Source: Planctomycetota bacterium
Lineage (GTDB): Bacteria; Planctomycetota; Phycisphaerae; Phycisphaerales; UBA5793
Direction: 5' to 3'
NCBI GenBank assembly: GCA_963205185.1
Contig: CAUJHZ010000007.1
Location: forward strand, 124,001 to 188,000
Length of the DNA: 64,000 nucleotides
This document shows, piece after piece, positions 1 through 64,000 of the stretch. The translations under genes were made by a program, and so were the position numbers. Every line of letters begins with the position of its first letter. Within the stretch, counting starts at the first letter, position 1. Below the pieces are notes generated by a model. That model saw only the letters and a list, made by a program, of their open reading frames with translations, had not been told where the DNA came from and did no database searches.

Positions 1-529
1 TGCTGACGCCATGGCGACTCGCGTTGCCGCGCGCCACGGCGAGCGCGTCGGGGGAGAGATCCGTGGCGATCAGGCGCGCCGCCGGCAGAACCGCCGCGAG
101 TGTAATGGCGAGAATGCCGCTGCCGGTGCCGATGTCGATGACCGTCATCGCCGCCTCCTGTTGCGGACCCGCGCGGGCGATCTGCAGGACCTCCTCGATG
201 ATCCGCTCGGTGGCGGGGCGAGGGATGAGCACGGCCGGCGTGACGGTAAACGGCCGGGTGTAGAACCATGCCTCACCCAGCAGGTACTGGATGGGCTCGT
301 GCCGTGCCGCCCGCTCGACGAGGCCGCGCAGCATCGTGAGTTCCTCCGGCGTCGCCGGCCGCTCCGTCTCCATGTAGAGTCGCATGCGTTCGCAGCCGAT
401 CACGTGCGCCAGGAGCAGTTCAGCGCAGAGTCTCGGCGAATCGAGGGATTTGCGCGTGAAAAACTCCGTCGTCCAATGAAGCAGGCGGCGGGTTGTCCAT
501 GTTTCGGCGGCGCTGGTGGAGGCGGTCAC
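1..529 (-). CDS. prmC: Release factor glutamine methyltransferase PrmC (HemK), C-terminus beyond window edge
   Basis: This enzyme N5-methylates the glutamine of the GGQ motif in peptide-chain release factors, using S-adenosylmethionine, in the cytoplasm. The visible 176 codons contain the helical N-terminal domain, the family stretch EPIQYLLGEAWFY followed by VLIPRPATE, and the SAM-binding loop VIDIGTGSGILAITLA. The NPPY catalytic motif that should follow lies beyond position 1, so the gene is cut by the window and is not necessarily broken. I chose the GTG at 527-529 as start because no in-frame ATG lies before the conserved region; the ribosome-binding site is weak. Its usual neighbour prfA, if present, would lie outside the window. 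The family assignment is firm; the exact start is not. Confidence 0.9.
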   Translation of the reverse strand, partial: MTASTSAAETWTTRRLLHWTTEFFTRKSLDSPRLCAELLLAHVIGCERMRLYMETERPATPEELTMLRGLVERAARHEPIQYLLGEAWFYTRPFTVTPAVLIPRPATERIIEEVLQIARAGPQQEAAMTVIDIGTGSGILAITLAAVLPAARLIATDLSPDALAVARGNASRHGVS

Positions 530-707
530 GTTGCGGCATTGTAGACGCGTGGCCGCGGAGCCCTGCCGGCGTCGCGGCGCTCGTGCCGGCGCGATGCGGG
601 GACGTCGGGAATACCCCCGCATTCCGCCCGCTGAGGATGCATCGCATGGTTGGCCGCCGCTGCCGCGTCTAGTGTTCTTCTCCGAGTTTCGTCCGGAAGG
701 ACCAGGT

Positions 708-1175
708 GTGGATCTCAAATCACTGCTGGAACAGGTGCAGGCGCGTGCGCGCGATGCCGATGTCTTCGACTCTGTGCGGATCAGCGGCCCGCGGCTCGAA
801 TGCCGCGCTCGCGGCTGTGAGAGCGAGGCTTTTTTTCGCGTCGAGCCGGATGACTCTGATCCCGCGCAAGTGTGGATCAGCTTCGTCACGCCCGACCGCT
901 GGCTGAGCGAGTCGATCGAAGCCGACCTCGAACACACCGGCGATGAACTCGAAGAACTGGTCGAGGAAGAACTGGCTGACCTTGGCGTCGAGGCCGAGGT
1001 GACCTACCAGCACTATCGCAGTGAAGACCGGCTCTTCACGTTTCGCACGCCGGTCGAAGTCGGCGGCATGGGCGACATGCGCGTCGCAGCCGAAGTCGCC
1101 GCGGCGTTTCTGCTGGCGTACGAAGCGGCGTTCCGCGAGTTGGGCGACGTGGCTGGATCACCGGAAGAAATGTAA
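708..1175 (+). CDS. Conserved hypothetical acidic protein, 155 aa
   Basis: I do not recognise a named family. The protein is acidic, soluble and has no signal peptide or membrane segment. It looks like a small alpha/beta domain: an N-terminal helix (VDLKSLLEQVQ), then beta-rich segments and a helical C-terminus with the glycine-rich stretch VGGMGDMRVAAEVAAAFLLAY. The frame is open far upstream, but the GTG at 708 has a good ribosome-binding site (GGAAGG at 695-700) and starts right where the sequence becomes protein-like. It is divergent from prmC and lies 67 bp upstream of the glycosyltransferase gene on the same strand. Function unknown. Confidence 0.7.
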   Translation: MDLKSLLEQVQARARDADVFDSVRISGPRLECRARGCESEAFFRVEPDDSDPAQVWISFVTPDRWLSESIEADLEHTGDELEELVEEELADLGVEAEVTYQHYRSEDRLFTFRTPVEVGGMGDMRVAAEVAAAFLLAYEAAFRELGDVAGSPEEM

Positions 1176-1242
1176 CTGGACGGGGCGACTGCGATCCGCG
1201 GTCGTGGCCGCCGGGGTGTGCGGCGATGAAGAGTGGTGAGAC

Positions 1243-2727
1243 ATGCGCATCCTGATGCTCGGCTGGGAGTTCCCGCCGTTCATAGCCGGCGGACTTGGGA
1301 CGGCCTGTTACGGCCTGACCAAGGCGCTCGATGCGCTCGGCCATGAGATTACCTTCGTGCTTCCCAAGGCCGTGGACCGCTCGCATGCGTCGCACGTGCG
1401 GCTGCTCAGCCCCGAGCAGGTGACCGCGGGCGATTTGGCGCGAGCCGAGCCGGTTCTGCGGCAGTACCGCGCGACGGGCGAGGTCCCGGCCGCCGGGGCG
1501 GAGCCGCGTGCCGCCGAGGCATACGACTTCCGCACCTCGGAGTTCTCGCACGTCACGTTTCGCGCCATTCCCTCAGGCGTGAGTTCGCCCTATGGCGCCG
1601 GCGCGGGGCTGACTCAGGAGCAGATCGAGGAACTGATCCGCCGGGGCGAATACGTGCGCCGTGAAAGCGCAGCGGATCAGGCGCCCGGCGGCGGGGGCGG
1701 CGCGCCGCTGGGCGAAGTGTCGGCGGCGCAGGCGAGCACGCCGGGCTTTCTCGGGCTCAACCGGCCGTCGAGCGGCGGAGACTATGGCGGTGATCTCATC
1801 GGCGACGTGCGCCGCTATGCCGAATTGTGCGTCATGCTCACGCGCGGCGAGCACTACGACGTCATCCACGCGCACGACTGGCTCACCTATCCCGCCGGCA
1901 TGGCTATCGCAAGGCTCACCGGCATCCCGCTCATCGTTCACCTGCACTCGACCGAGTTCGACCGGTCCGGCGAAAACGTCAACCGGCAGTTGTACGAGAT
2001 CGAGCGGCGGGGGATGCACAGCGCCATGCGCGTGATCACCGTGAGTTTCTGGACCCGCAACATCGCGATCCACCGCTACAACGTCAGCCCCGAGAAGATC
2101 CGGGTGGTGTGGAACGGCGTGGAGCAGGGCCAGACGCCGGCGACGGCGCCGACCAGGATCCGCGCCACGGACAAGATCGTGCTCTTCCTTGGCCGCATCA
2201 CGATGCAGAAGGGGCCGGAGTACTTCATCGGCGCGGCCAAGCGCGTGCTCGAAAAGATCGACAACGTCAAGTTCGTCGTGGCCGGTTCGGGCGACATGGT
2301 GACGCGCATGATCGAACTCGCGGCCCGGATGGGCATCGGCCAAAAGGTGCTCTTTACGGGCTTTCTGCGCGGCGGTGACGTGGCGCGAGCCTACAAGATG
2401 GCGGACTGCTACGTCATGCCTTCCGTTTCCGAACCCTTCGGGATCGCGCCGCTGGAGGCGATGAGCCATGACGTGCCCGTGATCATCTCCAAGCAGTCCG
2501 GCGTTTCTGAAGCGCTCACGCACGTGCTCAAGGTCGATTTCTGGGACGTCGATGAGATGGCCAACAAAATCATCGCGGTGCTCCGCCATCCGCCGCTGCG
2601 CAACACCCTCAAGCGCAACGGGGCCATGGAACTTCGACTGCTCACATGGGACGGCGCTGCGCAAAAGTGTGTCGAAGTCTACCATGAAGCGGTCGCGGCC
2701 ATGGAGCGGCGCAAGCCACGCGTCTGA
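1243..2727 (+). CDS. Glycosyltransferase, glycogen/starch-synthase-like (GT-B fold)
   Basis: A 494-residue GT-B glycosyltransferase that probably transfers a hexose from a nucleotide sugar to a glucan or glycoconjugate. The N-terminus MRILMLGWEFPPFIAGGLGT is typical of the starch-synthase catalytic domain (a KxGGL-like loop adapted to IAGGLG). A central HDW motif (VIHAHDWLTYPAG) and the C-terminal Rossmann half with LFLGRITMQKGPEYF and the donor-binding E-x7-E region SEPFGIAPLEAMSHDVPVI are also present. An insertion at about residues 130-180 is rich in Gly/Ala and probably a flexible loop. It could act in glycogen synthesis or in cell-surface glycan synthesis; nothing in its neighbours (a hypothetical gene and a dipeptidase) decides this. 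Start is the ATG at 1243. Confidence 0.88.
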   Translation: MRILMLGWEFPPFIAGGLGTACYGLTKALDALGHEITFVLPKAVDRSHASHVRLLSPEQVTAGDLARAEPVLRQYRATGEVPAAGAEPRAAEAYDFRTSEFSHVTFRAIPSGVSSPYGAGAGLTQEQIEELIRRGEYVRRESAADQAPGGGGGAPLGEVSAAQASTPGFLGLNRPSSGGDYGGDLIGDVRRYAELCVMLTRGEHYDVIHAHDWLTYPAGMAIARLTGIPLIVHLHSTEFDRSGENVNRQLYEIERRGMHSAMRVITVSFWTRNIAIHRYNVSPEKIRVVWNGVEQGQTPATAPTRIRATDKIVLFLGRITMQKGPEYFIGAAKRVLEKIDNVKFVVAGSGDMVTRMIELAARMGIGQKVLFTGFLRGGDVARAYKMADCYVMPSVSEPFGIAPLEAMSHDVPVIISKQSGVSEALTHVLKVDFWDVDEMANKIIAVLRHPPLRNTLKRNGAMELRLLTWDGAAQKCVEVYHEAVAAMERRKPRV

Positions 2728-2766
2728 TCAGTCACGTCAGCAACGAGCAGCACAGGGAGGAAGATC

Positions 2767-4188
2767 GTGAACACTTCCGCGGTCCTGAACTATCTTGACA
2801 GCCAGTTTGACGCGTCGGTCGAGCGACTGAGCGATTGGTTGCGCATTCCCAGCGTGAGCACCGATCCGGCGTTCAAGCCAGATTGCCGCCGCGCCGCCCA
2901 GTGGCTTGCCGACGATCTCCAGTCGATGGGATTCACCGCCTCGCTGCGCGACACGAAGGGACATCCGGTCGTGTTTGCGCACCACCCGGGGCCCGAAGGC
3001 TACGACGGACCCCACCTGCTCTTCTACGGCCACTACGACGTGCAACCGCCTGATCCGCTGGAGTTGTGGGATTCGCCGCCGTTTGACCCGGCGATCGTGG
3101 AAGGGCCGCACGGCAAGCGGCTTGTGGCCCGCGGCGCTGTCGATGACAAGGGGCAGGTGATGACGTTCGTCGAGGCCTGCCGCGCCTGGAACAAGGCAGG
3201 TGGCGGAGTGCCGTGCCGCATCACCTGCGTCATTGAAGGCGAAGAAGAGTGTGGCAGCGTCAACATGCACGAGTTTCTTGAGCAGGCTCGGCCGGAGATC
3301 GTCGGCCGCGACGCCCCCGGCTCGCCATGCGACTTTGCCGTCGTCAGCGATACCGGAATGTGGGATGTGAACACCCCTGCGATCACCTATTCGCTGCGCG
3401 GGCTGGTCTATCTCGAGGTATTCCTGCACGGTCCCAGTCGCGATCTGCACTCGGGCCTCTATGGCGGATGCGTGCCGAATCCGATCAATGAACTCGCCCG
3501 GATCATCGGTCTGTTGCATGACGGCGACCGGCGCATCACGTTGCCGGGCTTCTATGACGATGTTCTGCCGCTCACGAAGCAGGAGCGGGAGGCGTGGGCC
3601 GAGCTGGATTTTGATGAGAAGGAATTTCTCGGGGAGGCGGGCCTGTCGCAGGGCTACGGCGAGAAGGGCTACAGCCTGCTCGAACGCCAGTGGGGCCGGC
3701 CCACCTGCGATGTGAACGGCATCAAGGGTGGTTACATCGGGCAGGGCGCCAAGACCGTCATCTCGTCATCCGCCTCGGCCAAGATCTCCTTCCGCCTGGT
3801 GCCCAACCAGGATCCGAAGAAGATTGCCGCAGCATTCCGCAAGTGGATCGAATCGCAACTGGCGCCGGGCTGCCGGGTCGAGGTGGTGGATCACGGCATC
3901 GGCCGGCCCTGCCTGACGCCGATTGATCATCCTGCCATGGCAGCGGCCCGCGCGGCGCTGAAGCAGGCGATGGGCCGCGATGCGGTTTTGATGCGCTCGG
4001 GTGGATCGATTCCGATCGTCGAGGGCTTCAAGAGTATTCTCGGCCTCGAGACGCTGCTCATCGGCTTTGGCCTCAACGACGACCGCGTGCATTCTCCAAA
4101 CGAGAAGTTCGAACTGGCGTGCTTCCGCAACGGCCAGCGCTCGCACGCGGTGCTGTTGAACCGGCTTGCCGGGCTGAAGAGGGGCTGA
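2767..4188 (+). CDS. M20 family dipeptidase/metallopeptidase
   Basis: A zinc-dependent peptidase of the M20 family (carnosinase/CNDP-like dipeptidase branch), 473 residues, which is the usual length. Metal-binding and catalytic features are visible: HYDVQPPDP (His and Asp ligands), the RGAVDDKGQ segment, the EGEEECGS motif carrying the catalytic Glu and a ligand Glu, and a C-terminal HSPNEKFE histidine. It lacks a signal peptide, so it likely acts in the cytoplasm on dipeptides or small peptide derivatives. Translation starts at GTG 2767, behind a strong AGGGAGGAAG ribosome-binding site. It lies 39 bp after the glycosyltransferase gene and converges directly on the small minus-strand gene that follows. 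Confidence 0.92.
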   Translation: MNTSAVLNYLDSQFDASVERLSDWLRIPSVSTDPAFKPDCRRAAQWLADDLQSMGFTASLRDTKGHPVVFAHHPGPEGYDGPHLLFYGHYDVQPPDPLELWDSPPFDPAIVEGPHGKRLVARGAVDDKGQVMTFVEACRAWNKAGGGVPCRITCVIEGEEECGSVNMHEFLEQARPEIVGRDAPGSPCDFAVVSDTGMWDVNTPAITYSLRGLVYLEVFLHGPSRDLHSGLYGGCVPNPINELARIIGLLHDGDRRITLPGFYDDVLPLTKQEREAWAELDFDEKEFLGEAGLSQGYGEKGYSLLERQWGRPTCDVNGIKGGYIGQGAKTVISSSASAKISFRLVPNQDPKKIAAAFRKWIESQLAPGCRVEVVDHGIGRPCLTPIDHPAMAAARAALKQAMGRDAVLMRSGGSIPIVEGFKSILGLETLLIGFGLNDDRVHSPNEKFELACFRNGQRSHAVLLNRLAGLKRG

Positions 4189-4419
4189 TCAGGCTGCGAG
4201 TTGGTTCGAGAAGGCGGCGCGATGGCGCTCTTCGGCGACAATGCGCTCGGCCGACTGCCGCTTGAGCCGCAGCCGCAGGGAGTGCGTTTCGTACTTTAAC
4301 TGGTGCAACTGCGTAGCGCTCTGTTTCCAGGCCGAGAGCACGCGGAGCATCTCCATGATGGTGAAGACGATCATCCCGATGATGAGAGGCATCGCGCTTT
4401 GCGGAATGGAGGTGAACAT
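4189..4419 (-). CDS. Small single-pass membrane protein with coiled coil, 76 aa
   Basis: Unrecognised small protein at the 3' end of the exopolysaccharide operon. It has one hydrophobic segment (about residues 9-28, MPLIIGMIVFTIMEMLRVL) followed by a charged heptad-like helix rich in Gln, Arg and Leu to the C-terminus. This layout resembles small DivIC/FtsL-like or accessory anchoring proteins, but no family motif supports a name. The frame stays open to 4581 inside the upstream gene; ATG 4419 is chosen because protein-like sequence begins there, and ATG 4392 is an alternative. It lies 58 bp downstream of the WecA-like gene and is probably co-transcribed with it. Confidence 0.6.
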   Translation of the reverse strand: MFTSIPQSAMPLIIGMIVFTIMEMLRVLSAWKQSATQLHQLKYETHSLRLRLKRQSAERIVAEERHRAAFSNQLAA

Positions 4420-4477
4420 GCACCGGGCGCATCGACCCGATTCGCATGCGACTTGAGCCTGGCCGGCGGCGGGTGAC

Positions 4478-5941
4478 TCAGACGGCCTTGGTGCCGGGGC
4501 TCTCGGCTGCGGCGAGGCTGGCGGGCCGCTCGGGCGCAGGGCGAGTCGCCGGGCGGGGCGCGATCCGCTGGACGGATCCACCGGCCCTGCGACTGCGCGG
4601 AATGGTGAGCCCCTCGAGGTCGGCCGTCTGCTGCTTGCGCCGCGCGGCCTTGACGCCGATCACCACGATGAAGCCCGCCATGACGATCACCAGTGCGTAC
4701 ACGACGCGCGCCCGCAGCAGAACGAGAAGCAGCGCGACACTCGAAAAAACGATGCTGATCGCGTAGAGAACGAACACAGCGCCGACCACACCCAGTTTGG
4801 TTCGCTTGAGCATGTGATGGAGGTGGTTGTCATCGGGAGCGGAAATGGGCATGCCATTGAGGCGGCGGCGGATGATGGCCAGCGTTGTATCGAGAATGGG
4901 CAGGCCGAAGACAATGAGCCCGGCAAAGACCAGGTGCGTGTAGCCGGTCTCCCCGAGAAGCAGGATGATCACGATGACGGTAAAGCCCACCAGCAGCGAC
5001 CCGGCGTCGCCAAGAAAGATCGACGCCGGTCTGAAATTGTGAGGGAGGAAGCCCAGGGCAGCGCCGAGCAGCGCAAAGCACAGGATCACGCGGGTGCCGG
5101 TGAGCTGCCCCGCCATGTGCGGGAACATCGCCGCCACCACGAGCGTGATGACCAGCAGCGACGCGGCCATAATGGCCGTCGTGCCGGTGAGCAGGCCGTC
5201 GAGGCCGTCGATGAGGTTGGCGGCGTTGCACCCGCCGAGGACGAAGGCCCCGATGATGATGGCGCCCGTCCAGTAGACGAGGTCAATCTCCAGCGAACCC
5301 GATCCCGGCATGATGTCCAGCCGCGTGAGATCGATGGACAGCCCGAACGCGGCATTCGTGAATTCTTCGACTGGATGCAGAAGTCCGGCAGCCACGCGGC
5401 CGCCGATCTGCTCATCCAGCGCCAGCACCGCGGCGGCGGTAAACTGAAGCCCGACCTTGAGATTCGGATCCCAGTGAAAAACGTCGTCGAACAGGCCGGT
5501 AAACATGATGATCGCCATGGCGATCACGATGTTGAGAGGCACGGTCGCGAGCGTGGGGTGGTAGAGCGCCGTGAGGTAACTGGTCATGATGCCCGAGAGC
5601 AGCCCGGCGAACACCGCCACGCCGCCCAGGTACGCCACCGGCTCGCGATGGACCTTGCGCCCCTGGTCGGGCCAATCAACGATGCTCGCTTTCAGCGCGA
5701 TGCGCCGCACCAGCGGCGTGACGATCAGTGTCACCAGGAACGAGACCATGAAGACGACCAGATAATCGTTGAGCACGCCGTTGGCGGTCAGAATCCCCCC
5801 GGCGGATGCTCCCGTTGCCCCGGCTCCGGCATCGATCGTCCCGTCTGACGGCAGATTGAGCAGGTCGCTGTTCGTCGCGTCATCCAGCGCGCCAAACTGG
5901 CGCTGCGCCTGATCGACGAACTGCATGAGTTCCGCGAGCAT
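4478..5941 (-). CDS. WecA/MraY-family undecaprenyl-phosphate sugar-1-phosphate transferase
   Basis: A polytopic inner-membrane enzyme that loads a sugar-1-phosphate (usually GlcNAc-1-P or a related amino sugar) onto undecaprenyl phosphate, the first step of a surface polysaccharide. Family motifs seen in order: WPDQGRKVHREPVAYLGGVAV near residue 90, the DD-type FTGLFDDVFHWDPNLKVG, NLIDGLDGLLTG, FLGDAGSLLVGF, and DDNHLHHMLKR, the HxHH motif of the WecA branch. About ten membrane helices can be drawn. The N-terminal 58 residues before the first helix are unusual and low in complexity (Ala/Gly/Thr-rich), and the last 60 are basic and Pro/Ala-rich. It follows the epimerase by 6 bp in the exopolysaccharide operon and should supply the lipid-linked acceptor for it. 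Confidence 0.9.
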   Translation of the reverse strand: MLAELMQFVDQAQRQFGALDDATNSDLLNLPSDGTIDAGAGATGASAGGILTANGVLNDYLVVFMVSFLVTLIVTPLVRRIALKASIVDWPDQGRKVHREPVAYLGGVAVFAGLLSGIMTSYLTALYHPTLATVPLNIVIAMAIIMFTGLFDDVFHWDPNLKVGLQFTAAAVLALDEQIGGRVAAGLLHPVEEFTNAAFGLSIDLTRLDIMPGSGSLEIDLVYWTGAIIIGAFVLGGCNAANLIDGLDGLLTGTTAIMAASLLVITLVVAAMFPHMAGQLTGTRVILCFALLGAALGFLPHNFRPASIFLGDAGSLLVGFTVIVIILLLGETGYTHLVFAGLIVFGLPILDTTLAIIRRRLNGMPISAPDDNHLHHMLKRTKLGVVGAVFVLYAISIVFSSVALLLVLLRARVVYALVIVMAGFIVVIGVKAARRKQQTADLEGLTIPRSRRAGGSVQRIAPRPATRPAPERPASLAAAESPGTKAV

Positions 5942-5947
5942 CGCCGC

Positions 5948-6988
5948 TTACACTCCCCCCGGCCCCGCTGGCGAGGCCGACGCGGACGCGCGATTGGCCC
6001 CGACGGACTCCATTGACGCAGCCAGGTCCCGAATCGTCTGCATGATAGTAATCGTCGGCTCGAATCCGGTCGCGGTTTCCAGCCGGGTGAGATCCGGCTG
6101 CCGCACTGCCACGTCCTCGAATCCCGGGCCGTAGGCGCGGTCGTATGGCACGAGTTCGAGTCGGCTCGTGCTGCCCAGAACCTGGATCACAGTCTCGGCG
6201 AGTTGCCGGATGCTCAGCAGATGGCTGCTGCCGACGTTAAAAACTCCGCCACGGCAGGCCGGATTGCGAAGCAGCGCAGGCAGGACGGAAACGACATCGC
6301 GCACATCGCAGAAGCATCGCTGCTGCGTTCCTTCGCCGAAGATGCGCAGCGGCTCACCTCGCAGGGCGGCCCGGACGAAGCGCGGCAGCACCATGCCCCA
6401 TGAGCCGGACTGCCGCGGGCCGACGGTGTTGAAAAACCGCGCGAGCACGACGGGCAACTGATGCCGCGCGTGGTAGGAGAGCGCCACGAATTCATCCATG
6501 CCCTTGGCGTAGGCGTACGACCAGCGGGTCATCGTGGTCGGGCCGTAGACGACGTCATCATCTTCGCGAAAGGGCACCCTCGCCGACTTGCCGTAGACTT
6601 CGCTGGACGAGGCCATCAGGATCGGGCAGACTCGGCCGCCTCGGCCCCAGGTTCGCGCGGCCTCAAGGAGCGCGACCGCATTGCGCAGGCTGCCCTCGAT
6701 CACTTCAAGGGGTCGCTCGAGCACGAGATCGACTCCGACTCCGGCGGCAAGGTGATAGATCTCGTCGAACTGCTTTGCTCGAAGTTCGTCCATGGCATCG
6801 ACCACGGCAGACCGAACGAGGGTGAATCGATCGCGCGGCAGGTGCGCCACGTTTGCTTCGTTGCCGGTTGACAGGTCATCCACGGCAACCACGCGGCAGC
6901 CCTGGGCCAGCAGGCGCTCGGCGAGGTGCGAGCCGATGAACCCTGCGCCTCCCGTGATGAGCGCCGTAGTGGTCGGTGGGTTGGTCAT
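5948..6988 (-). CDS. NAD-dependent sugar-nucleotide epimerase/dehydratase (extended SDR)
   Basis: A 346-residue extended short-chain dehydrogenase acting on a nucleotide sugar, with UDP-glucose 4-epimerase, UDP-glucuronate decarboxylase or similar as candidates. The NAD-binding GGAGFIGSHLAE lies at residues 13-24, the Asp at the end of strand beta-2 is in VVAVDDLSTGNEANV, the catalytic Ser is in MASSSEVYGKS, and the Tyr/Lys pair is in SYAYAKGMDEF. The C-terminal half carries the substrate-binding pattern of the family (ARFFNTVGPRQ, GEGTQQRCFCDVRDVV). The start is ATG 6988; the longer open frame upstream runs into the preceding gene and is not protein-like. It lies between the Wzc-like and WecA-like genes and likely makes the activated sugar for this polysaccharide. 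Confidence 0.9.
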   Translation of the reverse strand: MTNPPTTTALITGGAGFIGSHLAERLLAQGCRVVAVDDLSTGNEANVAHLPRDRFTLVRSAVVDAMDELRAKQFDEIYHLAAGVGVDLVLERPLEVIEGSLRNAVALLEAARTWGRGGRVCPILMASSSEVYGKSARVPFREDDDVVYGPTTMTRWSYAYAKGMDEFVALSYHARHQLPVVLARFFNTVGPRQSGSWGMVLPRFVRAALRGEPLRIFGEGTQQRCFCDVRDVVSVLPALLRNPACRGGVFNVGSSHLLSIRQLAETVIQVLGSTSRLELVPYDRAYGPGFEDVAVRQPDLTRLETATGFEPTITIMQTIRDLAASMESVGANRASASASPAGPGGV

Positions 6989-7037
6989 CTGGGAATCGGC
7001 CGCGAGCGGGCTGCCGGTCGCCTGACAGGGGGCATGC

Positions 7038-9251
7038 TCACCTTCCGGCTCGCTGGTACTGGTCCATCTGCTTGAGATTGCGCTTGAGGTATCCTCCGGC
7101 TTCGCTGCGCACTGCGTTGATGACGACGCCCAGGTGTTCGGGCTTCGCCTCGCGCAATTGCGAGATGAGCCGCGACACCAGACCGCGCTCCTCCTGCATG
7201 CAGCGCACCACGAGCACCGTGGCGTCCACGTGGTTGGCCAGCGTCTGCCAGTCGCCCGAGACGACTGCGGCGGGAGCATCAACGAGCACGAAATCGAACT
7301 TCTGCCTCGCCTCGGCCATGACGCGGCCGAAGCGCGGCGTGGTCAGCAGATCGACCTGCCGGCTCGATTCGCTTCCGGCCGTGAGCACGGAGACCTTCTC
7401 CACGCGCGAGTCCTGCACGGACTGATCGAGCGTTGCCGCTCCGTTGAGCACGTCGCCCAGACCCGGCGAGGCCGCCACGCCGAACACCTCGGCGATGCGC
7501 GGCCGGCGGAAGTTGCCGTCGATGACGAGCACCCGGCGCTCGCTGCCGGCGAAGCAGGCAGAGAGATTCGAAATCAGCGACGTGCAGCCGGCGCCCGGTT
7601 GCCCGCCCACAAGCAGCAGCGAGTGATGCCCGCTCTCATTCATGCGGCGCGAGAGCGGGGCGAAGATGTGGCGCACGCTCTCGGCGAGCACGCTGCGCGG
7701 CACATCGACCTGCACGAGTTCGATGCGCTTGGGATGGCTCGGGTCCTCGTCGGTGTGCGGTACGACGCCAAGCACCTGCCCGTGCGGCAGGATGCCGACG
7801 CAGCCCGGTCCCTTGATGCGCCGATCGGTCATCTCGCGCAGGAAGATCACGCCCGTCGTCAAGCCCGCAACGAGAAACACCCCCAGCGGCACCATGATGA
7901 TCAGTTTCGGAAACAGCGGCAACGCGTCCGCTTCGGGCGCCTGCGCTTCGCTCGCCTGCAGCGTGTCCTGCATCTGGCTGGCCATCACCGCCTCGGTGAT
8001 TTGCGCCTCGAGCGCATCGCGCCGCGCCTGGGCCCGAGCGAGGTCCGCTTTCTTCGTATTCACCCACTCGACGGCCTTCTGCAGATCGTTGAGCCTGGCC
8101 TCCGCCGCCGCGCGCTCGGTCTCGAGCTGGCTCAGCATCTGTCGGATGCTGTTTTCGTTGTTCCGAGCCGTCTCGAGGCGACCCAGGAAATCACGGCGCA
8201 TCACCTCGTCGAGTTCGGTGTCAAACTCGGCCTCGGCCGCGCGAAGCCGATCCTCAAGCCCCGTTACGTATCGGTGGTTGTCGCCAAAACGCTGCCGGGC
8301 ATCGCGGATGTCCGTGCGCAACTGGAGGATCTCTGCTTCAAGCCGCATGATATTCGGGGCCTGCCGCGCCGCGGCCCGTTCGTCATCGTTGAAGGTGAGC
8401 GAGGGCTCACTGAGCCGCTGCTCAGCCGCAGCCCTTGACGCCATGACCAGCGAAAGGTCAGATTGCCTCTGGTTGATTGACTGGCGAATCAGGTTCAGCG
8501 CCATCGCCTGATCTGAACTCTCGACGTTCAGGTTGATCTTGTCTCGCTCGATGCGCTGGGAGATCTGATCGCCGATCGATTGAATCTCGGATTCGAGCTT
8601 CTCGCGCTCGGAGCGAAACGCGGCGACCGTGCCGGTCTTGACCCGCTCGCGCTCCTTGGCGAGATAGTTCTTGTATTCCTGGTTGATCGCAGTCAGGATC
8701 GCAACCAGGTCTTCCTTCTTGGATCCGGTCGCGGTCACGCCGACGAGCAGCGAACCGTCCGTCGAGGTGTGAATGTGATCCTCCAGGTCCGCCAGTGCGT
8801 TGTCGATCTCGATGTTGCCCGAAGGCCCCATGAAATCCTGGATCCAGGTCGTCCGGCGGACCTCGGGTGAGGTGATTGCCGGCCTGAGAATGCTCGTGCT
8901 GATGATCGTGGCCTGCACGGTTGCAATGGAGCGGTCCATCTGCTCACCGGTGATGCTCGAAGGGTCGTTGATCGACGCCAGAGTGCGTTTGGGAGGGTTG
9001 ACCTGCCAAGTGGTCGTCGCGGAGTAGACCGGAGCCGTCCACGCCCAGATGAAGTGCGCGGCCAGTCCGATGGCCGCCCCGATGACGACGCTCAGCGCGA
9101 TCCACCAGAAGTACTGGCGCACCACGCGCAGCGGATCGATGGTTGCCACGGCGGCGGCCGGTCTTGCAGCCGAAGTGGCGGAGCGGGGCAGGCGCGGCGG
9201 GCCCGGGCGCGGCGGGGAGGTCGTGGGGGTTGAACTTTGCATGGTCGTCAT
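7038..9251 (-). CDS. Wzc/GumC-like chain-length determinant fused to a degenerate BY-kinase-type ATPase domain
   Basis: A 737-residue inner-membrane protein that should control polymer length and export of the polysaccharide together with the Wza-like protein. It has a basic Pro-rich N-terminus, a first membrane helix (about residues 45-70), the Wzz periplasmic domain, a long coiled coil (about 180-440), a second helix (about 447-470) and a C-terminal MinD/CpsD-like domain. The domain keeps the fold landmarks LVIDGNFRRP (Walker A'-like) and FDFVLVDAPAAV (Walker B). The P-loop, however, reads GGQPGAGCTS, with Cys556 where the nucleotide-binding Lys is expected, and the C-terminus has only two Tyr residues instead of a Tyr cluster. 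I infer that kinase activity is weak or absent. It lies between the TPR and epimerase genes. Confidence 0.9.
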   Translation of the reverse strand: MTTMQSSTPTTSPPRPGPPRLPRSATSAARPAAAVATIDPLRVVRQYFWWIALSVVIGAAIGLAAHFIWAWTAPVYSATTTWQVNPPKRTLASINDPSSITGEQMDRSIATVQATIISTSILRPAITSPEVRRTTWIQDFMGPSGNIEIDNALADLEDHIHTSTDGSLLVGVTATGSKKEDLVAILTAINQEYKNYLAKERERVKTGTVAAFRSEREKLESEIQSIGDQISQRIERDKINLNVESSDQAMALNLIRQSINQRQSDLSLVMASRAAAEQRLSEPSLTFNDDERAAARQAPNIMRLEAEILQLRTDIRDARQRFGDNHRYVTGLEDRLRAAEAEFDTELDEVMRRDFLGRLETARNNENSIRQMLSQLETERAAAEARLNDLQKAVEWVNTKKADLARAQARRDALEAQITEAVMASQMQDTLQASEAQAPEADALPLFPKLIIMVPLGVFLVAGLTTGVIFLREMTDRRIKGPGCVGILPHGQVLGVVPHTDEDPSHPKRIELVQVDVPRSVLAESVRHIFAPLSRRMNESGHHSLLLVGGQPGAGCTSLISNLSACFAGSERRVLVIDGNFRRPRIAEVFGVAASPGLGDVLNGAATLDQSVQDSRVEKVSVLTAGSESSRQVDLLTTPRFGRVMAEARQKFDFVLVDAPAAVVSGDWQTLANHVDATVLVVRCMQEERGLVSRLISQLREAKPEHLGVVINAVRSEAGGYLKRNLKQMDQYQRAGR

Positions 9252-9323
9252 AGGATCGATCCCTTCAATCGCGCGCCTGATGCCGGTAATCCGGCGAGTC
9301 GCCAGCGGTCGCAGCCTTTGGCG

Positions 9324-12300
9324 CTAGAGGGTCTTGAGAATCTCGTCGATCTCCTTGACTCGCGCTGCGTTGCCCTGCTGCTCGGAAAGGCTTCGAGCCC
9401 GCGTGAGTTCGCGCCGGGCGGCCTCGACGCTGCCCTTGGCCGCGAGGACCTGCCCGAGGTGCATGCGGGCTGCGGCCTGCTCGAGTCGATCCAGGCTGTC
9501 GCGCAGCACCCTCTCCGCGTCATCAAGCCGATTGTTCCGAAACAGCACATAACCATAGGTGTCGAGCATCGTCGGGTCGGCAGGATTGGCCTCGTAAGCG
9601 CGTTTTGCCGGTTCCAGCGCCCCTGCCGGGTCATTGAGGTCGTTGGCGAGGACGAAGGCGAGATTATTGAGGGTGGCGAAGTGACCCGGGGCCGATTCGA
9701 GCACCCAGCGCCACACTTCCACGGCCTTGGCCGGTTCGCCCGCGCTGTGGTAGGCCGCGGCGAGGCTCCAGCCGATTTCCTGCTGCAGGCGGGTCCTGCG
9801 CTGCGACGGGCCCATCGCGACGATTCGGCGCCTCGCGGCTTCGAGACGCTCGATACCCGCCTGGCGAAGCCTGTCCGCTTCGGCCGACTGCTGCAGCGTT
9901 GAGGCGATGTAGAGCGCATCGCCCAGCAAGCCCTGCGTCCAGGGGTCATCGAACGAGCCGAAGCACTCATCGCTCAGGCTGATGTACTGATCGGGCGCGG
10001 CAACCACCGGCAGTGTTTCGTACCAGTCCTTGATCAGCAGGTCGCGGCGATTCTCATCCGTCTCCTGCAACGTCACCTGGGCCGCCTCGCGCAGGCCCTC
10101 CAAGGCCGCCGACTGGTTCTTCGCGGTTGCCTGGGCCCGGGCAAGGATGAGCCGATGCGTCGGATTATCGCCGACTCGTGCTCCAAACTCCGCGTAAAGC
10201 GAGATGACTTCGGAGGCGCGCGGCGGACTGTACAGCAGAAGTCCGCGCGAAAGTTTGCCGAGTCTGTCGGCGCTGGGCTGCTTCTCGAACGCCTGCAGAT
10301 AGAACGGCGTGTAGACCTCGGGCGGCTCCCCCGACTGGCGCTCAAGATCGCCGCGAATCGTGAACCACGCGGCGCGATCCGGCTGCAGGTCCATCGCCTG
10401 TTGAAGCAGCAGTCGCGCTTGCGAGTTTTCGCCTCGAGAGAAAGCGGTTTCAATCATCTCGGCGCGAACCTCGTCCTGATTTGGATCGATCTCGAGGATT
10501 CGCCGCCACGTGGCGATCATCGTGTCATAGTCCGGGCTGAACGCCCCCGTCGCCGGGTCGCGCCGCGCCCTCGCCAGATCGACAAGCGTGAGCAACGGCT
10601 TGTGATCATTGGGACTCAGTTCCATCGCCTGATCGACGTCGGCGCGGACGCGATTGGCTCGCCCGACGTCGGCCGACTCGATGATGCAGGCGAGATTGAA
10701 CTCGGCCCGCGCGGCATACACGCGTGAATCCTGTGGATAGCGCGCGACGGCGTCGTTGAACAAGCGCTCCGCCGCATCGATCTCCCGGTTCTGCACCAGC
10801 AGTTGTCCGCGAAGCAGCAGCGCTTCGACGCTCGTGCCGTTGGCCTTTTCGTTCTCATCGAGCAGTTCCGCGGCTCGCTTGCGGTGCCCGGCGGCGCCTG
10901 CCGGGTCCTGCGTTTCCGTCGCGCCGGCGATGGCCAGGTGCAGGTCGATCAGCAGGAACCCCAAATGGGGGGTCTCCTCACTGCTGACGAACGCCTCTTC
11001 GTACTTCTTGACAGCGTCTTCGATCCGGCCCTGCTGCTCGTACAAAGCCGCCAGACTGAGATCGGCTTCGCGCCGAATCGGGTCCTGGTACTGAACGGCC
11101 CCCTCGGCCGTCTTGATCGCTTCGTCGATCTGGCCGGTGTCGACGTAGTGCTGCATCAGTGCGAGCATCGCCGGCATCATCACCTCGTTGGACGGGGTGG
11201 GAGTCGACTCGATGAATGCAAGCAGCGCGTCGCGCGCTTCCTGCATCTGGTTCTGACCCCGGTGCCACAGGGCGCGCGATTGCGCGAGCAGGAGGCGTTC
11301 GCGGTCGTCGGCAGGTGCAATTGAATCGAGCACTTCCCCGGCCTTGTCGTACTTCCCGTCGAGTTCATACAAACCGGCCAGCAGCAGCGAGTTTTCGACG
11401 CCGGCGCCGCTGTCGCGCATGCTTTCGCGGATCTGGATCGCCCTGGCGCGATCGCCGTACATTCCTTCCAGCTCGAGCAGCCGGTTCTGGATTTCGACAT
11501 CCGAGGGCGCGTAGGCCTGAGCCTTTCGAATGCTCTCGAGCGCCTTGGTGTATTCCTTGCGATTGACCTGCAGCGTCGCCAGTTCTTTCAGGGTGGCGAT
11601 GTTGTTTGGCTCTCTGTCAAGCGCCTTGCTGAACGCGTCGATGGCGCCGCTGTAGTTGCCGGCTTCGCGATACGCAATGCCGAGGAAGCGCCACACCGCG
11701 CCGTCATAAGGTTTGAGGTTGCACGCCTGCAGGAGCGTGGCGATCGCCGCCGCCACGTCGCCGCTGGCCAGTTCGTAGCGCCCGCGATATGTGAGTCCCT
11801 TGGCGAGATCGGCATTGGTCTCCTGCGCATGCCGCACGACCTTGAGCATCGCCGAGAGGTCGTTTTGCTGGAAAGCAAGCGCAAAGTCCCGTTCGATGAT
11901 GGCCGGCGCATCCGGGTTGATGGCCTTGGCCGCGTCAAACTCCGCATTCGCCTCGTCGGCAAAGCCTCGATCGGCATATGCCATGCCCTTGGCCATGTGC
12001 CGTTCGAATTCGGAGAGGCCTGGCCGGTCTTCGATCACTTCGCTGATGGCGGCGTTGAGGTCTCCGCCGGCGAGCATCACTCTGAGGATCCGAAGTTCCT
12101 CGGACTTTGGATTGAGGGCCAGCGCCTCATCGACGTATTCGATGGCCTCGTTGGTGTTGCCTTGACTCTGCTCGAGCCGAGCCAGGTGGAAGATCAGCGA
12201 GATGTTCTCAGGATTCTTCTCACGCGCAGAGAGCAGTATGGACCGCGCCTGATCCACTTCCTTCTTTGCCAGCAGGCCGTTGGCCTCGAGGATGGCGGCG

Positions 12301-14006
12301 AGAACCTCGTTATCAACGACGCCGGCGCCGGCCCCGTCGCGTGCGAGGGCCAGGCTGTTGCGCAGGTCCGTCGTTGCGGGCGATTCAGGATCCAGGGCGA
12401 TGAGTCGGTTCAGATTCCGTTCAGCCCGGTCAAAGTTGCGCGATGCGAGGTCCGCTTCAATCAGTGCTCGGATGATCCGAGGGCTCACGGAGCCCGCGAG
12501 CTGGTCTGCCTCGGCCAAATATCCGTACGCCGCGCCGATCTGGTTGGACTGGCGCAGTGACGACGCGAGCAGCAGCAGCGTGCTGATGCGTTTGTTCGTC
12601 GTGATGCCGTTGTCGCCGACCGTGGACAGGAACTGGTTGAAGCGGTTGGCGGCGACCTCGGCCTTGCCTTCGGTCAGCGCGACGCATCCATCCATGAACA
12701 GCAGTCTCGTATCGGTGTCCGAGACCATGCTTCGATACTGATTCAGCCGCGCTTTGACCTGGTCGCGCGCCTGCTGGGACGCCGCAGCGTCGCTCGGACT
12801 CGTCCTTGCCCAGGCTTCGAAGTCCAGATCGAACATCTCGCTGACGGCGGCCGGCCGCAGCTCGAATAGTTTCACCGAATCATAACTCACCGGAAGATTC
12901 GGACTCTCGATGATCGCCTCGTACGCGGCCTGCGACTGCTCTGACTCGCCGCATCGCGCGAGGTACCTGGCGCGCTCGAAGCGTAAAATCGGGCTCTGGG
13001 GCTTCGACTCGAGGGCGTGCTTAAGCACTTTCAAAGCGCGGGTTGCGGCCTGGGTTCGATCATCCGAAAGCCCGTCGATCACCACCGCCAGGCGGCGGCT
13101 CATCCACGCGGGCAGATCCGTCTGGGCCAGAGCCATCCGTTCGGCCGTCGCGAGCAACTCCTGCTGCCTCGCCGCCGCGTTGCTCGCTCCATCCGGAAGT
13201 TGGCGCTCGATCGACCGGCGAACTTCGAGCGTCTCCACGAGCGTGGTGGCGACGAGCACGCTGGTCGGATGCGCCTTGAGGAACTCAGTGCCGATCGACT
13301 CGGCCTGATCGACCTCGGCCAGTGCTTCACTCGGCTTGGAGTCGGACGCCATCGATTCGGCCGAAAACGCGTGCCACTTCATTTTCGCGGTGGTCGCGAC
13401 GGCGTCATCGGGATGCTGCGCCAGCCAGCGATTGAGGTCCTCCATGGCCTGCGCCCGTATCTGCGGATCGAGGCCCATCTCGCGGACCCGGTGCGCGTTG
13501 GTAATGCCGCGGAACCGGTATGCGTGCTCCCAGAGCGGATTGTCGTCGCTGCTCGGCTTGCCTTCGAGCATCAGGTTCGCCTGATCCGCCAGATAGCTTG
13601 CGTTGCCCGGGCTGATGTCGGGCATCACCAGCTCCAGAATATGACTGAGCCAGTCAATGTGGTACTGCGGCTCAAAAGGGCGGCTCTCGGTCTTCTTCTT
13701 CAGCACACCCTGGGCATCGAGCCAGTATTTCTCCGCCTCAATCGCGTCCGCGGGCACGATCTTGAGAATGGCCTGGCGCCACGTATCGAGCAACTCGATG
13801 TTGCCCTGATCCTGGAAGACCGCTTTCGAATAGAACTCTTCAGCCGTGCGCCAATCGCTCGTCGCCGCAGCCGCATCTCCCTTGCGCTGGTAGTACTCGG
13901 GGCTTCGACGCACGGTGTACCAGGCCAGACCGATCACGCCGCCCGCGAGTACGGCGAGGATGACGATGAGAGGAATGACGACTTTCGTGTTGATTCGAGC
14001 GGGCAT
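9324..14006 (-). CDS. Giant membrane-anchored TPR-repeat protein of the exosortase locus (PrsT-like), 1560 aa
   Basis: One N-terminal membrane helix (about residues 8-30, VVIPLIVILAVLAGGVIGLAWY) is followed by about 1,500 residues of tetratricopeptide repeats, with many copies of the pattern A-x-x-x-Y/F-x-x-A-L-x-x-x-P. Examples are NNIATLKELATLQVNRKEY and NPKSEELRILRVMLAGG. Such proteins are regular partners of exosortase/exopolysaccharide loci (PrsT in PEP-CTERM systems) and probably scaffold the export machinery in the periplasm. Unlike PrsT lipoproteins it shows no lipobox; it is anchored by the helix. The start is ATG 14006, 10 bp after the exosortase stop; the frame extends upstream into that gene without protein-like content. 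It probably belongs to the same operon as the flanking genes. Confidence 0.85.
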   Translation of the reverse strand: MPARINTKVVIPLIVILAVLAGGVIGLAWYTVRRSPEYYQRKGDAAAATSDWRTAEEFYSKAVFQDQGNIELLDTWRQAILKIVPADAIEAEKYWLDAQGVLKKKTESRPFEPQYHIDWLSHILELVMPDISPGNASYLADQANLMLEGKPSSDDNPLWEHAYRFRGITNAHRVREMGLDPQIRAQAMEDLNRWLAQHPDDAVATTAKMKWHAFSAESMASDSKPSEALAEVDQAESIGTEFLKAHPTSVLVATTLVETLEVRRSIERQLPDGASNAAARQQELLATAERMALAQTDLPAWMSRRLAVVIDGLSDDRTQAATRALKVLKHALESKPQSPILRFERARYLARCGESEQSQAAYEAIIESPNLPVSYDSVKLFELRPAAVSEMFDLDFEAWARTSPSDAAASQQARDQVKARLNQYRSMVSDTDTRLLFMDGCVALTEGKAEVAANRFNQFLSTVGDNGITTNKRISTLLLLASSLRQSNQIGAAYGYLAEADQLAGSVSPRIIRALIEADLASRNFDRAERNLNRLIALDPESPATTDLRNSLALARDGAGAGVVDNEVLAAILEANGLLAKKEVDQARSILLSAREKNPENISLIFHLARLEQSQGNTNEAIEYVDEALALNPKSEELRILRVMLAGGDLNAAISEVIEDRPGLSEFERHMAKGMAYADRGFADEANAEFDAAKAINPDAPAIIERDFALAFQQNDLSAMLKVVRHAQETNADLAKGLTYRGRYELASGDVAAAIATLLQACNLKPYDGAVWRFLGIAYREAGNYSGAIDAFSKALDREPNNIATLKELATLQVNRKEYTKALESIRKAQAYAPSDVEIQNRLLELEGMYGDRARAIQIRESMRDSGAGVENSLLLAGLYELDGKYDKAGEVLDSIAPADDRERLLLAQSRALWHRGQNQMQEARDALLAFIESTPTPSNEVMMPAMLALMQHYVDTGQIDEAIKTAEGAVQYQDPIRREADLSLAALYEQQGRIEDAVKKYEEAFVSSEETPHLGFLLIDLHLAIAGATETQDPAGAAGHRKRAAELLDENEKANGTSVEALLLRGQLLVQNREIDAAERLFNDAVARYPQDSRVYAARAEFNLACIIESADVGRANRVRADVDQAMELSPNDHKPLLTLVDLARARRDPATGAFSPDYDTMIATWRRILEIDPNQDEVRAEMIETAFSRGENSQARLLLQQAMDLQPDRAAWFTIRGDLERQSGEPPEVYTPFYLQAFEKQPSADRLGKLSRGLLLYSPPRASEVISLYAEFGARVGDNPTHRLILARAQATAKNQSAALEGLREAAQVTLQETDENRRDLLIKDWYETLPVVAAPDQYISLSDECFGSFDDPWTQGLLGDALYIASTLQQSAEADRLRQAGIERLEAARRRIVAMGPSQRRTRLQQEIGWSLAAAYHSAGEPAKAVEVWRWVLESAPGHFATLNNLAFVLANDLNDPAGALEPAKRAYEANPADPTMLDTYGYVLFRNNRLDDAERVLRDSLDRLEQAAARMHLGQVLAAKGSVEAARRELTRARSLSEQQGNAARVKEIDEILKTL

Positions 14007-14016
14007 AGACAGCCTT

Positions 14017-15963
14017 TCATCCGTTGCCGGGCAGCAGCACTTGCCGACTGCCCGGGACGCCAGCATCTTCAGAAGTCCTGTAGCCTAAAGGGCTATCCCC
14101 CGATTCGGAATCATCCGATGCCTTAATCTGCGGCCATTGGCCGTGCTCCACTTCCCACCAGTCCGGCAGGCAGGACATCAGGTCGGGCAACATCGCGCTG
14201 AAGAACTCGGAGGCCACCTCAGCCAGTTCATGGCGATCGACGCCGCGGTCGGGTCTCTGGAGCGTGACCTGCACTTTGCAGTAGTACGCGAACTCGGATG
14301 ATCGGTCGTACGCGAGCAGGCGCACGCCTTCGGGAGAAGCGGTGACGCCGCCGTTGGCAACGAACAGGTACCCGGCTGCGATCGTGTCCTCGGGCTTTCG
14401 CTGATCCCAATACTCCGCCGCATTGAGACGCAGGCCGTCGGGCATGCGCGGCATGCGAACGACCTGCCGGCTCTGGTCCGACGTCTGCGCCATGAGGTAG
14501 GGCTCGGCGCCCGCCTGAGGATCGCTCGGATCAAAGTCGGGATCGGGCCACCACAGCGAGTCATCGATGTCGAGGCGAATGGCGGAGGTGGTCGCCGACC
14601 GCGTCAGTCCGCCGCCGACGTAGCAACGGTCGGGAATGTGCGGCACGGCGTCGATGCCGCCAGTGTAGTACGACACGTGCAGTTGAAGGATTCCGTTGGC
14701 GGGATCGCCGTCGATGGCGAAGTTCCGGGTGACGTACTCCTCCGTGCCGAATTCGCGCAGTATCTCCTCCGATACGACTTCGTCGTTGCCGATCGTCTTC
14801 CAGCGGCCGACTTGCATCGGCAGTTCGCTCAACTGTCGGCGCAGCGGGACGGGCTCTTTTCGAAGGTAGACGCCGAGCCAGTGCTGGGCGGGGGCGAAGC
14901 CGAGTGCGCCGGCGGCGAACAGCGCCACCAGAACGGGAACCAGGCGCCGATGCAGCGGCGAGGGCGAGCGTGGGATGACGACCGGCGCCGCCGTGCTGCG
15001 CGCGGCCTTGTCCGCGGCGCGGGAGTCAGAGCCGTCGATGAAGAGATGCTGAATGACCCAGACGATTCCCATGTAGAGCAGAAACGCGGGGATAAGCCAC
15101 AGCATGCCGATGTAGATGTGCGTCTGGCCCTTGGCCAGGTCCACGTTGTACGTGGCCGCCACGCCAAGCGTCGTGACGCGCAGCACGTTGACCAGGATCG
15201 CCACGGGCACGCCGAGAATGATCAGCGCGATGCGCTGCCACCACTTGCTCGTCATCAGAAACGCGATAGCGATGCCCAGTGCGATGAATGCGACAATCAT
15301 GCGCATTCCCGCGCACGCCTCGGCGACATTGAGCGGAATCGATTTCCCGTCCTTGTAGAGCGTCAGGACCGTGCCGGAGATGTCGGTGTCAAAGCCGATC
15401 ATGTTGAGCAGGTAGTACGACCCCTTTGATGCCCAGACCTGCAGCGTCGGCGTGACCTGGAGCAGCAGGCGCGGCGGCATGCGAATGCCCATGATGAGAT
15501 ACAGCATGGGGAACATCAGCGCCAGCCACATCCGCCATCCCACCAGCAGCAGCACGAGGCCCATCAGCGTCGTGACCATCGCCATCCCCTGGAAGAAGTG
15601 GTTGGCGGTCGGCCCGAAAGTGAAGAAGAAGTACGTCGCCACTCCAAAGAGAATCAGCGGCAGGCCGAGCAGATTGACGCGGGCCGGCAGCGCCAGGATG
15701 CGCTGTCGGTTCTCGTAGATGTAGTAGATGGAGATGAACGGCACCAGGTAAGCGTGCGACCAGTCCGGATCGCGGCTCAGCTCGATCTGGTTGAGCAGAA
15801 AATGGTAGAAGAACGCGCAGAACGCGAGTCCCAGCAGAAGAATGCTGGCCCACGTCCCTGGCGCCAAGCGGGCCTCGGATTTGCCTGTCCCTGCACGAGG
15901 TTGCATGTTGCCTGGTCTGCCCGATTGATCCGCTCGAGGACCCGCGTCCGGGAATACCCGCAC
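14017..15963 (-). CDS. Exosortase fused to an EpsI-type C-terminal domain
   Basis: A membrane cysteine transpeptidase predicted to cleave PEP-CTERM-like tails and attach proteins to a cell-surface component. The N-terminal half (about residues 30-320) has eight or so helices and the catalytic triad of the family: Cys in NVAEACAGMRM, Arg in VNVLRVTTLG, and His in KGQTHIYIGML. The C-terminal part (about 350-640) is an EpsI domain with SELPMQVGRWKTIG and DRCYVGGGL. Fusion of exosortase and EpsI is known in several exosortase classes; I cannot assign the class from sequence alone. Start is uncertain: GTG 15963 gives 648 residues, ATG 15906 gives 629. It sits in the middle of the exopolysaccharide operon, and a candidate substrate is the hydrolase at 35967-36935. 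Confidence 0.93.
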   Translation of the reverse strand: MRVFPDAGPRADQSGRPGNMQPRAGTGKSEARLAPGTWASILLLGLAFCAFFYHFLLNQIELSRDPDWSHAYLVPFISIYYIYENRQRILALPARVNLLGLPLILFGVATYFFFTFGPTANHFFQGMAMVTTLMGLVLLLVGWRMWLALMFPMLYLIMGIRMPPRLLLQVTPTLQVWASKGSYYLLNMIGFDTDISGTVLTLYKDGKSIPLNVAEACAGMRMIVAFIALGIAIAFLMTSKWWQRIALIILGVPVAILVNVLRVTTLGVAATYNVDLAKGQTHIYIGMLWLIPAFLLYMGIVWVIQHLFIDGSDSRAADKAARSTAAPVVIPRSPSPLHRRLVPVLVALFAAGALGFAPAQHWLGVYLRKEPVPLRRQLSELPMQVGRWKTIGNDEVVSEEILREFGTEEYVTRNFAIDGDPANGILQLHVSYYTGGIDAVPHIPDRCYVGGGLTRSATTSAIRLDIDDSLWWPDPDFDPSDPQAGAEPYLMAQTSDQSRQVVRMPRMPDGLRLNAAEYWDQRKPEDTIAAGYLFVANGGVTASPEGVRLLAYDRSSEFAYYCKVQVTLQRPDRGVDRHELAEVASEFFSAMLPDLMSCLPDWWEVEHGQWPQIKASDDSESGDSPLGYRTSEDAGVPGSRQVLLPGNG

Positions 15964-16048
15964 CGGGCAGCATCACCATCGGCCGCTTCCGGTTTCCAAA
16001 ACACCGGATTGTAGCAAGATGCTCCGTTATTGGACCAGTTTTTCAGGA

Positions 16049-17647
16049 CTACTGTCCGATCCGATTCACGGGCGGCGCCCCGAACACATCATTGCCGAAG
16101 TTCCGGTCGAGCAGGAATCCGAAGCCATACGAGGTTCGGAAGCCGTTGCGGATGACCGCCAGCGGCGCCGCATACCACGTCGTGCCGACGACGATGAGGT
16201 CATCCGGCTTGAGGTAGACGTCCGGCTCGACGCCCTCCTTGATCGCCCGGTAATTGAGCATGACGATTGCTTCGAGGTTGTCGTTGAGGATGCGGTGGAT
16301 CTCGACGCGCTCGGGAATGGCCAGCGGCCCGAGGCCGCCGGAGGCGGCGATGGCCCGCTTGAGCGTCAGGCGGCCGTTGAGCGGGATGGCCAGCGTGCCA
16401 CCGCGCGCGACTTCTCCATCGAGGTGCACCAGGCCCTGCAGCGGCCGCGGAATCATGATGATGTCGTTGGGGCGGATGACGATGTTGTACGACGCCAGGC
16501 CGTCCATGAGCGGCTCTACGGGCACCTCGATCACGCGCTGGGTGACGAGCTGCTCGAACTCCTGCTCGGCTTCCTGCGTCTCCTGCTTCGCCGCCAGGGC
16601 CTTGGCTTCGGGGCTGCGAGCAATCTGCACCCACTTGCCGCCGAGATAGGCCCAGTCGCTGTCACGGTTCTCGCTTGCGGGAGCGGGCATTTCGATCGCC
16701 GGCGGCGCGTTTTGGGCGCCGTCGCCGGCGGGCGGCTGGCGCCGGCTCGTGCGCTGCCGCAAATCAGACGCATCGGCTCCAACCACGCCGGGTTTGTCGG
16801 GCGTGCCTTCGATCACGTCATCGATCAGGTCGAGAATGTTCTCGTCCCCGGGCTGCGGTTCGGGCATTTCCACCGGGACTTCATTGTCCATCTGCTCATC
16901 GCGTTCCGGGCTGCCGTGCCCGAGTTCGACCTCGCGCTTGAGCGGGACCTGGCGCACGATCCTGATCGTGCGCACCGTGTCGGGAATGCCGCCGGCCGTC
17001 GCAATGGCGTCGAGCAGCCGGAAGTTTGGCTCGGGAATGAAATAGGTGTTCGACGTGCCCACGCCGGCGATGACGTTGTAGGTCGTCTGGCGTTTGGTCT
17101 CCGAGACGACGCTCACAACGGGGTTGCGCACAAACTCGGGGTCAACGAGATCGGCGATCTTGTCGCGGATCTCTGCTTCGGTCAGCTCGGCGACGTAGAC
17201 CTGCCCGAGTTGCGGAATGGTGATGAAGCCGCGCTCATCCACGCTGCGCTGAATGACGTAAGGCTGGCCGGGCGCGATGAACTCGAAGATGTCGATCGTG
17301 AGCAGATCGCCGGGGCCGACCTTGTAGATAACCGGCTCGGCAATCAGATCCGAAGGTTGAATCTCGGTCGCCTGGATCGAGTCGTCCTGGTCGGTTTCGA
17401 TCACCGCGATGCGGTCAAGAATCGGCACGCGGATCGGCGTTTCGTCGAAGCGTCCAGTCACGGACGGGTCCATGAACGAGTCCCACTGGCAGCCGGTGAG
17501 GCTGGCTGCGGACAGGATCATGCCGCAAAGCCCCGCGCGGGCGAGAAATCGGCGCGGCCGCGCGACATCAGAAAGGACGCAGCGCCGCATGGCCAGCAGA
17601 CTGCGTCCGGTGAAACTCGTCTCAGAGCGGGTCGAATCGACGGTCAT
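16049..17647 (-). CDS. Polysaccharide export lipoprotein, Wza/SLBB family
   Basis: First gene of the exopolysaccharide operon, encoding the outer-membrane export channel subunit. The N-terminus carries a long, basic signal region ending in a lipobox (SAASLTGCQ), so the mature protein is lipidated. The polysaccharide export (Poly_export) domain follows with IYKVGPGDLLTIDIFEF, then SLBB-type segments around residues 180-240 (FRLLDAIATAGGIPDTV) and 430-500 (LTLKRAIAASGGLGPLA). Between them lies a 130-residue Pro/Glu-rich linker, making the protein longer (532 residues) than E. coli Wza (about 380). It should pair with the Wzc-like protein to span the envelope. Its 5' end faces lipA across a 222-bp gap that must hold divergent promoters. 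Confidence 0.9.
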   Translation of the reverse strand: MTVDSTRSETSFTGRSLLAMRRCVLSDVARPRRFLARAGLCGMILSAASLTGCQWDSFMDPSVTGRFDETPIRVPILDRIAVIETDQDDSIQATEIQPSDLIAEPVIYKVGPGDLLTIDIFEFIAPGQPYVIQRSVDERGFITIPQLGQVYVAELTEAEIRDKIADLVDPEFVRNPVVSVVSETKRQTTYNVIAGVGTSNTYFIPEPNFRLLDAIATAGGIPDTVRTIRIVRQVPLKREVELGHGSPERDEQMDNEVPVEMPEPQPGDENILDLIDDVIEGTPDKPGVVGADASDLRQRTSRRQPPAGDGAQNAPPAIEMPAPASENRDSDWAYLGGKWVQIARSPEAKALAAKQETQEAEQEFEQLVTQRVIEVPVEPLMDGLASYNIVIRPNDIIMIPRPLQGLVHLDGEVARGGTLAIPLNGRLTLKRAIAASGGLGPLAIPERVEIHRILNDNLEAIVMLNYRAIKEGVEPDVYLKPDDLIVVGTTWYAAPLAVIRNGFRTSYGFGFLLDRNFGNDVFGAPPVNRIGQ

Positions 17648-17869
17648 CGTGTCGAACTCCGATGAAAAGAAGGTCGGCTGGGCCGCAGGGCGGTTGCCTT
17701 GGCCCGGAACTTGGCCTGTGGCATCTTATCCGGGGTGAGCCGTGCGTGCCTTGGCGCTCGCGGCCGCGCTCGCGCGGCGATGCAGCGACTATCGACCCGA
17801 CCGCGAGCACGGCCGCAGACTTTCGCTTCAGCGTCGCCCCAACCAGCCGATGCATAAACTTGAGTTCGC
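17648..17869. promoter_or_regulatory. Divergent intergenic region between the export operon and lipA
   Basis: This 222-bp gap separates the first gene of the minus-strand exopolysaccharide operon from lipA on the plus strand, so promoters for both must lie here or overlap the gene starts. No convincing -35/-10 pair or operator palindrome stood out; the stretch 17850-17865 (gatgcataaacttgag) is the most AT-rich and could be part of the lipA promoter. The call rests on gene orientation, not on a recognised motif. Confidence 0.35.
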
Positions 17870-18817
17870 ATGGCCGGTCTGAGCCTGTCCAACCTGATTC
17901 TGAGCGCCGAGCCGCCCGAGTTCCGCGGGCGCAAGCCGCAGTGGATCCGCGCGCGGCTGCCCGGCGGCGAAAAGTACCACGAACTGCGCGACCTGGTCAC
18001 GGGCCACAATCTCCACACCGTCTGTGAAGAGGCCAAGTGCCCCAACATGGGTGAGTGCTGGGCCGACGGGGTCGCCACCATCATGATCCTCGGCGACGTC
18101 TGCACGCGCTCGTGCGGGTTCTGCCATGTCAAGACCGGCCGGCCGCCCGTGCTCGACGTCGATGAGCCGGCCCGCGTGGCCGACGCGGTGCGGATCATGA
18201 ATCTCAAGTACGTTGTCATTACCAGCGTCAACCGCGACGAGTTGCCCGACGGCGGAGCATCGATCTGGGCCGAGACCATCCGCCAGACGCATGCCATGTG
18301 CCCCGACACGAGCGTCGAGGTCCTCATTCCGGACTTCTGCGGCAAGTGGGAAGCGCTGCAGAAGGTCATCGACGCCGAGCCTGAGGTCCTGAGCCACAAT
18401 ATGGAAACGGTGCGGCGAATGTACCGCACAGTTCGCCCCCAGGCGAAGTACGATCGGTCGATCGAACTGCTGCGCCGCTGCAAGGATGCCGGACTGGTCA
18501 CCAAGACGGGGATCATGGTCGGAATCGGCGAACGGGACGACGAAGTTCTCGAACTGATGGATGACGTTCGCGCCGGCTCGGAATGCGACATCCTGACGAT
18601 CGGCCAGTATCTCCAGCCCACGCGCAATCACCTGCCGGTGGACCGCTGGGTCGAGCCGGACCGATTCGAGCACTTCCGCCGGCAGGGTCTGCAGCGGGGC
18701 TTTCGCGGCGTTGAGAGCGGCCCGATGGTGCGCTCGAGCTACCACGCGGACAAGCAGGCGGCGCCGCTTGTGCGGCCAAGGTCCAAGTCGCTCAACCTCG
18801 ACGCGATGGGCGGCTGA
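17870..18817 (+). CDS. lipA: Lipoyl synthase LipA
   Basis: A radical-SAM enzyme that inserts two sulfur atoms into the octanoyl group bound to lipoyl-dependent enzymes such as pyruvate dehydrogenase. Both iron-sulfur motifs are complete: the auxiliary cluster [12 protein letters not shown] and the radical-SAM CTRSCGFC. The family stretches [31 protein letters not shown] and the C-terminal RSSYHA serine that ligates the auxiliary cluster are also present. At 315 residues it has the normal length. The partner lipB is not in the window. The ATG at 17870 puts the first conserved residues at the expected distance. Confidence 0.97.
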
Positions 18818-18898
18818 GTCGGCGAATTCTCATCGGGAATCTGAACCCGTTCGCGCGGAGCCGTGTTGACCGGCGCGCCGCGCGTGCGATCCTTGCGC

Positions 18899-19858
18899 AT
18901 GATTCAAAGAACCGGCGTTGCAGTGATCATGGCCCTGTCGCTCCTGGCGGGTTGCAAGGGCTCGGGCGATCGAATGGTGCGGCCGCTGCCCGATCCGGCC
19001 GCGCCGCTCGCGGACGTCAATGTGCACGAACTGCATCTCTTCAACGGCATGAACGGCTCGCCGATGCAGTGGGAGGACCTCGTCCGGGCGGCGAGCGAGG
19101 CCGATGTCGTGCTCATCGGCGAGAGGCACGGCCATCCCATCGGGCTGGCGACGGCGGCTCGCCTGTGGGAGCAGGTGGCAGCGGCGCGGCCCGATGCGGC
19201 GCTCAGCCTCGAATTCTTCGAGCGCGATGAACAGGTGGCGCTGGATGACTTCCTCACGGGAGTGACTGCCGACGAACCGGCGTTCTGGCGAGCCGCCGGC
19301 CGGAGTGCTTCGAATTATCCGCCCGGCCACCGCGCCATGGTCGAAACGGCCAGGGCCAATGGCCAACCCGTCATTGCCGCGAATGCGCCACGCCGGTACG
19401 TCACGAAAGCGCGCGTCGACGGCTTCGATTCGCTGCGCCAACTCAGCGAAGAGCAGCAGCGGTTGTTCGTCATTCCCGAATCGCTCACGGGCGGCCGGTA
19501 CCGCGAGAAGTTTTTTGAGATGATGAGCGACCACAGCGAGGGCGAGCCGAACCCGGATGCGCCGCCGGTCGATGGCGAGGGCTTCTTCCGCGCGCAGAAC
19601 ATGTGGGACGCCACGATGGCGGACTCGATTCTCCAAGCCATCGCCCAGGGGCGGCATCCGGTCGTGCACGTCGTCGGGCAGTTTCATGCGGACTACTCAG
19701 GCGGCACGGTGTCGCGCATCGCCGGGCAGCGCAGTGACGTCCTCGTGTGGACGATCTCAATGGTCGACGACTGGTCAGAGACGCTGCGCCAGGAGGACGA
19801 AGGCCGCGCCGACTGCGTGATCTACGTCGGGCCGGACCCGGAGAGTCGGATGCGGTAA
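18899..19858 (+). CDS. ChaN-family lipoprotein (putative haem-binding)
   Basis: A 319-residue lipoprotein of the ChaN/PhuW family, within the EreA/Tiki-like superfamily. The signal peptide MIQRTGVAVIMALSLLAGC ends in a clean lipobox (LLAGC). The mature part shows ADVVLIGERHGHPIGL (family GExHxxP), SLEFFERDEQ, and the C-terminal HVVGQFHADYSGG with the histidines typical of the family. ChaN proteins bind haem and have been linked to iron uptake; that role is inferred here. A longer GTG start at 18863 is possible, but ATG 18899 gives a proper signal peptide. It lies 81 bp after lipA on the same strand with no iron-uptake genes nearby. Confidence 0.85.
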   Translation: MIQRTGVAVIMALSLLAGCKGSGDRMVRPLPDPAAPLADVNVHELHLFNGMNGSPMQWEDLVRAASEADVVLIGERHGHPIGLATAARLWEQVAAARPDAALSLEFFERDEQVALDDFLTGVTADEPAFWRAAGRSASNYPPGHRAMVETARANGQPVIAANAPRRYVTKARVDGFDSLRQLSEEQQRLFVIPESLTGGRYREKFFEMMSDHSEGEPNPDAPPVDGEGFFRAQNMWDATMADSILQAIAQGRHPVVHVVGQFHADYSGGTVSRIAGQRSDVLVWTISMVDDWSETLRQEDEGRADCVIYVGPDPESRMR

Positions 19859-19860
19859 GC

Positions 19861-20051
19861 CTACGGCTCTGAGTTCAGATCAACTTGCGTGAGAAGAGCA
19901 TCCAATCTCTCGATAACGCCAAGTACGGGCGCCCATCGCTTGAGATATGCTACATCCAGATCCTGACCGCACGTCAGCGCCACCCCGAGAGCATCTCGCG
20001 CCTGCTGCTCTGAATTGGCGCTGGACGCCCATTCGCCTGCGGACCGTTCAT
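19861..20051 (-). pseudogene. Remnant of a nucleotidyltransferase-like gene (C-terminal fragment)
   Basis: Reading the minus strand from about 20054 down to a TAG at 19861-19863 gives a protein-like fragment ending in ARDALGVALTCGQDLDVAY, followed by LKRWAPVLGVIERLDALLTQ and a short tail. From memory, this resembles the C-terminus of DUF6036/AbiEii-like nucleotidyltransferases (RDI-x-GVL...LDLDYLRRWA). An ATG at 20051 overlaps the stop of the upstream gene (ATGA), as in a coupled pair, but it opens a different frame that stops after 27 codons. I infer a deletion or frameshift that removed the N-terminal catalytic part. No start is available for the protein-like frame. The similarity is recalled, not checked. 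Confidence 0.4.
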
Positions 20052-20320
20052 ATGGCGATGTCCACGCCCGGATAGACGCGCCGGAACAGCGCTTCGCCCC
20101 ACCAGATTCGGTTTCTCGCCATGCGGACCTGCGCTGGCGTGTACTCGGGGTGCCGGTCCCGGATTCCCGCCTCAGTGGTGGTCTGGAGCTGTTCGATCAG
20201 ATCGAACGTCAGCCGCGCGCGGCCCTGGATTCCCAAGCGACGCAGCGCCTCGACTTCAGCGCGAAACGCATCGCGTGATGTGTCAGCGGGAATGTACGAC
20301 TGGCGCGGCGTGTTGCTCAT
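20048..20320 (-). CDS. Small hypothetical protein, probable partner of a lost nucleotidyltransferase
   Basis: A 90-residue basic, helical protein with the pattern AGIRDRHPEYTPAQVRMARN followed by GEALFRRVYPG near the C-terminus. I recall many small bacterial proteins of this pattern (AGIRxRHPEYxxxxVRxA...PG) encoded just upstream of nucleotidyltransferase-like genes in planctomycetes and cyanobacteria, in arrangements that look like toxin-antitoxin pairs of unproved function. Here its TGA overlaps an ATG of the next frame (ATGA at 20048-20051), but that next gene is decayed. Codon use matches the surroundings. Function unknown; the module is probably dead or reduced to this half. Confidence 0.6.
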   Translation of the reverse strand: MSNTPRQSYIPADTSRDAFRAEVEALRRLGIQGRARLTFDLIEQLQTTTEAGIRDRHPEYTPAQVRMARNRIWWGEALFRRVYPGVDIAI

Positions 20321-20418
20321 TGGGCTGCTCAGGGTGCTGGGTATTCAATGGAAGATGCTATTGGGCATGCGACCGGTCGGGCAGCGACAACCGCACACAC
20401 GGCGGTTGAACCGGAGCA

Positions 20419-21933
20419 TTACTGCTCAAATCGGATCCCCTGGGCCAGCGGCAGCTCACCCCCCCAGTTGATCGTGCACGTCTGGCGGCGCATGTAGGCC
20501 TTCCACGCGTCCGAGCCTGATTCGCGGCCGCCGCCGGTGTCCTTTTCGCCGCCGAAAGCGCCCCCGATTTCGGCGCCGCTGGTTCCGATATTGACGTTCG
20601 CGATGCCGCAGTCGGAGCCGGCGTGGCTGAGAAAGCGTTCGGCCCGCCGAACGGAGTCGGTGAAAATGGCGCTGCTCAGCCCCTGGTCCACTCCGTTTTG
20701 CTCAGTAATTGCCGTCTCCAGATCATCGAACTCGATGAGATACAGCATGGGTGCGAATGTTTCCTCATGCACGATCGGCATTGAGGATGTGGCGCGGATG
20801 AGGGTCGGCTCGACGAAATGGCCGGGGCGCTCGATGCGCTTGCCGCCGAAGAGCACTTCGCCGCCTTGCGCACACGCCTGCTCCACGGCGTTCATCATTG
20901 CCTCCGCGGCCTGGGCGTGAATCATGGGCCCCACGAGTGTGAGCGGATCGAGCGGATCGCCGATGCGCGGCAGGATGGTCTCGTAGGCGGCGATGAGTCG
21001 GCGGATGACCTCCTCGGCCACGCCGCGCTGCACAAACAGCCGCCGGGTGGTGGTGCAGCGCTGCCCGGTTGTGCCAACCGCCCCGAAAACCACCGCGCGG
21101 ATCGCAAGATCAAGATCGGCGTCGTCGCAGATGATCAGCGCGTTGTTGCCGCCAAGTTCGAGCAGCGTGCGCCCCAGCCGCGATGCCACCACCTGGCCAA
21201 CGTGGCGACCCATACGACACGAACCGGTGGCGGAGATCAGCGGCAAGCGCTTATCGCGGATCATGGCGTCGCCGACCTGCTCGTCGGTTCCGATGATCAG
21301 TTCGAAGACGCCCTCGAGGTCGTGCGCGCGCATGACGGCTTCGACAGTTTCGTGCAGGGCAATTGCCGTCAGCGGAGTGAGCAGCGACGGTTTCCAGATC
21401 ATCGTGTCGCCGCACACGGCGGCGACCATGGCGTTCCACGCCCACACCGCCGCCGGAAAGTTGAACGCGGTGATGATCCCGATCGGGCCCAGCGGATGCC
21501 ACTGTTCGTACATGCGGTGCTGCGGCCGCTCGGAGTGTGTCGTCATGCCGTAGAGTTGGCGCGACAAGCCCACGGCGAAGTCGCAGATGTCGATGCACTC
21601 CTGGATCTCGCCGATGCCTTCGGCCCTGATTTTGCCCATTTCCAGTGCAATCAGTTCACCCAGCGGCTCGACCTTTTCACGGATCGCCACGCCGATCTGC
21701 CGCACGATTTCGCCGCGCTTCGGCGCCGGCACGAGTCGCCACTTGCGAAAGCGGTCGGCAGCGCTGAGCACCGCGGCGTCATAGTTGACGCGATCGGACA
21801 GCCGCACCCACGCGATCGGCTCGGCCGTGCTGGGATTCTCCGAGGGGATCCACTGGGCGCCTTCCGGGCGGGAGGTGGAAACGAGCGGGTGCGAGTCGAG
21901 TCGAAGGGCCGAGAGCAGTCGGGAGGCGGTCAT
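20419..21933 (-). CDS. Aldehyde dehydrogenase, ALDH7 (alpha-aminoadipic semialdehyde dehydrogenase) type
   Basis: An NAD(P)-dependent aldehyde dehydrogenase of 504 residues that oxidises an aldehyde to a carboxylate; ALDH7 members act on alpha-aminoadipic semialdehyde in lysine breakdown. Motifs in order: IGIITAFNFPAAVWAWN and MIWKPS in the cofactor domain, the general-base Glu in TLLELGGNN, the nucleophile Cys in GTTGQRCTTTRRLF, and ETFAPMLYLIEF. The GQRCTT signature and FNFPAAVWAWN favour ALDH7 over other classes. The frame is open 42 codons further upstream (to 22059), but ATG 21933 matches the usual beginning of the family. It stands alone, divergent from the DUF1579 lipoprotein gene, so the pathway cannot be read from its neighbours. 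Confidence 0.88.
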   Translation of the reverse strand: MTASRLLSALRLDSHPLVSTSRPEGAQWIPSENPSTAEPIAWVRLSDRVNYDAAVLSAADRFRKWRLVPAPKRGEIVRQIGVAIREKVEPLGELIALEMGKIRAEGIGEIQECIDICDFAVGLSRQLYGMTTHSERPQHRMYEQWHPLGPIGIITAFNFPAAVWAWNAMVAAVCGDTMIWKPSLLTPLTAIALHETVEAVMRAHDLEGVFELIIGTDEQVGDAMIRDKRLPLISATGSCRMGRHVGQVVASRLGRTLLELGGNNALIICDDADLDLAIRAVVFGAVGTTGQRCTTTRRLFVQRGVAEEVIRRLIAAYETILPRIGDPLDPLTLVGPMIHAQAAEAMMNAVEQACAQGGEVLFGGKRIERPGHFVEPTLIRATSSMPIVHEETFAPMLYLIEFDDLETAITEQNGVDQGLSSAIFTDSVRRAERFLSHAGSDCGIANVNIGTSGAEIGGAFGGEKDTGGGRESGSDAWKAYMRRQTCTINWGGELPLAQGIRFEQ

Positions 21934-22092
21934 GGGGTAGTTGTAGCCGGCCGCTGGCCGCAGTTCTGAATCGGGCGAAGCGAACTTGCCAAAGGCCCCC
22001 CACCCGGCAAAGATATCCGAACAAACACCGATCGACGCCGGGGTGTTGCCCGGCTCCAACTCGATCGGGTGATCAACTGCAGGAGAGACGTT

Positions 22093-22692
22093 ATGAATCG
22101 GCTTTGCATCTACGGCTGGTCAGCCGCCGCGGCGGTTGCGCTTGCATCATTCACCGGTTGTGCTTCATCCGACGAACCGGAGATGGACCCAGAAGAGATG
22201 ATGGCGCAGTGGGAAGCCATGAACCGTCCCGGCGAGCACCAGGAGCATCTCAAGAGCATGGTGGGGACGTGGGACGTCGTCAACACCATGTGGATGGAGC
22301 CCGGCGCCGAGCCCATGGTCTCGAAGGGAGTCGCGGTCAACCGCATGATCATGGACGGCCGCTATCTCGAGGGCGAGTACGAAGGCGAGTGGGAGGGCGA
22401 GAAGTTCACCGGCAAGGGCCTCACCGGCTACGACAACATGACCGGCAAGTACATCAACGTCTGGGCCGACTCGATGTCCACCGGCCTGATGACCTCCGAG
22501 GGTGAGTGCACGCAGGACGGCAAGGTGTTCAACTTCGAGTGCGAGATGAACCTCGGCGAGATGGGCGGCATTCAAAAGTGCCGCGAGGTCATCACCATCG
22601 TCAGCCCCGACAAGTACACCTTCGAATGGTTCGAGAAGCGCGGCGGCGACGAAATGAAGACCATGGAAATCGTGTACACGCGCAAGCGCTGA
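22093..22692 (+). CDS. DUF1579-like lipoprotein
   Basis: A 199-residue predicted lipoprotein. The signal peptide MNRLCIYGWSAAAAVALASF ends in a lipobox-like FTGCASS. The mature part is an acidic, Met-rich beta-barrel-like domain with VGTWDVVNTMWMEPG, GRYLEGEYEGEW, GYDNMTGKYINVW and TMEIVYTRKR, the pattern of DUF1579 proteins, whose function is unknown. The start at ATG 22093 is fixed by AGGAGA at 22081-22086. It is followed by a strong intrinsic terminator, so it is probably a single-gene transcript. It is divergent from the aldehyde dehydrogenase gene. Confidence 0.8.
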   Translation: MNRLCIYGWSAAAAVALASFTGCASSDEPEMDPEEMMAQWEAMNRPGEHQEHLKSMVGTWDVVNTMWMEPGAEPMVSKGVAVNRMIMDGRYLEGEYEGEWEGEKFTGKGLTGYDNMTGKYINVWADSMSTGLMTSEGECTQDGKVFNFECEMNLGEMGGIQKCREVITIVSPDKYTFEWFEKRGGDEMKTMEIVYTRKR

Positions 22693-22718
22693 GTCGCTTC
22701 GTTCACGGTCTGTTTCCC

Positions 22719-22748
22719 ATGCCCGTGCTCAGCGAGCGCGGGCATTTT
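22719..22748 (+). terminator. Rho-independent terminator of the DUF1579 lipoprotein gene
   Basis: A 12-bp stem (ATGCCCGTGCTC with GAGCGCGGGCAT, one G-U pair), a 3-nt loop AGC and a run of T on the plus strand. It lies 27 bp after the stop at 22692. On the minus strand no T-run follows, so it serves the plus-strand gene and not metF. Confidence 0.85.
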
Positions 22749-22758
22749 CGCGCGCCCG

Positions 22759-23649
22759 TCAGGCCCGCAACTGCTGCGAGTGTTTGATGCCCAGGCTCTC
22801 GTAGATGCGGCGCGTCGCGGCGGACCGGTTGAGCGTGTAGAAGTGCAGCCCGCGCACCTGGTGGTCGAGCAGGCGGCGGCACTGGTCGGCCGCCCAGTGG
22901 GCGCCGACGCTGGCCACGCGCTCGTTGTCGTCTCCTGCCCGGGCCAGAGCCCGCAGCAACTCGGCGGGCAGGCGCGCTCCGCTCAGACTCGCCATGCGCT
23001 TGACGCCGGCGATGGACTGGATCGGCATGATGCCAGCCACGATCGGCTTGGCGATGCCAACCAGTTCGCAGCGCTCCACGAAGTCGTAGAAATCGCGATT
23101 GTCGAAAAACAACTGCGTGATGACCACGTCAGCCCCGGCGTCCACCTTGCGCTTGAGGTTGTCGAGATCGAGCATCTTGTCGGTCGTCTCGGGGTGGCCT
23201 TCCGGGTAGCCGGCCACGCCGATTCCCAGCGTCGGAAACTCTTTGCGGATGAACGTGACGAGGTCGCTGGCGTAGCGGAATCCATCCACGGGCGGCTCGA
23301 AGTGCTCGACACCCGGCGGCGCGTCGCCGCGCAGCGCCAACACGTTTTCCACGCCTCCCTCGACGTAGCTGTGCAGGATCTCCGCGATCTCGCGGCGCGA
23401 GGAGTTCACGCAGGTAAGATGGGGCACGGTCGTCAGCGTCGTGTCGCGCTTCAGGCGGAGCACCAGGTCTCGCGTGCGGTCGCGTGTCGATCCGCCGGCG
23501 CCGTACGTGACGGAGACGAAGGACGGACCGAGGGGTTCCAGGCCGGATACCGTCGAATAGAGCGTCTGCGCCGCTTCATCCGATTTGGGCGGGAAAAACT
23601 CGAACGAAATGCTCGGTCGATGATCGGCCAGAATTTGGTCGAATCGCAT
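22759..23649 (-). CDS. metF: 5,10-methylenetetrahydrofolate reductase MetF
   Basis: A flavoenzyme that reduces methylene-THF to methyl-THF, the methyl donor for methionine synthesis, in the cytoplasm. The 296-residue TIM barrel has the family landmarks SISFEFFPPKSDEAA, FVSVTYGAGGSTRDRT, HLTCVNSSRREI, NVLALRGDAPPG, IGVAGYPEGHPE and DVVITQLFFDN. The ATG at 23649 starts four residues before the first conserved strand; the frame continues 59 codons upstream without protein-like content. No methionine genes flank it. Confidence 0.95.
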   Translation of the reverse strand: MRFDQILADHRPSISFEFFPPKSDEAAQTLYSTVSGLEPLGPSFVSVTYGAGGSTRDRTRDLVLRLKRDTTLTTVPHLTCVNSSRREIAEILHSYVEGGVENVLALRGDAPPGVEHFEPPVDGFRYASDLVTFIRKEFPTLGIGVAGYPEGHPETTDKMLDLDNLKRKVDAGADVVITQLFFDNRDFYDFVERCELVGIAKPIVAGIMPIQSIAGVKRMASLSGARLPAELLRALARAGDDNERVASVGAHWAADQCRRLLDHQVRGLHFYTLNRSAATRRIYESLGIKHSQQLRA

Positions 23650-23826
23650 GCCTGCTCCAAAGGCGCGCCTTCGTGGCGCATACGCATGTGCCCATGCGAG
23701 TGTAATCGCGCCGGCGCGCTGGTCAATGCAGCGGCGGCAAGCCGGCTTGACTCGCCCGGAGCAGCGCTGCATCATCTCCGCAACCCCTTCGACACCAATC
23801 ATGCCGTGCGCTGAGAGGAGAATCAA

Positions 23827-24432
23827 ATGTTTCGGTGCCTTTACCCGATAGTGTCGGCCCTGCTGCTGTTGACGCTGGGAGCCTGTTCATCGGTGACCAC
23901 CACGCACCTGATCGGCGAGCCGATCGACGCCGAGCACGCCGCCCGGATCGAAGGCGCGTGGACCGGCGGCGATTCCGTATTCTTCGTGCACAACCTGGGC
24001 GACGGCAAGGCCCACGTCGCCACCACCCGCTGGAGCGACGGCGAGCAGAAGTTCACGATCGAGCAGGACACCGTCTTTCTCCGCGCGCTGGGAGAAGCGG
24101 TCATCCTGCAGATCGCCGAACAGCGCGAGAAGGAGAATGAAACGCGATACTCGCTGACGCGACTGCTGATCACCGAGTCGAGCGAGATCATCTACCTGGC
24201 GGCCGATGCGGATCGCTTCGCAGCCGCCATCAAGCGAGGCGAACTCAAGGGCGAGGCGCAGGGAGACGGCGAGGTGGTCGAAGGGTTCGCCGCGACCCAG
24301 TCAAACGACGTGCGCCTCACCGGGTCCAAGGCGGAGATCGATGCGTACCTGACGCCGGAACGACTCAATCTGCTCTTCCCCATCGAAGCCAGTGGAGTGC
24401 TGCGGCGCATCGAGAACGTCGAGATCGAATGA
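23827..24432 (+). CDS. Hypothetical lipoprotein, 201 aa
   Basis: Predicted lipoprotein with signal peptide MFRCLYPIVSALLLLTLGAC and lipobox LGACSS. The mature 180 residues look like a mixed alpha/beta domain (IEGAWTGGDSVFFVHNLGDG, TRWSDGEQKFTIEQDT, LLITESSEIIYLAADADRF) with no motif I can place in a family. A strong ribosome-binding site (GAGGAGA at 23815-23821) fixes the start. It is divergent from metF and ends 3 bp from the rtcB stop on the opposite strand. Confidence 0.75.
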   Translation: MFRCLYPIVSALLLLTLGACSSVTTTHLIGEPIDAEHAARIEGAWTGGDSVFFVHNLGDGKAHVATTRWSDGEQKFTIEQDTVFLRALGEAVILQIAEQREKENETRYSLTRLLITESSEIIYLAADADRFAAAIKRGELKGEAQGDGEVVEGFAATQSNDVRLTGSKAEIDAYLTPERLNLLFPIEASGVLRRIENVEIE

Positions 24433-24435
24433 GGC

Positions 24436-25623
24436 TCAGTCTTCGGCCCGCTCGCCATCGGGCGCCATGCGGACGATGAGCGGATCGAACCGGCCGACCA
24501 CTTCCACGAGATCATCCTGCTGCGCCATGACCTGGCGGATGTCTTTGTATGCCATCGGCGCCTCGTCGAGTCCTGCGCTGAGCACGGTGACATTGCGCTC
24601 GGCGAGCAGCTTCTTCACGTGCGACCAGCGAAAGGACCGCCGCGCTTCTGAGCGTGACATGGCCCGCCCGGCGCCATGCGAAGCAGAATTGAGCGACGCC
24701 GCGTTTCCTTTGCCGCGCACGATGTAGCCGGGATCGGCCATCGAGCCGGGAATGACGCCCAGTACGCCCGCGCCCGCCGGTGTGGCGCCTTTGCGATGGA
24801 CCATGACCTCGCGCCCGCCGTGGGTTTCTTTCCACGCGAAGTTATGGTGGTTTTCCACGCCGGCGATCGCGCTCGCGCCAAGGCTCCGCACCACCCCTTC
24901 GTGGATCAATGCATGATTGGCCGAGGCGTACGCGCCCATGAGTTCCATCGCCGCCCAGTATTCGCGCCCGGGATCGGTATCGAGATCGAGCCACGCGAGG
25001 TGCCGCAGGGCCTTGGGCAGTTCCGGATGCAGTTCCATCGCCAGCTTTGAATAGTGGTTGGCCACGGCGAAGCCCGCGCCCCGGCTGCCGCTGTGGCTGA
25101 GCAGTGCGACGTATTCGCCGGCAGCCAGAGCCAAGTCCGGCTTCTCGAGCGTGAGGCGCCCGAACTCGACGAAGTGATTGCCCGAGCCGCTGGTGCCCAG
25201 TTGCCACCACGCCTTGTCGCGCGCCTGCCGCGTCACGGGGCTTACCGACCAGTCCATCTGCAGCACCGGATGATCGCGCTTCTTTTCCCACCTGGCGCCC
25301 ATGCCGAACGACGTCTCAGTCTTGAGGGCATTCGAAAGCCGATCGACCTGGCCACGCAGGGCGCTGGCCGGCGGATCGAGCACGCTCAGTTTCATGCGGC
25401 AGGCGATGTCCACGCCGACCGCATACGGGATGACCGCGTTGTCAGTGGCGAGCACGCCGCCAATGGGCAGGCCGTACCCGACGTGCGCATCGGGCATCAG
25501 AGCGGCCGAAACGCTCACGGGCAGTTCGCACGCGTGGCGCATCTGCTCGATGGACGCCGGATCGAGATCCAGACCCCAGGAGTTCCATTGCACCGTGCCG
25601 CACTGTTCGCTTTGGAACGGCAT
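24436..25623 (-). CDS. rtcB: RtcB-family RNA ligase
   Basis: A GTP- and Mn-dependent RNA ligase that joins 2',3'-cyclic phosphate or 3'-phosphate ends to 5'-OH ends, used in RNA repair or tRNA maturation. At 395 residues it is of the shorter bacterial RtcB class. Metal-site and active-site features are present: LMPDAHVGYGLPIGGV, YAVGVDIACRMKLS (metal-binding Cys), QLGTSGSGNHFVEFG, LLSHSGSRGAG, and NSASHGAGRAMSR, which holds the histidine that is guanylylated. No RtcA or Archease gene lies nearby, so its target RNA is not evident. Start is ATG 25623. Confidence 0.93.
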   Translation of the reverse strand: MPFQSEQCGTVQWNSWGLDLDPASIEQMRHACELPVSVSAALMPDAHVGYGLPIGGVLATDNAVIPYAVGVDIACRMKLSVLDPPASALRGQVDRLSNALKTETSFGMGARWEKKRDHPVLQMDWSVSPVTRQARDKAWWQLGTSGSGNHFVEFGRLTLEKPDLALAAGEYVALLSHSGSRGAGFAVANHYSKLAMELHPELPKALRHLAWLDLDTDPGREYWAAMELMGAYASANHALIHEGVVRSLGASAIAGVENHHNFAWKETHGGREVMVHRKGATPAGAGVLGVIPGSMADPGYIVRGKGNAASLNSASHGAGRAMSRSEARRSFRWSHVKKLLAERNVTVLSAGLDEAPMAYKDIRQVMAQQDDLVEVVGRFDPLIVRMAPDGERAED

Positions 25624-25651
25624 GTGGTCGCCTCGGCGCGTGTGGTTCAGA

Positions 25652-26182
25652 TCAATGCGCTACGGCGAGGGTGGCGGCGCGCTCAAGCGAAAGCAGCCCG
25701 CGCTTGATGCCAAGCGCATCGCTGGCGCTGTTGGTCGTGCCGGCGTATCCGTGGAGCCTGCCATCGCTGGCGACGACGCGATGGCAAGGCACAATGACCG
25801 AAAGTGGATTACAGCGCATGGCCTGCCCGGCAGCGCGCGAAGCCATGCGCGAACCAGCCATCTCCGCCAGTTCGGCGTAGGAGCGCACCTGCCCATGCGG
25901 GATGCTGCGGCATGCATCCCAGCAGCGGCGCTGGAAATCCGGTCCGGCGGGCGTGGGCACATCAGACCAGTCGGGAATGCCGCCGCCGGCGAAGTACTGG
26001 CGCAGCCGGTCCGCGACGTGGTCGAGCCAGGGCGAATTGCCTTTCGGCCGGACTCGCCCATCATCATGGGCCAGCTGCCGCCATTGCGAGTGCAGCGAGC
26101 CATCCGCGGATAAGTGGATGATCAATTGCCCCATGGGGGCGGCGATGACGCGCGTGGCGGCGCCGGAGTGGTGGGTTCTCAT
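25652..26182 (-). CDS. ogt: Methylated-DNA-protein cysteine methyltransferase
   Basis: A suicide DNA-repair protein that takes the methyl group from O6-methylguanine onto its own cysteine. The active-site motif IVPCHRVVASDG is intact, preceded by the recognition-helix region GQVRSYAELAEMAGSRMASR and RAAGQAMRCNPLSVI (asparagine hinge). The N-terminal 70 residues are the poorly conserved accessory domain, and the length of 176 residues is normal. I chose ATG 26182 instead of the longer 26227 frame because the N-terminal domain begins there. It lies 23 bp downstream of tyrS on the same strand and may be co-transcribed. Confidence 0.9.
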   Translation of the reverse strand: MRTHHSGAATRVIAAPMGQLIIHLSADGSLHSQWRQLAHDDGRVRPKGNSPWLDHVADRLRQYFAGGGIPDWSDVPTPAGPDFQRRCWDACRSIPHGQVRSYAELAEMAGSRMASRAAGQAMRCNPLSVIVPCHRVVASDGRLHGYAGTTNSASDALGIKRGLLSLERAATLAVAH

Positions 26183-26205
26183 TTCTGCTCTCCGATTCTG
26201 CGGCC

Positions 26206-27414
26206 TTACCCGCGAACGATGCGACAAATGCGCCGCTTTCCCACGCGCAGGATGATACCGTCGGCGCTGAGCGGCACCGTCAGCATTGGATCGGAGATCT
26301 TCTGCTCATCGATGCTCACGCCCCCCTGGGCCACCAGTCGCCGCGCCTCGCTGTTGCTCGCCGCGAAGCCCACTTCGCGCATCAGATCGAGAACGCCGGG
26401 GCACTCGAGCGCCAGCCGGTGCGTCTCAAGGTCGGCCGGAAGATTGCCCTCGCGGAAGCGGGAGGCAAATTCCTGCGCGGCGCGCTCGGCGGCCTCCGGG
26501 CCATGGAACCTATTGACGATTTCGCGCCCGAGACGCTCTTTCGCCTGGCGCGGGTGCGTGCGCTGCGCATCGCACAGCGCTTCGATCTCGCCGGCGGGAG
26601 CGGTCGTGCACAGTGTGAACCACTCGGCCATGAGGTGGTCGGGAATGGACATCGTCTTGCCGAACATCTCGTCGGCGCTCTCCGTCACGCCGATGTAGTT
26701 GCCCAGCGACTTGCTCATCTTTTCCTGCCCGTCGAGCCCGCGCAGAATCGGCATCGTGATCACGATTTGCGGCGGCTGCTCGTTGGCGATCTGGAAATCG
26801 CGACCGACCAGGTTGTTGAACGTCTGGTCCGTGCCGCCCAGTTCGACGTCGGCGCGGATGCACACCGAGTCCCACCCCTGCATGAGGGGGTAGAGAAACT
26901 CGTGCACCGAGATCGGCTGACCGGCCTTGTAGCGCTTGTCGAAGGTGTCGCGCTCGAGCATGCGGGCCACCGTCATGTGGCTCGCGAGGCGAATCGTGTC
27001 GGCGAATGTAAGTTTCGAGAGCCACTCGCTGTTGCGGCGGACTTCGAGCCTGCTTGGGTCGGGGTCGAGCACGCGAGTGGCCTGCTCGAGATACGTCTGA
27101 GCGTTAGCGTCGATCTCCTGTTCGGTGAGCATGGGCCGCGTCTTGGACTTGCCGGTGGGATCGCCGATCCGCGCGGTGTAGTCGCCGATGATGAGCACCG
27201 CAACGTGGCCAAGGTCTTGAAATCGGCGCATCAGGCCGAGCACGACGGTGTGGCCGAGATGGATGTCCGGGCTCGACGGATCCAGGCCCAGTTTGACGCG
27301 CAGCGGTCGCCGGGCGGCGCTGGCTTTGGCGAGCCGGGCGGCGAGTTCGTCGCGCGTGTAGACGGCCGCCGTGCCGCGCAGAAGTGCGTCAATCGTCGTG
27401 TCTGGTGGTGGCAT
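26206..27414 (-). CDS. tyrS: Tyrosyl-tRNA synthetase
   Basis: Charges tRNA-Tyr with tyrosine in the cytoplasm. This is the TyrRS of about 400 residues with the class I signatures SPDIHLGHTVVL (HIGH-like HLGH) and EKMSKSLGNYIGV (KMSKS), and a C-terminal S4 RNA-binding domain (VAQGGVSIDEQKISDP). This form belongs to the second bacterial TyrRS subtype (TyrZ-like), as judged by HLGH and KMSKS. A long plus-strand open frame runs across the gene but is only its antisense shadow. Start is ATG 27414. Confidence 0.96.
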   Translation of the reverse strand: MPPPDTTIDALLRGTAAVYTRDELAARLAKASAARRPLRVKLGLDPSSPDIHLGHTVVLGLMRRFQDLGHVAVLIIGDYTARIGDPTGKSKTRPMLTEQEIDANAQTYLEQATRVLDPDPSRLEVRRNSEWLSKLTFADTIRLASHMTVARMLERDTFDKRYKAGQPISVHEFLYPLMQGWDSVCIRADVELGGTDQTFNNLVGRDFQIANEQPPQIVITMPILRGLDGQEKMSKSLGNYIGVTESADEMFGKTMSIPDHLMAEWFTLCTTAPAGEIEALCDAQRTHPRQAKERLGREIVNRFHGPEAAERAAQEFASRFREGNLPADLETHRLALECPGVLDLMREVGFAASNSEARRLVAQGGVSIDEQKISDPMLTVPLSADGIILRVGKRRICRIVRG

Positions 27415-27552
27415 GGCGTGATCCTATCCGTTGCGGCGGGTGGAATCGCCGCGGCGGCGCCGGGCGCAATCATCCTGGTAGAGAGCAGTAACAAAGATCG
27501 CGCGGCAGTGCTATCGTTAGGTCTGGACGTTGCGGTGACGGGGGGACCACGC

Positions 27553-28413
27553 ATGAGCGTGTGCCGGGCATCGCCTCCAGTCGAGGAAAAGGAACTGTAC
27601 AACATGGTCAGCATCGCCGATCAGCGCGATCATCTCAACGCGCTGACTGATTGCATCATCGGTATGGCCCGGATTCACGCGGCGTCGCCTGCGGAATGGC
27701 TGACGGCCGCCGCGGAAATCATCCGCACGCGCCTGGCCCCGCGCCAGATCGTTTCGCTCTGGGACGGGAAAGGGGCCGACGCGTCGCGCTGGGAGTACAT
27801 CAACTTCGGCGTGAGCGCCAACCAGCCTGCGGAGGCCGCCCGCTGGAACAGCCAGTTCATGAACACGCTTGATGATGCGGGAATTACGCCCGGCGTGATC
27901 GCCGAGACGGTGCAGACGTCCATTGCCGGCCGCCTCACGCGCGGCCGCTACGAGTCGGACCACGAGCGCCGGACCTTCGAGGCCTATTCGCGCCGGCTCG
28001 GCGTGGAGTCGCTCGACTATTTTGGCGGCCCACTCGACAAGGGGGAGCCCCGGGGCGATACCGGGCGCACGCTCTTTCTTTCCGTGTGGTCCGCTGAGCG
28101 GGTCACTGCCGATGACGCGGGGCGCCGAGCGGCCCTGCAGCAGGCCTGGCGGGCCGCGGAAGAGCTGTACGTCGAAGCAATGAGCAAAGGCCCCGCCCGC
28201 CTGGCGTCGCTGCGGCAGCGCCTTACGCCCGGCCAGCTGCGTGTCGCCGAAATGCTCGCCCAGGGTTTGAGCAAGCGCGAGGTCGCGGCGAAACTTCAGC
28301 GCAGCGAACACACCATTCACGATCACACCAAGTCGATCTACCAGGCGCTGGACGTCAGCACCCGGGCCGAGTTCATGGCGCTCTGGTCCGGGACGGCTGC
28401 GCGATCGGAATGA
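27553..28413 (+). CDS. LuxR-type helix-turn-helix transcriptional regulator
   Basis: A 286-residue protein whose C-terminal 65 residues form a LuxR-type DNA-binding domain: LTPGQLRVAEMLAQGLSKRE, then VAAKLQRSEHTIHDHTKSIY with the recognition helix. The N-terminal 200 residues are a probable sensor domain of GAF-like size (PRQIVSLWDGKGADASRWEY, RGDTGRTLFLSVW) with no phosphorylation-site receiver. The start is ATG 27553 (GGGGGAC upstream); ATG 27604 with GAGGAAAAGGA upstream is an alternative. It is divergent from tyrS and convergent with the ABC permease gene, so its targets are not obvious. The ligand is unknown. Confidence 0.8.
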   Translation: MSVCRASPPVEEKELYNMVSIADQRDHLNALTDCIIGMARIHAASPAEWLTAAAEIIRTRLAPRQIVSLWDGKGADASRWEYINFGVSANQPAEAARWNSQFMNTLDDAGITPGVIAETVQTSIAGRLTRGRYESDHERRTFEAYSRRLGVESLDYFGGPLDKGEPRGDTGRTLFLSVWSAERVTADDAGRRAALQQAWRAAEELYVEAMSKGPARLASLRQRLTPGQLRVAEMLAQGLSKREVAAKLQRSEHTIHDHTKSIYQALDVSTRAEFMALWSGTAARSE

Positions 28414-28416
28414 AGA

Positions 28417-30156
28417 TCACACGCGAAACAGGGCGCCGGCTTTGCGTCCCATCAGCAGTGAAGCGCCTGTCAGCGTGATGATCAGCAGCAGCATGCCCCA
28501 CACGCCCATCGCCGAGGCAATGTACTCACCGTCTCCCAGACGCTGGTAGAGCGTGTAGATGGCCTTGGTCATCGGGTAGTGCACTTCGCGCTGCGCCAGG
28601 ATCAACGAGTCTGAAACTTCAAGCATCGAAAAGCTGAACACGAGCAGCCCACCGGCGATGAGATTGGCCATGATCAGCGGTAGCGTGATGACCGAAAGCG
28701 TCCGAAGAGGGCCCGCGCCGAGGTTTCGAGCCGCCTCTTCGAGTTCGACGGCCGTCTGCTCGAGGCCGGCGGTCACCGAGCGGACCATGTACGGCAGGCG
28801 GCGGACGGCGTAGGCGATCACGAGCAGCAGCAGGGGATTCGCCTCCGGCCCGAGCACATCGAACCGCTCGGCCAGCGGCGCCAGCCAGCCCCTCCAACCC
28901 TCCGCATCGCGGCCCCAGGTGAACGGCGGCGCCAGCGTCATGGCCACGTAGCCGAACGCGAGCACCATCCCGGGCACCGCCAGCGGCAGCATCGAAAGCG
29001 CATCAAGCAATCCGCGCCCAAACACCCGGCCGCGCGCGATGAGATAACCGATCAGCGTGCCGATGACCAGCGTCAGCACCATCGACATCGTCGCGTACTT
29101 GAGCGAGTTGGCGATCGAGCCCATCGCCAGGTTGTGCCCGAGCGCATCGCGGTAGTGATCGGTCGTCCACTGCACCGGCAGCACGGAGTGGTACCACTGG
29201 CCTGGCGCGGCGAAACTGGCGGCGATCACGCCCAGGTGGGGAAGCATCGCCGGAACGATGACCGCCGCAAAGAGCAGCCACGCGCCCAGTGTCCTGGCCG
29301 GGCCCAGCGGCCGCTCCTCGGACCGGATCGACGCTTTGGAGTACATGGCGTAGCCGCGCGATCCGAAGACGCCTTTGCCCAGCGCGTAGAGCAGCATGGC
29401 TGCAACGAGCATGACCACCGTCAGTGCGTAAGGCTGCGCCGACGATTCCATCTCCTTCAGCTGGTAGAACACCTGCACCGGCAGAACGTGCCGCATGTCG
29501 AACATGAGCGGCGTGCCCAGTTCGGTGAATGACCAGACGAAGACGATCGTGGCGCCCGCGAAGATGCCCGGTCGAATGAGCGGCAGGGTGATGCGCCGGA
29601 AGCGCATCCAACCGCCGGCGCCCAGATTGCGGCCGGCTTCGTCGAGCGTGGGATCCAGATTCGCCAGCGCGGAAAGCACGTTCAGATAAACGATCGGATA
29701 GAGGTGCAGCGCTTCGACGATCACCACGCCCCAGAACTTGCCCTGGCCCAGCACGTCGAGTTCGGTTCCCAGCAGTGCATTGAGCGAACCGGCCCGGCCG
29801 AGGATGTGTTTCATGCCGATGGCGCCGACGAACGGCGGCAGCACGAGCGGCACGAGCACCAATGCATTCCAGATTCGCTTGCCCGCGAAGGCGTACCGCG
29901 CCGAAACAACGGCCAGCGGCAGCGACATGACAATGGCCAGGACCGTCGTCACCGCGGCGATCATCGCCGAAGTCGCCAGACTCTCGCGCAACGACGGGTC
30001 GGCAAAGACGAGTCGAATGGGCGCCAGCGAGAACGCGCCGTCCGGGCCGACGAAGCCGCCGCGCACCGTCAGCACGATGGGCCAGATGAGAAACGCAGCC
30101 AGCAGGGCGAGCAGCGCCAGAACCAGAACCTGTTGCCCGACCAGCCGGAGTCTCAT
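28417..30156 (-). CDS. ABC transporter permease, fused double-domain (FbpB/iron or thiamine type)
   Basis: An inner-membrane protein of 579 residues with two tandem binding-protein-dependent permease domains, each with about six helices and an EAA loop: DEAGRNLGAGGWMRFRRITL near residue 200 and EEAARNLGAGPLRTLSVITL near residue 480. This double form is typical of Fe(III), thiamine or similar import systems, where one chain forms the whole channel. No gene for the solute-binding protein or ATPase lies next to it in the window, which is unusual. The frame continues upstream to 30330, but ATG 30156 begins right before the first helix. It is divergent from mgtE. Confidence 0.88.
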   Translation of the reverse strand: MRLRLVGQQVLVLALLALLAAFLIWPIVLTVRGGFVGPDGAFSLAPIRLVFADPSLRESLATSAMIAAVTTVLAIVMSLPLAVVSARYAFAGKRIWNALVLVPLVLPPFVGAIGMKHILGRAGSLNALLGTELDVLGQGKFWGVVIVEALHLYPIVYLNVLSALANLDPTLDEAGRNLGAGGWMRFRRITLPLIRPGIFAGATIVFVWSFTELGTPLMFDMRHVLPVQVFYQLKEMESSAQPYALTVVMLVAAMLLYALGKGVFGSRGYAMYSKASIRSEERPLGPARTLGAWLLFAAVIVPAMLPHLGVIAASFAAPGQWYHSVLPVQWTTDHYRDALGHNLAMGSIANSLKYATMSMVLTLVIGTLIGYLIARGRVFGRGLLDALSMLPLAVPGMVLAFGYVAMTLAPPFTWGRDAEGWRGWLAPLAERFDVLGPEANPLLLLVIAYAVRRLPYMVRSVTAGLEQTAVELEEAARNLGAGPLRTLSVITLPLIMANLIAGGLLVFSFSMLEVSDSLILAQREVHYPMTKAIYTLYQRLGDGEYIASAMGVWGMLLLIITLTGASLLMGRKAGALFRV

Positions 30157-30290
30157 GCGGTCGAAACAGTAGTCCGCGGCCAGACGCGCGGCCGATTCAG
30201 ACTGAGTGAGCGAGTTGGCCGCCTGATGTCGAACGCCGGACTGGATGTTGGGTCCGCAGATGCAGCGAATCGGGCTCCTACACTCGTGCC

Positions 30291-31802
30291 ATGTCCAACG
30301 GACCGGACCAGCACGACCACGAGTACGCACCCGACGATCGGGCGCCGATTGCCGGCGAAGTCGCCAAGACGCCGATCGAAGGCGCGCGACCGCTGCTCGA
30401 AGACGTGACGGCCGAATCGCCGCTTGATCAGACGGTTGCGCGCATCCTTTCCGCCTCCGAACTGGTCAACGTCGATGTGCTCGCCCCCGCCGTGCAGGCC
30501 CTTGAGCCCGCCGACGCCGCCGACGCACTCGAAGAGATCGAGATGGACGCGGCGGCCAACGTCGTGGTGCGCATGCCTGAGGACGAGGCGGCCGCCGACA
30601 TCGCCGCGATGGAGACGCCCTGGGCCGTCGAAGTACTCCGGCAGGTGATGACCGACTACGGCGCGGAGATTGCCTCGCGCTACCTGGACCGGATGGAGGC
30701 CGACGACGCCGTGGACATCCTCCAGGCCATGACCGAGGAGGAGCGCGAGCGCATCTTCGACGTGCTTGCTCCTGCGAGCGCCGTCCATTTCAAACAGTTA
30801 TTGCGGTTCGACCCCGAGACGGCCGGCGGCATGATGACCATCGAATTCGTCAAGGTGAGCCGTGACGCCACCGTCGCCCAGGCAATCGATTCGCTCCGCA
30901 GCCAGCATGACGTGGAGTTCAACCAGGTTTACTGCGTCGATTCGAAGCAGCATCTCGTCGGCACCGTGTCGCCCAAGAGCCTGCTCGTGGCGTCGGCGAC
31001 CGACCCCATCGCCGACCTGATCGACGATGAGGTCGACTACCTGCGCCCCGAGACCGACCGCGAAGAGATCGCCGCCGCGTTCGAGCGCTACGACTACAAC
31101 GAGATGCCGGTGGTCGATCACGCGGGCCGGCTGCTGGGCATCGTGACGGTCGATGACGTGCTCGACATCATCCGCGCTGAACACACGGAAGACGCGTACA
31201 AGATGGTCGGCGCCGGCATGGGCGAGGCGGTCTACAGCAACATCGGGCAGAAGTTCCGGGGGCGCTTCCCGTGGCTGGTCGTTAACGTCTTTACCTCGAT
31301 GGTGGCGGCGATGGTGGTGCTGCAGTTCGATCATCTCATCGCCGAACTGGCGATCCTCGCCGTGATGATGCCCGTCATCGCCAACCAGGCCGGCAACGCC
31401 GGGCAGCAGTCGCTGGCGGTCACGCTGCGCGGCCTCGTGTTGGGCGAGGTGCGCGGCCGGCGAGCCTGGCCGCTTGTGCGGCGTGAGGTGACCGTCGGCC
31501 TGCTCAACGGCTTCATCGTCGGCGCCTGCATCGGGCTGGTCGTGGCGGTGATGACGTTGATCGGTCTGCGAAGCGTGCAGTGGGAATTGGGAATCGTCAT
31601 TGCCGTCGCGATGACCGCATCCGTTGGCACCGGTTGCCTGGCGGGATCGGCCATGCCGCTGGTGCTCGATCGCTTCGGGTTTGATCCGGCGACGGGATCA
31701 ACGATCTTTCTGACCATGGTGACGGATTCGGTCAGTTTTCTCACCTTCCTCGGCCTGGCGAGCGTGCTTCAGAGGCTGCTGATGGCCCCGCCGGGCGGCT
31801 GA
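30291..31802 (+). CDS. mgtE: Magnesium transporter MgtE
   Basis: An Mg2+ channel/transporter of the inner membrane. Domains in order: an acidic N-terminal segment, the MgtE N domain (about residues 60-180, AADALEEIEMD...DDAVDILQAM), two CBS domains (about 190-310, VDSKQHLVGTVSPKSLLVAS and EMPVVDHAGRLLGIVTVDDV), and five membrane helices with PVIANQAGNAGQQSLAV, the pore signature, and VGTGCLAGSAMPLVLDRFG. In this family the cytoplasmic N and CBS domains close the pore when Mg2+ is high. Length 503 is normal. Start is ATG 30291. Confidence 0.95.
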   Translation: MSNGPDQHDHEYAPDDRAPIAGEVAKTPIEGARPLLEDVTAESPLDQTVARILSASELVNVDVLAPAVQALEPADAADALEEIEMDAAANVVVRMPEDEAAADIAAMETPWAVEVLRQVMTDYGAEIASRYLDRMEADDAVDILQAMTEEERERIFDVLAPASAVHFKQLLRFDPETAGGMMTIEFVKVSRDATVAQAIDSLRSQHDVEFNQVYCVDSKQHLVGTVSPKSLLVASATDPIADLIDDEVDYLRPETDREEIAAAFERYDYNEMPVVDHAGRLLGIVTVDDVLDIIRAEHTEDAYKMVGAGMGEAVYSNIGQKFRGRFPWLVVNVFTSMVAAMVVLQFDHLIAELAILAVMMPVIANQAGNAGQQSLAVTLRGLVLGEVRGRRAWPLVRREVTVGLLNGFIVGACIGLVVAVMTLIGLRSVQWELGIVIAVAMTASVGTGCLAGSAMPLVLDRFGFDPATGSTIFLTMVTDSVSFLTFLGLASVLQRLLMAPPGG

Positions 31803-32010
31803 GCGGCGTGCGCCGCCTCCCGCGGGACCGAAAATCATTGACGCCAACCACTTGACGAATGCCTGGCCGGGCGAGACACTGTTGGACCCGCACGCTGGGC
31901 TTGCGGCCGGCGCGGAGCGTGCCGGAACGGGTCAGGCGCTCTCTCCGGCCCATCGACGGAACTGAGCGAGCGCCCATCGAACGGAATTCGCCTCCTGGAG
32001 GTCTCGGACA

Positions 32011-33381
32011 ATGGCGTCAAGATCGAATAGCGGCATGGGGGTGCTGGTGGCCCTGGTCATCTTCATCATGCTCACCATCACGCTGCTGCTGCTGCTCATG
32101 CTCTTCTACACCAAGGCGGACAAGGAAGCGCAGGCTCGCGAATCTGCCGAAGCCGCAGCGCGCGAGTTCATCCGGCAGGATGAGCGCAACCGCGACGACA
32201 TCGCCAGACTCAAGAGCGAAGCTTCCGCCGAGGGCAAGAGCGTCGTCATGTACCTGCGCGACCAGATTCAGACCACGATGCGGAAAGTCGCCGGAAACGC
32301 GAACCTCTCTCCGGCTCGGCTCGGCACGCAACTCGAACAGCTCGGCATGGCCGAAGGCGAGTCGCTCACCGGCGTAGTCACCACCCTGCGCACCCAGCTC
32401 AAGGACGCTCAGGACCAGATCGCTTCGCTTGAATCGGAACTGAACTCGGCGCACACGCGACTGGGCGAAGAAGTCGCGCGCCGCGAGCAGAACCAGGATG
32501 ACTACGAGGCCACCGTCGCGGCTCTCAAGGCCGACATCGACGCCACCAAGGCCCGCGCCGATCGATATCAGCAGCAGGTGCTTCAGTCCGAGCAGGACAT
32601 GAACGCCCGCGTACAGGAGATCCGCGACAACCTCGAGCAGCAGATCGCGTCGCTCACGGAGCAACTCGAGCGACGCGACGTGACGATTGCCGGCCTGCAG
32701 GACAACGTCACCTCGCTTCAGACCCGCCTCCGCGAGACTTCGGTGAGCAAGCACGACGAGGGCCAGCAGGTTGACGGCGAAGTCGTCCGCATGGTCGGCA
32801 ATGACGAGGTGTTCATCAACCTCGGCCAGAAGCAGCACGTCGTGCTCGGCATGACGTTCAACGTGTACGGCTCGACCTCCGAGATGCGGCCCGACGCCGC
32901 CGGGCAGGTGCCTCAGGGCAAGGCGACGATCGAAGTGACCCGCATCGGCGATACGACCTCCACGGCACGCATCATCCGCTCCACGCCGGGCCGCGCCGTC
33001 GTCGAGGGCGATCTCATCGTCAACCCGGTCTATGACCGCAACAAGGAATACCAGTTCTACGTCTTCGGCGAATTCGATCTCGACGGAGAGAACGGCACGA
33101 GTTCGCTCGAAACGGAAATCGTCCGGTCGCGCATCAAGGAGTGGGGCGGCAATCTCCGCGACCAGTTCTCGGGCGACATTGACTTCCTCGTGCTGGGCGT
33201 GGCGCCGAGCATGCCGCTGCAGCCCCGGTCGGACGCGACTCCGCCCGAGGTCATGCGCTATCGCCGCGAGCGGCAGTTCTATGACGATTACCAGAATCTT
33301 CTGGACCGCGCTCAAAAGCTCTCGATTCCCGTGCTCAACCAGAACCGCCTGCTCACGTTGATCGGTTACTACGGAAACTGA
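32011..33381 (+). CDS. Membrane-anchored coiled-coil protein with a BRCT-like C-terminus
   Basis: A 456-residue protein I cannot name. It has one N-terminal membrane helix (about residues 9-33), then a long coiled coil (about 35-250, rich in Glu, Gln and Leu heptads), then a beta-rich segment at about 255-350 (VVRMVGNDEVFINLGQKQHV, GRAVVEGDLIVNP) that resembles the C-terminal domain of FlgT-like proteins. The last 100 residues have the layout of a BRCT domain: YQFYVFGEFDLDG, IVRSRIKEWGGNLRDQF with the paired Gly, DIDFLVLG, and LLDRAQKLSIPVLNQNRLL. The start ATG 32011 has GGAGG upstream. A strong terminator follows the gene. The BRCT-like reading is an inference from pattern only. Confidence 0.7.
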   Translation: MASRSNSGMGVLVALVIFIMLTITLLLLLMLFYTKADKEAQARESAEAAAREFIRQDERNRDDIARLKSEASAEGKSVVMYLRDQIQTTMRKVAGNANLSPARLGTQLEQLGMAEGESLTGVVTTLRTQLKDAQDQIASLESELNSAHTRLGEEVARREQNQDDYEATVAALKADIDATKARADRYQQQVLQSEQDMNARVQEIRDNLEQQIASLTEQLERRDVTIAGLQDNVTSLQTRLRETSVSKHDEGQQVDGEVVRMVGNDEVFINLGQKQHVVLGMTFNVYGSTSEMRPDAAGQVPQGKATIEVTRIGDTTSTARIIRSTPGRAVVEGDLIVNPVYDRNKEYQFYVFGEFDLDGENGTSSLETEIVRSRIKEWGGNLRDQFSGDIDFLVLGVAPSMPLQPRSDATPPEVMRYRRERQFYDDYQNLLDRAQKLSIPVLNQNRLLTLIGYYGN

Positions 33382-33406
33382 GCCCGGCGAAAATCACGAT
33401 CACATC

Positions 33407-33433
33407 AGCCCCGCGCTTCGGCGCGGGGCTTTT
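33407..33433 (+). terminator. Strong Rho-independent terminator
   Basis: A perfect 10-bp stem (AGCCCCGCGC with GCGCGGGGCT) closed by a TTCG tetraloop and followed by TTT on the plus strand. It lies 25 bp after the stop of the coiled-coil protein gene and separates it from the acyltransferase gene. Confidence 0.93.
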
Positions 33434-33478
33434 CATATCCTCTCCGGCCCCTGTTGCAGTCGATGACGAAGATCAGCC

Positions 33479-34513
33479 GTGGCGCGTAACGAGTCCTACA
33501 TCATCAATCAGTCCGCGTACGTCGGGATTCGCACGCTCGGCACGCTCATGCAGTGCTTTGAGGTCAACGACGTCATGGCGGCGGTGGGGGGGATCGGTGA
33601 TCTGTGGTATCGCCGCGACCAGCGCCGCAGGGAGCGGTCGCTGGCCCACATTCGAGCGAGCCTGCCGGACTTGAGCGCTGCCGAGTCAAACGACTTGTGC
33701 CGCCGGTCGATGCGGCACCTGCTTCAGACATTCGCAGTCGAGTTGCTCTTCACGCCCAGGCTCATCACTCCGAGCACCTGGCCGCGCTACGTGCGGCTGG
33801 GCGACGTCAGCCGCGCGATGCCGATACTGACCGCCGACCGGCCCGCGATCTTCCTCTCCGGCCACTGTGGCAATTTCGAACTGCTCGGCTTCACGCTGGC
33901 CACGTTCGGCTTCCCGATGACCGCTTTGGCCCGCCCCCTCGATCTCCCGCGTCTGAGCGACTGGCTCTTTGATATCCGCGAGAGGCGCGGAATGACGATT
34001 CTTACCAAATTCGGCGCCACGGAACAGGTGGCGCAACTCATCGAACAGGGGCGCCGCGTTGCCTTCATCGCCGACCAGAACGCCGGCGATCGAGGGCTCT
34101 TCGTGCCGTTCTTCGGCCGGCTCGCCTCGGCATACAAGTCGATCGGACTGCTCGCCATGCGCTACGACGTGCCCATCGTCTGCGGCTTCGCCTGGCGCGA
34201 GCAGCCGGATGTCTTTCGCTATACGCTGGACCTGGCCGATGTCATCGAGCCCGTGGACTGGAAGCACCAGAGCGACCCGCTCTACTACATCACCGCCCGA
34301 TACACGCGCTCGATCGAAGAGATGGTGCGGCAGGCGCCCGAGCAGTATTTCTGGGTCCATCGCCGGTGGAAGTCGCGGCCGCCGCACGAGCGGGCGGGCA
34401 AGCCCATGCCTGCGTCCCTTCTCGAGAAGATCGCCGCGCTGCCGTGGATAACCGATTCGGAAGTGCAGCGGATTGTCGAGCAGAGTGAGCGCGAATCGGC
34501 GCTGGCCCGATAG
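33479..34513 (+). CDS. LpxL/HtrB-family lysophospholipid (lipid A) acyltransferase
   Basis: A 344-residue acyltransferase that probably adds a secondary acyl chain to lipid A or a related lipid at the inner membrane. The family catalytic motif HX4E is in FLSGHCGNFELLGF, followed by FIADQNAGDRGLFVPFFGR (substrate-binding, normally ...DQ...G.FV.FFG) and the C-terminal EQYFWVHRRWKSRP, all characteristic of LpxL/LpxM. The N-terminus lacks a strong membrane anchor and resembles divergent family members. The start is GTG 33479; no AGGAG-type site is clear. It agrees with the LPS genes at 41.4-46.4 kb in indicating an outer membrane with lipid A. Confidence 0.9.
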   Translation: MARNESYIINQSAYVGIRTLGTLMQCFEVNDVMAAVGGIGDLWYRRDQRRRERSLAHIRASLPDLSAAESNDLCRRSMRHLLQTFAVELLFTPRLITPSTWPRYVRLGDVSRAMPILTADRPAIFLSGHCGNFELLGFTLATFGFPMTALARPLDLPRLSDWLFDIRERRGMTILTKFGATEQVAQLIEQGRRVAFIADQNAGDRGLFVPFFGRLASAYKSIGLLAMRYDVPIVCGFAWREQPDVFRYTLDLADVIEPVDWKHQSDPLYYITARYTRSIEEMVRQAPEQYFWVHRRWKSRPPHERAGKPMPASLLEKIAALPWITDSEVQRIVEQSERESALAR

Positions 34514-34656
34514 CCGACGGAACCGCGGTCATTTTGCCCATCGCGGCGGCGCGCGCGTCGCAGGGTAAACCCTCGTATCGATTGTTCCGATGTTGCCTGT
34601 TGTTCATTCCCGGGGGGATTGACAGGCCATGCCGGTTCCATCGAGGGTCCATTGCC

Positions 34657-35235
34657 ATGCCGCGTGAGAAAGATGTGCTGACGACCGGGGAAGTCGCCAA
34701 GATCTGCAATGTCGCACCTCGGACCGTGTCCAAGTGGTTCGATTCGGGCCAGTTGCGCGGCTACCGCATCCCCGGCTCCAAAGACCGGCGCATCCCGCTC
34801 AACGGCCTGATCCGATTTATGAAGCAGCACGGCATTCCGCTCGAGGGCCTCGTCTCCGGGCAGACCCGCGTGCTCGTAGTGGACGGCGAGCAGGAGATCG
34901 TGGACACGCTCCAGAAGCTGCTGGCCGAACACGGCAACTACGAGGTCCGCACCGCGACCGCGAGTTTCGGCGCGGGCATCGAATGCGAGCGCTTCCGCCC
35001 CAACGTGCTGCTTACCGACATCGACATCGAGCGCATCGATGGGCGAGGACTGGCCAAGATGGTCCGCTCGCAGGACGATCTGCAAATGACCAAGATCATC
35101 GGCATGAGCGCGAAACTCACCGACGGGCAGACGCACCAGCTGCGAATGTCCGGCTTCGACGGCTTCCTCAAGAAGCCCTTCAACCTCCGCCAGGCCATCG
35201 CGGCGATTGAAGAAGTCCTCGCGCTGGTGTATTGA
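34657..35235 (+). CDS. HTH-receiver protein: MerR/excisionase-like DNA-binding domain followed by a response-regulator domain
   Basis: A 192-residue regulator with domains in the reverse of the usual order. Residues 7-60 form a MerR/BldC-like winged helix (VLTTGEVAKICNVAPRTVSK, then DRRIPLNGLIRFM). Residues 70-190 form a receiver domain (TRVLVVDGEQEIVDTLQKLL) with the phospho-acceptor Asp in VLLTDIDIERIDG, the switch Ser in IIGMSAKL and the Lys in GFLKKPFNL. The acidic pair near the start of the receiver is Asp-Gly-Glu instead of Asp-Asp. Because the main sites are kept, it may still be phosphorylated by a histidine kinase; none is encoded nearby. ATG 34657 is chosen over the longer frame at 34534. 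It converges on rsmG. Confidence 0.85.
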   Translation: MPREKDVLTTGEVAKICNVAPRTVSKWFDSGQLRGYRIPGSKDRRIPLNGLIRFMKQHGIPLEGLVSGQTRVLVVDGEQEIVDTLQKLLAEHGNYEVRTATASFGAGIECERFRPNVLLTDIDIERIDGRGLAKMVRSQDDLQMTKIIGMSAKLTDGQTHQLRMSGFDGFLKKPFNLRQAIAAIEEVLALVY

Positions 35236-35271
35236 ACGGCCTTCCCCTTCGGGCCGGTGGCGCCGCGAGCG

Positions 35272-35970
35272 TTACAGCGGCTTGCGCTTTGGCTCGCCGG
35301 GAAGCCGCGGATACTGCCGCGGCGTCTTGCGCTGCTTTTCGATGACGACGATCCGCCCCGTGGGAGTGGGGAGAGTCTGAACGTGGGCTGCATGCAGTGC
35401 GTGCAGCGCCGCCCTGGCGTCTGCAAGTTCGGCGTCGGCCCTCTCGCCCTTGACAGCCAGAACAAACCCGCCGACCTTCGCCAATGGCGCGGTCAGTTCG
35501 AGCAGCACGCGAAGCGGCCCGACGGCTCGCGCGATCACCGCGTCGAATTGCTCCCGGAAGGCGTGGTGATCACGGCCAAGCGTTTCAGCGCGCTCCTGTA
35601 CGACTCGGGCGTTGGTGAGCCCGAGTGTCTCAATCGCCTCGCGTAGGAAGGCCGCCTTCTTGCCCGTTGCCTCGATCAACGTAAACGAAACGCCGGGAAG
35701 GCAGATCGCCAGCGGGATGCCAGGCAAGCCGCCGCCGCTGCCCACGTCGGCGACCGTCTCGGCGCCGCTGCCCGCCAGCGGCCCGATGAGCGTGAGGCTG
35801 TCGAGAATGTGCCTTTCCCACGCCTCGTTCTCGTCGCGGATCGCGGTGAGGTTGAACTGCTCATTGCGCTCCAGCAGCAACTGGAGAAAGCGCTGCAGGC
35901 GCGGCAGATCACCTGAATCGAGTTCGATGCCCAGATCGGCCAGACGCTGTTCGAAACCCGGCGGGATCAT
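35272..35970 (-). CDS. rsmG: 16S rRNA (guanine-527-N7)-methyltransferase RsmG
   Basis: Methylates N7 of G527 in 16S rRNA using S-adenosylmethionine. The 232-residue protein has NLTAIRDENEAWERHILDSL, the SAM-binding DVGSGGGLPGIPLAI, and VIARAVGPLRVLLEL, which together are diagnostic (GidB family). Its ATG (35968-35970) overlaps the TGA of the upstream hydrolase gene (35967-35969) as ATGA, which suggests translational coupling. It is not next to gidA, parA or parB here. Confidence 0.95.
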   Translation of the reverse strand: MIPPGFEQRLADLGIELDSGDLPRLQRFLQLLLERNEQFNLTAIRDENEAWERHILDSLTLIGPLAGSGAETVADVGSGGGLPGIPLAICLPGVSFTLIEATGKKAAFLREAIETLGLTNARVVQERAETLGRDHHAFREQFDAVIARAVGPLRVLLELTAPLAKVGGFVLAVKGERADAELADARAALHALHAAHVQTLPTPTGRIVVIEKQRKTPRQYPRLPGEPKRKPL

Positions 35971-36935
35971 GCGGCCCGCTGTCGCCTCGATCGCCCTGCA
36001 AAGATCGAGCCGATGATCAGCAGCGTCGCGGTGCCCGGCGTTGGGATGCGCCAGCCGCCATTGAGCGCGAAATCGAGCAGTTCATTTTCGGAGTACAACT
36101 CGAAGCCGGCGTTCCACTCCAGATTCATCGTCCTGATGAGTTCGTTGGCGATCAGCGCGTTGCTGACTGCGGTGGGGTGGATTTCGTCGGCGAACATGTC
36201 GGTCGTGTGGCCGTGCTGCGGCGGGCCCTCGAGGGTGATGTGACCGATCTGGGGCGGGTTGTTGACGAAGTCCGCAAGGATCGACCACACGTCGAGCACC
36301 AGCACGTTGTCAAAGTGATCGAGAGAGCGAATGAACGCGTTGGCCCGCTCGGTGTGAGCCCGGAGATTCGCCTGCTGCTGGCCGCTCAACTGCTGCCAAT
36401 AACGCGGCGTGAGTGTGATGTCAGGAATCGTCCACAGCACGGCTTTGGCGTCCGGCCGAGAGGTGGACCACAGATCGGCCGTGTAGGTGCGCCAATTGCG
36501 GATGAGGGTGTTGATGACGCGATCGGCGCGCTGGCTCGTGCCGGGCGCGTTGTTGTAGAGCAGGGAATCGTTGTTCAGAATATCGTTGCCGCCCATTTCC
36601 ATCTGAAACAGAGTGGCCTTGTTCTCCAAGCCGAAGGTGATGTTGAATTGATACAGGCCGACTTCCAGACCGACGTTGTCCGACGTAAAGCCAGCGACGG
36701 CGTAGTTGGAAAGTTCGTTGCCCTGCAGGCGGTTCTTGTCGAAGACCAGTTCCATCGGATCGTGCCCGTACAGCGTCGAGGGCAAACCCGTGTAGCGAGG
36801 CAGAATGCTCTGGTTGTCGGTGAGGCTGTCGCCGAAGCAGACAACGTGATGGAGATTGACGTCGGCCCTGGCGCCAACCGCCGCGCTGAGCACGAGGAAC
36901 ATGGCCGAGAGACGCTGAAAGAAAGCAGTCCGCAT
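35967..36935 (-). CDS. Secreted SGNH/GDSL hydrolase with PEP-CTERM-like sorting tail
   Basis: A 322-residue extracellular esterase/lipase-like protein. A signal peptide (MRTAFFQRLSAMFLVLSAAV, cleaved near ARA) is followed by the SGNH blocks: nucleophile Ser in CFGDSLTDN, Gly in NYAVAG, Asn in MGGNDIL, and the Asp-His pair in DEIHPT. The C-terminus has a PEP-CTERM-like signal: IPTPGTATL, a hydrophobic stretch LIIGSIFAG, and the basic tail RSRRQRAA. This makes it a candidate substrate of the exosortase at 14-16 kb. The Glu of the PEP motif is replaced by Thr (PTP), so recognition is plausible but unproved. AGGAGGGAA just upstream fixes the ATG at 36935. Confidence 0.88.
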   Translation of the reverse strand: MRTAFFQRLSAMFLVLSAAVGARADVNLHHVVCFGDSLTDNQSILPRYTGLPSTLYGHDPMELVFDKNRLQGNELSNYAVAGFTSDNVGLEVGLYQFNITFGLENKATLFQMEMGGNDILNNDSLLYNNAPGTSQRADRVINTLIRNWRTYTADLWSTSRPDAKAVLWTIPDITLTPRYWQQLSGQQQANLRAHTERANAFIRSLDHFDNVLVLDVWSILADFVNNPPQIGHITLEGPPQHGHTTDMFADEIHPTAVSNALIANELIRTMNLEWNAGFELYSENELLDFALNGGWRIPTPGTATLLIIGSIFAGRSRRQRAA

Positions 36936-37028
36936 GATCGTTCCCTCCTCGCCCGGGGCCCGTCGGATTCGACGAAAACATGGGCCCATCAGCATAGGAG
37001 CGATGCGCGTGCGAGTAGCGGGCGCGAG

Positions 37029-37715
37029 TCAGGCCGGAAAGAGGATCATCCAGCCCACGGCGAATACCGCGAGATCGACGATGAGGTGGCTCACCCAACC
37101 CGGCCAGACCGTGCCGAAGCGCAGGTAGAGCCACGACCAGGTCACGCCGCCGATAAACACGCCCAGCGAGCCGAGCAGCGTGATGCGCCAGTCGAACTGG
37201 AAACCCAGCGCAAAGATGTGGTGGATCGTGAAAAAGAGGGCCGAGAGCAGCACCGCCGGCCAGCGCGGCACGAGCGCGGCGCAGTGGCGAAAAACGAACC
37301 AGCGCCAGACGTACTCCTCGAGCAGCGAATTGATGATGCACAAATACCCGGCCAAGGCCAGGTATTTCCACGCGGCCGTCAGGTCGTTTCGCGCGGCGAC
37401 GGCGCGCACGGCGGCGGCGTCGATCCACTGCGTGCCGATGAGCAGGTAGCCTCCGATGATAATGGCGGCAATCAGCACGCCCAGACCAACCGTGACGCCG
37501 AAGCCTCTCGCCTTTGCCGGCGAGGTCATCTCGATCGGCCGGCGCTCGACGAACAGGAGCCAGAGCAGCGGCAGAAGCAGAATCCACGCCTTCGAGATGC
37601 CGTAGACCACCTGGCCCAGCGGTCCCGGAGCCCAGACGATGACCGTCAGCACGCCGATGGTCGGCGCCGGCACCAGCAGCAGCAGTGCCGCGAGACTATG
37701 TTGCTTTGCACTCAT
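37029..37715 (-). CDS. CPBP-family intramembrane metalloprotease
   Basis: A 228-residue inner-membrane protein with about seven helices and the CPBP (CAAX protease and bacteriocin-processing) motifs: Glu-Glu in NSLLEEYVWRWFVF (EExxxR), and the metal-binding His residues in LFFTIHHIF and GWVSHLIVD. Members process peptides or mature secreted factors inside the membrane; the substrate here is unknown. The frame is open upstream into the decarboxylase gene on the other strand, but ATG 37715 begins right before the first helix. It is divergent from the decarboxylase gene. Confidence 0.88.
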   Translation of the reverse strand: MSAKQHSLAALLLLVPAPTIGVLTVIVWAPGPLGQVVYGISKAWILLLPLLWLLFVERRPIEMTSPAKARGFGVTVGLGVLIAAIIIGGYLLIGTQWIDAAAVRAVAARNDLTAAWKYLALAGYLCIINSLLEEYVWRWFVFRHCAALVPRWPAVLLSALFFTIHHIFALGFQFDWRITLLGSLGVFIGGVTWSWLYLRFGTVWPGWVSHLIVDLAVFAVGWMILFPA

Positions 37716-37823
37716 CACGCCTCGCACAGAGTCATCTCCTCTTGGGAAAGCAAAAGCGATTGATGCATGCGGCAAGGATGACCTGCCCAGGACGCAGGCG
37801 CTGCGGGCTGCAAGAATCAGCTC

Positions 37824-39266
37824 ATGGCCGAGAACGAACACACGCCGCCGCTGGGAATGACAGCCGAACAGTTTCGCCGCGCCGGCCACGATCTTATCGA
37901 TTGGATTGCCGGCTATCTGGAGCACGTGGAGGAGTACGGTGTGCTCTCGCCGGTCGAACCCGGGCAGGTGCGCCGCGCGGTGGAGCGACCGCTTCCGGCC
38001 GAGGGCGAGGCCTGGCCGGCGCTCTGGAGTGATTTCCAGCAGCACATCATTCCAGGCATCACGCACTGGCAATCGCCGAACTTCTTTGCGTACTTTCCGG
38101 CCAATGCGTCGTACCCGGCCATTCTCGGCGAACTGCTCTCGGCGGGGCTCGGCGTCAACGGCATGCTCTGGTCGTGCAGCCCGGCTGTGACGGAACTTGA
38201 GACGTTCGTGCTCGACTGGCTCGTCGAACTGCTTGCGCTGCCGGCGCACTTCAGAGGAGCAGGCGTGATCCAGGACACCGCTTCCAGCGCTTCGCTGTGC
38301 GCCCTGCTGTGCGGCCGGGAGCAGGCTCTGGACTGGCGTGGCAACACGCTCGGCCTTGCGGACCAGGCGGCACCGCTGACCGCCTACACGTCAGACCAGG
38401 CGCACTCTTCGATCGAGAAGGCGGCCATGATCGCCGGGATTGGACGGGAGAACGTGCGGCTTGTGCCGAGCAACGCCGTCGGCGCCATGAAACCAGATGA
38501 ATTGCAGCGACTCATTTCGCAGGATCGCAGTGCGGGTCGCCAACCCTGCTTCATCAGCGCAACCATGGGCACGACATCGTCGCTGGCCATGGATCCGTTG
38601 CGAACCATTGGGCGCATCGCCGCCGAAGAGAACATCTGGTTCCACGTGGACGGCGCGATGGCGGGCACGGCACTGGCGTGCCCTGAGTTCCGCGATATCG
38701 GCGACGGGCTTGAACTGGCCGACTCGTTCTGCGTCAATCCGCACAAATGGATGCTGACCAACTTCGACCTCGATGCGTTTTACGTGCGGCAGCCGCAGCG
38801 CCTCACGCGCACGCTCTCGATCCTGCCGGAGTATCTTCGGGCGGCTCAGTCGGATGAAGTCGTCAACTACCGCGACTGGCACATCCCGCTGGGCCGGCGC
38901 TTTCGCGCTCTCAAGTTGTGGTTCGTTATTCGCACCTTCGGCGTGGAGGGGATTCGGCGGCACATTCGCGAACACGTTCGGCTCGCCGGCGAATTCGCCC
39001 GGTGGGTTTGCGAGGACGACCGGTTTGAACTGGCGGCACCGCCGAGTCTCAACCTGGTCTGCTTTCGGCTTAAGGCCGGCGACGGGCCGAGCGAGGCCCT
39101 CCTCCATGCACTCAACCGCAGCGGCCGCATTCACCTTACGCACACGCGCCTCAGCGGCGGCTATGCTCTGAGATTCTGCATTGGTCAGCCGCGCACGGGT
39201 GAGCCGCACGTCCGCGCCGCGTGGACTCTGATCGCCGAAGCAGCCCGCGAAGTTCTGGAGGATTGA
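37824..39266 (+). CDS. PLP-dependent group II decarboxylase (aromatic-L-amino-acid decarboxylase type)
   Basis: A 480-residue pyridoxal-phosphate enzyme of the DDC/TDC group, which removes CO2 from an aromatic amino acid (tyrosine, tryptophan or DOPA are typical substrates). Motifs: HWQSPNFFAYFPANASYPA, GVIQDTASSASLCAL, SDQAHSSIEKAAMIAG, ATMGTTSSLAMDP, the aspartate stretch WFHVDGAMAGTA, and the PLP lysine in SFCVNPHKWMLTNFD. The order and spacing match the eukaryote-like DDC branch. A hydrolase gene follows after 2 bp, so both are likely made from one transcript. The exact substrate cannot be read from the sequence. Confidence 0.92.
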   Translation: MAENEHTPPLGMTAEQFRRAGHDLIDWIAGYLEHVEEYGVLSPVEPGQVRRAVERPLPAEGEAWPALWSDFQQHIIPGITHWQSPNFFAYFPANASYPAILGELLSAGLGVNGMLWSCSPAVTELETFVLDWLVELLALPAHFRGAGVIQDTASSASLCALLCGREQALDWRGNTLGLADQAAPLTAYTSDQAHSSIEKAAMIAGIGRENVRLVPSNAVGAMKPDELQRLISQDRSAGRQPCFISATMGTTSSLAMDPLRTIGRIAAEENIWFHVDGAMAGTALACPEFRDIGDGLELADSFCVNPHKWMLTNFDLDAFYVRQPQRLTRTLSILPEYLRAAQSDEVVNYRDWHIPLGRRFRALKLWFVIRTFGVEGIRRHIREHVRLAGEFARWVCEDDRFELAAPPSLNLVCFRLKAGDGPSEALLHALNRSGRIHLTHTRLSGGYALRFCIGQPRTGEPHVRAAWTLIAEAAREVLED

Positions 39267-39268
39267 GC

Positions 39269-40054
39269 ATGCACTTCACGCGCGACGGACTGAAACTGTA
39301 CTACGAGGTCACCGGCCCGGATCTCGCCCCGCCGGTTCTGCTCATCCACGGCTTTCCTGTAAACGGCGAAATGTGGAAGCCGATGGTCGAACGGCTCAGC
39401 ACGGACCTGCGCCTGATCAATCCTGATTTGCGCGGCCTCGGGCAGAGCCAGGCCAGCGATGATGCCACGATGGCCACTTACGTGGATGATTGCATCGCGC
39501 TGCTCGATCATCTCGGAGAGCGGCGACCGGTTACGGTCATGGGGCTGTCGATGGGCGGCTACATTGCGTTCGAATTCTTCCGCAGGGCGCGCAAGCGTCT
39601 CAACGCGCTCATCCTCGCTGACACGCGCGGCACGCCGGACTCGCCCGAGGCCGCCAAGGGCCGTCGCGACACGGCTGAAAAGGTCCTCGCCCAAGGCAGT
39701 GGAGTCGTGGCCCGAGGGATGATTGACAAAGTCTTTGCTCCCGGGGTCTCCAGGGAGATGCGGCAGCGCTGGCTCGAAGTGATGGAGCGATCCGACCCGC
39801 AGGGCGTTGCGGCGGCATTGAAGGCCATGGCCAGCCGGGCCGACTCGGCACCGACCTACGCAAAGATCGACGTGCCAACGCTGATCATCGTGGGGGAAGA
39901 GGACGCGATCACACCTCCGGAAGATTCCCGAATCATGCACGAGGCGATTCGCGGCTCGCGGCTGGTGATCGTCCCGCAGGCCGGGCATCTGGCTCCGACC
40001 GAACAGCCCGGGCCGGTGGCCGAGGCGGTGCGCGCCTTCGTGAAGAACCTGTAA
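39269..40054 (+). CDS. Alpha/beta hydrolase
   Basis: A 261-residue alpha/beta hydrolase with PVLLIHGFPVNGEMW (oxyanion HG), the nucleophile elbow VMGLSMGGYIAF (GLSMGG), the acidic residue near IIVGEEDAITPPE, and the catalytic His in VPQAGHLAPTEQP. No signal peptide is present. It begins 2 bp after the decarboxylase stop (39264-39266), which implies a shared transcript. The substrate is unknown; esterase, lactonase or a ring-cleavage hydrolase are all possible. Confidence 0.9.
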   Translation: MHFTRDGLKLYYEVTGPDLAPPVLLIHGFPVNGEMWKPMVERLSTDLRLINPDLRGLGQSQASDDATMATYVDDCIALLDHLGERRPVTVMGLSMGGYIAFEFFRRARKRLNALILADTRGTPDSPEAAKGRRDTAEKVLAQGSGVVARGMIDKVFAPGVSREMRQRWLEVMERSDPQGVAAALKAMASRADSAPTYAKIDVPTLIIVGEEDAITPPEDSRIMHEAIRGSRLVIVPQAGHLAPTEQPGPVAEAVRAFVKNL

Positions 40055-40160
40055 ACGACTCGCGTGGTTTGACTTGCCGCGGCCCAAACGGCATGATTGC
40101 TCTGGTACTCCGAGCTACTCCCATCGGTCGCCGCGCTCCAGGGGCGGCAAAGGTGCGTGC

Positions 40161-41291
40161 ATGACTCATCCGCAAGGGCAAGCCCCCGCTCCACTTGACA
40201 AGGCCGACCGCTGCGCTGATCTCGACCATCGGCCGCGCGTCCTGCTGGGCAAGATGGGGCTCGACGGGCACGACCGCGGCGTGAAACTCATCGCCCGCGC
40301 CATGCGCGACAGCGGCATCCACGTGATCTACTCGGGCCTGTGGCAGACGCCGCGCTCGTTGGCGATCTCAGCGCGCGATGAAGACGCCGACTGCATCGCC
40401 GCGTCGATGATGAGCAACAGCCATCTCGTGCTGGTGCCTCGCCTCGTTGACGAGTGCGCGCAGGTCGGCCGGCCGGACATGATCGTCAACATCGGCGGCA
40501 TCATCCCGCAGGAGGATGTGCAGTCGATGCGCGACGCAGGCGTGAACGAAGTTCATCACACCGGCACGAGCATGGCCGACATCGTCGAATCGGTGCGCCG
40601 CGCGACCCGCCGGCGCGCCGCTCCCGAGACGTATGAACATGCCACCGCAGCGCTGGCTCGCGCGCTGAGTTTCGCGCATGACGGCAGCTGGAAGCCGGCT
40701 GAGAGCGCGATGCGCCGGCCGCCCCGCGTCATCGGCATCACAGGTTCGCCCGGCGCGGGAAAGAGCACGCTGGTCGCCTCGCTTGCCGGCGAATTCGTCC
40801 GCCGCGACCTGGGCCGCCTCGCGGTCGTCGCGTTTGATCCTCAGAGCCCGATCACGCACGGCGCGCTGCTGGGCGATCGCTTGCGCGTCGATTTCAACAA
40901 CCTCGATGAAAGCGTGTTCTATCGCTCGCTGGCGATCACCGGCGAAGACTACGCCACGCTTCCGCTGATCATCGGCCTCATCGGCGCCGCCGGGTTCGAC
41001 ACGCTGCTGGTCGAGACGGTGGGGGCCGGGCAGAATGACGTGGCGATCCGGCAGTTTGTCGATCGCACCGCCGTGGTGCTCGTGCCCGGCATGGGCGATT
41101 CAATCCAGATGGACAAGGCCGGCCTGCTCGAGATCGGCGATCTGTTCGTGTGCAACAAGGCCGACTTCCCCGGCGAGGCGAGCCTCGTGCGCGACCTGCT
41201 CGACATCTCCGAGGGCCGCCCGATCTTCGAAACCATCGCCACCCGCGGCCAGGGCGTCCCCCAACTGCTCGACGGCCTGCTGCGCGGCTGA
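40161..41291 (+). CDS. Cobalamin-binding domain fused to a MeaB/ArgK-type G3E GTPase
   Basis: A 376-residue fusion. Residues about 25-150 are a methylmalonyl-CoA-mutase-type B12-binding domain (MGLDGHDRGVKLI with the cobalt-ligand His37; then GLWQTPRSLAISA). Residues about 185-376 are a MeaB-like GTPase: P-loop GSPGAGKST at 195-203, FDPQSPITHGALLGDRLRVD, VETVGAGQNDV, and VCNKADFP. MeaB proteins guard and reload adenosylcobalamin in acyl-CoA mutases; in IcmF the B12 domain, GTPase and mutase are one chain. Here the mutase catalytic domain is missing and no mutase gene lies nearby. I infer a chaperone-like or small-subunit partner for a separate large subunit. ATG 40161 follows a GGCAAAGG stretch; the frame is open further upstream. 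Confidence 0.88.
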   Translation: MTHPQGQAPAPLDKADRCADLDHRPRVLLGKMGLDGHDRGVKLIARAMRDSGIHVIYSGLWQTPRSLAISARDEDADCIAASMMSNSHLVLVPRLVDECAQVGRPDMIVNIGGIIPQEDVQSMRDAGVNEVHHTGTSMADIVESVRRATRRRAAPETYEHATAALARALSFAHDGSWKPAESAMRRPPRVIGITGSPGAGKSTLVASLAGEFVRRDLGRLAVVAFDPQSPITHGALLGDRLRVDFNNLDESVFYRSLAITGEDYATLPLIIGLIGAAGFDTLLVETVGAGQNDVAIRQFVDRTAVVLVPGMGDSIQMDKAGLLEIGDLFVCNKADFPGEASLVRDLLDISEGRPIFETIATRGQGVPQLLDGLLRG

Positions 41292-41310
41292 ATCCGCCGA
41301 CCTCACCCAA

Positions 41311-41328
41311 ACCGTCGTTCCCGACGGT
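41311..41328 (+). other. Perfect hairpin upstream of kdsD
   Basis: A 7-bp perfect inverted repeat (ACCGTCG, loop TTCC, CGACGGT) between the GTPase stop and the kdsD start. No T-run follows on either strand, so it is not a standard intrinsic terminator. It may be an RNA structure or an operator, or chance. Confidence 0.35.
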
Positions 41329-41384
41329 GGCGCGGCGCTCAGCGGCTAGAATACCGCTTTACCGCGTCGATCCGGAGAAGCGTC

Positions 41385-42410
41385 TTGAGCACCACGGCGC
41401 CGAAATCGGCCCCAGAGGCCATTGCACACAGTGCCGATGAGCGCGAGTTCATCCTCGCCGCGCTCAGGGCCGAATGCGCTGCCATCGAGCACGCGGCGGC
41501 GTCGGTCAGCGAAGAGATCTCCGCGGCGGTCGATCTGCTCGACGCGTGCACCGGCCACGTGGTCGTCACGGGTATGGGCAAAAGCGGCCTGATCGCTCAG
41601 AAGATCAGCGCCACCTTGTCCAGCGTCGGCGTGCCCAGCCACTTCATGCACCCGGCAGAAGCGCTGCACGGCGATCTCGGCCGCGTGCGCGATGGCGACG
41701 CCGTCTGGGCGCTGAGTTACTCGGGCAACACCGAAGAAGTCGTGCAACTCGGCCACGTGCTCCGCTCTGAGGGCCTGCCCATCCTCGCGGTGAGTTCGAA
41801 TCCCGCCAGCCGGCTGGCGCGACTCGCGACGGTGCATCTAAACCTCGGCGACATCTCCGAAGCGTGCCCGCTCAACCTCGCGCCCACGGCCTCCACGACG
41901 GCGATGCTTGCGCTGGGTGATGCGCTCGCCCTGGCGGTGAGTCGCCGGCGGCAGTTCTCCGAAGCCGACTTTCGGCGAAGACACCCCGGCGGGATGCTCG
42001 GCGTGCTGCTCCAGCCCGTCACTGAAGTGCTGCGTTTCAAAGTCGGAGAGAACCTGCCGCTCATCCCCCTTGATGCCACCGTCGGCGCGGCGCTGAAGCG
42101 CGCTGAAGTCGGGCGGCGGCCCGGCGCGATGCTCATCGTGGATGACGCAGGCGCTCTCGCGGGGCTGTTCACCGACGGCGATCTTCGACGCCTTCTGCTT
42201 CGAGACGGAGCGGGCGCGCTCGACCAGCCGATTGCCACCGTCATGACCAGCCGCCCGCGCGTGCTGCGGTGCGACCAGATCGTGCGCGAAGCGGTGGAAC
42301 TCGTGCAGAAGTTCCGCCCGGACGAGATTCCTGTCGTGGATGACGCCGGTCGGCCGATCGGTCTGGTTGATGTGCAGGATCTCATCGCGCAGCGGATCAT
42401 CCAGGAATGA
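41385..42410 (+). CDS. kdsD: D-arabinose-5-phosphate isomerase KdsD/KpsF
   Basis: Interconverts ribulose-5-phosphate and arabinose-5-phosphate, the first step toward Kdo for LPS. The SIS domain (about residues 35-190) has VVVTGMGKSGLIAQK, HPAEALHGDLG and LSYSGNTEEVVQLG, and the catalytic His region FRRRHPGGMLG. Two CBS domains follow (about 205-340). The start is TTG 41385 with GGAG upstream; no ATG fits the family N-terminus. It is followed by kdsC and the LptC/LptA-like gene at 6- and 3-bp gaps, an LPS operon. Confidence 0.94.
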   Translation: MSTTAPKSAPEAIAHSADEREFILAALRAECAAIEHAAASVSEEISAAVDLLDACTGHVVVTGMGKSGLIAQKISATLSSVGVPSHFMHPAEALHGDLGRVRDGDAVWALSYSGNTEEVVQLGHVLRSEGLPILAVSSNPASRLARLATVHLNLGDISEACPLNLAPTASTTAMLALGDALALAVSRRRQFSEADFRRRHPGGMLGVLLQPVTEVLRFKVGENLPLIPLDATVGAALKRAEVGRRPGAMLIVDDAGALAGLFTDGDLRRLLLRDGAGALDQPIATVMTSRPRVLRCDQIVREAVELVQKFRPDEIPVVDDAGRPIGLVDVQDLIAQRIIQE

Positions 42411-42416
42411 CCGATC

Positions 42417-42968
42417 GTGAGCCAGCCGCCCGACCTCCGCGCCATTTCGCTGCTCATTCTCGACGTGGATGGCGTGATGACCGACGGCTCGATCATCATC
42501 GATGACCTCGGGCGCGAAACCAAGGCCTTTCACGTGCGCGATGGTCTGGCGATCCGCGTCTGGCAGATGATGGGCGGCGAAATCGCGTTCATCACCGGGC
42601 GCTCAAGCCAGGTCGTGGCGCTGCGGGCTACGGAACTGAAAGTCCGCCACGTCATGCAGGCGGTGCGCGACAAGAGCGAAGCGCTGCGCCTCGTTCTGGA
42701 GCGCACGGGCCGACAGGCGCACGAGGCCGCGGCGATGGGCGATGACATCGTGGATTTGCCGCTTCTGCGGGCCGTCGGCTATCCTATGGCAGTGGCGGAT
42801 GCCGTCGCCGAGGTCCGGCAGGTCGCGCGGTTCGTGACCGGCCAGCCAGGCGGGCGCGGCGCAGTGCGAGAGGCGGTCGAGCACCTGCTCGGCGCGCAGG
42901 GTCGATGGGATGAAGCGGTGGAGCGCTACGTCCCCTTCGGGCACAAGTCAGGGCACAAGGAGGTCTAG
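42417..42968 (+). CDS. kdsC: 3-deoxy-D-manno-octulosonate 8-phosphate phosphatase KdsC
   Basis: A HAD-family phosphatase that frees Kdo from Kdo-8-phosphate. At 183 residues it has the family length and motifs: LLILDVDGVMTDG (motif I, nucleophile Asp), FITGRSS (motif II), the catalytic Lys region RDKSEAL, and MGDDIVDLPLL (motif III). It starts at GTG 42417, 6 bp after kdsD, and ends 3 bp before the next gene. The other Kdo genes kdsA and kdsB are outside the window. Confidence 0.95.
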   Translation: MSQPPDLRAISLLILDVDGVMTDGSIIIDDLGRETKAFHVRDGLAIRVWQMMGGEIAFITGRSSQVVALRATELKVRHVMQAVRDKSEALRLVLERTGRQAHEAAAMGDDIVDLPLLRAVGYPMAVADAVAEVRQVARFVTGQPGGRGAVREAVEHLLGAQGRWDEAVERYVPFGHKSGHKEV

Positions 42969-42971
42969 CCC

Positions 42972-45900
42972 ATGCGAGCGCGACATGCTGCTCTGGCGGA
43001 TCGACAACTCCTGTTCGTGGGCGCGGCCGGCGTGTGCGGGGCGCTCGTGCTGCTCGTGCTCATCTTCGCCGGCGCTCGCAATCGCACGCCGCAGACGGAT
43101 GGCTCATCGCCGATTTCCCAGGATCTGCTCAACACGCCGATTCCCGATCGCGATCCGGACTCGCGCGTGCGCATCGGCCAGGCTCGTCAGACCTCGGGCG
43201 ATCCGCTGCAGTCGCTTCAGACCGGCCGCGGCGAACTCGAGTTCACCAACGACGACGGCCTGCTGGCCTTTCGGTACCGTTGGGACAGATCCGACCCGCT
43301 CGAAACCGGCTGGAACCGCTTCACCAACCCGCAGGCATGGATCTACCGCTCGGATCGGCAGTTGATCCGCCTGACTTCCGACGAAGGCATGTTCCGCCTG
43401 GCGGAGAACCGTCAGCCGCAGGCGGGCGTTCTGACCGGTCATGTCGTGATCGCCCTGTATCAGTCTGAGAAGCCCGGCGGCGTGTACCAGATCAATCCCG
43501 ATGTCACGCCTCCGGTCGCGCAGTTCGAAACCGATTCGCTCAACTTCGACGCCATGCAGTTCACCGGGCGCACGGAAGATCGGGTGGTGGCGCGCACGGC
43601 CGAAGCCATCATGATCGGCCGCGGCATGAACCTGCTCTTCAATGAGAAGCTGGGCCGGATCGAGGAACTCGAAATCGCCCAGCGCGAACTCATCGTCTAT
43701 CGGCAGCGCGACAGGCAAGAAGAACCTGCCGCGGCGAGCGCCGGATCGAAGACGACTTCGCGCGGTGAGCCGGCGTCCGCGGCGGCAAGCCCCGCCGATC
43801 CGTCGGGCGCGCGGGACCCTTGGGACGGCGTCACGCGGTATCAACTCGCCCTTACCGATGAAGTCATCGTTGAACAGGGCGAAGGCGAAAAGGCGCTGGT
43901 GATCACGGGCCATGACCTGCTTGCCGAGTTTGCCCTGGGTCCGGGCACGGCCAATGACGGCGGGCTGTTCGGCCGCTCGTCGCCGCCCGTCCAAGGCGCC
44001 ATCGACCTGGCGATGCCCAGCGAGCTGGAAGCGCCCGCGGCCTGGGCTGCGAGCGACCGCTGGACGCAACTGGCATCGTTGACGCTGGGGGTGGCGATTC
44101 AGCCGTCTGTGACGTTCCTTGGCAGTTCCGACACGCCGGGACCGCAGGACATCCGCATCACCGGTCAGGGCGCGCTTCGGCTCACTCCTGCGGACGCATC
44201 ATCCGAGCACCTCGCCTCGCCCCGCGACCTCTACGCGACACTGGATGGCGATCCGGTTCACATTGCCTACGGCTCGTTCTACGCGACGGGCTCGGATCTC
44301 GAGTACTCCCGTTCGATGGCCAAGGCGACGTTGAACTGCCGACGCGACCAGCCGATCGAAGCCGGCCTGCCCGACGGGGCGCGGCTCACCTCTGTCGCGC
44401 CGTTCGAGTATCACTTCGACGAGAATAAACTCGGACGCAACACGGGAACCCTCCTGGGCGCGGGCACGCTGGTCGGCCTCACTCCCAGGCCCGACGATGC
44501 GCCGCCCGGGCAGCCCGTGGAGACGGACTTCTCCTCGATGAAAGGTCTTCCCGACGGGTTCTCGGTCAACTGGCTCGACAATTTCACCGTCGAATTCGAG
44601 GGCGCCAGCGAAGGGGCCGGGCTCGGCCGGATCGCCGCCGCGGTCTTTGACGGCCAGGTGCACGTGGACGATCCGAACGGTTACACGCTGGACTCGCACC
44701 AGTTGCGCATCGACTTCAAGGAGAAGCCCAAGGAACAGGGCGGCCAGCGTGTGGACAGCATCACGGCAACGGGAGACGCCCGGCTCCAGTCCGCGCAAGG
44801 CAATGTCAACGGCGATGAACTCTTCGTGCAATTCAGCGAGAACGCCCAGGGCTCGTCGTATCCATCGCAAATGACCGTCGCCGGGAATGGCCGCATCGTG
44901 GATGCAGGCGGCTCGATGGCCGCGCAGTACATCCAGGCCGATCTCATCGAGCCATCGATGGCGGCTGAGGAAGCGCTGCCTTCGACCTTTGGCGGCTCGT
45001 CGTCGTTCGCGGTGAGCGAAGTGCTGGCCCAGGGCAATGTCGTGCTCTCGTTCGAAGACGGCGTGACGGCTCTGGCGGATCGGCTCGAGGCCGATGCGCG
45101 AACCGACACGGCGGTGCTCAGCGGCGAGAACGTGGTGGTGAGCGACCCGTCGCTGAAGGTCATGGGCAAGCACGCCGAGATCAGCAACATCTCCAGCAAG
45201 ACCGCCGGTCGCATCGCGAAGTTCATCGGCGCCGGCACGCTGACGTACTTCGAACGAGGACCTGCCGTTCAAGAAGGTGACCCGGCAAACCGCGCCTTCA
45301 GCACTCCCGAGCAGATGCGCGATGAACTCCGCCGTCGCCTGAATGGAGAGCAGCCCGAGCCTGCCCCCGCGCCGGAGGCGGAGCCGGCATCGCCCGCAGG
45401 CACGCCTGACGCGGCGACGGGCGACGAGGTCGGTACGGTGCATGTTGATTGGGCCGATCAATTGACGTTCGAAGAAGAGCAGGGGCTCATTACCTTCCAG
45501 GGTCTGGTGAACGCGACATCCGAGCCGTCGGACCGCGAGATCGATCGGCTGAGCGGCAACTGGATGCAGATACAGCTCACCGATCCGATCAAGACGGTGA
45601 CCCCCACCGGCGAACCCGGAAAAGCCGTGCGCCGGCTGCAGAAGATGACGATGCTCGGCAGCCGGGATCGGGCGGCCCAGGTCGAGGCGCAGCGCTACAC
45701 CGACGCCACGCACACCAGCCGCGAGATGCTGCTGGCCATCTCGAGCGATGTGATCGAGTACTCGGAGTCAACCGAGACGTTCGAAGCCATCGGCGAGGGC
45801 TGGATGCTCGTGGTGGATGCGAGCGAATCGAAGCCCGCGCCGGTCGATGCCTCGGCGCTGCAAGGCAAGCCGGCGGTGCAGTTCTCCGGCCCAGGCGAGA

Positions 45901-46361
45901 CGGAATTCACCTGGACCGGGCGTCTGTCGATGCGCCGCAATCCCGACCTGCTCACGATCTCCGATGATGTGGTGATGCGGCACCGTCCCACGGGCGAGCC
46001 GGTCATCCGGGTCGATTGCGATGTGCTTACCGCTTCGCTCTCCTCCAAAGACTCGCAATCAGTTTCGGCGCTGGATCTCTCGGGCAGCGACGGCATGGTC
46101 CTGTCCAGCGCCGTGGCCGAGGGCGCCGTCTTCGTGCGCCGCCAGGATCGAAGCATCTGGGCCGATCGCCTGATCTACGACCGCAAGGCGCTGCTCGCCA
46201 CGATCGAGTCCACCGGCGACAACTACGTGGTCATGGAGACATCCGCAACCGGCGGCGCGGTGCAGGCGCGACGAATCCTCTGGGATTTCTACACCAACGG
46301 CATCACCGTGGAAGGCGCTCGCGCTGATGGTCCGATGCCGCCGCTCAACGGGCCCGGCTGA
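42972..46361 (+). CDS. Giant LptC/LptA-like (OstA-domain) protein, 1129 aa
   Basis: The third gene of the kdsD-kdsC operon, where lptC and lptA are normally found. An N-terminal membrane helix (about residues 12-33) is followed by more than 1,000 residues of beta-rich, OstA/LptC-like repeats, for example DSITATGDARLQSAQGNVNG, QMTVAGNGRIVDAGGSM, VLAQGNVVLSFEDGVTALA and AHISRNT-like short strands. Low-complexity Ala/Pro/Glu linkers lie at about residues 255-290 and 795-830. LptC and LptA form a beta-jellyroll bridge that carries LPS across the periplasm; a single polypeptide with many such domains may form this bridge alone. LptB, the ATPase, is not next to it. It abuts nuoC, which is on the other strand. 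The LptC/LptA assignment rests on context and repeat pattern. Confidence 0.7.
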   Translation: MRARHAALADRQLLFVGAAGVCGALVLLVLIFAGARNRTPQTDGSSPISQDLLNTPIPDRDPDSRVRIGQARQTSGDPLQSLQTGRGELEFTNDDGLLAFRYRWDRSDPLETGWNRFTNPQAWIYRSDRQLIRLTSDEGMFRLAENRQPQAGVLTGHVVIALYQSEKPGGVYQINPDVTPPVAQFETDSLNFDAMQFTGRTEDRVVARTAEAIMIGRGMNLLFNEKLGRIEELEIAQRELIVYRQRDRQEEPAAASAGSKTTSRGEPASAAASPADPSGARDPWDGVTRYQLALTDEVIVEQGEGEKALVITGHDLLAEFALGPGTANDGGLFGRSSPPVQGAIDLAMPSELEAPAAWAASDRWTQLASLTLGVAIQPSVTFLGSSDTPGPQDIRITGQGALRLTPADASSEHLASPRDLYATLDGDPVHIAYGSFYATGSDLEYSRSMAKATLNCRRDQPIEAGLPDGARLTSVAPFEYHFDENKLGRNTGTLLGAGTLVGLTPRPDDAPPGQPVETDFSSMKGLPDGFSVNWLDNFTVEFEGASEGAGLGRIAAAVFDGQVHVDDPNGYTLDSHQLRIDFKEKPKEQGGQRVDSITATGDARLQSAQGNVNGDELFVQFSENAQGSSYPSQMTVAGNGRIVDAGGSMAAQYIQADLIEPSMAAEEALPSTFGGSSSFAVSEVLAQGNVVLSFEDGVTALADRLEADARTDTAVLSGENVVVSDPSLKVMGKHAEISNISSKTAGRIAKFIGAGTLTYFERGPAVQEGDPANRAFSTPEQMRDELRRRLNGEQPEPAPAPEAEPASPAGTPDAATGDEVGTVHVDWADQLTFEEEQGLITFQGLVNATSEPSDREIDRLSGNWMQIQLTDPIKTVTPTGEPGKAVRRLQKMTMLGSRDRAAQVEAQRYTDATHTSREMLLAISSDVIEYSESTETFEAIGEGWMLVVDASESKPAPVDASALQGKPAVQFSGPGETEFTWTGRLSMRRNPDLLTISDDVVMRHRPTGEPVIRVDCDVLTASLSSKDSQSVSALDLSGSDGMVLSSAVAEGAVFVRRQDRSIWADRLIYDRKALLATIESTGDNYVVMETSATGGAVQARRILWDFYTNGITVEGARADGPMPPLNGPG

Positions 46362-46916
46362 TCAGGCGTCTTCGCGCTGCACCACGTTGTACATCTCGCG
46401 TTCGCCTCGGCCGCGAAGGGGATAGTCCTTGCGGAGCGGGAACGCGGGGTAATCGCGCCACAGCAGAATCCGGCGCAGGTCGGGATGGTTGGCGAAGCGA
46501 ATGCCGAACATGTCATAGACTTCGCGCTCCGGCCACTCCGCCCCAGGCCAGAGATCCGTCACCGAGTCGATCTCCAGAGCTGGATCATTCGCGTTGCCGG
46601 TCGTGTCGCCGGATGGATCGAGATACGCCTTGACGATCAATCGGCGGTTGAAGTGAGTGCTGACGAGGACGTAGATCACGGCGAAGCGGCCGGGTGTGGG
46701 CGCCGGATAGTTGAGGTAATCCACCGCGGTGACATCTGAGAGAAAGTCATAGCGGCATTGCTCATCGTCGCGCAGGAATGCCATGACGCGGTGGAGCATG
46801 CGCGGCGGCGCGATCACGGCAGTCTGACCGCGGAACTCGGTCGCTTTGAGCCCCGATTGGGCGAACTCCGCTTTCAGCCGGGGCAGGGTGAGATGGTCGA
46901 GAGTGGGTTTGGGCAT
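46362..46916 (-). CDS. nuoC: NADH-quinone oxidoreductase subunit C
   Basis: A 184-residue subunit of the peripheral arm of respiratory complex I. Diagnostic segments are YDFLSDVTAVDYL, VYVLVSTHF-like strands (VIYVLVSTHFNRRLIVKAYL), the signature DSVTDLWPGAEWPEREVYDM followed by FGIRF, and HPDLRRILLWRDYP...PLRKDYPLRGRGE. The other 12 or so nuo genes usually flank it; none is present here, so complex I genes appear scattered in this genome. Start is ATG 46916. Confidence 0.93.
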   Translation of the reverse strand: MPKPTLDHLTLPRLKAEFAQSGLKATEFRGQTAVIAPPRMLHRVMAFLRDDEQCRYDFLSDVTAVDYLNYPAPTPGRFAVIYVLVSTHFNRRLIVKAYLDPSGDTTGNANDPALEIDSVTDLWPGAEWPEREVYDMFGIRFANHPDLRRILLWRDYPAFPLRKDYPLRGRGEREMYNVVQREDA

Positions 46917-46958
46917 GGCTTGTGGCTCATTCGATCATACGAAGCGGGGCGTCTCATC

Positions 46959-47669
46959 TCAACGGCGCCGGGTATCCGCCGCCTCCAGCCGACGCAGCAG
47001 CGCAGCATCGGGCGGGTGCTGCGAGTCCGTCCTGAGCACGACCGGTGCGTGCGCAGGAATGTAGGGCCGGCATGCGGTCCACAGTTCAACGGGGTCGAAC
47101 TCTCCTTCCCCGGCGCCGCACGGCGTGAGACGCTCTGCTGATTCGTCAGGTCGTACGCCAGCGAGGATCAGCATTTCGCAGCGCGGTGCGAGGCTCTCGG
47201 CGATCCGGAGCAGGTGATCCTCGCGCATCGCGAGCATGCTCGGTTCAAAGAGGGCCGCGGGATTGAGAGCCAGTCCAACCGGCGCCGCGGACTGCTCCTG
47301 CAAAAAAAGCAGCGTGGCCTGCGCATCGTGGATGATGTGCCGGCTGCACGGCTCGATGAGCAGGCGCACCTGCGCCTCCCGAAGCACCGGCTCGAGCGTC
47401 GCAAGATGTCCTGTCAGCGCCGCTTTTCCGGAGCCCAGCCAGTTTCGCGGCTCGAGAGCGGCCAGGTCTTCGGCGAGCGAACCCGAATTGACCATCACTC
47501 GACCAGGGCCGAGCGCGGCGACGATCTCCGGAGTCAGTTGCAGGAGATTGCCCGCCCAGCGCCGGGCGATCGCTTCCGAGGCCGCGCATGAGCCGATGGG
47601 CACGACTTCGCCGACGAGCCCGCCGGGGGCTGGATCGCCGGCGAGGGAGATTTCAGCATGCAGCCGCAT
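46959..47669 (-). CDS. Hypothetical TIM-barrel-like protein, 236 aa
   Basis: An unrecognised soluble protein whose alternating beta/alpha pattern suggests a TIM barrel of the sugar-isomerase/xylose-isomerase-like kind: RLLIEPCSRHIIHDAQATLL, VGLALNPAALFEPSML, CEMLILAGVRPDESAERLTP, and APVVLRTDSQHPPDAALL. A Glu-Pro (IEP) and an Asp/His-rich strand could form a metal site, but no full signature is visible. The start is ATG 47669 (frame open to 47771 with less protein-like content). It lies between nuoC and a divergent polyferredoxin gene. Confidence 0.6.
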   Translation of the reverse strand: MRLHAEISLAGDPAPGGLVGEVVPIGSCAASEAIARRWAGNLLQLTPEIVAALGPGRVMVNSGSLAEDLAALEPRNWLGSGKAALTGHLATLEPVLREAQVRLLIEPCSRHIIHDAQATLLFLQEQSAAPVGLALNPAALFEPSMLAMREDHLLRIAESLAPRCEMLILAGVRPDESAERLTPCGAGEGEFDPVELWTACRPYIPAHAPVVLRTDSQHPPDAALLRRLEAADTRRR

Positions 47670-47780
47670 CGCCTGAACGCTAGCCAGCGCGCCTGCCGGG
47701 GTCTGACTGCGGCAGGGTGGGGGCGCACCTGAAAAGGACCGATAGAATGAGCCGGTGGGCTTGCACAGCAATCAGCCGCA

Positions 47781-49478
47781 GTGAGTACAGTGCTTCCTGA
47801 CAATTCGAAAGCAGCCCGGGCCAGGTGCGCCGGCGACGCGGTCGTCCACCTTCCGCTGGCTGGCGAATCTCCCAAGGGGCCCGATGCCAGGCGCCGCTCG
47901 AAGATGGGCCGCCGCCGCGCGATCGTCCTCATCATCGTGCAGCTGCTCATGATCGCGCACGTGGTGCAGTGGCTCATCACCGGTCGAACGACGACCCCCA
48001 TCGAGCCCTCCGAGTCGATGGAGTTCGTCAAGCGCGGCGTCGTGAACGCCGGGCTAGTTTTCTTCTGCATCGCGCTGCTCTCCACACTCCTGCTCGGTCG
48101 CTGGTTCTGCGGCTGGGGGTGCCACCTCGTCATGCTGCAGGACGGCTGCGCCTGGCTGATGAAGAAGGCGGGCGTTCGCCCCCAGCCGTTCCGTTCGCGC
48201 CTGCTCATGTGGGTGCCGCTGATTCTGGCACTGTACATGTTCGTCTGGCCGGCGATCTACCGATGGTGGTTCGCGCCCCCGCCGACGGCGGCCGTTCAGT
48301 TGCCCGAATGGAAACTCCAGGCGCAACTCACCACCTCCGACTTCTGGCACACGTTCGCCGGCGCCGCGGTGGCCGTCCCGTTTCTTCTGGTGTGCGGCTT
48401 CGCGACGGTGTACTTCCTCGGCGCCAAGGGATTCTGCACCTATGGCTGCCCGTACGGCGGTTTCTTTGCGCCCCTCGATCGCCTCTCGCCGGGGCGCATT
48501 CGCGTCACCGACGCCTGCGAGCACTGCGGCCACTGCACGGCCGCCTGCTCGAGCAATGTGCGCGTCCACGAAGAGGTGCGCGATTTCGGGATGGTGATCG
48601 ATCCGGGCTGCATGAAATGCCTCGACTGCGTGAGCGTCTGCCCGAATGATGCACTCTACTTCGGCCTGGGCGCGCCTTCGCTGACTGGCAAACCGCGCGT
48701 GGCCGAGCCTGCAAAGCGCCGTTTCGATCTTTCTTGGAGTGAGGAGGCACTGTGCGCTGCGGTGTTTGCCGCCGCCTTCTTCGCATTCCGCGGCTTGTAC
48801 GCGCTGGTGCCCATGCTGTTTGCGGTGGGACTCGCGGGATGCGTCGCATTCATCGTGTGGAAGGCGTGGCGGCTGCTGGGCGATCGCGATTGCCGCTTTC
48901 ACCGGTTCCAGTTGAAACGCAGCGGGCGGGTCGCGCCCGCCGGCGGCGCCTGGCTGGCGCTCGCGGCGCTGCTCGCGGTGGCCATCGTGCACAGCTCGCT
49001 CGTGCAGTACCACACCCGCCGCGGAATGCACATGGCTGACAACCTCGACGCCGTCGTGGAGGAGGCGTGGCGCGGCGGAGTCCAACTTGATGCGCAAAGC
49101 CGCGCCGAACTCGATCTCGCCGGCGCGCACCTGCAGAAAGCCGATTCGTGGCGGGCGGGCGGCCTCGGGCTGCTCGGAAACGCGGAGCTGACTCTGACGC
49201 GGGCCCGGATTCATCTGCTCAAGGGCGAGTGGCCGCAATGCGAGCAGCAGTTGCGTCGCGGCATCGAACTGGGTGGTGCGACTGATGTGCTCTGCCGCGA
49301 CCTGGCGCGCGTCATGCTCAACTACCGTCCGGTGGACGACGCGATTGATCAGCTCTCCGAGTGCCTGCAGGCGCACCCCGGCTTTGATCAGACGCGCGCG
49401 GCACTGGTCATCGTACTCGAATCGCAGGGGCGGATGGATGAAGCGCAGCGCGTGCGCGACGGGCGCCCGGTGAAATAG
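47781..49478 (+). CDS. NapH/CcoG-like membrane polyferredoxin with C-terminal TPR domain
   Basis: A 565-residue inner-membrane iron-sulfur protein. The N-terminal 330 residues have about five helices, two Cys pairs at helix ends (WFCGWGCHLVML and FCTYGCPYGGFF), and two 4Fe-4S motifs (ACEHCGHCTAACSS and GCMKCLDCVSVCPND), as in NapH, NosR and CcoG. After further helices (about 335-440), the last 130 residues form TPR-like helices (ALVIVLESQGRMDEAQRV). Such proteins pass electrons from the quinone pool or assist copper-enzyme assembly. No partner reductase lies nearby. Translation starts at GTG 47781. Confidence 0.85.
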   Translation: MSTVLPDNSKAARARCAGDAVVHLPLAGESPKGPDARRRSKMGRRRAIVLIIVQLLMIAHVVQWLITGRTTTPIEPSESMEFVKRGVVNAGLVFFCIALLSTLLLGRWFCGWGCHLVMLQDGCAWLMKKAGVRPQPFRSRLLMWVPLILALYMFVWPAIYRWWFAPPPTAAVQLPEWKLQAQLTTSDFWHTFAGAAVAVPFLLVCGFATVYFLGAKGFCTYGCPYGGFFAPLDRLSPGRIRVTDACEHCGHCTAACSSNVRVHEEVRDFGMVIDPGCMKCLDCVSVCPNDALYFGLGAPSLTGKPRVAEPAKRRFDLSWSEEALCAAVFAAAFFAFRGLYALVPMLFAVGLAGCVAFIVWKAWRLLGDRDCRFHRFQLKRSGRVAPAGGAWLALAALLAVAIVHSSLVQYHTRRGMHMADNLDAVVEEAWRGGVQLDAQSRAELDLAGAHLQKADSWRAGGLGLLGNAELTLTRARIHLLKGEWPQCEQQLRRGIELGGATDVLCRDLARVMLNYRPVDDAIDQLSECLQAHPGFDQTRAALVIVLESQGRMDEAQRVRDGRPVK

Positions 49479-49485
49479 GACTCTC

Positions 49486-50499
49486 TCAGGACTTCTCGGG
49501 GTTCTGCCCGCCGCCGCCGATGGCCGAGCGCATCTGCGTGTCGGCCTGGATGTTGCGCATGCGGTAGTAATCCATGATGCCGAGATTGCCGCCGCGGAAC
49601 GCCTCGGCCATGGCGCGGGGCACTTCGGCCTCGGCTTCCACGACCTTGGCGCGGTTCAGTTCGATCAATGCGCGATTCTCGGCTTCCTGCGCGCGAGCCA
49701 TCGCGGCCCGCTTTTCGGCCTCAGCCTGGAACCGCTTCTTGTCCGCCTCGGCCTGGTCGGCCTGGAGTTTGGCGCCGATATTGTCGCCGACGTCCACATC
49801 CGCGATGTCGATGGAGAGAATCTCGAACGCCGTGCCTGAGTCGAGCCCCTTCTTGAGCACCGTCTTGCTGATGTTGTCGGGATTGGCGAGCACTTCCTTG
49901 TGCGTGTTGGCCGAGCCGATGGTGGTGACGATGCCTTCGCCAACGCGGGCGATGATGGTCTCTTCGAGCGCACCGCCGACGAGCCGGGCCAGATTGGCGC
50001 GGACCGTGATGCGGGCCTTGACCTTGAGTTGAATGCCATCCTGGGCGACGGCATCGATGGTGCTGCGGCCGCGCGATGCGTCGGGGCAGTCGATCACCTT
50101 GGGCTTTACGGAAGTCTGCACCGCGTCAAAAATGTCGCGGCCAGCGAGGTCGATGGCGCATGCGGTGTTGAATCCGAGGTCGATCTTCGCCCGGTCCGCT
50201 GCAATGAGCGCACGGATGACCAGTGGTACGCGGCCGCCGGCCAGGTAGTGCGTCTCGAGTTCCTTGGTCGTGACGTTGAGTCCCGCCTTCACCGCCTGGA
50301 TGCGATTGAGCACGATGATGCGCGGGTCGACCTTGCGGAACTTCATCCCCACGAGGTCGATGAACGACACGCTGGCGCCCGAGAGAAACGCCTGGAACCA
50401 AAGATTGAAGAACTGGCCGATGATCACCAGCACGACGATCGTGAAAATTACTACGACGCCGATGACCACCCAGAAGATCACGTCTGATGGGTTACCCAT
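49486..50499 (-). CDS. floA: Flotillin-like protein FloA
   Basis: A membrane-scaffold protein of the FloA (YqfA) family, 337 residues, which organises functional membrane microdomains in bacteria. A membrane hairpin/helix (about residues 7-30) precedes [20 protein letters not shown], the SPFH-like domain with [16 protein letters not shown], and a coiled coil of Ala/Glu repeats (about 240-300, [20 protein letters not shown]). Length and order match FloA. The operon NfeD, short NfeD, truncated FloA and FloA reads toward it; the truncated paralogue ends 4 bp before its start. Confidence 0.93.
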
Positions 50500-50503
50500 T
50501 CGT

Positions 50504-50947
50504 TCAGATCATCCTTTCTTCAACTGCACTCAGCGCCGGTGTATCCAGCCCAGCGCTGCGGATCGAACTCTGCACGGCCTCGCAGACATCCTGCCCCGCC
50601 AGGTCCATCTCGCAGGCGGTATCGTAGTCGAGATCCAACCCCGCCCGCTGGGCCATGATCAGCGCTCGGACCACCAGCGGCACCCGCCCGCGGGCGAGGT
50701 GGTGTGCTTCGAGTTGCTCCGTCGAGATCTCCACTCCCGCCTTGACGGCGAGGATCCGATTCAGCACGATGAGGCGAGGATCGACGCCCCGAAAGCGCAT
50801 ACGCACCAGCCGCACCATCGACACCGGCACACCGCACAGAAATGCCTGAAACCACAGGTTGAAATACGCGCCGATGACGAGCAGCGAGACCACCGCGACC
50901 ACCAGGGCCACGCCCAGCGCCAGGTATGACATCAGCAGCCATGGCAT
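50504..50947 (-). CDS. Truncated FloA paralogue, 147 aa
   Basis: This protein matches the first 137 residues or so of the FloA protein encoded right after it ([80 protein letters not shown]) and then stops, ending in SAVEERMI. It keeps the membrane anchor and the first part of the FloA fold but lacks the rest of the SPFH domain and the coiled coil. Codon use and length look normal, so it may be a real short gene and not a fragment of a frameshifted copy. I infer a partial tandem duplication. It could modulate FloA assembly. Confidence 0.75.
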
Positions 50948-51030
50948 GTCGATCTCGCAGCCCTCTCATGGTCGGTCCGGGTCGGTCAGCCTGTGCTCGG
51001 GGTTCCACACGTTCACAGTAGCGCGTTACC

Positions 51031-51630
51031 TCAGGCGGGGGAGGTAAAGTCACCCGCCTCATCCGCAGGCATGACGCGTATCTGCCGCCCGCTGACGGAC
51101 GTGATGACGACCTTGGTTCCCGCCGGGATAATGCCCGTTTCCGCAAACGCCTCGATGTCCTCGCCGTCGAGCCGAATGGTCCCGCCGGGCCGCAGACCCG
51201 TGAGCGCTTTGCCCTGTGCGCCGATGAGCGAGGAGATCGCTTCGGCTTCGGCGTGGCGCTCGTGCAGGCGCCGCTGCATGTCTTCCTCGGTGCTGCCCTC
51301 AGTAAGAATGATGTGCCGCCCCACGGGCGTACTCGGGAAGACCTTGATCGCCAGCCAGAGGATGGTCGGCGTCAGTACGACGACCAGGCCCAGAGCGAGC
51401 GCACCCGTGGTCATACTGATCCGGAACGCGAGCACGACGGCGGCGATGGCGCACAGCCCCGCCACCACGCTGATCAGCCCGCCAGAGGGGACGAACAACT
51501 CGAGCGCCACCATGATCGCGGCGAGCATGAGCAGCCCGACCACCCACCAGCCCAGCGCGCTGCTGGCGTCGGCGGGAGCCGGCGTCGTCGCCGTCTGCGC
51601 CAGAGTGATGAACGCATCAAACAGGTTCAT
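51031..51630 (-). CDS. Short NfeD-type membrane protein
   Basis: A 199-residue membrane protein with a small N-terminal segment, three or four helices (WWVVGLLMLAAIMVALELFV, ISVVAGLCAIAAVVLAF, GLVVVLTPTILWLAIKVF) and a C-terminal OB-fold NfeD domain (GAQGKALTGLRPGGTIRLDG, GTKVVITSVSGRQIRVMP). This is the short class of NfeD, without the protease part. The start at ATG 51630 is set by GGAGG six bases upstream and overlaps the end of the long NfeD gene by 14 bp, which indicates translational coupling. It acts with flotillins in membrane microdomains. Confidence 0.88.
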   Translation of the reverse strand: MNLFDAFITLAQTATTPAPADASSALGWWVVGLLMLAAIMVALELFVPSGGLISVVAGLCAIAAVVLAFRISMTTGALALGLVVVLTPTILWLAIKVFPSTPVGRHIILTEGSTEEDMQRRLHERHAEAEAISSLIGAQGKALTGLRPGGTIRLDGEDIEAFAETGIIPAGTKVVITSVSGRQIRVMPADEAGDFTSPA

Positions 51631-53371
51631 CCGCATCCTCCACAAGGGTCTTGAAGGCCGAGGCAAAGACGACCCGCACCCGCCGGCCCTCCTCGATGAT
51701 GCCGCGCTCGGCGACCACATCGTAGATCGATGCGCCAAAACGGGCGCGACCGATTGGACGCAAGGTGGAAACCACGATTCCGACACTGCCCACTTCCGGG
51801 CCGGAGTGAGGCATGGCCATGGCGCCGAGCAGCGAGTCGGCGTCATCGGCGCGCGGCAGTTGCTCGCTGAGGACGAGGCGATTCAGCCCCGGAATGCGCG
51901 TGAAGTGCTTGACGCCCATCCACATCGCCACGCCGCCGGCGAAGAAGCCCAGAAGAAGCGTCGAGATGCCGCGCACCATCGCCTGGCGCGCCAGTTCCGA
52001 CGTGGGCAGGATCGAGCCGGACGGATCGGGCGCGATGAACGTGCCGACAAAGCCCAGTCCGATGCAGATGATGCCCGCGATTCCCGCGACGCCAAAGCCC
52101 GGGATGAGAAACAGTTCGGCCGCCAGCAGTGCAAAGCCAGCGAGAACGAGCACAATGTCCCACCATTGCGCCAAGCCCGTCAGTGCCGGCGCGCCGAACA
52201 GCAGGAGTGCAGCCGCAATCGCGATCGTGATCGGCACGCCCACGCCCGGCGTGGCCATCTCCCAGATCAGCCCGACGAGGAACACCACCAGCAGCAGGGC
52301 TCGCACCGGCATGCTCGTGAGCACCTGCACGAGATTCTCCGACCAGGTCGGCTCGAGCCACATGACATTCGTGGCGCCGACGAAGTTCTTCAATTCGCCT
52401 TCGTTGGCGACGGTCGCCTGGGAGAGCCCCCATTGCCGGGCCTCCTGTGCATTGGCAACCAGAAGCGTCTTGTCGTCGATGACGGGCGCCACGAGACGGT
52501 AGTGGCCGCGGTCTTCCAGCGAGAGTTGGGGGCGCCTGGAGACAAACTCCTGGTTCTTCTCCACCTGATCAGCGATCTGCTCGGGTGTGAGCGTGTCTGA
52601 CTGCTGCTGGTAGATCTCCTGGAGGAATGGCACAGGCGCCTTGATGCTCGACATATCGCCTGAGGGCACGCCGCCCGACGCGCTGCTCCGCACCGTCGGC
52701 GGGGGGTCGCTGCCAAAGAGCAACTCGTATTCGGTGCGATCGACAAAGAGCCGATCACCGGTGTCCTTGTTCTCCACGAGCCAGAGTTCGATGTCCACCG
52801 CAACGAAGGACATGAGCAGACGCTCGTCGTAACCTCGCCGGCGGGCGGAATCGACGACGATCGCCAGCAGGGGCGACTCCGCCTTGGCCCGTTCGGCGGC
52901 AGGCATGGGAATCAGTCCCGGCAGGATCGGCGCGCAGTCGCCCATGTACCCGCCGGGGCTGATCACGATTTCCTTGCACGCCAGCGCGATGAACGTGCCC
53001 GCCGAGATCGCCTTGGGATGGACCCATGCGATGGTGTTGGTGATCGGGCAGTCCTTGATGAGCAGGTTGATGTCAATGGCTGCCGTGGCCAGCCCGCCCC
53101 AGGTATCGATGTCGAAGACGATCGCATCGGCGTTCATCTTCTGCGCGATTTCGATGCGGCGCTTGATGGAGCGCGTGGTTACTTCGTCGATCGGGCCGTG
53201 AATGGTGATGACGGCGACGTTGCTGGCCTGGCGGCTGGCGGACACCCCGCCGGGCGTCGGTGCGGCGTCCTGGGCGTGGGCCACGAGTTGAGCGGCCAGC
53301 AGGACCAGGCTGGCGACCAGCGACAGCCAGCGGCCACGGGGGATCGACGGGTTGTTCTGAAGTGCTTTCAT
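51617..53371 (-). CDS. Long NfeD protein with ClpP-like serine protease domain
   Basis: A 584-residue protein of the long NfeD class. A signal peptide (about residues 1-33, ending near AHA) precedes a ClpP/SppA-like domain (about 50-270: VAVITIHGPIDEVTTRSIKR, DIDTWGGLATAAIDI, IAWVHPKAISAGTFIALAC with the expected catalytic Ser in SAGTF), then five helices (about 370-480) and a C-terminal OB-fold NfeD domain (GSVGIVVSTLRPIGRARFGA). Homologues cleave stomatin-type proteins in the membrane. The frame is open 285 codons upstream across recN, an antisense artefact; ATG 53371 starts the signal peptide. It leads the NfeD-FloA operon. Confidence 0.9.
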   Translation of the reverse strand: MKALQNNPSIPRGRWLSLVASLVLLAAQLVAHAQDAAPTPGGVSASRQASNVAVITIHGPIDEVTTRSIKRRIEIAQKMNADAIVFDIDTWGGLATAAIDINLLIKDCPITNTIAWVHPKAISAGTFIALACKEIVISPGGYMGDCAPILPGLIPMPAAERAKAESPLLAIVVDSARRRGYDERLLMSFVAVDIELWLVENKDTGDRLFVDRTEYELLFGSDPPPTVRSSASGGVPSGDMSSIKAPVPFLQEIYQQQSDTLTPEQIADQVEKNQEFVSRRPQLSLEDRGHYRLVAPVIDDKTLLVANAQEARQWGLSQATVANEGELKNFVGATNVMWLEPTWSENLVQVLTSMPVRALLLVVFLVGLIWEMATPGVGVPITIAIAAALLLFGAPALTGLAQWWDIVLVLAGFALLAAELFLIPGFGVAGIAGIICIGLGFVGTFIAPDPSGSILPTSELARQAMVRGISTLLLGFFAGGVAMWMGVKHFTRIPGLNRLVLSEQLPRADDADSLLGAMAMPHSGPEVGSVGIVVSTLRPIGRARFGASIYDVVAERGIIEEGRRVRVVFASAFKTLVEDADEPV

Positions 53372-53491
53372 CGGATCACCATGAGTATATGTCGCACCGT
53401 TTTCCGCGCACGCTTGCCGCCATCGGCGCAGGCTCGTACATTCTCCTGCTCGCCCAAGGGATTGAACCTCGATCGGGATGGACCCCGCCGC

Positions 53492-55306
53492 ATGCTCCGT
53501 GAACTGCACATCTCCAACCTGGCGATCATCGAGGACCTCCGGCTCGAACTGACGCCCGGGCTCAACGTCTTCACCGGCCAGACGGGCGCAGGCAAATCGC
53601 TCATCCTGGGGGCGTTTGAACTGCTGCTGGGCCGCCGCACGCCGGGGGATCTGCTTCGTCCCGGCGCCGCCGAAGCCCGGGTCAGCGGAGTATTCGAGAT
53701 TGTCGAAGCCGGACTGCTTGCTGAAGTTCTTCGTGTCGCGGATTTGCCCGGCGCGGACACGCCATGCACCGCCGAGGGGCTGCTCATCACGCGCAAGATC
53801 TTCGCCTCGGGCCGCACGAGCGCTTCGATCAACGGCCATCCCGTCACGGCTGCAATGCTGCGCGAAGTCGGCGATCGGCTCATCGATCTGCACATCGGCG
53901 ACGAAGGCGGATCGAGCGCGGCCGGCGAGGCGCCGTTTCTCCTGCGGCCGTCCAACCAGCTCGCTGTCATCGACGCCTTTGCCGGCAACGAGTCGCTGCT
54001 CGCCCAGTACGCGGCACTCCACCGCGAACTCGTCGAGATCCGCACTCGCCTTGATGACTCGCAACGCGGCAGCGCCCTGCGGACCGAGCAACTTGATCTG
54101 CTCGAGTTCCAGGCCGGCGAGATCGACGCCGTCGAGCCCACGCCGGGTGAGTACGACGAACTCTCCGCCCGCCATCGCGTGCTTTCGGAAGTCGATCGGC
54201 TGACGAGGCAAATCGGCCTTGCCCACAGCGTCCTCTACGACTCGGATGAATCGGTGGCGTCGCGGCTGCAGGCCGTCGTCGGCATCATGCGCGAACTCAT
54301 CGAGATCGATCCGGCGCTGGAGGAAGCAACGGGGCAGGTTGAGACCGCCGCGGCAGCCGTGCAGGATGCATCATTCGTTCTGGGCCGTTATCTCGGACGG
54401 CTCGATCTCGATCCGGCCGAACTCGGCGAGATTACTGACCGCCTCAACGCGCTCAACCGCCTGATTGCCAAGTACGGTCACGGCTCGCTTGATGACGTGC
54501 TGCTGTACCGCGAGGAGATCCGCAACCGAATCGGTGAACTCAGCGGCGCCGGACTCGACAGCGCCGCTCTGCTGAAGCGCCAAAGCCAGCTGGCCGGCCG
54601 GGCGAGCGAGATTGCGGCTGCCCTTCACGCGGCGCGACGGGCGGCGGCGCAGGCGCTCAAGCCCCGCATCGAGGCCGAACTGGCTGAACTGGCCATGGCT
54701 GAGGCTGAGTTCGACGTGCAATTCGCGCCGCTCGTCGAACTCGGGCCGGCGGGAGCCGATCAGATCGAGATGATGATCCGCACGAACCCCGGCCAGCCAT
54801 CGCGCCCGCTGCGGCGCATCGCCTCGGGCGGCGAACTGTCGCGCATCATGCTCGCGCTCAAGACGGTGCTCGCCGGGGCCGAGCGTATCAGCGTGCTTGT
54901 ATTCGATGAGATCGACGCGAAAATCGGCGGGCGCCTCGGCTCGGTCATCGGCGCCAAACTCCGTGCTCTCGCCCAGCGCCACCAGGTGCTCTGCATCACG
55001 CACCTGCCGCAGATCGCGGCCTTCGGTGACACCCACCTGCGCATTTCCAAGCACGCCCGCAAGAACGAGACGCACATCGAAGTGGCCACGCTCGGCACCG
55101 ATGATGCCCGCCGCGCCGAACTCGCTGAAATGCTCGCGGGCAAGTCTGCAACAGAGATCACGCTCCGACAGGCTGACGAACTGCTGGCGACGGCGCGCGG
55201 CAACACACAACTGACCGGAGCAAATCCGAACAAGCCGCGGCCGGACATCGCGACCCGCACCGGCGCGGCGCCGAGGAGACCGACGAGAACGGCCAGGAAG
55301 CGCTAG
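53492..55306 (+). CDS. recN: DNA repair protein RecN
   Basis: An SMC-like ATPase that holds DNA ends together during recombinational double-strand-break repair. The 604-residue protein begins MLRELHISNLAIIEDLRLEL with the P-loop GQTGAGKS at about residues 29-36. It has a long coiled coil (about 150-400) and the C-terminal half site with RRIASGGELSRIMLALK (ABC signature), VLVFDEIDAKIGG (Walker B) and HLPQIAAFGD. The usual Q-loop HGQHEHQ is changed to HIGDEGGSS. Its C-terminus has an extra basic, Thr/Arg-rich tail of about 40 residues. ATG 53492 fits the family start. It is divergent from the NfeD operon. Confidence 0.92.
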   Translation: MLRELHISNLAIIEDLRLELTPGLNVFTGQTGAGKSLILGAFELLLGRRTPGDLLRPGAAEARVSGVFEIVEAGLLAEVLRVADLPGADTPCTAEGLLITRKIFASGRTSASINGHPVTAAMLREVGDRLIDLHIGDEGGSSAAGEAPFLLRPSNQLAVIDAFAGNESLLAQYAALHRELVEIRTRLDDSQRGSALRTEQLDLLEFQAGEIDAVEPTPGEYDELSARHRVLSEVDRLTRQIGLAHSVLYDSDESVASRLQAVVGIMRELIEIDPALEEATGQVETAAAAVQDASFVLGRYLGRLDLDPAELGEITDRLNALNRLIAKYGHGSLDDVLLYREEIRNRIGELSGAGLDSAALLKRQSQLAGRASEIAAALHAARRAAAQALKPRIEAELAELAMAEAEFDVQFAPLVELGPAGADQIEMMIRTNPGQPSRPLRRIASGGELSRIMLALKTVLAGAERISVLVFDEIDAKIGGRLGSVIGAKLRALAQRHQVLCITHLPQIAAFGDTHLRISKHARKNETHIEVATLGTDDARRAELAEMLAGKSATEITLRQADELLATARGNTQLTGANPNKPRPDIATRTGAAPRRPTRTARKR

Positions 55307-55316
55307 ATCTTCAGAG

Positions 55317-56447
55317 ATGCACGAATCCGCCGCTCTTCCCATTCTGATCGTCGGCGGCTCGGGGTACTTCGGACGCCTTCTGGCGGCGGATCTGCTTGCC
55401 CACACCAGCCACAGCATCACCCTCGCCGGCCGGCGCGGCGACGCCCTTGAGTTGGCGCGCACCATCCTCGTTCAGGATGCGGCTGGCGATGCCAGGCGCA
55501 TCAGCACTTCCACGTGCAGTCTCGATGACCAGACTTCGGTGCGCTCCATCGTCTCGGGCTGTGCACTGGCCGTGTGCGCGGCGGGTCCCTTTCAGCGGCT
55601 CCCTTTGTCCCTGCTCGATGCGTGCCTGGAGCAGGGCAAGCCGTATCTCGATCTCAGTGACGATCGCGAATTCGTGCGGCGCGTGGTGAACCGCGTCGAA
55701 GGGCGCGGGGCCGGCGCTTCTCTCCCGCCCGTGTTCACCGCGTGGTCGGCCGTTTCCGCGCTCTCGTGCGCGTTGGCGCGCATCGGCTCGCCCGGCTGGT
55801 CGCGGCGCGATGTCATGCGAATCCAGATCGCGCCGGGAAACCGTCAGCCGCGCAATCGCGGCACCGTCGCCTCGCTGCTTTCCTCGCTTGGCCGGCCGTT
55901 TGAGATCCGCGGAAAGCCTCGGCGCGTCACCGGCTGGTCCAAAGCGCGCAAGTTCGACTTTCCCGAGCCTGTCGGGCGACGAGAGGGCTATCTCATCGAG
56001 GTGCCTGATTACGATCTCGCCGTCCGGTGGCTTGGGGCTCAAACGGTCGAGTTCCGCGTCGGCGCTGAGAGCGGCTGGCTCAACGCCGCTGCGTCGCTCA
56101 TCGCCTTTAAGCGCAGCGTGGGCGCGCTGCCTGATCTGACACCTCTGACGGGACTGTTCTGCGCCGTGATGGGGCTCTTAGGCTCCTTCGGCACAGATTC
56201 CGGCGCCGTCGGCATCGAACTCGAAGGCCTCGATGCACATGGATCGCAGGTTCGCTCACGCGTCAGCGTCGTGGCTGAACACGGCGGGCCAGGCATCGCC
56301 GTGCTGCCCGCGGCCATCGTGGCCGACCGGTTCGCGCGCGAATCAGCGGGGCATCTCGGCGGCCTGGTGCGGCATGACGATTGGATCACCCGCCGGCACC
56401 TCGAAGATGAGTGCGCCCGGCGCCATTTTCGCCTGGTTGTCGAATGA
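55317..56447 (+). CDS. Saccharopine-dehydrogenase-like NAD(P)-binding protein
   Basis: A 376-residue oxidoreductase-like protein with an N-terminal Rossmann fold (LPILIVGGSGYFGRLLAADL, ITLAGRRGDALELA) and the family segment ALAVCAAGPFQRLPLSLLDA followed by GKPYLDLSDDREFV, typical of saccharopine dehydrogenase-like proteins. The C-terminal part (VMGLLGSFGTDSGAVGIELE) is the variable domain. Substrate unknown; these proteins are often misnamed after the lysine enzyme. It begins 10 bp after recN, and its stop overlaps the start of the next gene (ATGA). Confidence 0.85.
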   Translation: MHESAALPILIVGGSGYFGRLLAADLLAHTSHSITLAGRRGDALELARTILVQDAAGDARRISTSTCSLDDQTSVRSIVSGCALAVCAAGPFQRLPLSLLDACLEQGKPYLDLSDDREFVRRVVNRVEGRGAGASLPPVFTAWSAVSALSCALARIGSPGWSRRDVMRIQIAPGNRQPRNRGTVASLLSSLGRPFEIRGKPRRVTGWSKARKFDFPEPVGRREGYLIEVPDYDLAVRWLGAQTVEFRVGAESGWLNAAASLIAFKRSVGALPDLTPLTGLFCAVMGLLGSFGTDSGAVGIELEGLDAHGSQVRSRVSVVAEHGGPGIAVLPAAIVADRFARESAGHLGGLVRHDDWITRRHLEDECARRHFRLVVE

Positions 56448-57148
56448 TCGCCGATAACGTCGATGTGAGTCCGGCCAAAACCAATTCCGCGGCGAAGCCG
56501 TGGAGGCAGCTCGAGGTCTCCGCATGGATTGCGCTGGCGCTTCACGCGCTCGCCGGCCTGGCGCTGCTCGCGCTGCTGCGCGATGGACTCGATACCAATC
56601 CCGATCCGGCCGCGCGCTTGCGGTACGTTCAAGACCACTCGGCGGCATGGATGTTCGGCTGGCTCTCATGGCACGCTGCTTCGATCTCCATCGTCGTGTT
56701 CTTTCTCATGCTGTATCGCGCTGCCGATGCAGTTCGCGAGTCGGCGTCGGGCCCGATCGCCGTGGTGCTCGTAATCATCGCGGCGGCAATGGATCTGGCG
56801 GGCCAGTCACTGCTCATTGCCTTTGCTCCGAGCGATCAGGACGCTGCCTCCATTGAGGCGTGGTTCACGATCCAGCGCATCGCGGTGATTCTCTCCGGCT
56901 ATGCTGCAAACAGTCTCTATTCCGCCGCAACGCTGCTTGCGACGCTGCTGCTTTGGCCGTGGGCGAGTCGATTCGCGAGCGCCCTGGGACTGCTGGTGTT
57001 CATGACAGGCATGGCTCTCTCAGTCGCGGCGTTCGCCGGCTCGGCTGAAGGAATGTTCTGGACCAACGCAGTGCTCGTGCCGGCGATTCTGGGCTGGCTG
57101 GGCGGCATCGCCCTTCTGTCGCGCCGCCTTGCGAGGGCTGGCTGCTGA
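56444..57148 (+). CDS. Polytopic membrane protein of unknown function
   Basis: A 234-residue protein with about seven hydrophobic helices (WIALALHALAGLALLALLRD, AAWMFGWLSWHAASISIVVF, GPIAVVLVIIAAAMDLAGQS, GLLVFMTGMALSVAAFAG) and no charged catalytic motif. It resembles DUF998/DoxX-like small membrane proteins in layout, but no signature supports a name. ATG 56444 overlaps the TGA of the saccharopine-dehydrogenase-like gene, so the two are probably co-translated and may work together. It converges on ispD. Confidence 0.7.
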   Translation: MIADNVDVSPAKTNSAAKPWRQLEVSAWIALALHALAGLALLALLRDGLDTNPDPAARLRYVQDHSAAWMFGWLSWHAASISIVVFFLMLYRAADAVRESASGPIAVVLVIIAAAMDLAGQSLLIAFAPSDQDAASIEAWFTIQRIAVILSGYAANSLYSAATLLATLLLWPWASRFASALGLLVFMTGMALSVAAFAGSAEGMFWTNAVLVPAILGWLGGIALLSRRLARAGC

Positions 57149-57153
57149 CGCGT

Positions 57154-57939
57154 TCAGAACTGCTTGTGCGTCGGCCGATCCTGGGGCGGGCGAACGCCGA
57201 GCACCGCGCGCACGAGATGCAGGTCGGCGGTGGTGGTGATCTTGATGTTGCGCGGATCGCCGGTCACGACGTAGACCGCCTCGCCGAGCCGCTCGACGAG
57301 CGACGCGTCATCCGTCGCGCCGCTCAGATCCTTCTGTTCGTAGGCCCGGATGAGCAGGCCGCGCTCGAACACCTGCGGCGTCTGCACTTCGACGAGTCGC
57401 TGGCGGTTGATCGTCTCCTCGACCTGCCGGGCAAGGTTCTTCGGCTTCGCCGCCTCGCCGAGAATGGCCGCGGCGATGGGATCCGCCTGGGCCGCTTCCT
57501 TTGTCTCCTTCGAGACGCGCTTGATCGTGGCCGCCACAGGTACGGCAGGAATCACAGCGTCAAACATGCCCGCCGCCTCGAATACGCGGTCGATGACATC
57601 CGTCGGCGTCGCGGGTCGCGCCGCGTCGTGAACGGCCACATGCGTGCACTCGCCGGGCACTTCGCGGAGCGCGTTGCGGACCGTTTCCCAGCGCTCGGCG
57701 CGGCCGCCGGGTACGATCCGGGCGCCGTGAAAGCCCAGTTGATCGCCGAAGCGGAAGCGGAACTCATCGAGTTTGTCGGGCGGGCCGGCGACGATCACGC
57801 TGCCCACTTCAGGGCGCTTGTTGAACAGTTCGACGGTGCGCATGAGCAGGGCCCGGCCGCCGAGGTCTTCGTTGAGTTTGTCCCGCCCGCCGAAGCGCTC
57901 GCTCCGGCCGGCCGCGGTGATGATGACGGCGATGTTCAT
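57154..57939 (-). CDS. ispD: 2-C-methyl-D-erythritol 4-phosphate cytidylyltransferase IspD
   Basis: Joins CTP to 2-C-methyl-D-erythritol 4-phosphate in the non-mevalonate isoprenoid pathway. Signature features: IITAAGRSERFGGRDKLNED (nucleotide-binding loop), VAVHDAARPATPTDVIDRVF, PAVPVAATIKRV, VQTPQVFERGLLIRAY and TDDASLVERLGEAVYVVTGD. At 261 residues it is slightly longer than E. coli IspD because of an insertion of about 20 residues (ETKEAAQADPIAAAILGEAA) after the KRV segment. ATG 57939 is preferred over the TTG two codons upstream. Its usual partner ispF is not in the window. Confidence 0.94.
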   Translation of the reverse strand: MNIAVIITAAGRSERFGGRDKLNEDLGGRALLMRTVELFNKRPEVGSVIVAGPPDKLDEFRFRFGDQLGFHGARIVPGGRAERWETVRNALREVPGECTHVAVHDAARPATPTDVIDRVFEAAGMFDAVIPAVPVAATIKRVSKETKEAAQADPIAAAILGEAAKPKNLARQVEETINRQRLVEVQTPQVFERGLLIRAYEQKDLSGATDDASLVERLGEAVYVVTGDPRNIKITTTADLHLVRAVLGVRPPQDRPTHKQF

Positions 57940-58034
57940 GGGCAAGGGTATGACGGCGCTGGCGGCTTCGCGATGGCGCTTTTCAACGGACGAAGCATGC
58001 GGCTGGCGCTATCATTGATCGCTCATTGACAACT

Positions 58035-58382
58035 GGGGCCGACTGGTTTCGACCGGACAGGTTGGGGCTGTCGTGGCGTGTCGCGGCGCACGTGGACCGC
58101 GTTAACAAATGTGCAAAACCATAACTGCCAACACGCAGTACGCTCTTGCTGCTTAACTAAGCGGCACGATCCGTCTCTCTTGCCTGCGGGCGGGGCGGAT
58201 CGACACACAGCAGGCTGGCCCGGAGAGTCCATCGCGAACTCACAAGGGCGAGAAACGATCGCGAAGTGATCCAAAGGAAGGCTGCCGATTGCCGTCCGAG
58301 GATCGAGATCAAACAACCGGCTACACACGTAGAGGCGGCAGTTCGACTGTACGGGACGGGGGTTCGATTCCCCCCGGCTCCA
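58035..58382 (+). ncRNA. ssrA: Transfer-messenger RNA (tmRNA)
   Basis: The RNA rescues stalled ribosomes and tags the unfinished protein for degradation. The 5' end GGGGCCGACTGGTTTCGACC pairs with CGGCTCC at 58375-58381 in a seven-pair acceptor stem with the G3-U70 wobble recognised by alanyl-tRNA synthetase. The T-arm is GGGGG-TTCGATT-CCCCC at 58358-58374, and the discriminator A is 58382; CCA is not encoded. The tag frame runs from GCC 58127 to TAA 58154-58156 and encodes ANTQYALAA, ending in the conserved ALAA degron. The rest should form pseudoknots (G/C-rich pairs such as 58165-58205). A possible -10 TATCAT at 58010-58015 lies upstream with no clear -35. Confidence 0.95.
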
Positions 58383-58629
58383 TTCGACTCGCGTGGAGGG
58401 GCAAGCCCTCGCGCATCGCTCATGGCAAGTCATCTCGACTTGCGCCCGCTCGCGCGGATGTAGGTCGGGACAAGGCTCTGCGCAGGCCCGGCGATTTCGG
58501 TGACCGCTGCGCCTCTCACGATCAACGTCCATGACATGCCCAGCCCGCCGGGCTGCGCTCAAGGCAGCGGTTTCGACCTGCGACGGAGCGGCATGATCGT
58601 TCGAGCACGCGCCAAGCGAGCCCGAAGCG
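58383..58629. other. Noncoding gap between tmRNA and the zinc-ribbon genes
   Basis: About 247 bp without a convincing gene. Open frames here are short and lack protein-like content. No tRNA, terminator or repeat array is evident, apart from the short repeat-like segment that starts at 58614. Confidence 0.5.
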
Positions 58630-58638
58630 TCAGCGAGG
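58614..58638 (+). repeat. Possible dispersed planctomycete repeat unit (single copy in window)
   Basis: The 25-bp sequence at 58614-58638 contains gcgagcccgaagcgtcagcg. From memory, very similar units (GCGAGCCCGAAGCGCAAGCGAGG) are scattered through planctomycete genomes between genes. Only one copy is in this window, and it overlaps the stop codon of the gene at 58630-59346, so repetition cannot be shown here. Confidence 0.3.
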
Positions 58639-59346
58639 CGCCTTCTGGTCGCCGCACTCCGGACACGCCGCATGATCCGCCTCGCGCAGGTCATAGCCGC
58701 AGTTGGTGCAAGTACCGTCTCTGTGACGGGAGCGCATCCGTTTTATGACCACCATTGGAATCGAAAAGAGCAACCAGAGACACGCCGAATAGAAGCAGGA
58801 GTTCACGACAAAGCCCAGAGCAATTGGACGGAGCGGAAGAACGCGGTAGGTGTTGTCCAACACGATCCCACCCATCTCTACGCGAGGGACGGCCTTGCTC
58901 GGCCAATCGGAATCAAACTCGCACCAGAGTGAGAGCATCGGCCAGCCGCGCGACTCGAACAGATTACCGTATCTCTGACGCGGCGTATCTGGGTCCGGCG
59001 GATGAACTGCTCGTAGCTCGTATGGGCGCAGCACTTCAGGTGGCGTCGGCTCAATGTATGAGGGAGGCGATCCGTCGCTTTGGAGCGACCGATCTTCGGC
59101 AGGTCGGACTGGATCGCCTCGAATCGGGTGCCAGTAAGTGATAACCGTTCGCGCGCCCGGAACTTCGAACCACTGTACAACCCAACCCCACTCATCGGGG
59201 GACAACTGCGATGCCCAGCCGCCGCCAACCCAGTACTTGCCACGAATGTTGACGGCAAGTGCCAGACTCCACGCGACAGCGATGTTCAAAGCAACGCCCA
59301 GCAGCAGGAAGATGAGCAGGTGACGCGTCGTGCGTTGCCGATTCAT
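58630..59346 (-). CDS. Membrane protein with C-terminal zinc ribbon (third of three tandem paralogues)
   Basis: A 238-residue planctomycete-type protein: an N-terminal helix (about residues 7-27, LLIFLLLGVALNIAVAWSLA), a large non-cytoplasmic-looking middle, a second helix (about 180-205), a basic RSRHRDGT segment and a C-terminal Cys4 zinc ribbon (CTNCGYDLREADHAACPECG). The two ribbon halves are CxxC and CxxC. Function unknown; similar ribbon proteins occur in many copies in planctomycetes. ATG 59346 overlaps the TGA of the upstream paralogue (ATGA at 59343-59346), so the two are coupled. Confidence 0.75.
   Translation of the reverse strand: MNRQRTTRHLLIFLLLGVALNIAVAWSLALAVNIRGKYWVGGGWASQLSPDEWGWVVQWFEVPGARTVITYWHPIRGDPVRPAEDRSLQSDGSPPSYIEPTPPEVLRPYELRAVHPPDPDTPRQRYGNLFESRGWPMLSLWCEFDSDWPSKAVPRVEMGGIVLDNTYRVLPLRPIALGFVVNSCFYSACLWLLFSIPMVVIKRMRSRHRDGTCTNCGYDLREADHAACPECGDQKAPR
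58652..58701. repeat. 50-bp repeat copy 1 (zinc-ribbon coding segment)
   Basis: First of three copies of a 50-bp sequence encoding the zinc ribbon. It differs from the other two, which are identical to each other, at two positions (T at 58682, A at 58693). Confidence 0.85.
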
Positions 59347-60047
59347 GTTGGGATGCCCTTCGACCCTTCGCCGCACTCCGGACACGCCGCATGATCCGCC
59401 CCGCGCAGGTCGTAGCCGCACTGAATGCACCTGCCGCATCGCCGGCGGTGAGCCCGGCGGAGCGCCGGGACACCGATGAGCACGCTCAGCCAGAACGCGG
59501 CGTAGAACAACTGGCCGGCGAGAATCGGCCGCAACGGGAACTCGAGCGTGTCGTACTCATCATCGGACTTCTGCAACACGATTGCCGACCGCGGCACGCG
59601 CCAGCCTTCGGTTCTCGTGCTCTCGAAGCCTTTCCACAGCAGTCGGAAGGGCCAGCCAACCGCGTGAAATGTCCAGTCCATCTCCTCTATGGTCCCGTCC
59701 GGCCGCCTCCAGCGCATGATCCGTCGCTGCGCCCACCCGGGAGCGACTTCCCCAAACTCTAGCGGGTAAGCCTCCTTGATCATCGCCGGATCGATGGAGT
59801 CACTCTCCACCATCCGAATCTTGAGAATCGTCTGCGTCGCGGACGCGAACTCCTCGACCGACAGCGAATCTGTCGACTTCAGAAACGTGCATCCGGCCCT
59901 CTTCCGGTCGTCGTATCGCGGCGCACCAATCTCGAGCGCAGCGCATGCTGACCAGAGCATGTTGGTCGCGAGCAACAGCAGCAGCGTCCATAATGAAGTG
60001 AGGAGGGCGCGTCGCATGGTGAATCGGTAGACGCCACGGCTGTACAT
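59343..60047 (-). CDS. Membrane protein with C-terminal zinc ribbon (second of three tandem paralogues)
   Basis: A 234-residue protein with an N-terminal helix (about residues 12-35, LLTSLWTLLLLLATNMLWSA), a middle domain with RWRRPDGTIEEMDWTFHAVG, a second helix (LFYAAFWLSVLIGVPAL) and a basic RRAHRRRCG stretch before the zinc ribbon (CIQCGYDLRGADHAACPECG). It shares the layout of its neighbours but little of their middle sequence. An inner ATG at 60017 is an alternative start. Its stop overlaps the start of the next paralogue. Function unknown. Confidence 0.72.
   Translation of the reverse strand: MYSRGVYRFTMRRALLTSLWTLLLLLATNMLWSACAALEIGAPRYDDRKRAGCTFLKSTDSLSVEEFASATQTILKIRMVESDSIDPAMIKEAYPLEFGEVAPGWAQRRIMRWRRPDGTIEEMDWTFHAVGWPFRLLWKGFESTRTEGWRVPRSAIVLQKSDDEYDTLEFPLRPILAGQLFYAAFWLSVLIGVPALRRAHRRRCGRCIQCGYDLRGADHAACPECGEGSKGIPT
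59371..59420. repeat. 50-bp repeat copy 2 (zinc-ribbon coding segment)
   Basis: Second copy of the 50-bp sequence. It is identical, base for base, to copy 3 at 60073-60122 and differs from copy 1 at two positions. Confidence 0.9.
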
Positions 60048-60056
60048 CGACCGATC

Positions 60057-60458
60057 CTAGACCAGTGTGGACCCGCACTCCGGACACGCCGCATGATCCG
60101 CCCCGCGCAGGTCGTAGCCGCATTTGCGACACAGGCCCGGCGCGCGGCGGCGGTCGTGGAGCCACATCAGCAGTGCAGGAAACCCAACCAGGGCAATGCC
60201 GGTCCAGACCGGGATGACCACTTCGGTCGTCTTACTCCCAAACGACGTTCCAGTCTGGTAGCGAACCCACCAACGAAGCTTGAGACTGCTATTGCGGCCG
60301 AACTGCCACCCCAAGTATTTCTCGGGTAGCACCTGAGGTGGTCGAGCCCACTTTATCGCAATCGTCCCTCGGTCGACCATTGCGGCAAAGGAGCCGTTCC
60401 TTGGCAAGAAACACACCCAGCACCACGCGCTCCCCACCCACACCACCAGCAGCAGCAC
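60057..60458 (-). CDS. Short membrane protein with C-terminal zinc ribbon (first of three tandem paralogues)
   Basis: A 133-residue reading from GTG 60458: a hydrophobic N-terminus (MLLLVVWVGSAWCWVCFL), a short middle domain, a second helix (VVIPVWTGIALVGFPALLMW), basic HDRRRAP, and the zinc ribbon (CRKCGYDLRGADHAACPECG). In the same frame the protein-like sequence continues upstream (RSTIRWTGTAATVLLLVV) to a TGA, but the only possible upstream start is a CTG, so the first helix may be longer than the GTG start allows. It heads the three-gene run with 9 bp to the next. Function unknown. Confidence 0.65.
   Translation of the reverse strand: MLLLVVWVGSAWCWVCFLPRNGSFAAMVDRGTIAIKWARPPQVLPEKYLGWQFGRNSSLKLRWWVRYQTGTSFGSKTTEVVIPVWTGIALVGFPALLMWLHDRRRAPGLCRKCGYDLRGADHAACPECGSTLV
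60073..60122. repeat. 50-bp repeat copy 3 (zinc-ribbon coding segment)
   Basis: Third copy of the 50-bp sequence encoding the zinc ribbon; identical to copy 2 over all 50 bases. Confidence 0.9.
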
Positions 60459-60654
60459 GGTCGCCGCCGTGCCGGTCCACCTGATCGTGCTGCGCAGGCG
60501 CTGTCACACGATCGTATCACGCTCGCGGCGAGGGTTTGCCGCGCAGTCAGGGAGCGCACCGGGCAGGCGAATCCCGGAACCATGGGGAGTGATCCTGCGA
60601 ACGGGCTGCTGATACGATTCCCATCGCCGCAGCGGCGGAGAGAGGAATGACAAG

Positions 60655-61473
60655 GTGAACAGAGGGGCACGTAAGATCCGCCGCGGTCTAACGCTCGCCG
60701 AAGTGCTGATCGTTGCGCTCCTCACGGTGCTCATGGTCTTGATCGCAGTCGCAGTGATCCTGCCAGCCTTTGCAAGAACCGGCTCTGCTCCAATGCTTGC
60801 CTGCACCACTCGAGTGAATCAGATCCACAAAGGGCTGGTTCTCTACTCAACCGACTTCGGCGACCGGTACCCGATTCCCAACGATATTTCGCCCGAAACG
60901 GCCGCAGTAAGTGCGCAGACCGGCAACTCGTCCGCCAACTTCTATTCCTACATGATTTGGGACACCTACTACACGCCGGAGGTCGTCACGTGCCCGAATG
61001 ACGCGAATCCGAACGTCGTCGTCAAGACCGACTACCGCTACGGCACTGCGGATGATCCGAACTGGAACGCGGCCTGGAAGTGGGACCCCAGCTTCAGCGC
61101 CGACATCACCGAGCCTGGAGCGAACGTGAGTTACGCCACACTCGTGATGCTCGGTGATCGCCGCGACGAGAAGTGGCGGTTCCTGAACGATCCGAACCTG
61201 GCTGTCGCGGGAGATCGCGGCCCCAAGGACGGTGTGTGGGATGCAAAATCGCTTACCTTACTGCAGCACGGCAAGGCCAGTGACTGGACCGGCAACGTCG
61301 CCTTCAACGACGGCAGCGTGCGGAGCATGACTTTCACGAAGAAGGACCAGTCGCCGTTTCAGATCAACGGCGACAACCTCTTCTTCGCCGAGGAGGGCGA
61401 AATGGGCGGCGACATGTGGCTGGGACTGTTCGGCGATACGACTGAAGAGACCACGACGCCGTACTGGGATTGA
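60655..61473 (+). CDS. Type IV pilin/pseudopilin-like protein, copy 1
   Basis: A 272-residue protein with a prepilin leader MNRGARKIRRG followed by the processed helix LTLAEVLIVALLTVLMVLIA; Glu at position 5 of the mature chain is the usual pilin residue. The C-terminus has GNVAFNDGSVRSMTF, the FNDG-type box of planctomycete prepilins, then an acidic tail ending in TTPYWD. Cys residues near 50 and 122 may form a disulfide. Such proteins are type II secretion or pilus-like components in planctomycetes, often in many copies. It starts at GTG 60655 behind AGAGGAA. The next gene is a paralogue 15 bp downstream. Confidence 0.88.
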   Translation: MNRGARKIRRGLTLAEVLIVALLTVLMVLIAVAVILPAFARTGSAPMLACTTRVNQIHKGLVLYSTDFGDRYPIPNDISPETAAVSAQTGNSSANFYSYMIWDTYYTPEVVTCPNDANPNVVVKTDYRYGTADDPNWNAAWKWDPSFSADITEPGANVSYATLVMLGDRRDEKWRFLNDPNLAVAGDRGPKDGVWDAKSLTLLQHGKASDWTGNVAFNDGSVRSMTFTKKDQSPFQINGDNLFFAEEGEMGGDMWLGLFGDTTEETTTPYWD

Positions 61474-61488
61474 GAAGGGAGACCCTGG

Positions 61489-62310
61489 ATGCAGTTCACT
61501 TCTTACGCGACGCGCCGCGGCTTCTCTCTCCTTGATGCGCTGGTCGTGCTCATGGTTCTGGCCGTCGCTCTCGGAATGGGAGTGGTCTACGGCATGTTCC
61601 GCGACCCCGGGCGAGGTGCCTGTGGCAAGCCCCTCACCTGCTCCACGCGTGTCAACCAGATCCACAAAGGCCTCGTCCTTTTCGCCAACGACTTCGGCGG
61701 CGGCTACCCGGTTCCGACGGACCTCTCGCCCGAAACCGCGGCGATTACCACGCAGACCGGAAACTCGTCAGCGAGTTTCTACTCGTACATGACTTTCAAC
61801 ACCTACTACTCGCCAGAAGTCATTACGTGTCCGGAGGACGCAAGTCCGAATCTGGTGGTGAAAAACGACTACAGGTACGGCATTCAAGGTGATCCGGACT
61901 GGAATACATCCTGGCTCTGGGATCCGAACTTCAGCGCCGACATCAGCAAGGCCGGATGCAACGTGAGTTACGCCACTCTCGCCATGATCGGCGATCGCCG
62001 CACGACGCAGTGGCGCGATTCGCTCGACCCCAACTTCGCCGTGGTGAGTGATCGCGGGCCGAAAGACGGCGCGTGGAACGCGAAGTCGGTCACCATGAAG
62101 AGCCACGGGAACACCAGGGAATGGGTCGGCAACGTCGCCTTCAACGACGGCCACGTGCAGAGGTTCACGTTCTCGGCCAAGAACCCCAACGCCTTCACAG
62201 TCAATGGCGACAACCTCTTCCGCGTCGATGACCTCGACAAGGGCGGCGACATGTGGCTGGGCCTCTTCGGCGACACGGATGAGGAGACAACCAATCCCTT
62301 CTGGGATTGA
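61489..62310 (+). CDS. Type IV pilin/pseudopilin-like protein, copy 2
   Basis: A 273-residue paralogue of the preceding gene, aligning end to end (TRVNQIHKGLVLFANDFGGG, VNGDNLF, KGGDMWLGLFGDTDEETTNP). The leader MQFTSYATRRG is followed by FSLLDALVVLMVLAVALGMG. The conserved Glu at mature position 5 is replaced by Asp, which is unusual. The FNDG-type box is GNVAFNDGHVQRFTF. It starts at ATG 61489 behind GAAGGGAGA. Together with copy 1 it looks like a tandem duplication. It abuts the next gene, on the other strand, with no gap. Confidence 0.87.
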   Translation: MQFTSYATRRGFSLLDALVVLMVLAVALGMGVVYGMFRDPGRGACGKPLTCSTRVNQIHKGLVLFANDFGGGYPVPTDLSPETAAITTQTGNSSASFYSYMTFNTYYSPEVITCPEDASPNLVVKNDYRYGIQGDPDWNTSWLWDPNFSADISKAGCNVSYATLAMIGDRRTTQWRDSLDPNFAVVSDRGPKDGAWNAKSVTMKSHGNTREWVGNVAFNDGHVQRFTFSAKNPNAFTVNGDNLFRVDDLDKGGDMWLGLFGDTDEETTNPFWD

Positions 62311-63762
62311 TCAGTCGTTTGTACACGCCGCTGGCACGCCGGTAAGCAGATCGTCGATCACCTCGCCTGCGGTGTAGCACTGGCCGTCTGCTCGGATGTA
62401 TCGAGCGACTTCGCTCAACCCCTGGCCGGCGGTGACGAGTGGCGGTTCGTCGTGCCCGTTGCGATGCTGGCCCAGCCCGATCGCGGCGATGAGCGCGTTG
62501 CACAGGCACTTGCGGCCGTGCGTATCTTCCAGGCGCCCGCCGCGCTGCAGGTAGTCGTCTACAGGTTCCGCCGGGCAGCGCCAACCAATGGACCCGTTGC
62601 CCTTGGCGTACGCATGCCGGAAGTACCCGAGATCGCAATGGCGCGGTCGCGCTTCGAACAGCGCCTGGTCGGCGAGCGTCTCGTCGAGTTGCACGACTTT
62701 GAAGGGAAGCCCCGCGGGCGAGGCAAGCGGATCGGTCAGCACATCAGCGCGGCCGGATCGCACCGCGTCGTAAACGAGTTGCTTGAGATCGCCTCGCATG
62801 GCAGACTCGGCGCAGAACGCGAAAGCGGTGCCGACCTGCACGCCCTGGGCGCCGGCCTGGATCGCCTCGCGCACGCGATCGGGATGAGCCCGCGTGCCGG
62901 CGAGCCAGAAGGGAATGCCCAGTTGGCGGAACACGGCCAGGTCAGCGCCATCGCGCGGTCCGAAGATCGGTTCGCGGCGTTCATTGAGTCGCATCGGGCC
63001 GCGCGGCCGCGCGTTGTGGCCGCCCGCGGTGTAATCCTCGATGATAAAGCCGTCGATGCGGCCGTTCGCCTTGCGACAGAGCATGGTTGCGAGCGAGTCG
63101 TAGGAAACGATGGCGTAGAAATCAGGCCGCGCGACTGGAGGCAGCGTTGCGCCGCGCGATGCGCCGAACTCCTGCGGGTCGAAGTGAAGCCGCGCCTCGG
63201 TTCCGCCGCCTTGATCTTCAAGCGGCAACTCAACGGCCAGCCCCTGCGCGAGACGATCGAGCGTGCCGGGAATGGTGGTGGGGATGCCGGCGCCCATGAG
63301 CACAACATCGACGCCGGCCAGCATCGCTCCGAACAACGATGGCAGCGTCGGCGGCTCGATCTTGCGCAGGTAATTGATGCCGATGAGACCTTCGTGCCCA
63401 TCTTTGGCGAGGAACACCTCGACGAAGTTCGCCGCGATGAGCAGTTCGAGTTGATGCGCGCTGGGCTGAAGCGTGGGCAGCGGCGTGGCGCGATAGGGCT
63501 CGCCGCGCAGGCGGCCGCCATCGATAAAGTAACGTTCGAGCAGGCGCTCGGCGACTCCGGGGACAGGAAAGCGGCTCAGCGCGCGGCGCAGGTGCCCGCC
63601 GACATCGCCATCCTGCAGGCGGCGGGCGAACACGGCGTCGAGCGCTGTGCCCGAGACGACGCCGAGTTGGCCGCGCAGCGAGACGGCGCGGGCGAGCGGC
63701 CAGTGGGACACTCCGATTCCCATCCCGCCCTGAATGATGGTGGGCAGTGTGGCAGCGGCCAT
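62311..63762 (-). CDS. Nitronate monooxygenase/2-nitropropane-dioxygenase-like (PfaD/FabK-like) flavoprotein
   Basis: A 483-residue FMN-binding TIM barrel of the NPD/FabK group. Signature segments: LPTIIQGGMGIGVSHWPLAR at the N-terminus, FLAKDGHEGLIGINYLRKIE, DVVLMGAGIPTTIPG, GFIIEDYTAGGHNARPRG (with the family His), IPFWLAGTRAHPDRVREAIQ, and GVQVGTAFAFCAES. The length and the C-terminal Cys-rich extension (RKCLCNALIAAIGLGQ) exceed simple nitronate monooxygenases and resemble PfaD-like proteins. No polyketide or fatty-acid genes lie beside it, so the substrate is open. Start is ATG 63762. Confidence 0.85.
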   Translation of the reverse strand: MAAATLPTIIQGGMGIGVSHWPLARAVSLRGQLGVVSGTALDAVFARRLQDGDVGGHLRRALSRFPVPGVAERLLERYFIDGGRLRGEPYRATPLPTLQPSAHQLELLIAANFVEVFLAKDGHEGLIGINYLRKIEPPTLPSLFGAMLAGVDVVLMGAGIPTTIPGTLDRLAQGLAVELPLEDQGGGTEARLHFDPQEFGASRGATLPPVARPDFYAIVSYDSLATMLCRKANGRIDGFIIEDYTAGGHNARPRGPMRLNERREPIFGPRDGADLAVFRQLGIPFWLAGTRAHPDRVREAIQAGAQGVQVGTAFAFCAESAMRGDLKQLVYDAVRSGRADVLTDPLASPAGLPFKVVQLDETLADQALFEARPRHCDLGYFRHAYAKGNGSIGWRCPAEPVDDYLQRGGRLEDTHGRKCLCNALIAAIGLGQHRNGHDEPPLVTAGQGLSEVARYIRADGQCYTAGEVIDDLLTGVPAACTND

Positions 63763-63811
63763 GGGAGGATGCTAGATCATCCGATGGCCGCCGCCACGCT
63801 GGTTGCTTGCG

Positions 63812-64000
63812 TCAGAGCAGTTCCAGCAGATCGAGATAGGGCAGGTCCGGCCCACTTTCAAACAGGCTGCCATCGCGGAGGAAGTAGCGCAGCCCCTCGG
63901 CGGCAGTGAATCGCGCTTCCTGCACGGAACCGGCGCCGATCCGTGTCGGAGCCGCATCGGACAGGCGACCGAGATCGAGCCGATCGATGTGCGGCGCGGC
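63812..64000 (-). CDS. C-terminal part of an unknown gene, cut by window edge
   Basis: The last 62 codons of a minus-strand gene, open from the right edge to TGA at 63812-63814. The visible part (PHIDRLDLGRLSDAAPTRI, GAGSVQEARFTAAEGLRYFL, RDGSLFESGPDLPYLDLLEL) is protein-like and could be the C-terminal helices of a larger enzyme or regulator. The product cannot be identified from this fragment. Confidence 0.6.
   Translation of the reverse strand, partial: AAPHIDRLDLGRLSDAAPTRIGAGSVQEARFTAAEGLRYFLRDGSLFESGPDLPYLDLLELL

Follow-up and report, generated by a model that had tools for sequence, protein, structure and literature searches.

A small open reading frame overlapping the start of a ruined second gene raises the question of what the pair once was, which half has survived and whether the same loss has happened elsewhere. 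The locus lies in a 64,000-nucleotide stretch of a planctomycete genome (G000), referred to here as the window. A preliminary description, which took it for a two-gene module in decay whose nucleotidyltransferase-like partner is broken, is borne out by an enzyme remnant, by a deletion and by an intact pair in the congener G002. The retained half of the module is the antitoxin, and most of the toxin gene has been deleted. On comparative grounds we consider it highly probable (about 0.88) that the locus is a decayed MenAT1-like toxin–antitoxin pair whose antitoxin was kept.

Organization of the locus

The small gene is open over its full length, as claimed, and its stop codon carries the ATGA overlap that should open the second gene (Table 1). 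The frame expected there is lost, as had also been described, since the ATG frame stops after 25 codons, and only about the first 4 of these match the intact toxin. Lying in another frame is the C-terminal fragment with the LDVAYLKRWA-type end, correctly reported as present and longer than had been stated. The remnant frame reads EWASSANSEQQARDALGVALTCGQDLDVAYLKRWAPVLGV and on, and its stop falls just before the end of the ChaN gene. This neighbour of the slot is conserved at the congener loci L005, L006, L007 and L046, and the aldehyde dehydrogenase on the other side is conserved in four congeners.

Table 1. Features of the locus, in window coordinates
Feature	Position	Strand	Basis or remark
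Intact 90-aa small protein, MenA1/Rv0078B-like antitoxin	20048..20320	-	Congener homologues, family profiles
Broken toxin-gene start	19974..20051	-	ATG in antitoxin stop (ATGA, 20051-20048), 25 codons, stop
C-terminal MenT1-like nucleotidyltransferase remnant	19861..20034	-	57 codons + stop, out of frame with the ATG
Deletion junction, approximate	20034..20038	-	~394 bp missing relative to the intact G002 copy
ChaN/Tiki-family haem-binding gene, flank	18863..19858	+	PF04187, 7.2e-45
Aldehyde dehydrogenase gene, flank	20419..22059	-	PF00171, 2.1e-129

An intact pair in a congener and the extent of the deletion

Occupying the same slot in G002 is a 100-aa small protein followed by a 192-aa nucleotidyltransferase, the antitoxin gene lying directly upstream of the toxin gene with a GTGA overlap in place of the ATGA of the window. 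The N-terminal part for which a check of close strains had been suggested is present there in a complete enzyme. The window small protein is similar to its counterparts in G002 (E = 9.4e-34, 69% identity over the match) and G004 (E = 7.0e-32, 63% identity over the match). The fragment resembles a nucleotidyltransferase above chance, matching residues 135–188 of the G002 enzyme (E = 3.4e-8) and positions 134–185 of the enzyme-family profile (3.6e-7), and in a codon alignment the remnant corresponds to residues 138–192 of the G002 enzyme. Assuming no other insertions or deletions, ~394 bp encoding roughly residues 6 to 137 are missing from the window, and this deletion accounts for the lost frame. 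Removed with it are the GS motif, T39, D41, D43 and K136, leaving the equivalent of D151; with the core and four of the five named catalytic residues gone, the window copy can therefore yield no working enzyme.

The partner enzymes are MenT1-like nucleotidyltransferases

An alignment of 21 enzymes of the partner family (A3) has S27, T39, D41, D43, K136 and D151 invariant in all 21 members. When its profile was compared with the PDB, the best match was MenT1 (8an4, 2.7e-13), whose T39, D41, D43, K137 and D152 fall on invariant columns; these catalytic residues are present in the intact relatives, and all but the last are deleted from the window copy. Two labels offered for the enzyme are not the most fitting: the intact G002 protein stays below the Pfam gathering cut-offs of both AbiEii (PF08843, 18.6 bits against 22.5; presumably the same family as DUF1814) and DUF6036 (PF19502, 12.5 bits against 23.6), the window fragment has no match to DUF6036, and the family profile finds MenT1 before anything else.

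MenT1 is reported to add nucleotides to tRNA acceptor stems, and MenA1 to bind asymmetrically across two MenT1 protomers and to induce autophosphorylation of T39 (PMC10435456, PMC11375011). The conserved catalytic residues given for MenT1 are T39, D41, K137 and D152, with D43 a likely metal ligand; substitutions D41A, K137A and D152A abolish toxicity, whereas T39A does not (PMC10435456). An earlier guess that the module was a toxin–antitoxin or RNA-modifying one fits this homology, and the suggestion that such modules are without known function gives way to MenA1–MenT1 as the closest characterised relative.

The small proteins are related to MenA1

The window small protein was aligned with 20 relatives (A2, 21 members), and a wider antitoxin set comprises 32 sequences (A4). 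Pfam family PF18993, ‘Rv0078B-related antitoxin’ (MenA1), is matched by 14 of the 21 A2 members with an E-value of 0.1 or below (best 2.4e-10), and with the A4 profile the MenA1 chain 8an5_C, from the crystal structure of MenAT1, is recovered at 0.0026, in third place of the PDB list below two TPR-like designed proteins. With A2 as the query, 8an5_C is absent from the PDB matches up to E 10, and the window protein by itself has no Pfam match even at that threshold, so the homology to MenA1/Rv0078B holds at family level and the link rests on the relatives of the window protein. By eye on the A4–MenA1 match, and assuming a numbering offset of one residue, only two of the four MenA1 interface residues L12, L14, V19 and R27 map to hydrophobic residues of the window protein (L37, F39).

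Used alone, the window protein and the fragments gave nothing usable in Pfam, NCBIfam or PADLOC, the weak matches to DUF7151, DUF3926 and SoFic being taken as chance; for the 21 small proteins NCBIfam returned nothing but stray weak matches. We discounted the TPR-like designed proteins and the hyaluronidases of the PDB lists, whose similarity was put down to helices or short motifs. At E up to 0.1 the 21 small proteins match seven Pfam families, none of them a HEPN family, which does not fit an MNT–HEPN pair. Run over 151 genomes, PF18993 has a match at 0.01 in 33 and over the cut-off in 10, compared with 0 of 14 control genomes; it missed the copies of the genus and gave weak matches inside long unrelated frames, and A2 was therefore used for the census. 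Two distant loci in Schlesneria drafts, seen in a contig scan, were left out of the analysis.

States of the slot across the genus

Among the five genomes compared (G000, the window genome, to G004), one genus provides a natural series at a single site: an intact pair in G002, the small protein in G004, the small protein with an enzyme remnant in G000, ~35 C-terminal codons of the small protein in G003, and an empty slot in G001 with ~22 bp between the two neighbours. A search of the G004 slot for a toxin remnant found no trace of the enzyme. In an unrooted FastTree tree of the two neighbour genes, G000 and G003 are split from the rest and G002 groups with G004; if the intact state of G002 is ancestral, the enzyme was therefore lost at least twice.

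The place of the lost toxin in the G004 slot (L006:1225-1491) holds a ~136-bp self-complementary repeat, also found at G000:C7:99024-99171 and 202938-203083, outside the window, and with 20 to 52 matches per genome in the five congeners, some of which are both strands of one place. The segment L006:1240-1400 folds better than 200 of 200 shuffles (z -4.0), and no Rfam family is matched by L005–L007 at gathering scores. The repeat resembles a palindromic element, mobile or REP-like, that occurs throughout the genus.

Elsewhere in the window genome, a second MenA1-like antitoxin frame (contig C37, L004:1468-1985) overlaps a toxin frame whose similarity is lost after about profile position 57–59. 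The antitoxin profile thus finds two open loci in G000 and the enzyme profile two broken pieces only, with no further enzyme match at E 0.001 among the best 22 of 39 candidates (genome 97% complete). Intact pairs, which it had been proposed to look for in the same genome, were not found, both loci having a broken enzyme, and G000 is likely to carry two antitoxins and no toxin of the MenT1-like family. By eye, the L004 pair adjoins a prepilin-like frame on the other strand.

Census in the order

The A2 profile has 34 matches in 151 genomes of the order (E up to 1e-6), and judged by the enzyme match 20 of these are intact pairs. Five have an open antitoxin with a visibly broken enzyme (G000:C7, G000:C37, G093:C51, G082:C3 and G044:C18), and five have no recognised enzyme: G004:C26, G140:C15, G100:C110 (with only ~330 bp to the contig end), G012:C116 (at a contig start, the antitoxin N-terminus being doubtful) and G032:C1:1476203. 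The other four were placed in none of these classes (G060:C1:982296, G070:C2, G044:C44 and G138:C149). The enzyme side was counted above 160 bits, weaker rows belonging to wider families, and 20 of these 22 enzymes are members of intact pairs; the G122 enzyme has a diverged small frame upstream (by eye), and that of G125, with no antitoxin match, carries two in-frame stops.

Census in the phylum and modes of decay

Across 392 genomes of the phylum the antitoxin has a match at 1e-5 in at least 102, counted among up to 14 best antitoxin and up to 8 best enzyme candidates per genome, so that these totals are lower bounds. Pairs of this kind had been called common in planctomycetes, and in this sample they are. 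From it, the antitoxin rows with E no higher than 9.9e-9, 109 in all, were paired by coordinates with 104 enzyme rows, which placed 69 of the antitoxin matches -15 to +135 nt (between profile ends) upstream of an enzyme match of the sample and left 40 unpaired. Sixty-two of the 69 pairs were called intact from coordinates, not base by base; the seven flagged for stops or short coverage comprise four with a broken enzyme (G448, G253, G442 and G395:C159) and three that are intact. Of the 40 unpaired antitoxin loci, 37 were inspected by local search, usually with ~0.4 kb upstream and 1.1 kb downstream, and the other three (two of G000 and one of G012) are those described above.

Intact-looking pairs make up 67 of the 109 (two in reversed order), and 16 are open antitoxins beside a visibly broken enzyme. 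A further 20 have no recognised enzyme, including L146 and G012, whose N-termini are doubtful, and L149, which has an enzyme-like tail by eye. The antitoxin itself is broken in four (L142, L143, L160 and L164), none of them beside an intact enzyme, and two lie at a contig edge (L139, L155).

On the enzyme side, 35 of the 104 rows are unpaired. An antitoxin adjoins 15 of these, weaker than the cut-off or on the other side, and one is a remnant (L133). Inspection of the remaining 19 loci revealed a match to the antitoxin in 13 (E up to 0.05); at L187 the pair is reversed and its enzyme broken, and L186 has an antitoxin-like frame downstream (by eye). Beside the intact-looking enzymes of L177, L179, L181 and L185 (4 of 104) no antitoxin was recognised; these could have lost their antitoxin, use another one or not be toxins, and they count against reading the pattern as a strict rule. 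Stops were flagged in enzyme rows L173, L174 and G353:C259.

Counted once each, the loci of both samples at which an open antitoxin accompanies a visibly broken enzyme number 19: five come from the order, two of which (those of G000) appear again in the phylum list, and the phylum adds 14. A visibly broken antitoxin beside an intact enzyme was seen in neither sample. A one-sided sign test on 15 of the 19 loci gives 3e-5, or 0.002 if the enzyme is about twice the target, and serves as a guide only: antitoxin remnants, being short, escape detection more easily than those of the enzyme, genomes that are related do not count as independent observations, a single-base break in a draft may be an artefact, and several remnants were recognised on weak matches or by eye (L135, L140, L133 and L163).

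The lesions take several forms. Profile positions 138–185 are left in G450, 156–185 in G082 and, with a stop, 155–186 in G497:C4; G395:C66 retains 1–42 and G165 retains 3–36; both ends remain in G379:C20 (1–39 and 157–184) and in G460, where 1–44 are joined in frame to 159–186. In G359 the antitoxin reads, by eye, into the apparent last residues of the lost enzyme. Large enzyme lesions that spare the antitoxin and remove catalytic residues are as expected if only antitoxin-sparing breaks survive.

Constraint on the retained antitoxin

The Nei–Gojobori dN/dS of the small frame is 0.29 for G000–G002, 0.29 for G000–G004 and 0.27 for G002–G004, with differences at the three codon positions of 18/23/50, 18/24/53 and 12/6/20, respectively; for the neighbours it is 0.13–0.23 (ChaN) and 0.06–0.11 (dehydrogenase). 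This ratio and the third-position bias indicate that, for most of the period after the lineages diverged, the small frame was evolving as protein-coding sequence. The ratio dates no toxin loss, and that in the window genome may be recent, given a dN/dS of 0.33 for the enzyme fragment (bootstrap range 0.13–0.70). With G000 as outgroup, six amino-acid changes of the antitoxin fall to the toxin-less G004 and two to G002 (2 unresolved, p = 0.29), compared with 9 and 8 in ChaN (17 unresolved), a hint of relaxation in G004 that is not significant.

Proposed course of decay and alternative explanations

The sequences show the family relationships, the intact pair of the congener, the loss of DNA in the window copy, the recurrence of this outcome at other loci and the lack of an intact partner enzyme among the candidates scored elsewhere in the genome; the biochemistry of the pair is drawn from its M. 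tuberculosis homologues. The intact form, represented by G002, has overlapping genes for a small antitoxin and a toxin of the nucleotidyltransferase type. Homology to MenAT1 suggests a toxin that would extend tRNA acceptor ends by added nucleotides and halt translation, and an antitoxin that would bind this toxin and trigger phosphorylation of its active-site T39. In the window genome an internal deletion took out most of the toxin's catalytic core and put the rest out of frame; the antitoxin gene remained open. The toxin probably died first, because the reverse order would be expected to harm the cell.

A faulty draft could mimic such decay, as the assembly consists of 76 contigs and frame breaks in drafts can be errors, but the lesion is a deletion of ~394 bp and not a one-base shift, the second locus of the same genome is broken differently and deletions of a similar kind occur in related genomes. 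An error of assembly or sequencing is the least probable explanation. Hardly more credible is that the small protein has an enzyme-independent function of its own and the enzyme is a dispensable neighbour. The 20 of 109 small proteins without a recognised enzyme would suit this, yet 69 of the 104 enzymes are paired, all but four intact-looking ones of the other 35 have the small gene nearby or are remnants, and the known relative MenA1 is reported to be an antitoxin (PMC10435456).

A rival possibility is that the orphaned antitoxin is more than a leftover and that selection keeps it as a stand-alone shield against MenT-like toxins brought in by phages or mobile elements, an anti-addiction role that a chromosomal antitoxin, CcdA, is reported to have been shown to play (PMC7354431). 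Antitoxin-only loci are frequent, counting both those without a recognised enzyme and those beside a broken one (20 and 16 of 109), the frame is open in G000 and G004, separate toxin losses if the G002 state is ancestral, and the antitoxin dN/dS is consistent with retention. The excess of changes in G004, however, hints at relaxation and not selection, and the sister genome G003 has lost most of its antitoxin, which leaves such a shield doubtful. We advance as no firmer than a conjecture the wider idea that, in planctomycete relatives of the window genome, repeated loss of the toxin core by deletion has left a large standing reserve of MenA1-like antitoxins surviving their tRNA-modifying toxins, at least some of these orphans being selected as general protection against MenT-type toxins of mobile elements. 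Orphan antitoxins are known elsewhere, and the case for selective keeping of those found here is weak.

Comparison with known systems

MenAT1 of M. tuberculosis (MenA1 = Rv0078B, MenT1 = Rv0078A) and the module have in common the gene order, with the short antitoxin gene first and the nucleotidyltransferase toxin gene downstream, an antitoxin of family PF18993 and the toxin residues T39, D41, D43, K137 and D152, matched in the intact relatives of the window copy. Unlike MenAT1, the window toxin is mostly deleted, and the antitoxins of the genus are longer (90–100 aa compared with 68 in MenA1), end in a G..LFR.VYPG tail (by eye) and have weak similarity to MenA1. Of 21 menA1 genes reported in PMC10435456, 15 lie upstream of a menT-like gene. 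The toxins of AbiE (AbiEi/AbiEii) and MenAT3/4 belong to the same broad nucleotidyltransferase superfamily, but the antitoxins MenA4 and AbiEi are described as having a winged-helix domain and a further domain (PMC10435456), and the intact G002 enzyme, as noted above, stays below the AbiEii cut-off.

Orphan antitoxins are also reported to be abundant in Klebsiella pneumoniae, where the readings offered are degraded pairs or anti-addiction (PMC7192599). That account concerns many toxin families in one species complex, whereas here one MenAT1-like family is spread across a phylum and toxin remnants are often recognisable. Among the papers searched, none names both Rv0078B and planctomycetes. With these comparisons a common gene pair of the phylum gains a name, MenAT1-like, and a testable mechanism, and because the same direction of decay recurs across the phylum sample, which half goes first and how useful the survivor is become measurable for the MenAT1 family.

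Variant architectures

Two further arrangements were seen. At L136:626-838, behind an open antitoxin, an in-frame internal deletion leaves a possible mini-enzyme (positions 1–44 plus 159–186) with a repeated DID-like motif at the joint. The reversed order, enzyme first, occurs at no fewer than 13 loci (L156, L157, L161, L171, L173–L176, L180, L183, L187, L188 and G326:C304), whose antitoxins mostly score low on the profile and perhaps form a separate subfamily.

Follow-up and report, generated by a model that had tools for sequence, protein, structure and literature searches.

A long gene behind kdsD-kdsC in a planctomycete genome probably encodes a fused LptC-(LptA)n lipopolysaccharide bridge

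Introduction

In Escherichia coli, the genes kdsD and kdsC are followed by lptC (191 aa) and lptA (185 aa), and then by lptB and rpoN. The copy number of LptA in the bridge is, according to a review, unknown (PMC10094684). For planctomycetes, one survey covers LptD only (PMC3422733), and another calls the Lpt system of Planctomycetes 'largely reduced' (PMC8871954). The elongated MlaD of Veillonella parvula, one long chain that takes the place of shuttle or bridge parts and is proposed to cross the envelope, may be regarded as the nearest conceptual precedent for a bridge made of a single protein (PMC10665443). The analogy is one of logic only; this MlaD belongs to an MCE/phospholipid system with an outer-membrane barrel and is not homologous to the protein described here. 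No description of an LptC-LptA fusion or of a tandem LptA bridge was found in the literature searched, which was mostly open-access and included few preprints.

The stretch of planctomycete DNA analysed in this study (64,000 nucleotides, hereafter the window) carries a 1129-codon gene behind kdsD and kdsC. Judged from its sequence relationships, the product of this gene is very probably a fused LptC-(LptA)n bridge. The Lpt system itself is well known, and such a fused bridge is a variant of it. The window gene shares with E. coli LptC and LptA the genomic site, the N-terminal membrane helix and the order of LptC followed by LptA sequence. Whereas E. coli makes two short proteins, however, the window gene specifies one 1129-aa chain with several LptA units, the number of which is set by the gene, and lptB and rpoN are not adjacent to it.

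Results

A conserved 1129-codon gene at the site of lptC and lptA

The gene (42972-46361, + strand) is supported by its open reading frame, an orthologue, a family profile, profile-profile alignments (hhalign) and internal repeats. It begins with ATG 3 nt after the kdsC stop at 42968, and a Shine-Dalgarno motif, AAGGAGG (42957-42963, +), lies within the end of kdsC, 8 nt before the start codon. Upstream, kdsD (41385-42410, +) encodes an arabinose-5-phosphate isomerase with SIS and CBS domains recognized by Pfam (TIGR00393, 252.5 bits), and kdsC (42417-42968, +) encodes a KDO-8-phosphate phosphatase (TIGR01670, 151.7 bits), both scores being above the TIGRFAM cut-offs. The locus behind kdsD/kdsC is thus that of an Lpt gene, and the original prediction that one long protein occupies the site of lptC and lptA is borne out.

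An orthologue from Phycisphaerales bacterium UBA5793 (locus L007; Planctomycetota, class Phycisphaerae) is 65-68% identical across its full length. Between the two genes dN is 0.24 and dS is 1.46, indicating that the entire 1129-codon frame is under purifying selection. With a full-length orthologue, dN far below dS and class-wide relatives of 939-1256 aa, the long frame is no accident, and the gene, with its start codon and ribosome-binding site, is real as first proposed.

Homology to LptC and LptA

In direct searches, the window protein matched Lpt families below their cut-offs, namely PF03968 (LptA/LptD_N) at residues 1046-1097 (19.7 bits, just under the cut-off of 20.4), PF06835 (LptC) at residues 116-224 (16.2 bits; cut-off 21), TIGR04409 (LptC) at the same residues (22.4 bits; cut-off 38), and TIGR03002 (LptA) at residues 701-764. 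This low direct similarity to any family would suit a long, beta-rich protein, secreted or on the cell surface, that is unrelated to Lpt and lies behind kdsC by chance, a reading that we consider extremely improbable in view of the profile matches, which are exclusively to Lpt proteins, and of the synteny kept across classes.

For the family alignment, 39 full-length members of the own class were used, including the window protein. When these were scanned one by one, LptD_N/LptA was found in 24 (best E 1.9e-16) and LptC in 13 at E 0.01 (best E 6.8e-9); no other Pfam family was found among the 39. A PDB search with the family profile returned solely Lpt chains (LptA, LptD and LptH, with LptC at the N-terminus), the best match being LptA 8onu (E 2.9e-6). 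In hhalign, the profile aligned co-linearly with E. coli LptC at residues 90-234, with the N-terminal domain of LptD at 551-612 and with LptA at 631-751, and the LptD N-domain of the own genome aligned to residues 975-1079, with P values for the four between 1.3e-4 and 5.4e-4. Twenty-odd decoys, among them TamA, TamB, KdsD, KdsC, LptB, reversed LptA, LptC and LptD-N, and shuffled sequences, gave no match, all with P > 0.05. The weak Pfam and NCBIfam matches behind the earlier label 'LptC/LptA-like' thus become clear with the family profile, and by sequence the window protein is LptC-like first and LptA-like thereafter.

The decoys also bear on a TamB/AsmA-like phospholipid bridge outside the Lpt system. 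TamB is anchored in the inner membrane and has a hydrophobic beta groove (PMC5719984), and TamB and YhdP (AsmA-like) share with the window protein a similar length, an inner-membrane anchor and a proposed hydrophobic groove; E. coli TamB, at 1259 aa, is comparable in both size and anchor. No sequence relation to TamB, the one of the two compared directly, or to AsmA-type Pfam families was detected, however. E. coli TamB gave P 0.35 in hhalign, at the level of the decoys, and on this value the candidate was rejected; an AsmA/TamB Pfam match occurred in 0 of the 39 members, and the gene accompanies kdsC/kdsD and, at two loci, also lptD. A TamB-like identity is therefore highly improbable.

Domain layout and tandem repeats

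A hydrophobic segment at residues ~13-34 (43008-43073, +), with an equivalent in class relatives, forms the N-terminal anchor that had been proposed and is predicted to be a single transmembrane helix like that of LptC. The LptC-like domain follows at residues ~88-234 (43233-43673, +; hhalign with E. coli LptC, P 1.6e-4; PF06835 match). It is succeeded by an Ala/Ser/Pro-rich linker at residues ~246-283 (43707-43820, +), which varies among orthologues, and by a poorly assigned middle region at residues ~284-420 (43821-44231, +), with short likeness to later repeats alone (probability 53-57%).

To describe the remainder, the family profile was cut into segments that were compared pairwise with reversed segments as controls; matches of adjacent segments across their common overlap are trivial and were left out of the repeat evidence. 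Residues ~420-1129 were found to consist of tandem copies of one ~155-residue unit, with P 2.9e-12 for segment 665-860 against 820-1000, 2.7e-14 for 820-1000 against 965-1129, and 1.4e-11 for 400-560 against 665-860; in these comparisons, reversed controls reached probabilities of at most ~2%. The first part of this region, residues ~421-679 (44232-45008, +), holds one or two LptA-like units, with P values of 1e-7 to 1e-11 for its 400-560 segment against the units that come later, and with the LptD-N and LptA alignments falling here. The next LptA-like unit, residues ~680-835 (45009-45476, +), is supported by its match to the following unit, by a unit HMM (680-854) and by the TIGR03002 match, and contains a Pro/Ala/Glu-rich loop at residues ~790-822 (45339-45437, +), where relatives have insertions at the equivalent position of the unit. 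The unit at residues ~836-989 (45477-45938, +) is defined by its match to the last one, the C-terminal unit at residues ~990-1129 (45939-46358, +), which bears the PF03968 match, a unit HMM match (1044-1116) and the alignment to the LptD N-domain of the own genome. From the repeat register, a period of ~155 residues and an estimated count of ~5 LptA-sized units beyond the LptC-like domain are obtained. The LptC-like segment 84-245 gave no convincing match to the repeats, some reversed controls scoring equally high, and is therefore held separate.

Unlike LptA, which is a free, short, soluble periplasmic protein with a signal peptide, these units lie within an anchored 1129-aa chain. The chain might be processed in the periplasm, releasing LptC and a number of free LptA pieces for a classical multi-subunit bridge, and cleavage could fall in the long Ala/Pro linkers of low complexity (residues ~246-283 and ~790-822); the units past residue 420 are, however, directly contiguous, and such cleavage is very unlikely.

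Distribution of the fused gene in Planctomycetota

Of 248 genomes of the own class, 62 yielded relatives in a single-sequence search; relatives in the class are 939-1256 aa long and nearly all have a hydrophobic anchor at the start. With the profile, 211 of 343 genomes drawn from the phylum were matched, including 30 of 30 from the own class. Other planctomycete classes have versions of 656-1161 aa behind kdsC or kdsD. When loci were picked by the protein alone, neighbours being ignored, kdsC or kdsD lay directly upstream at 33 of 40 loci of the own class and at 18 of 19 from other classes, and lptD was immediately 3' of the fused gene at two loci (L134 and L137).

One relative from another class of the phylum (locus L151, genome G563), a 668-aa protein that adjoins kdsC downstream, contains one PF06835 domain, which scores 46.5 bits against a cut-off of 21, and three PF03968 domains, at 115 bits against 20.4; the window-family profile matches it at E 1.7e-49. 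This protein, which exceeds the curated cut-offs, allows the long proteins to be grouped with LptC and LptA, even though the window protein by itself stays below those cut-offs. The number of repeats varies by lineage, from ~2-3 LptA units in forms of ~660 aa to at least 5 in forms of 1000-1250 aa.

A small number of families in the phylum have short frames the size of LptA (about 169-250 aa). Genome G323 encodes a ~343-aa LptC+LptA protein behind kdsC (L144, 4933-5964) together with a separate ~197-aa LptA (L143, 5719-6312). The short frames and the split arrangement in G323 indicate that the fusion, though common in the phylum, does not occur throughout it. Split and multi-unit forms are linked by a graded series. 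In genome G355, a ~350-aa LptC+LptA protein was also seen behind kdsC (L153, 5633-6712), and the ~350-aa forms of G323 and G355 may be transitional from one type of bridge, split or fused, to the other. A canonical kdsD-lptC-lptA-lptB-rpoN-hpf-ptsN locus (L150, contig C37 of genome G264) is inferred to be proteobacterial contamination of the metagenome bin, probably, and was not used.

The rest of the Lpt machine

The own genome, with a size of 4.55 Mb and a completeness of 97.4%, carries lptB, lptF, lptG, lpxC and a probable lptD on other contigs, so that the partners and the LPS pathway expected of an Lpt system are present, with LptD borderline. LptB scored 311.6 bits, above its cut-off, and LpxC 299.9 bits. 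LptF and LptG are encoded by two genes; an LptF-LptG fusion (one 1157-aa open frame) was rejected, the two genes being in frame with a TGA between them. The probable LptD (L079, 6996-10040, - strand; 1014 aa) has a barrel match of 22.5 bits against a cut-off of 22.4, gave no match at E 0.001 in a second Pfam scan, and has an N-domain that is matched by the family profile. The N-terminal domain of LptD belongs to the same LptA/LptD_N family (PF03968) as the window protein; LptD has an outer-membrane barrel, however, whereas the window chain has none. About 400 residues precede the barrel in the L079 protein, apparently more than in E. coli LptD, and perhaps hold two LptA-like units.

The sole PF06835 match and the sole PF03968 match in the genome, both below cut-off, are in the 1129-aa gene, and no separate LptC or LptA was found with PF06835, PF03968 or the family profile. 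At 97.4% completeness, a short gene of its own for either protein may fall within the portion not recovered, or may have diverged too far to be detected. Further matches of the profile in this genome were the LptD N-domain, one at E 0.18, and an esterase-like frame (L087) with a hydrophobic N-terminus, which matched weakly and was rejected as an Lpt relative. The checks originally proposed, a genome search for LptB, LptF, LptG and LptD and one for a normal lptC or lptA elsewhere, accordingly favour the fused reading in so far as these models and the profile detect, the first three components being present and LptD probable.

These searches also bear on whether the window protein is only part of a bridge, as a long-armed LptC needing a separate LptA or more copies of itself. 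The arrangement in G323, with an LptC+LptA protein beside a separate LptA, lends this some plausibility, as do structural models of low confidence (see below), which leave the real length of the chain unfixed. Against it, neither PF03968 nor the family profile detects a separate LptA in the own genome, and ~5 LptA-sized units are already in the chain. We consider a partial bridge unlikely.

Fold and length

AlphaFold2 gave no confident fold for the window protein with one orthologue (pLDDT 29.1) or for the LptC-like fragment alone (pLDDT 32.4). Given these values, it is from homology that we infer a beta-jellyroll groove in the 1129-aa protein.

An LptA unit of E. coli is ~4 nm long. If the units of the window protein resemble it, the chain would measure ~20-25 nm, a usual span for the periplasm of Gram-negative bacteria. 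It had been suggested that the protein may be long enough to cross an unusually wide planctomycete periplasm. A link between its length and such a width is not supported by the estimate, and relatives down to 656 aa in length occur in the phylum. The planctomycete periplasm is reported to be variable, with invaginations that enlarge it in places (PMC5394234), and no constant wide gap was found.

Discussion

A model of the fused LptC-(LptA)n bridge can be proposed from these sequence relationships. The N-terminal helix, like that of LptC, would sit next to LptB2FG and anchor the protein in the inner membrane, and the LptC-like domain would take LPS from LptF. The ~5 LptA-like units would prolong the hydrophobic groove over the periplasm as far as the LptD N-domain, so that LPS could pass in single file along one covalent groove. 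As in E. coli, ATP hydrolysis would drive this movement. Such a chain would dispense with LptC-LptA and LptA-LptA docking. Transport of LPS, the contacts with LptF and LptD, and the formation of the whole bridge by one chain are thus predicted.

If so, the 'largely reduced' listing of Planctomycetes (PMC8871954) could be explained by an LptC and an LptA that exist but are fused and diverged. A natural fusion also writes the LptA number into the gene, where it can be read, and tested by adding or removing units. Because repeat number varies among lineages, bridge length might be set directly against periplasm width. Whether the whole LPS bridge of Planctomycetota is one gene-encoded chain of fixed length, acting as a molecular ruler of the distance between the membranes, we regard as evenly balanced.

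Other genes in the neighbourhood

Immediately 3' of the fused gene lies a convergent nuoC-like gene (46362-46916, - strand). The genome seemingly contains two genes of this type (complex I, 30 kDa), the other (L089, 7919-8470, +) being near lptB; Pfam confirmation was obtained for the window copy only. Upstream of kdsD, a 405-aa protein (40074-41291, +) consists of a B12-binding domain fused to a MeaB GTPase, without the mutase catalytic domain. Farther downstream, a 147-aa frame (50504-50947, -) matches positions 1-135 only of FloA, as a partial duplicate, and adjoins a longer FloA-like frame (49486-50499, -).
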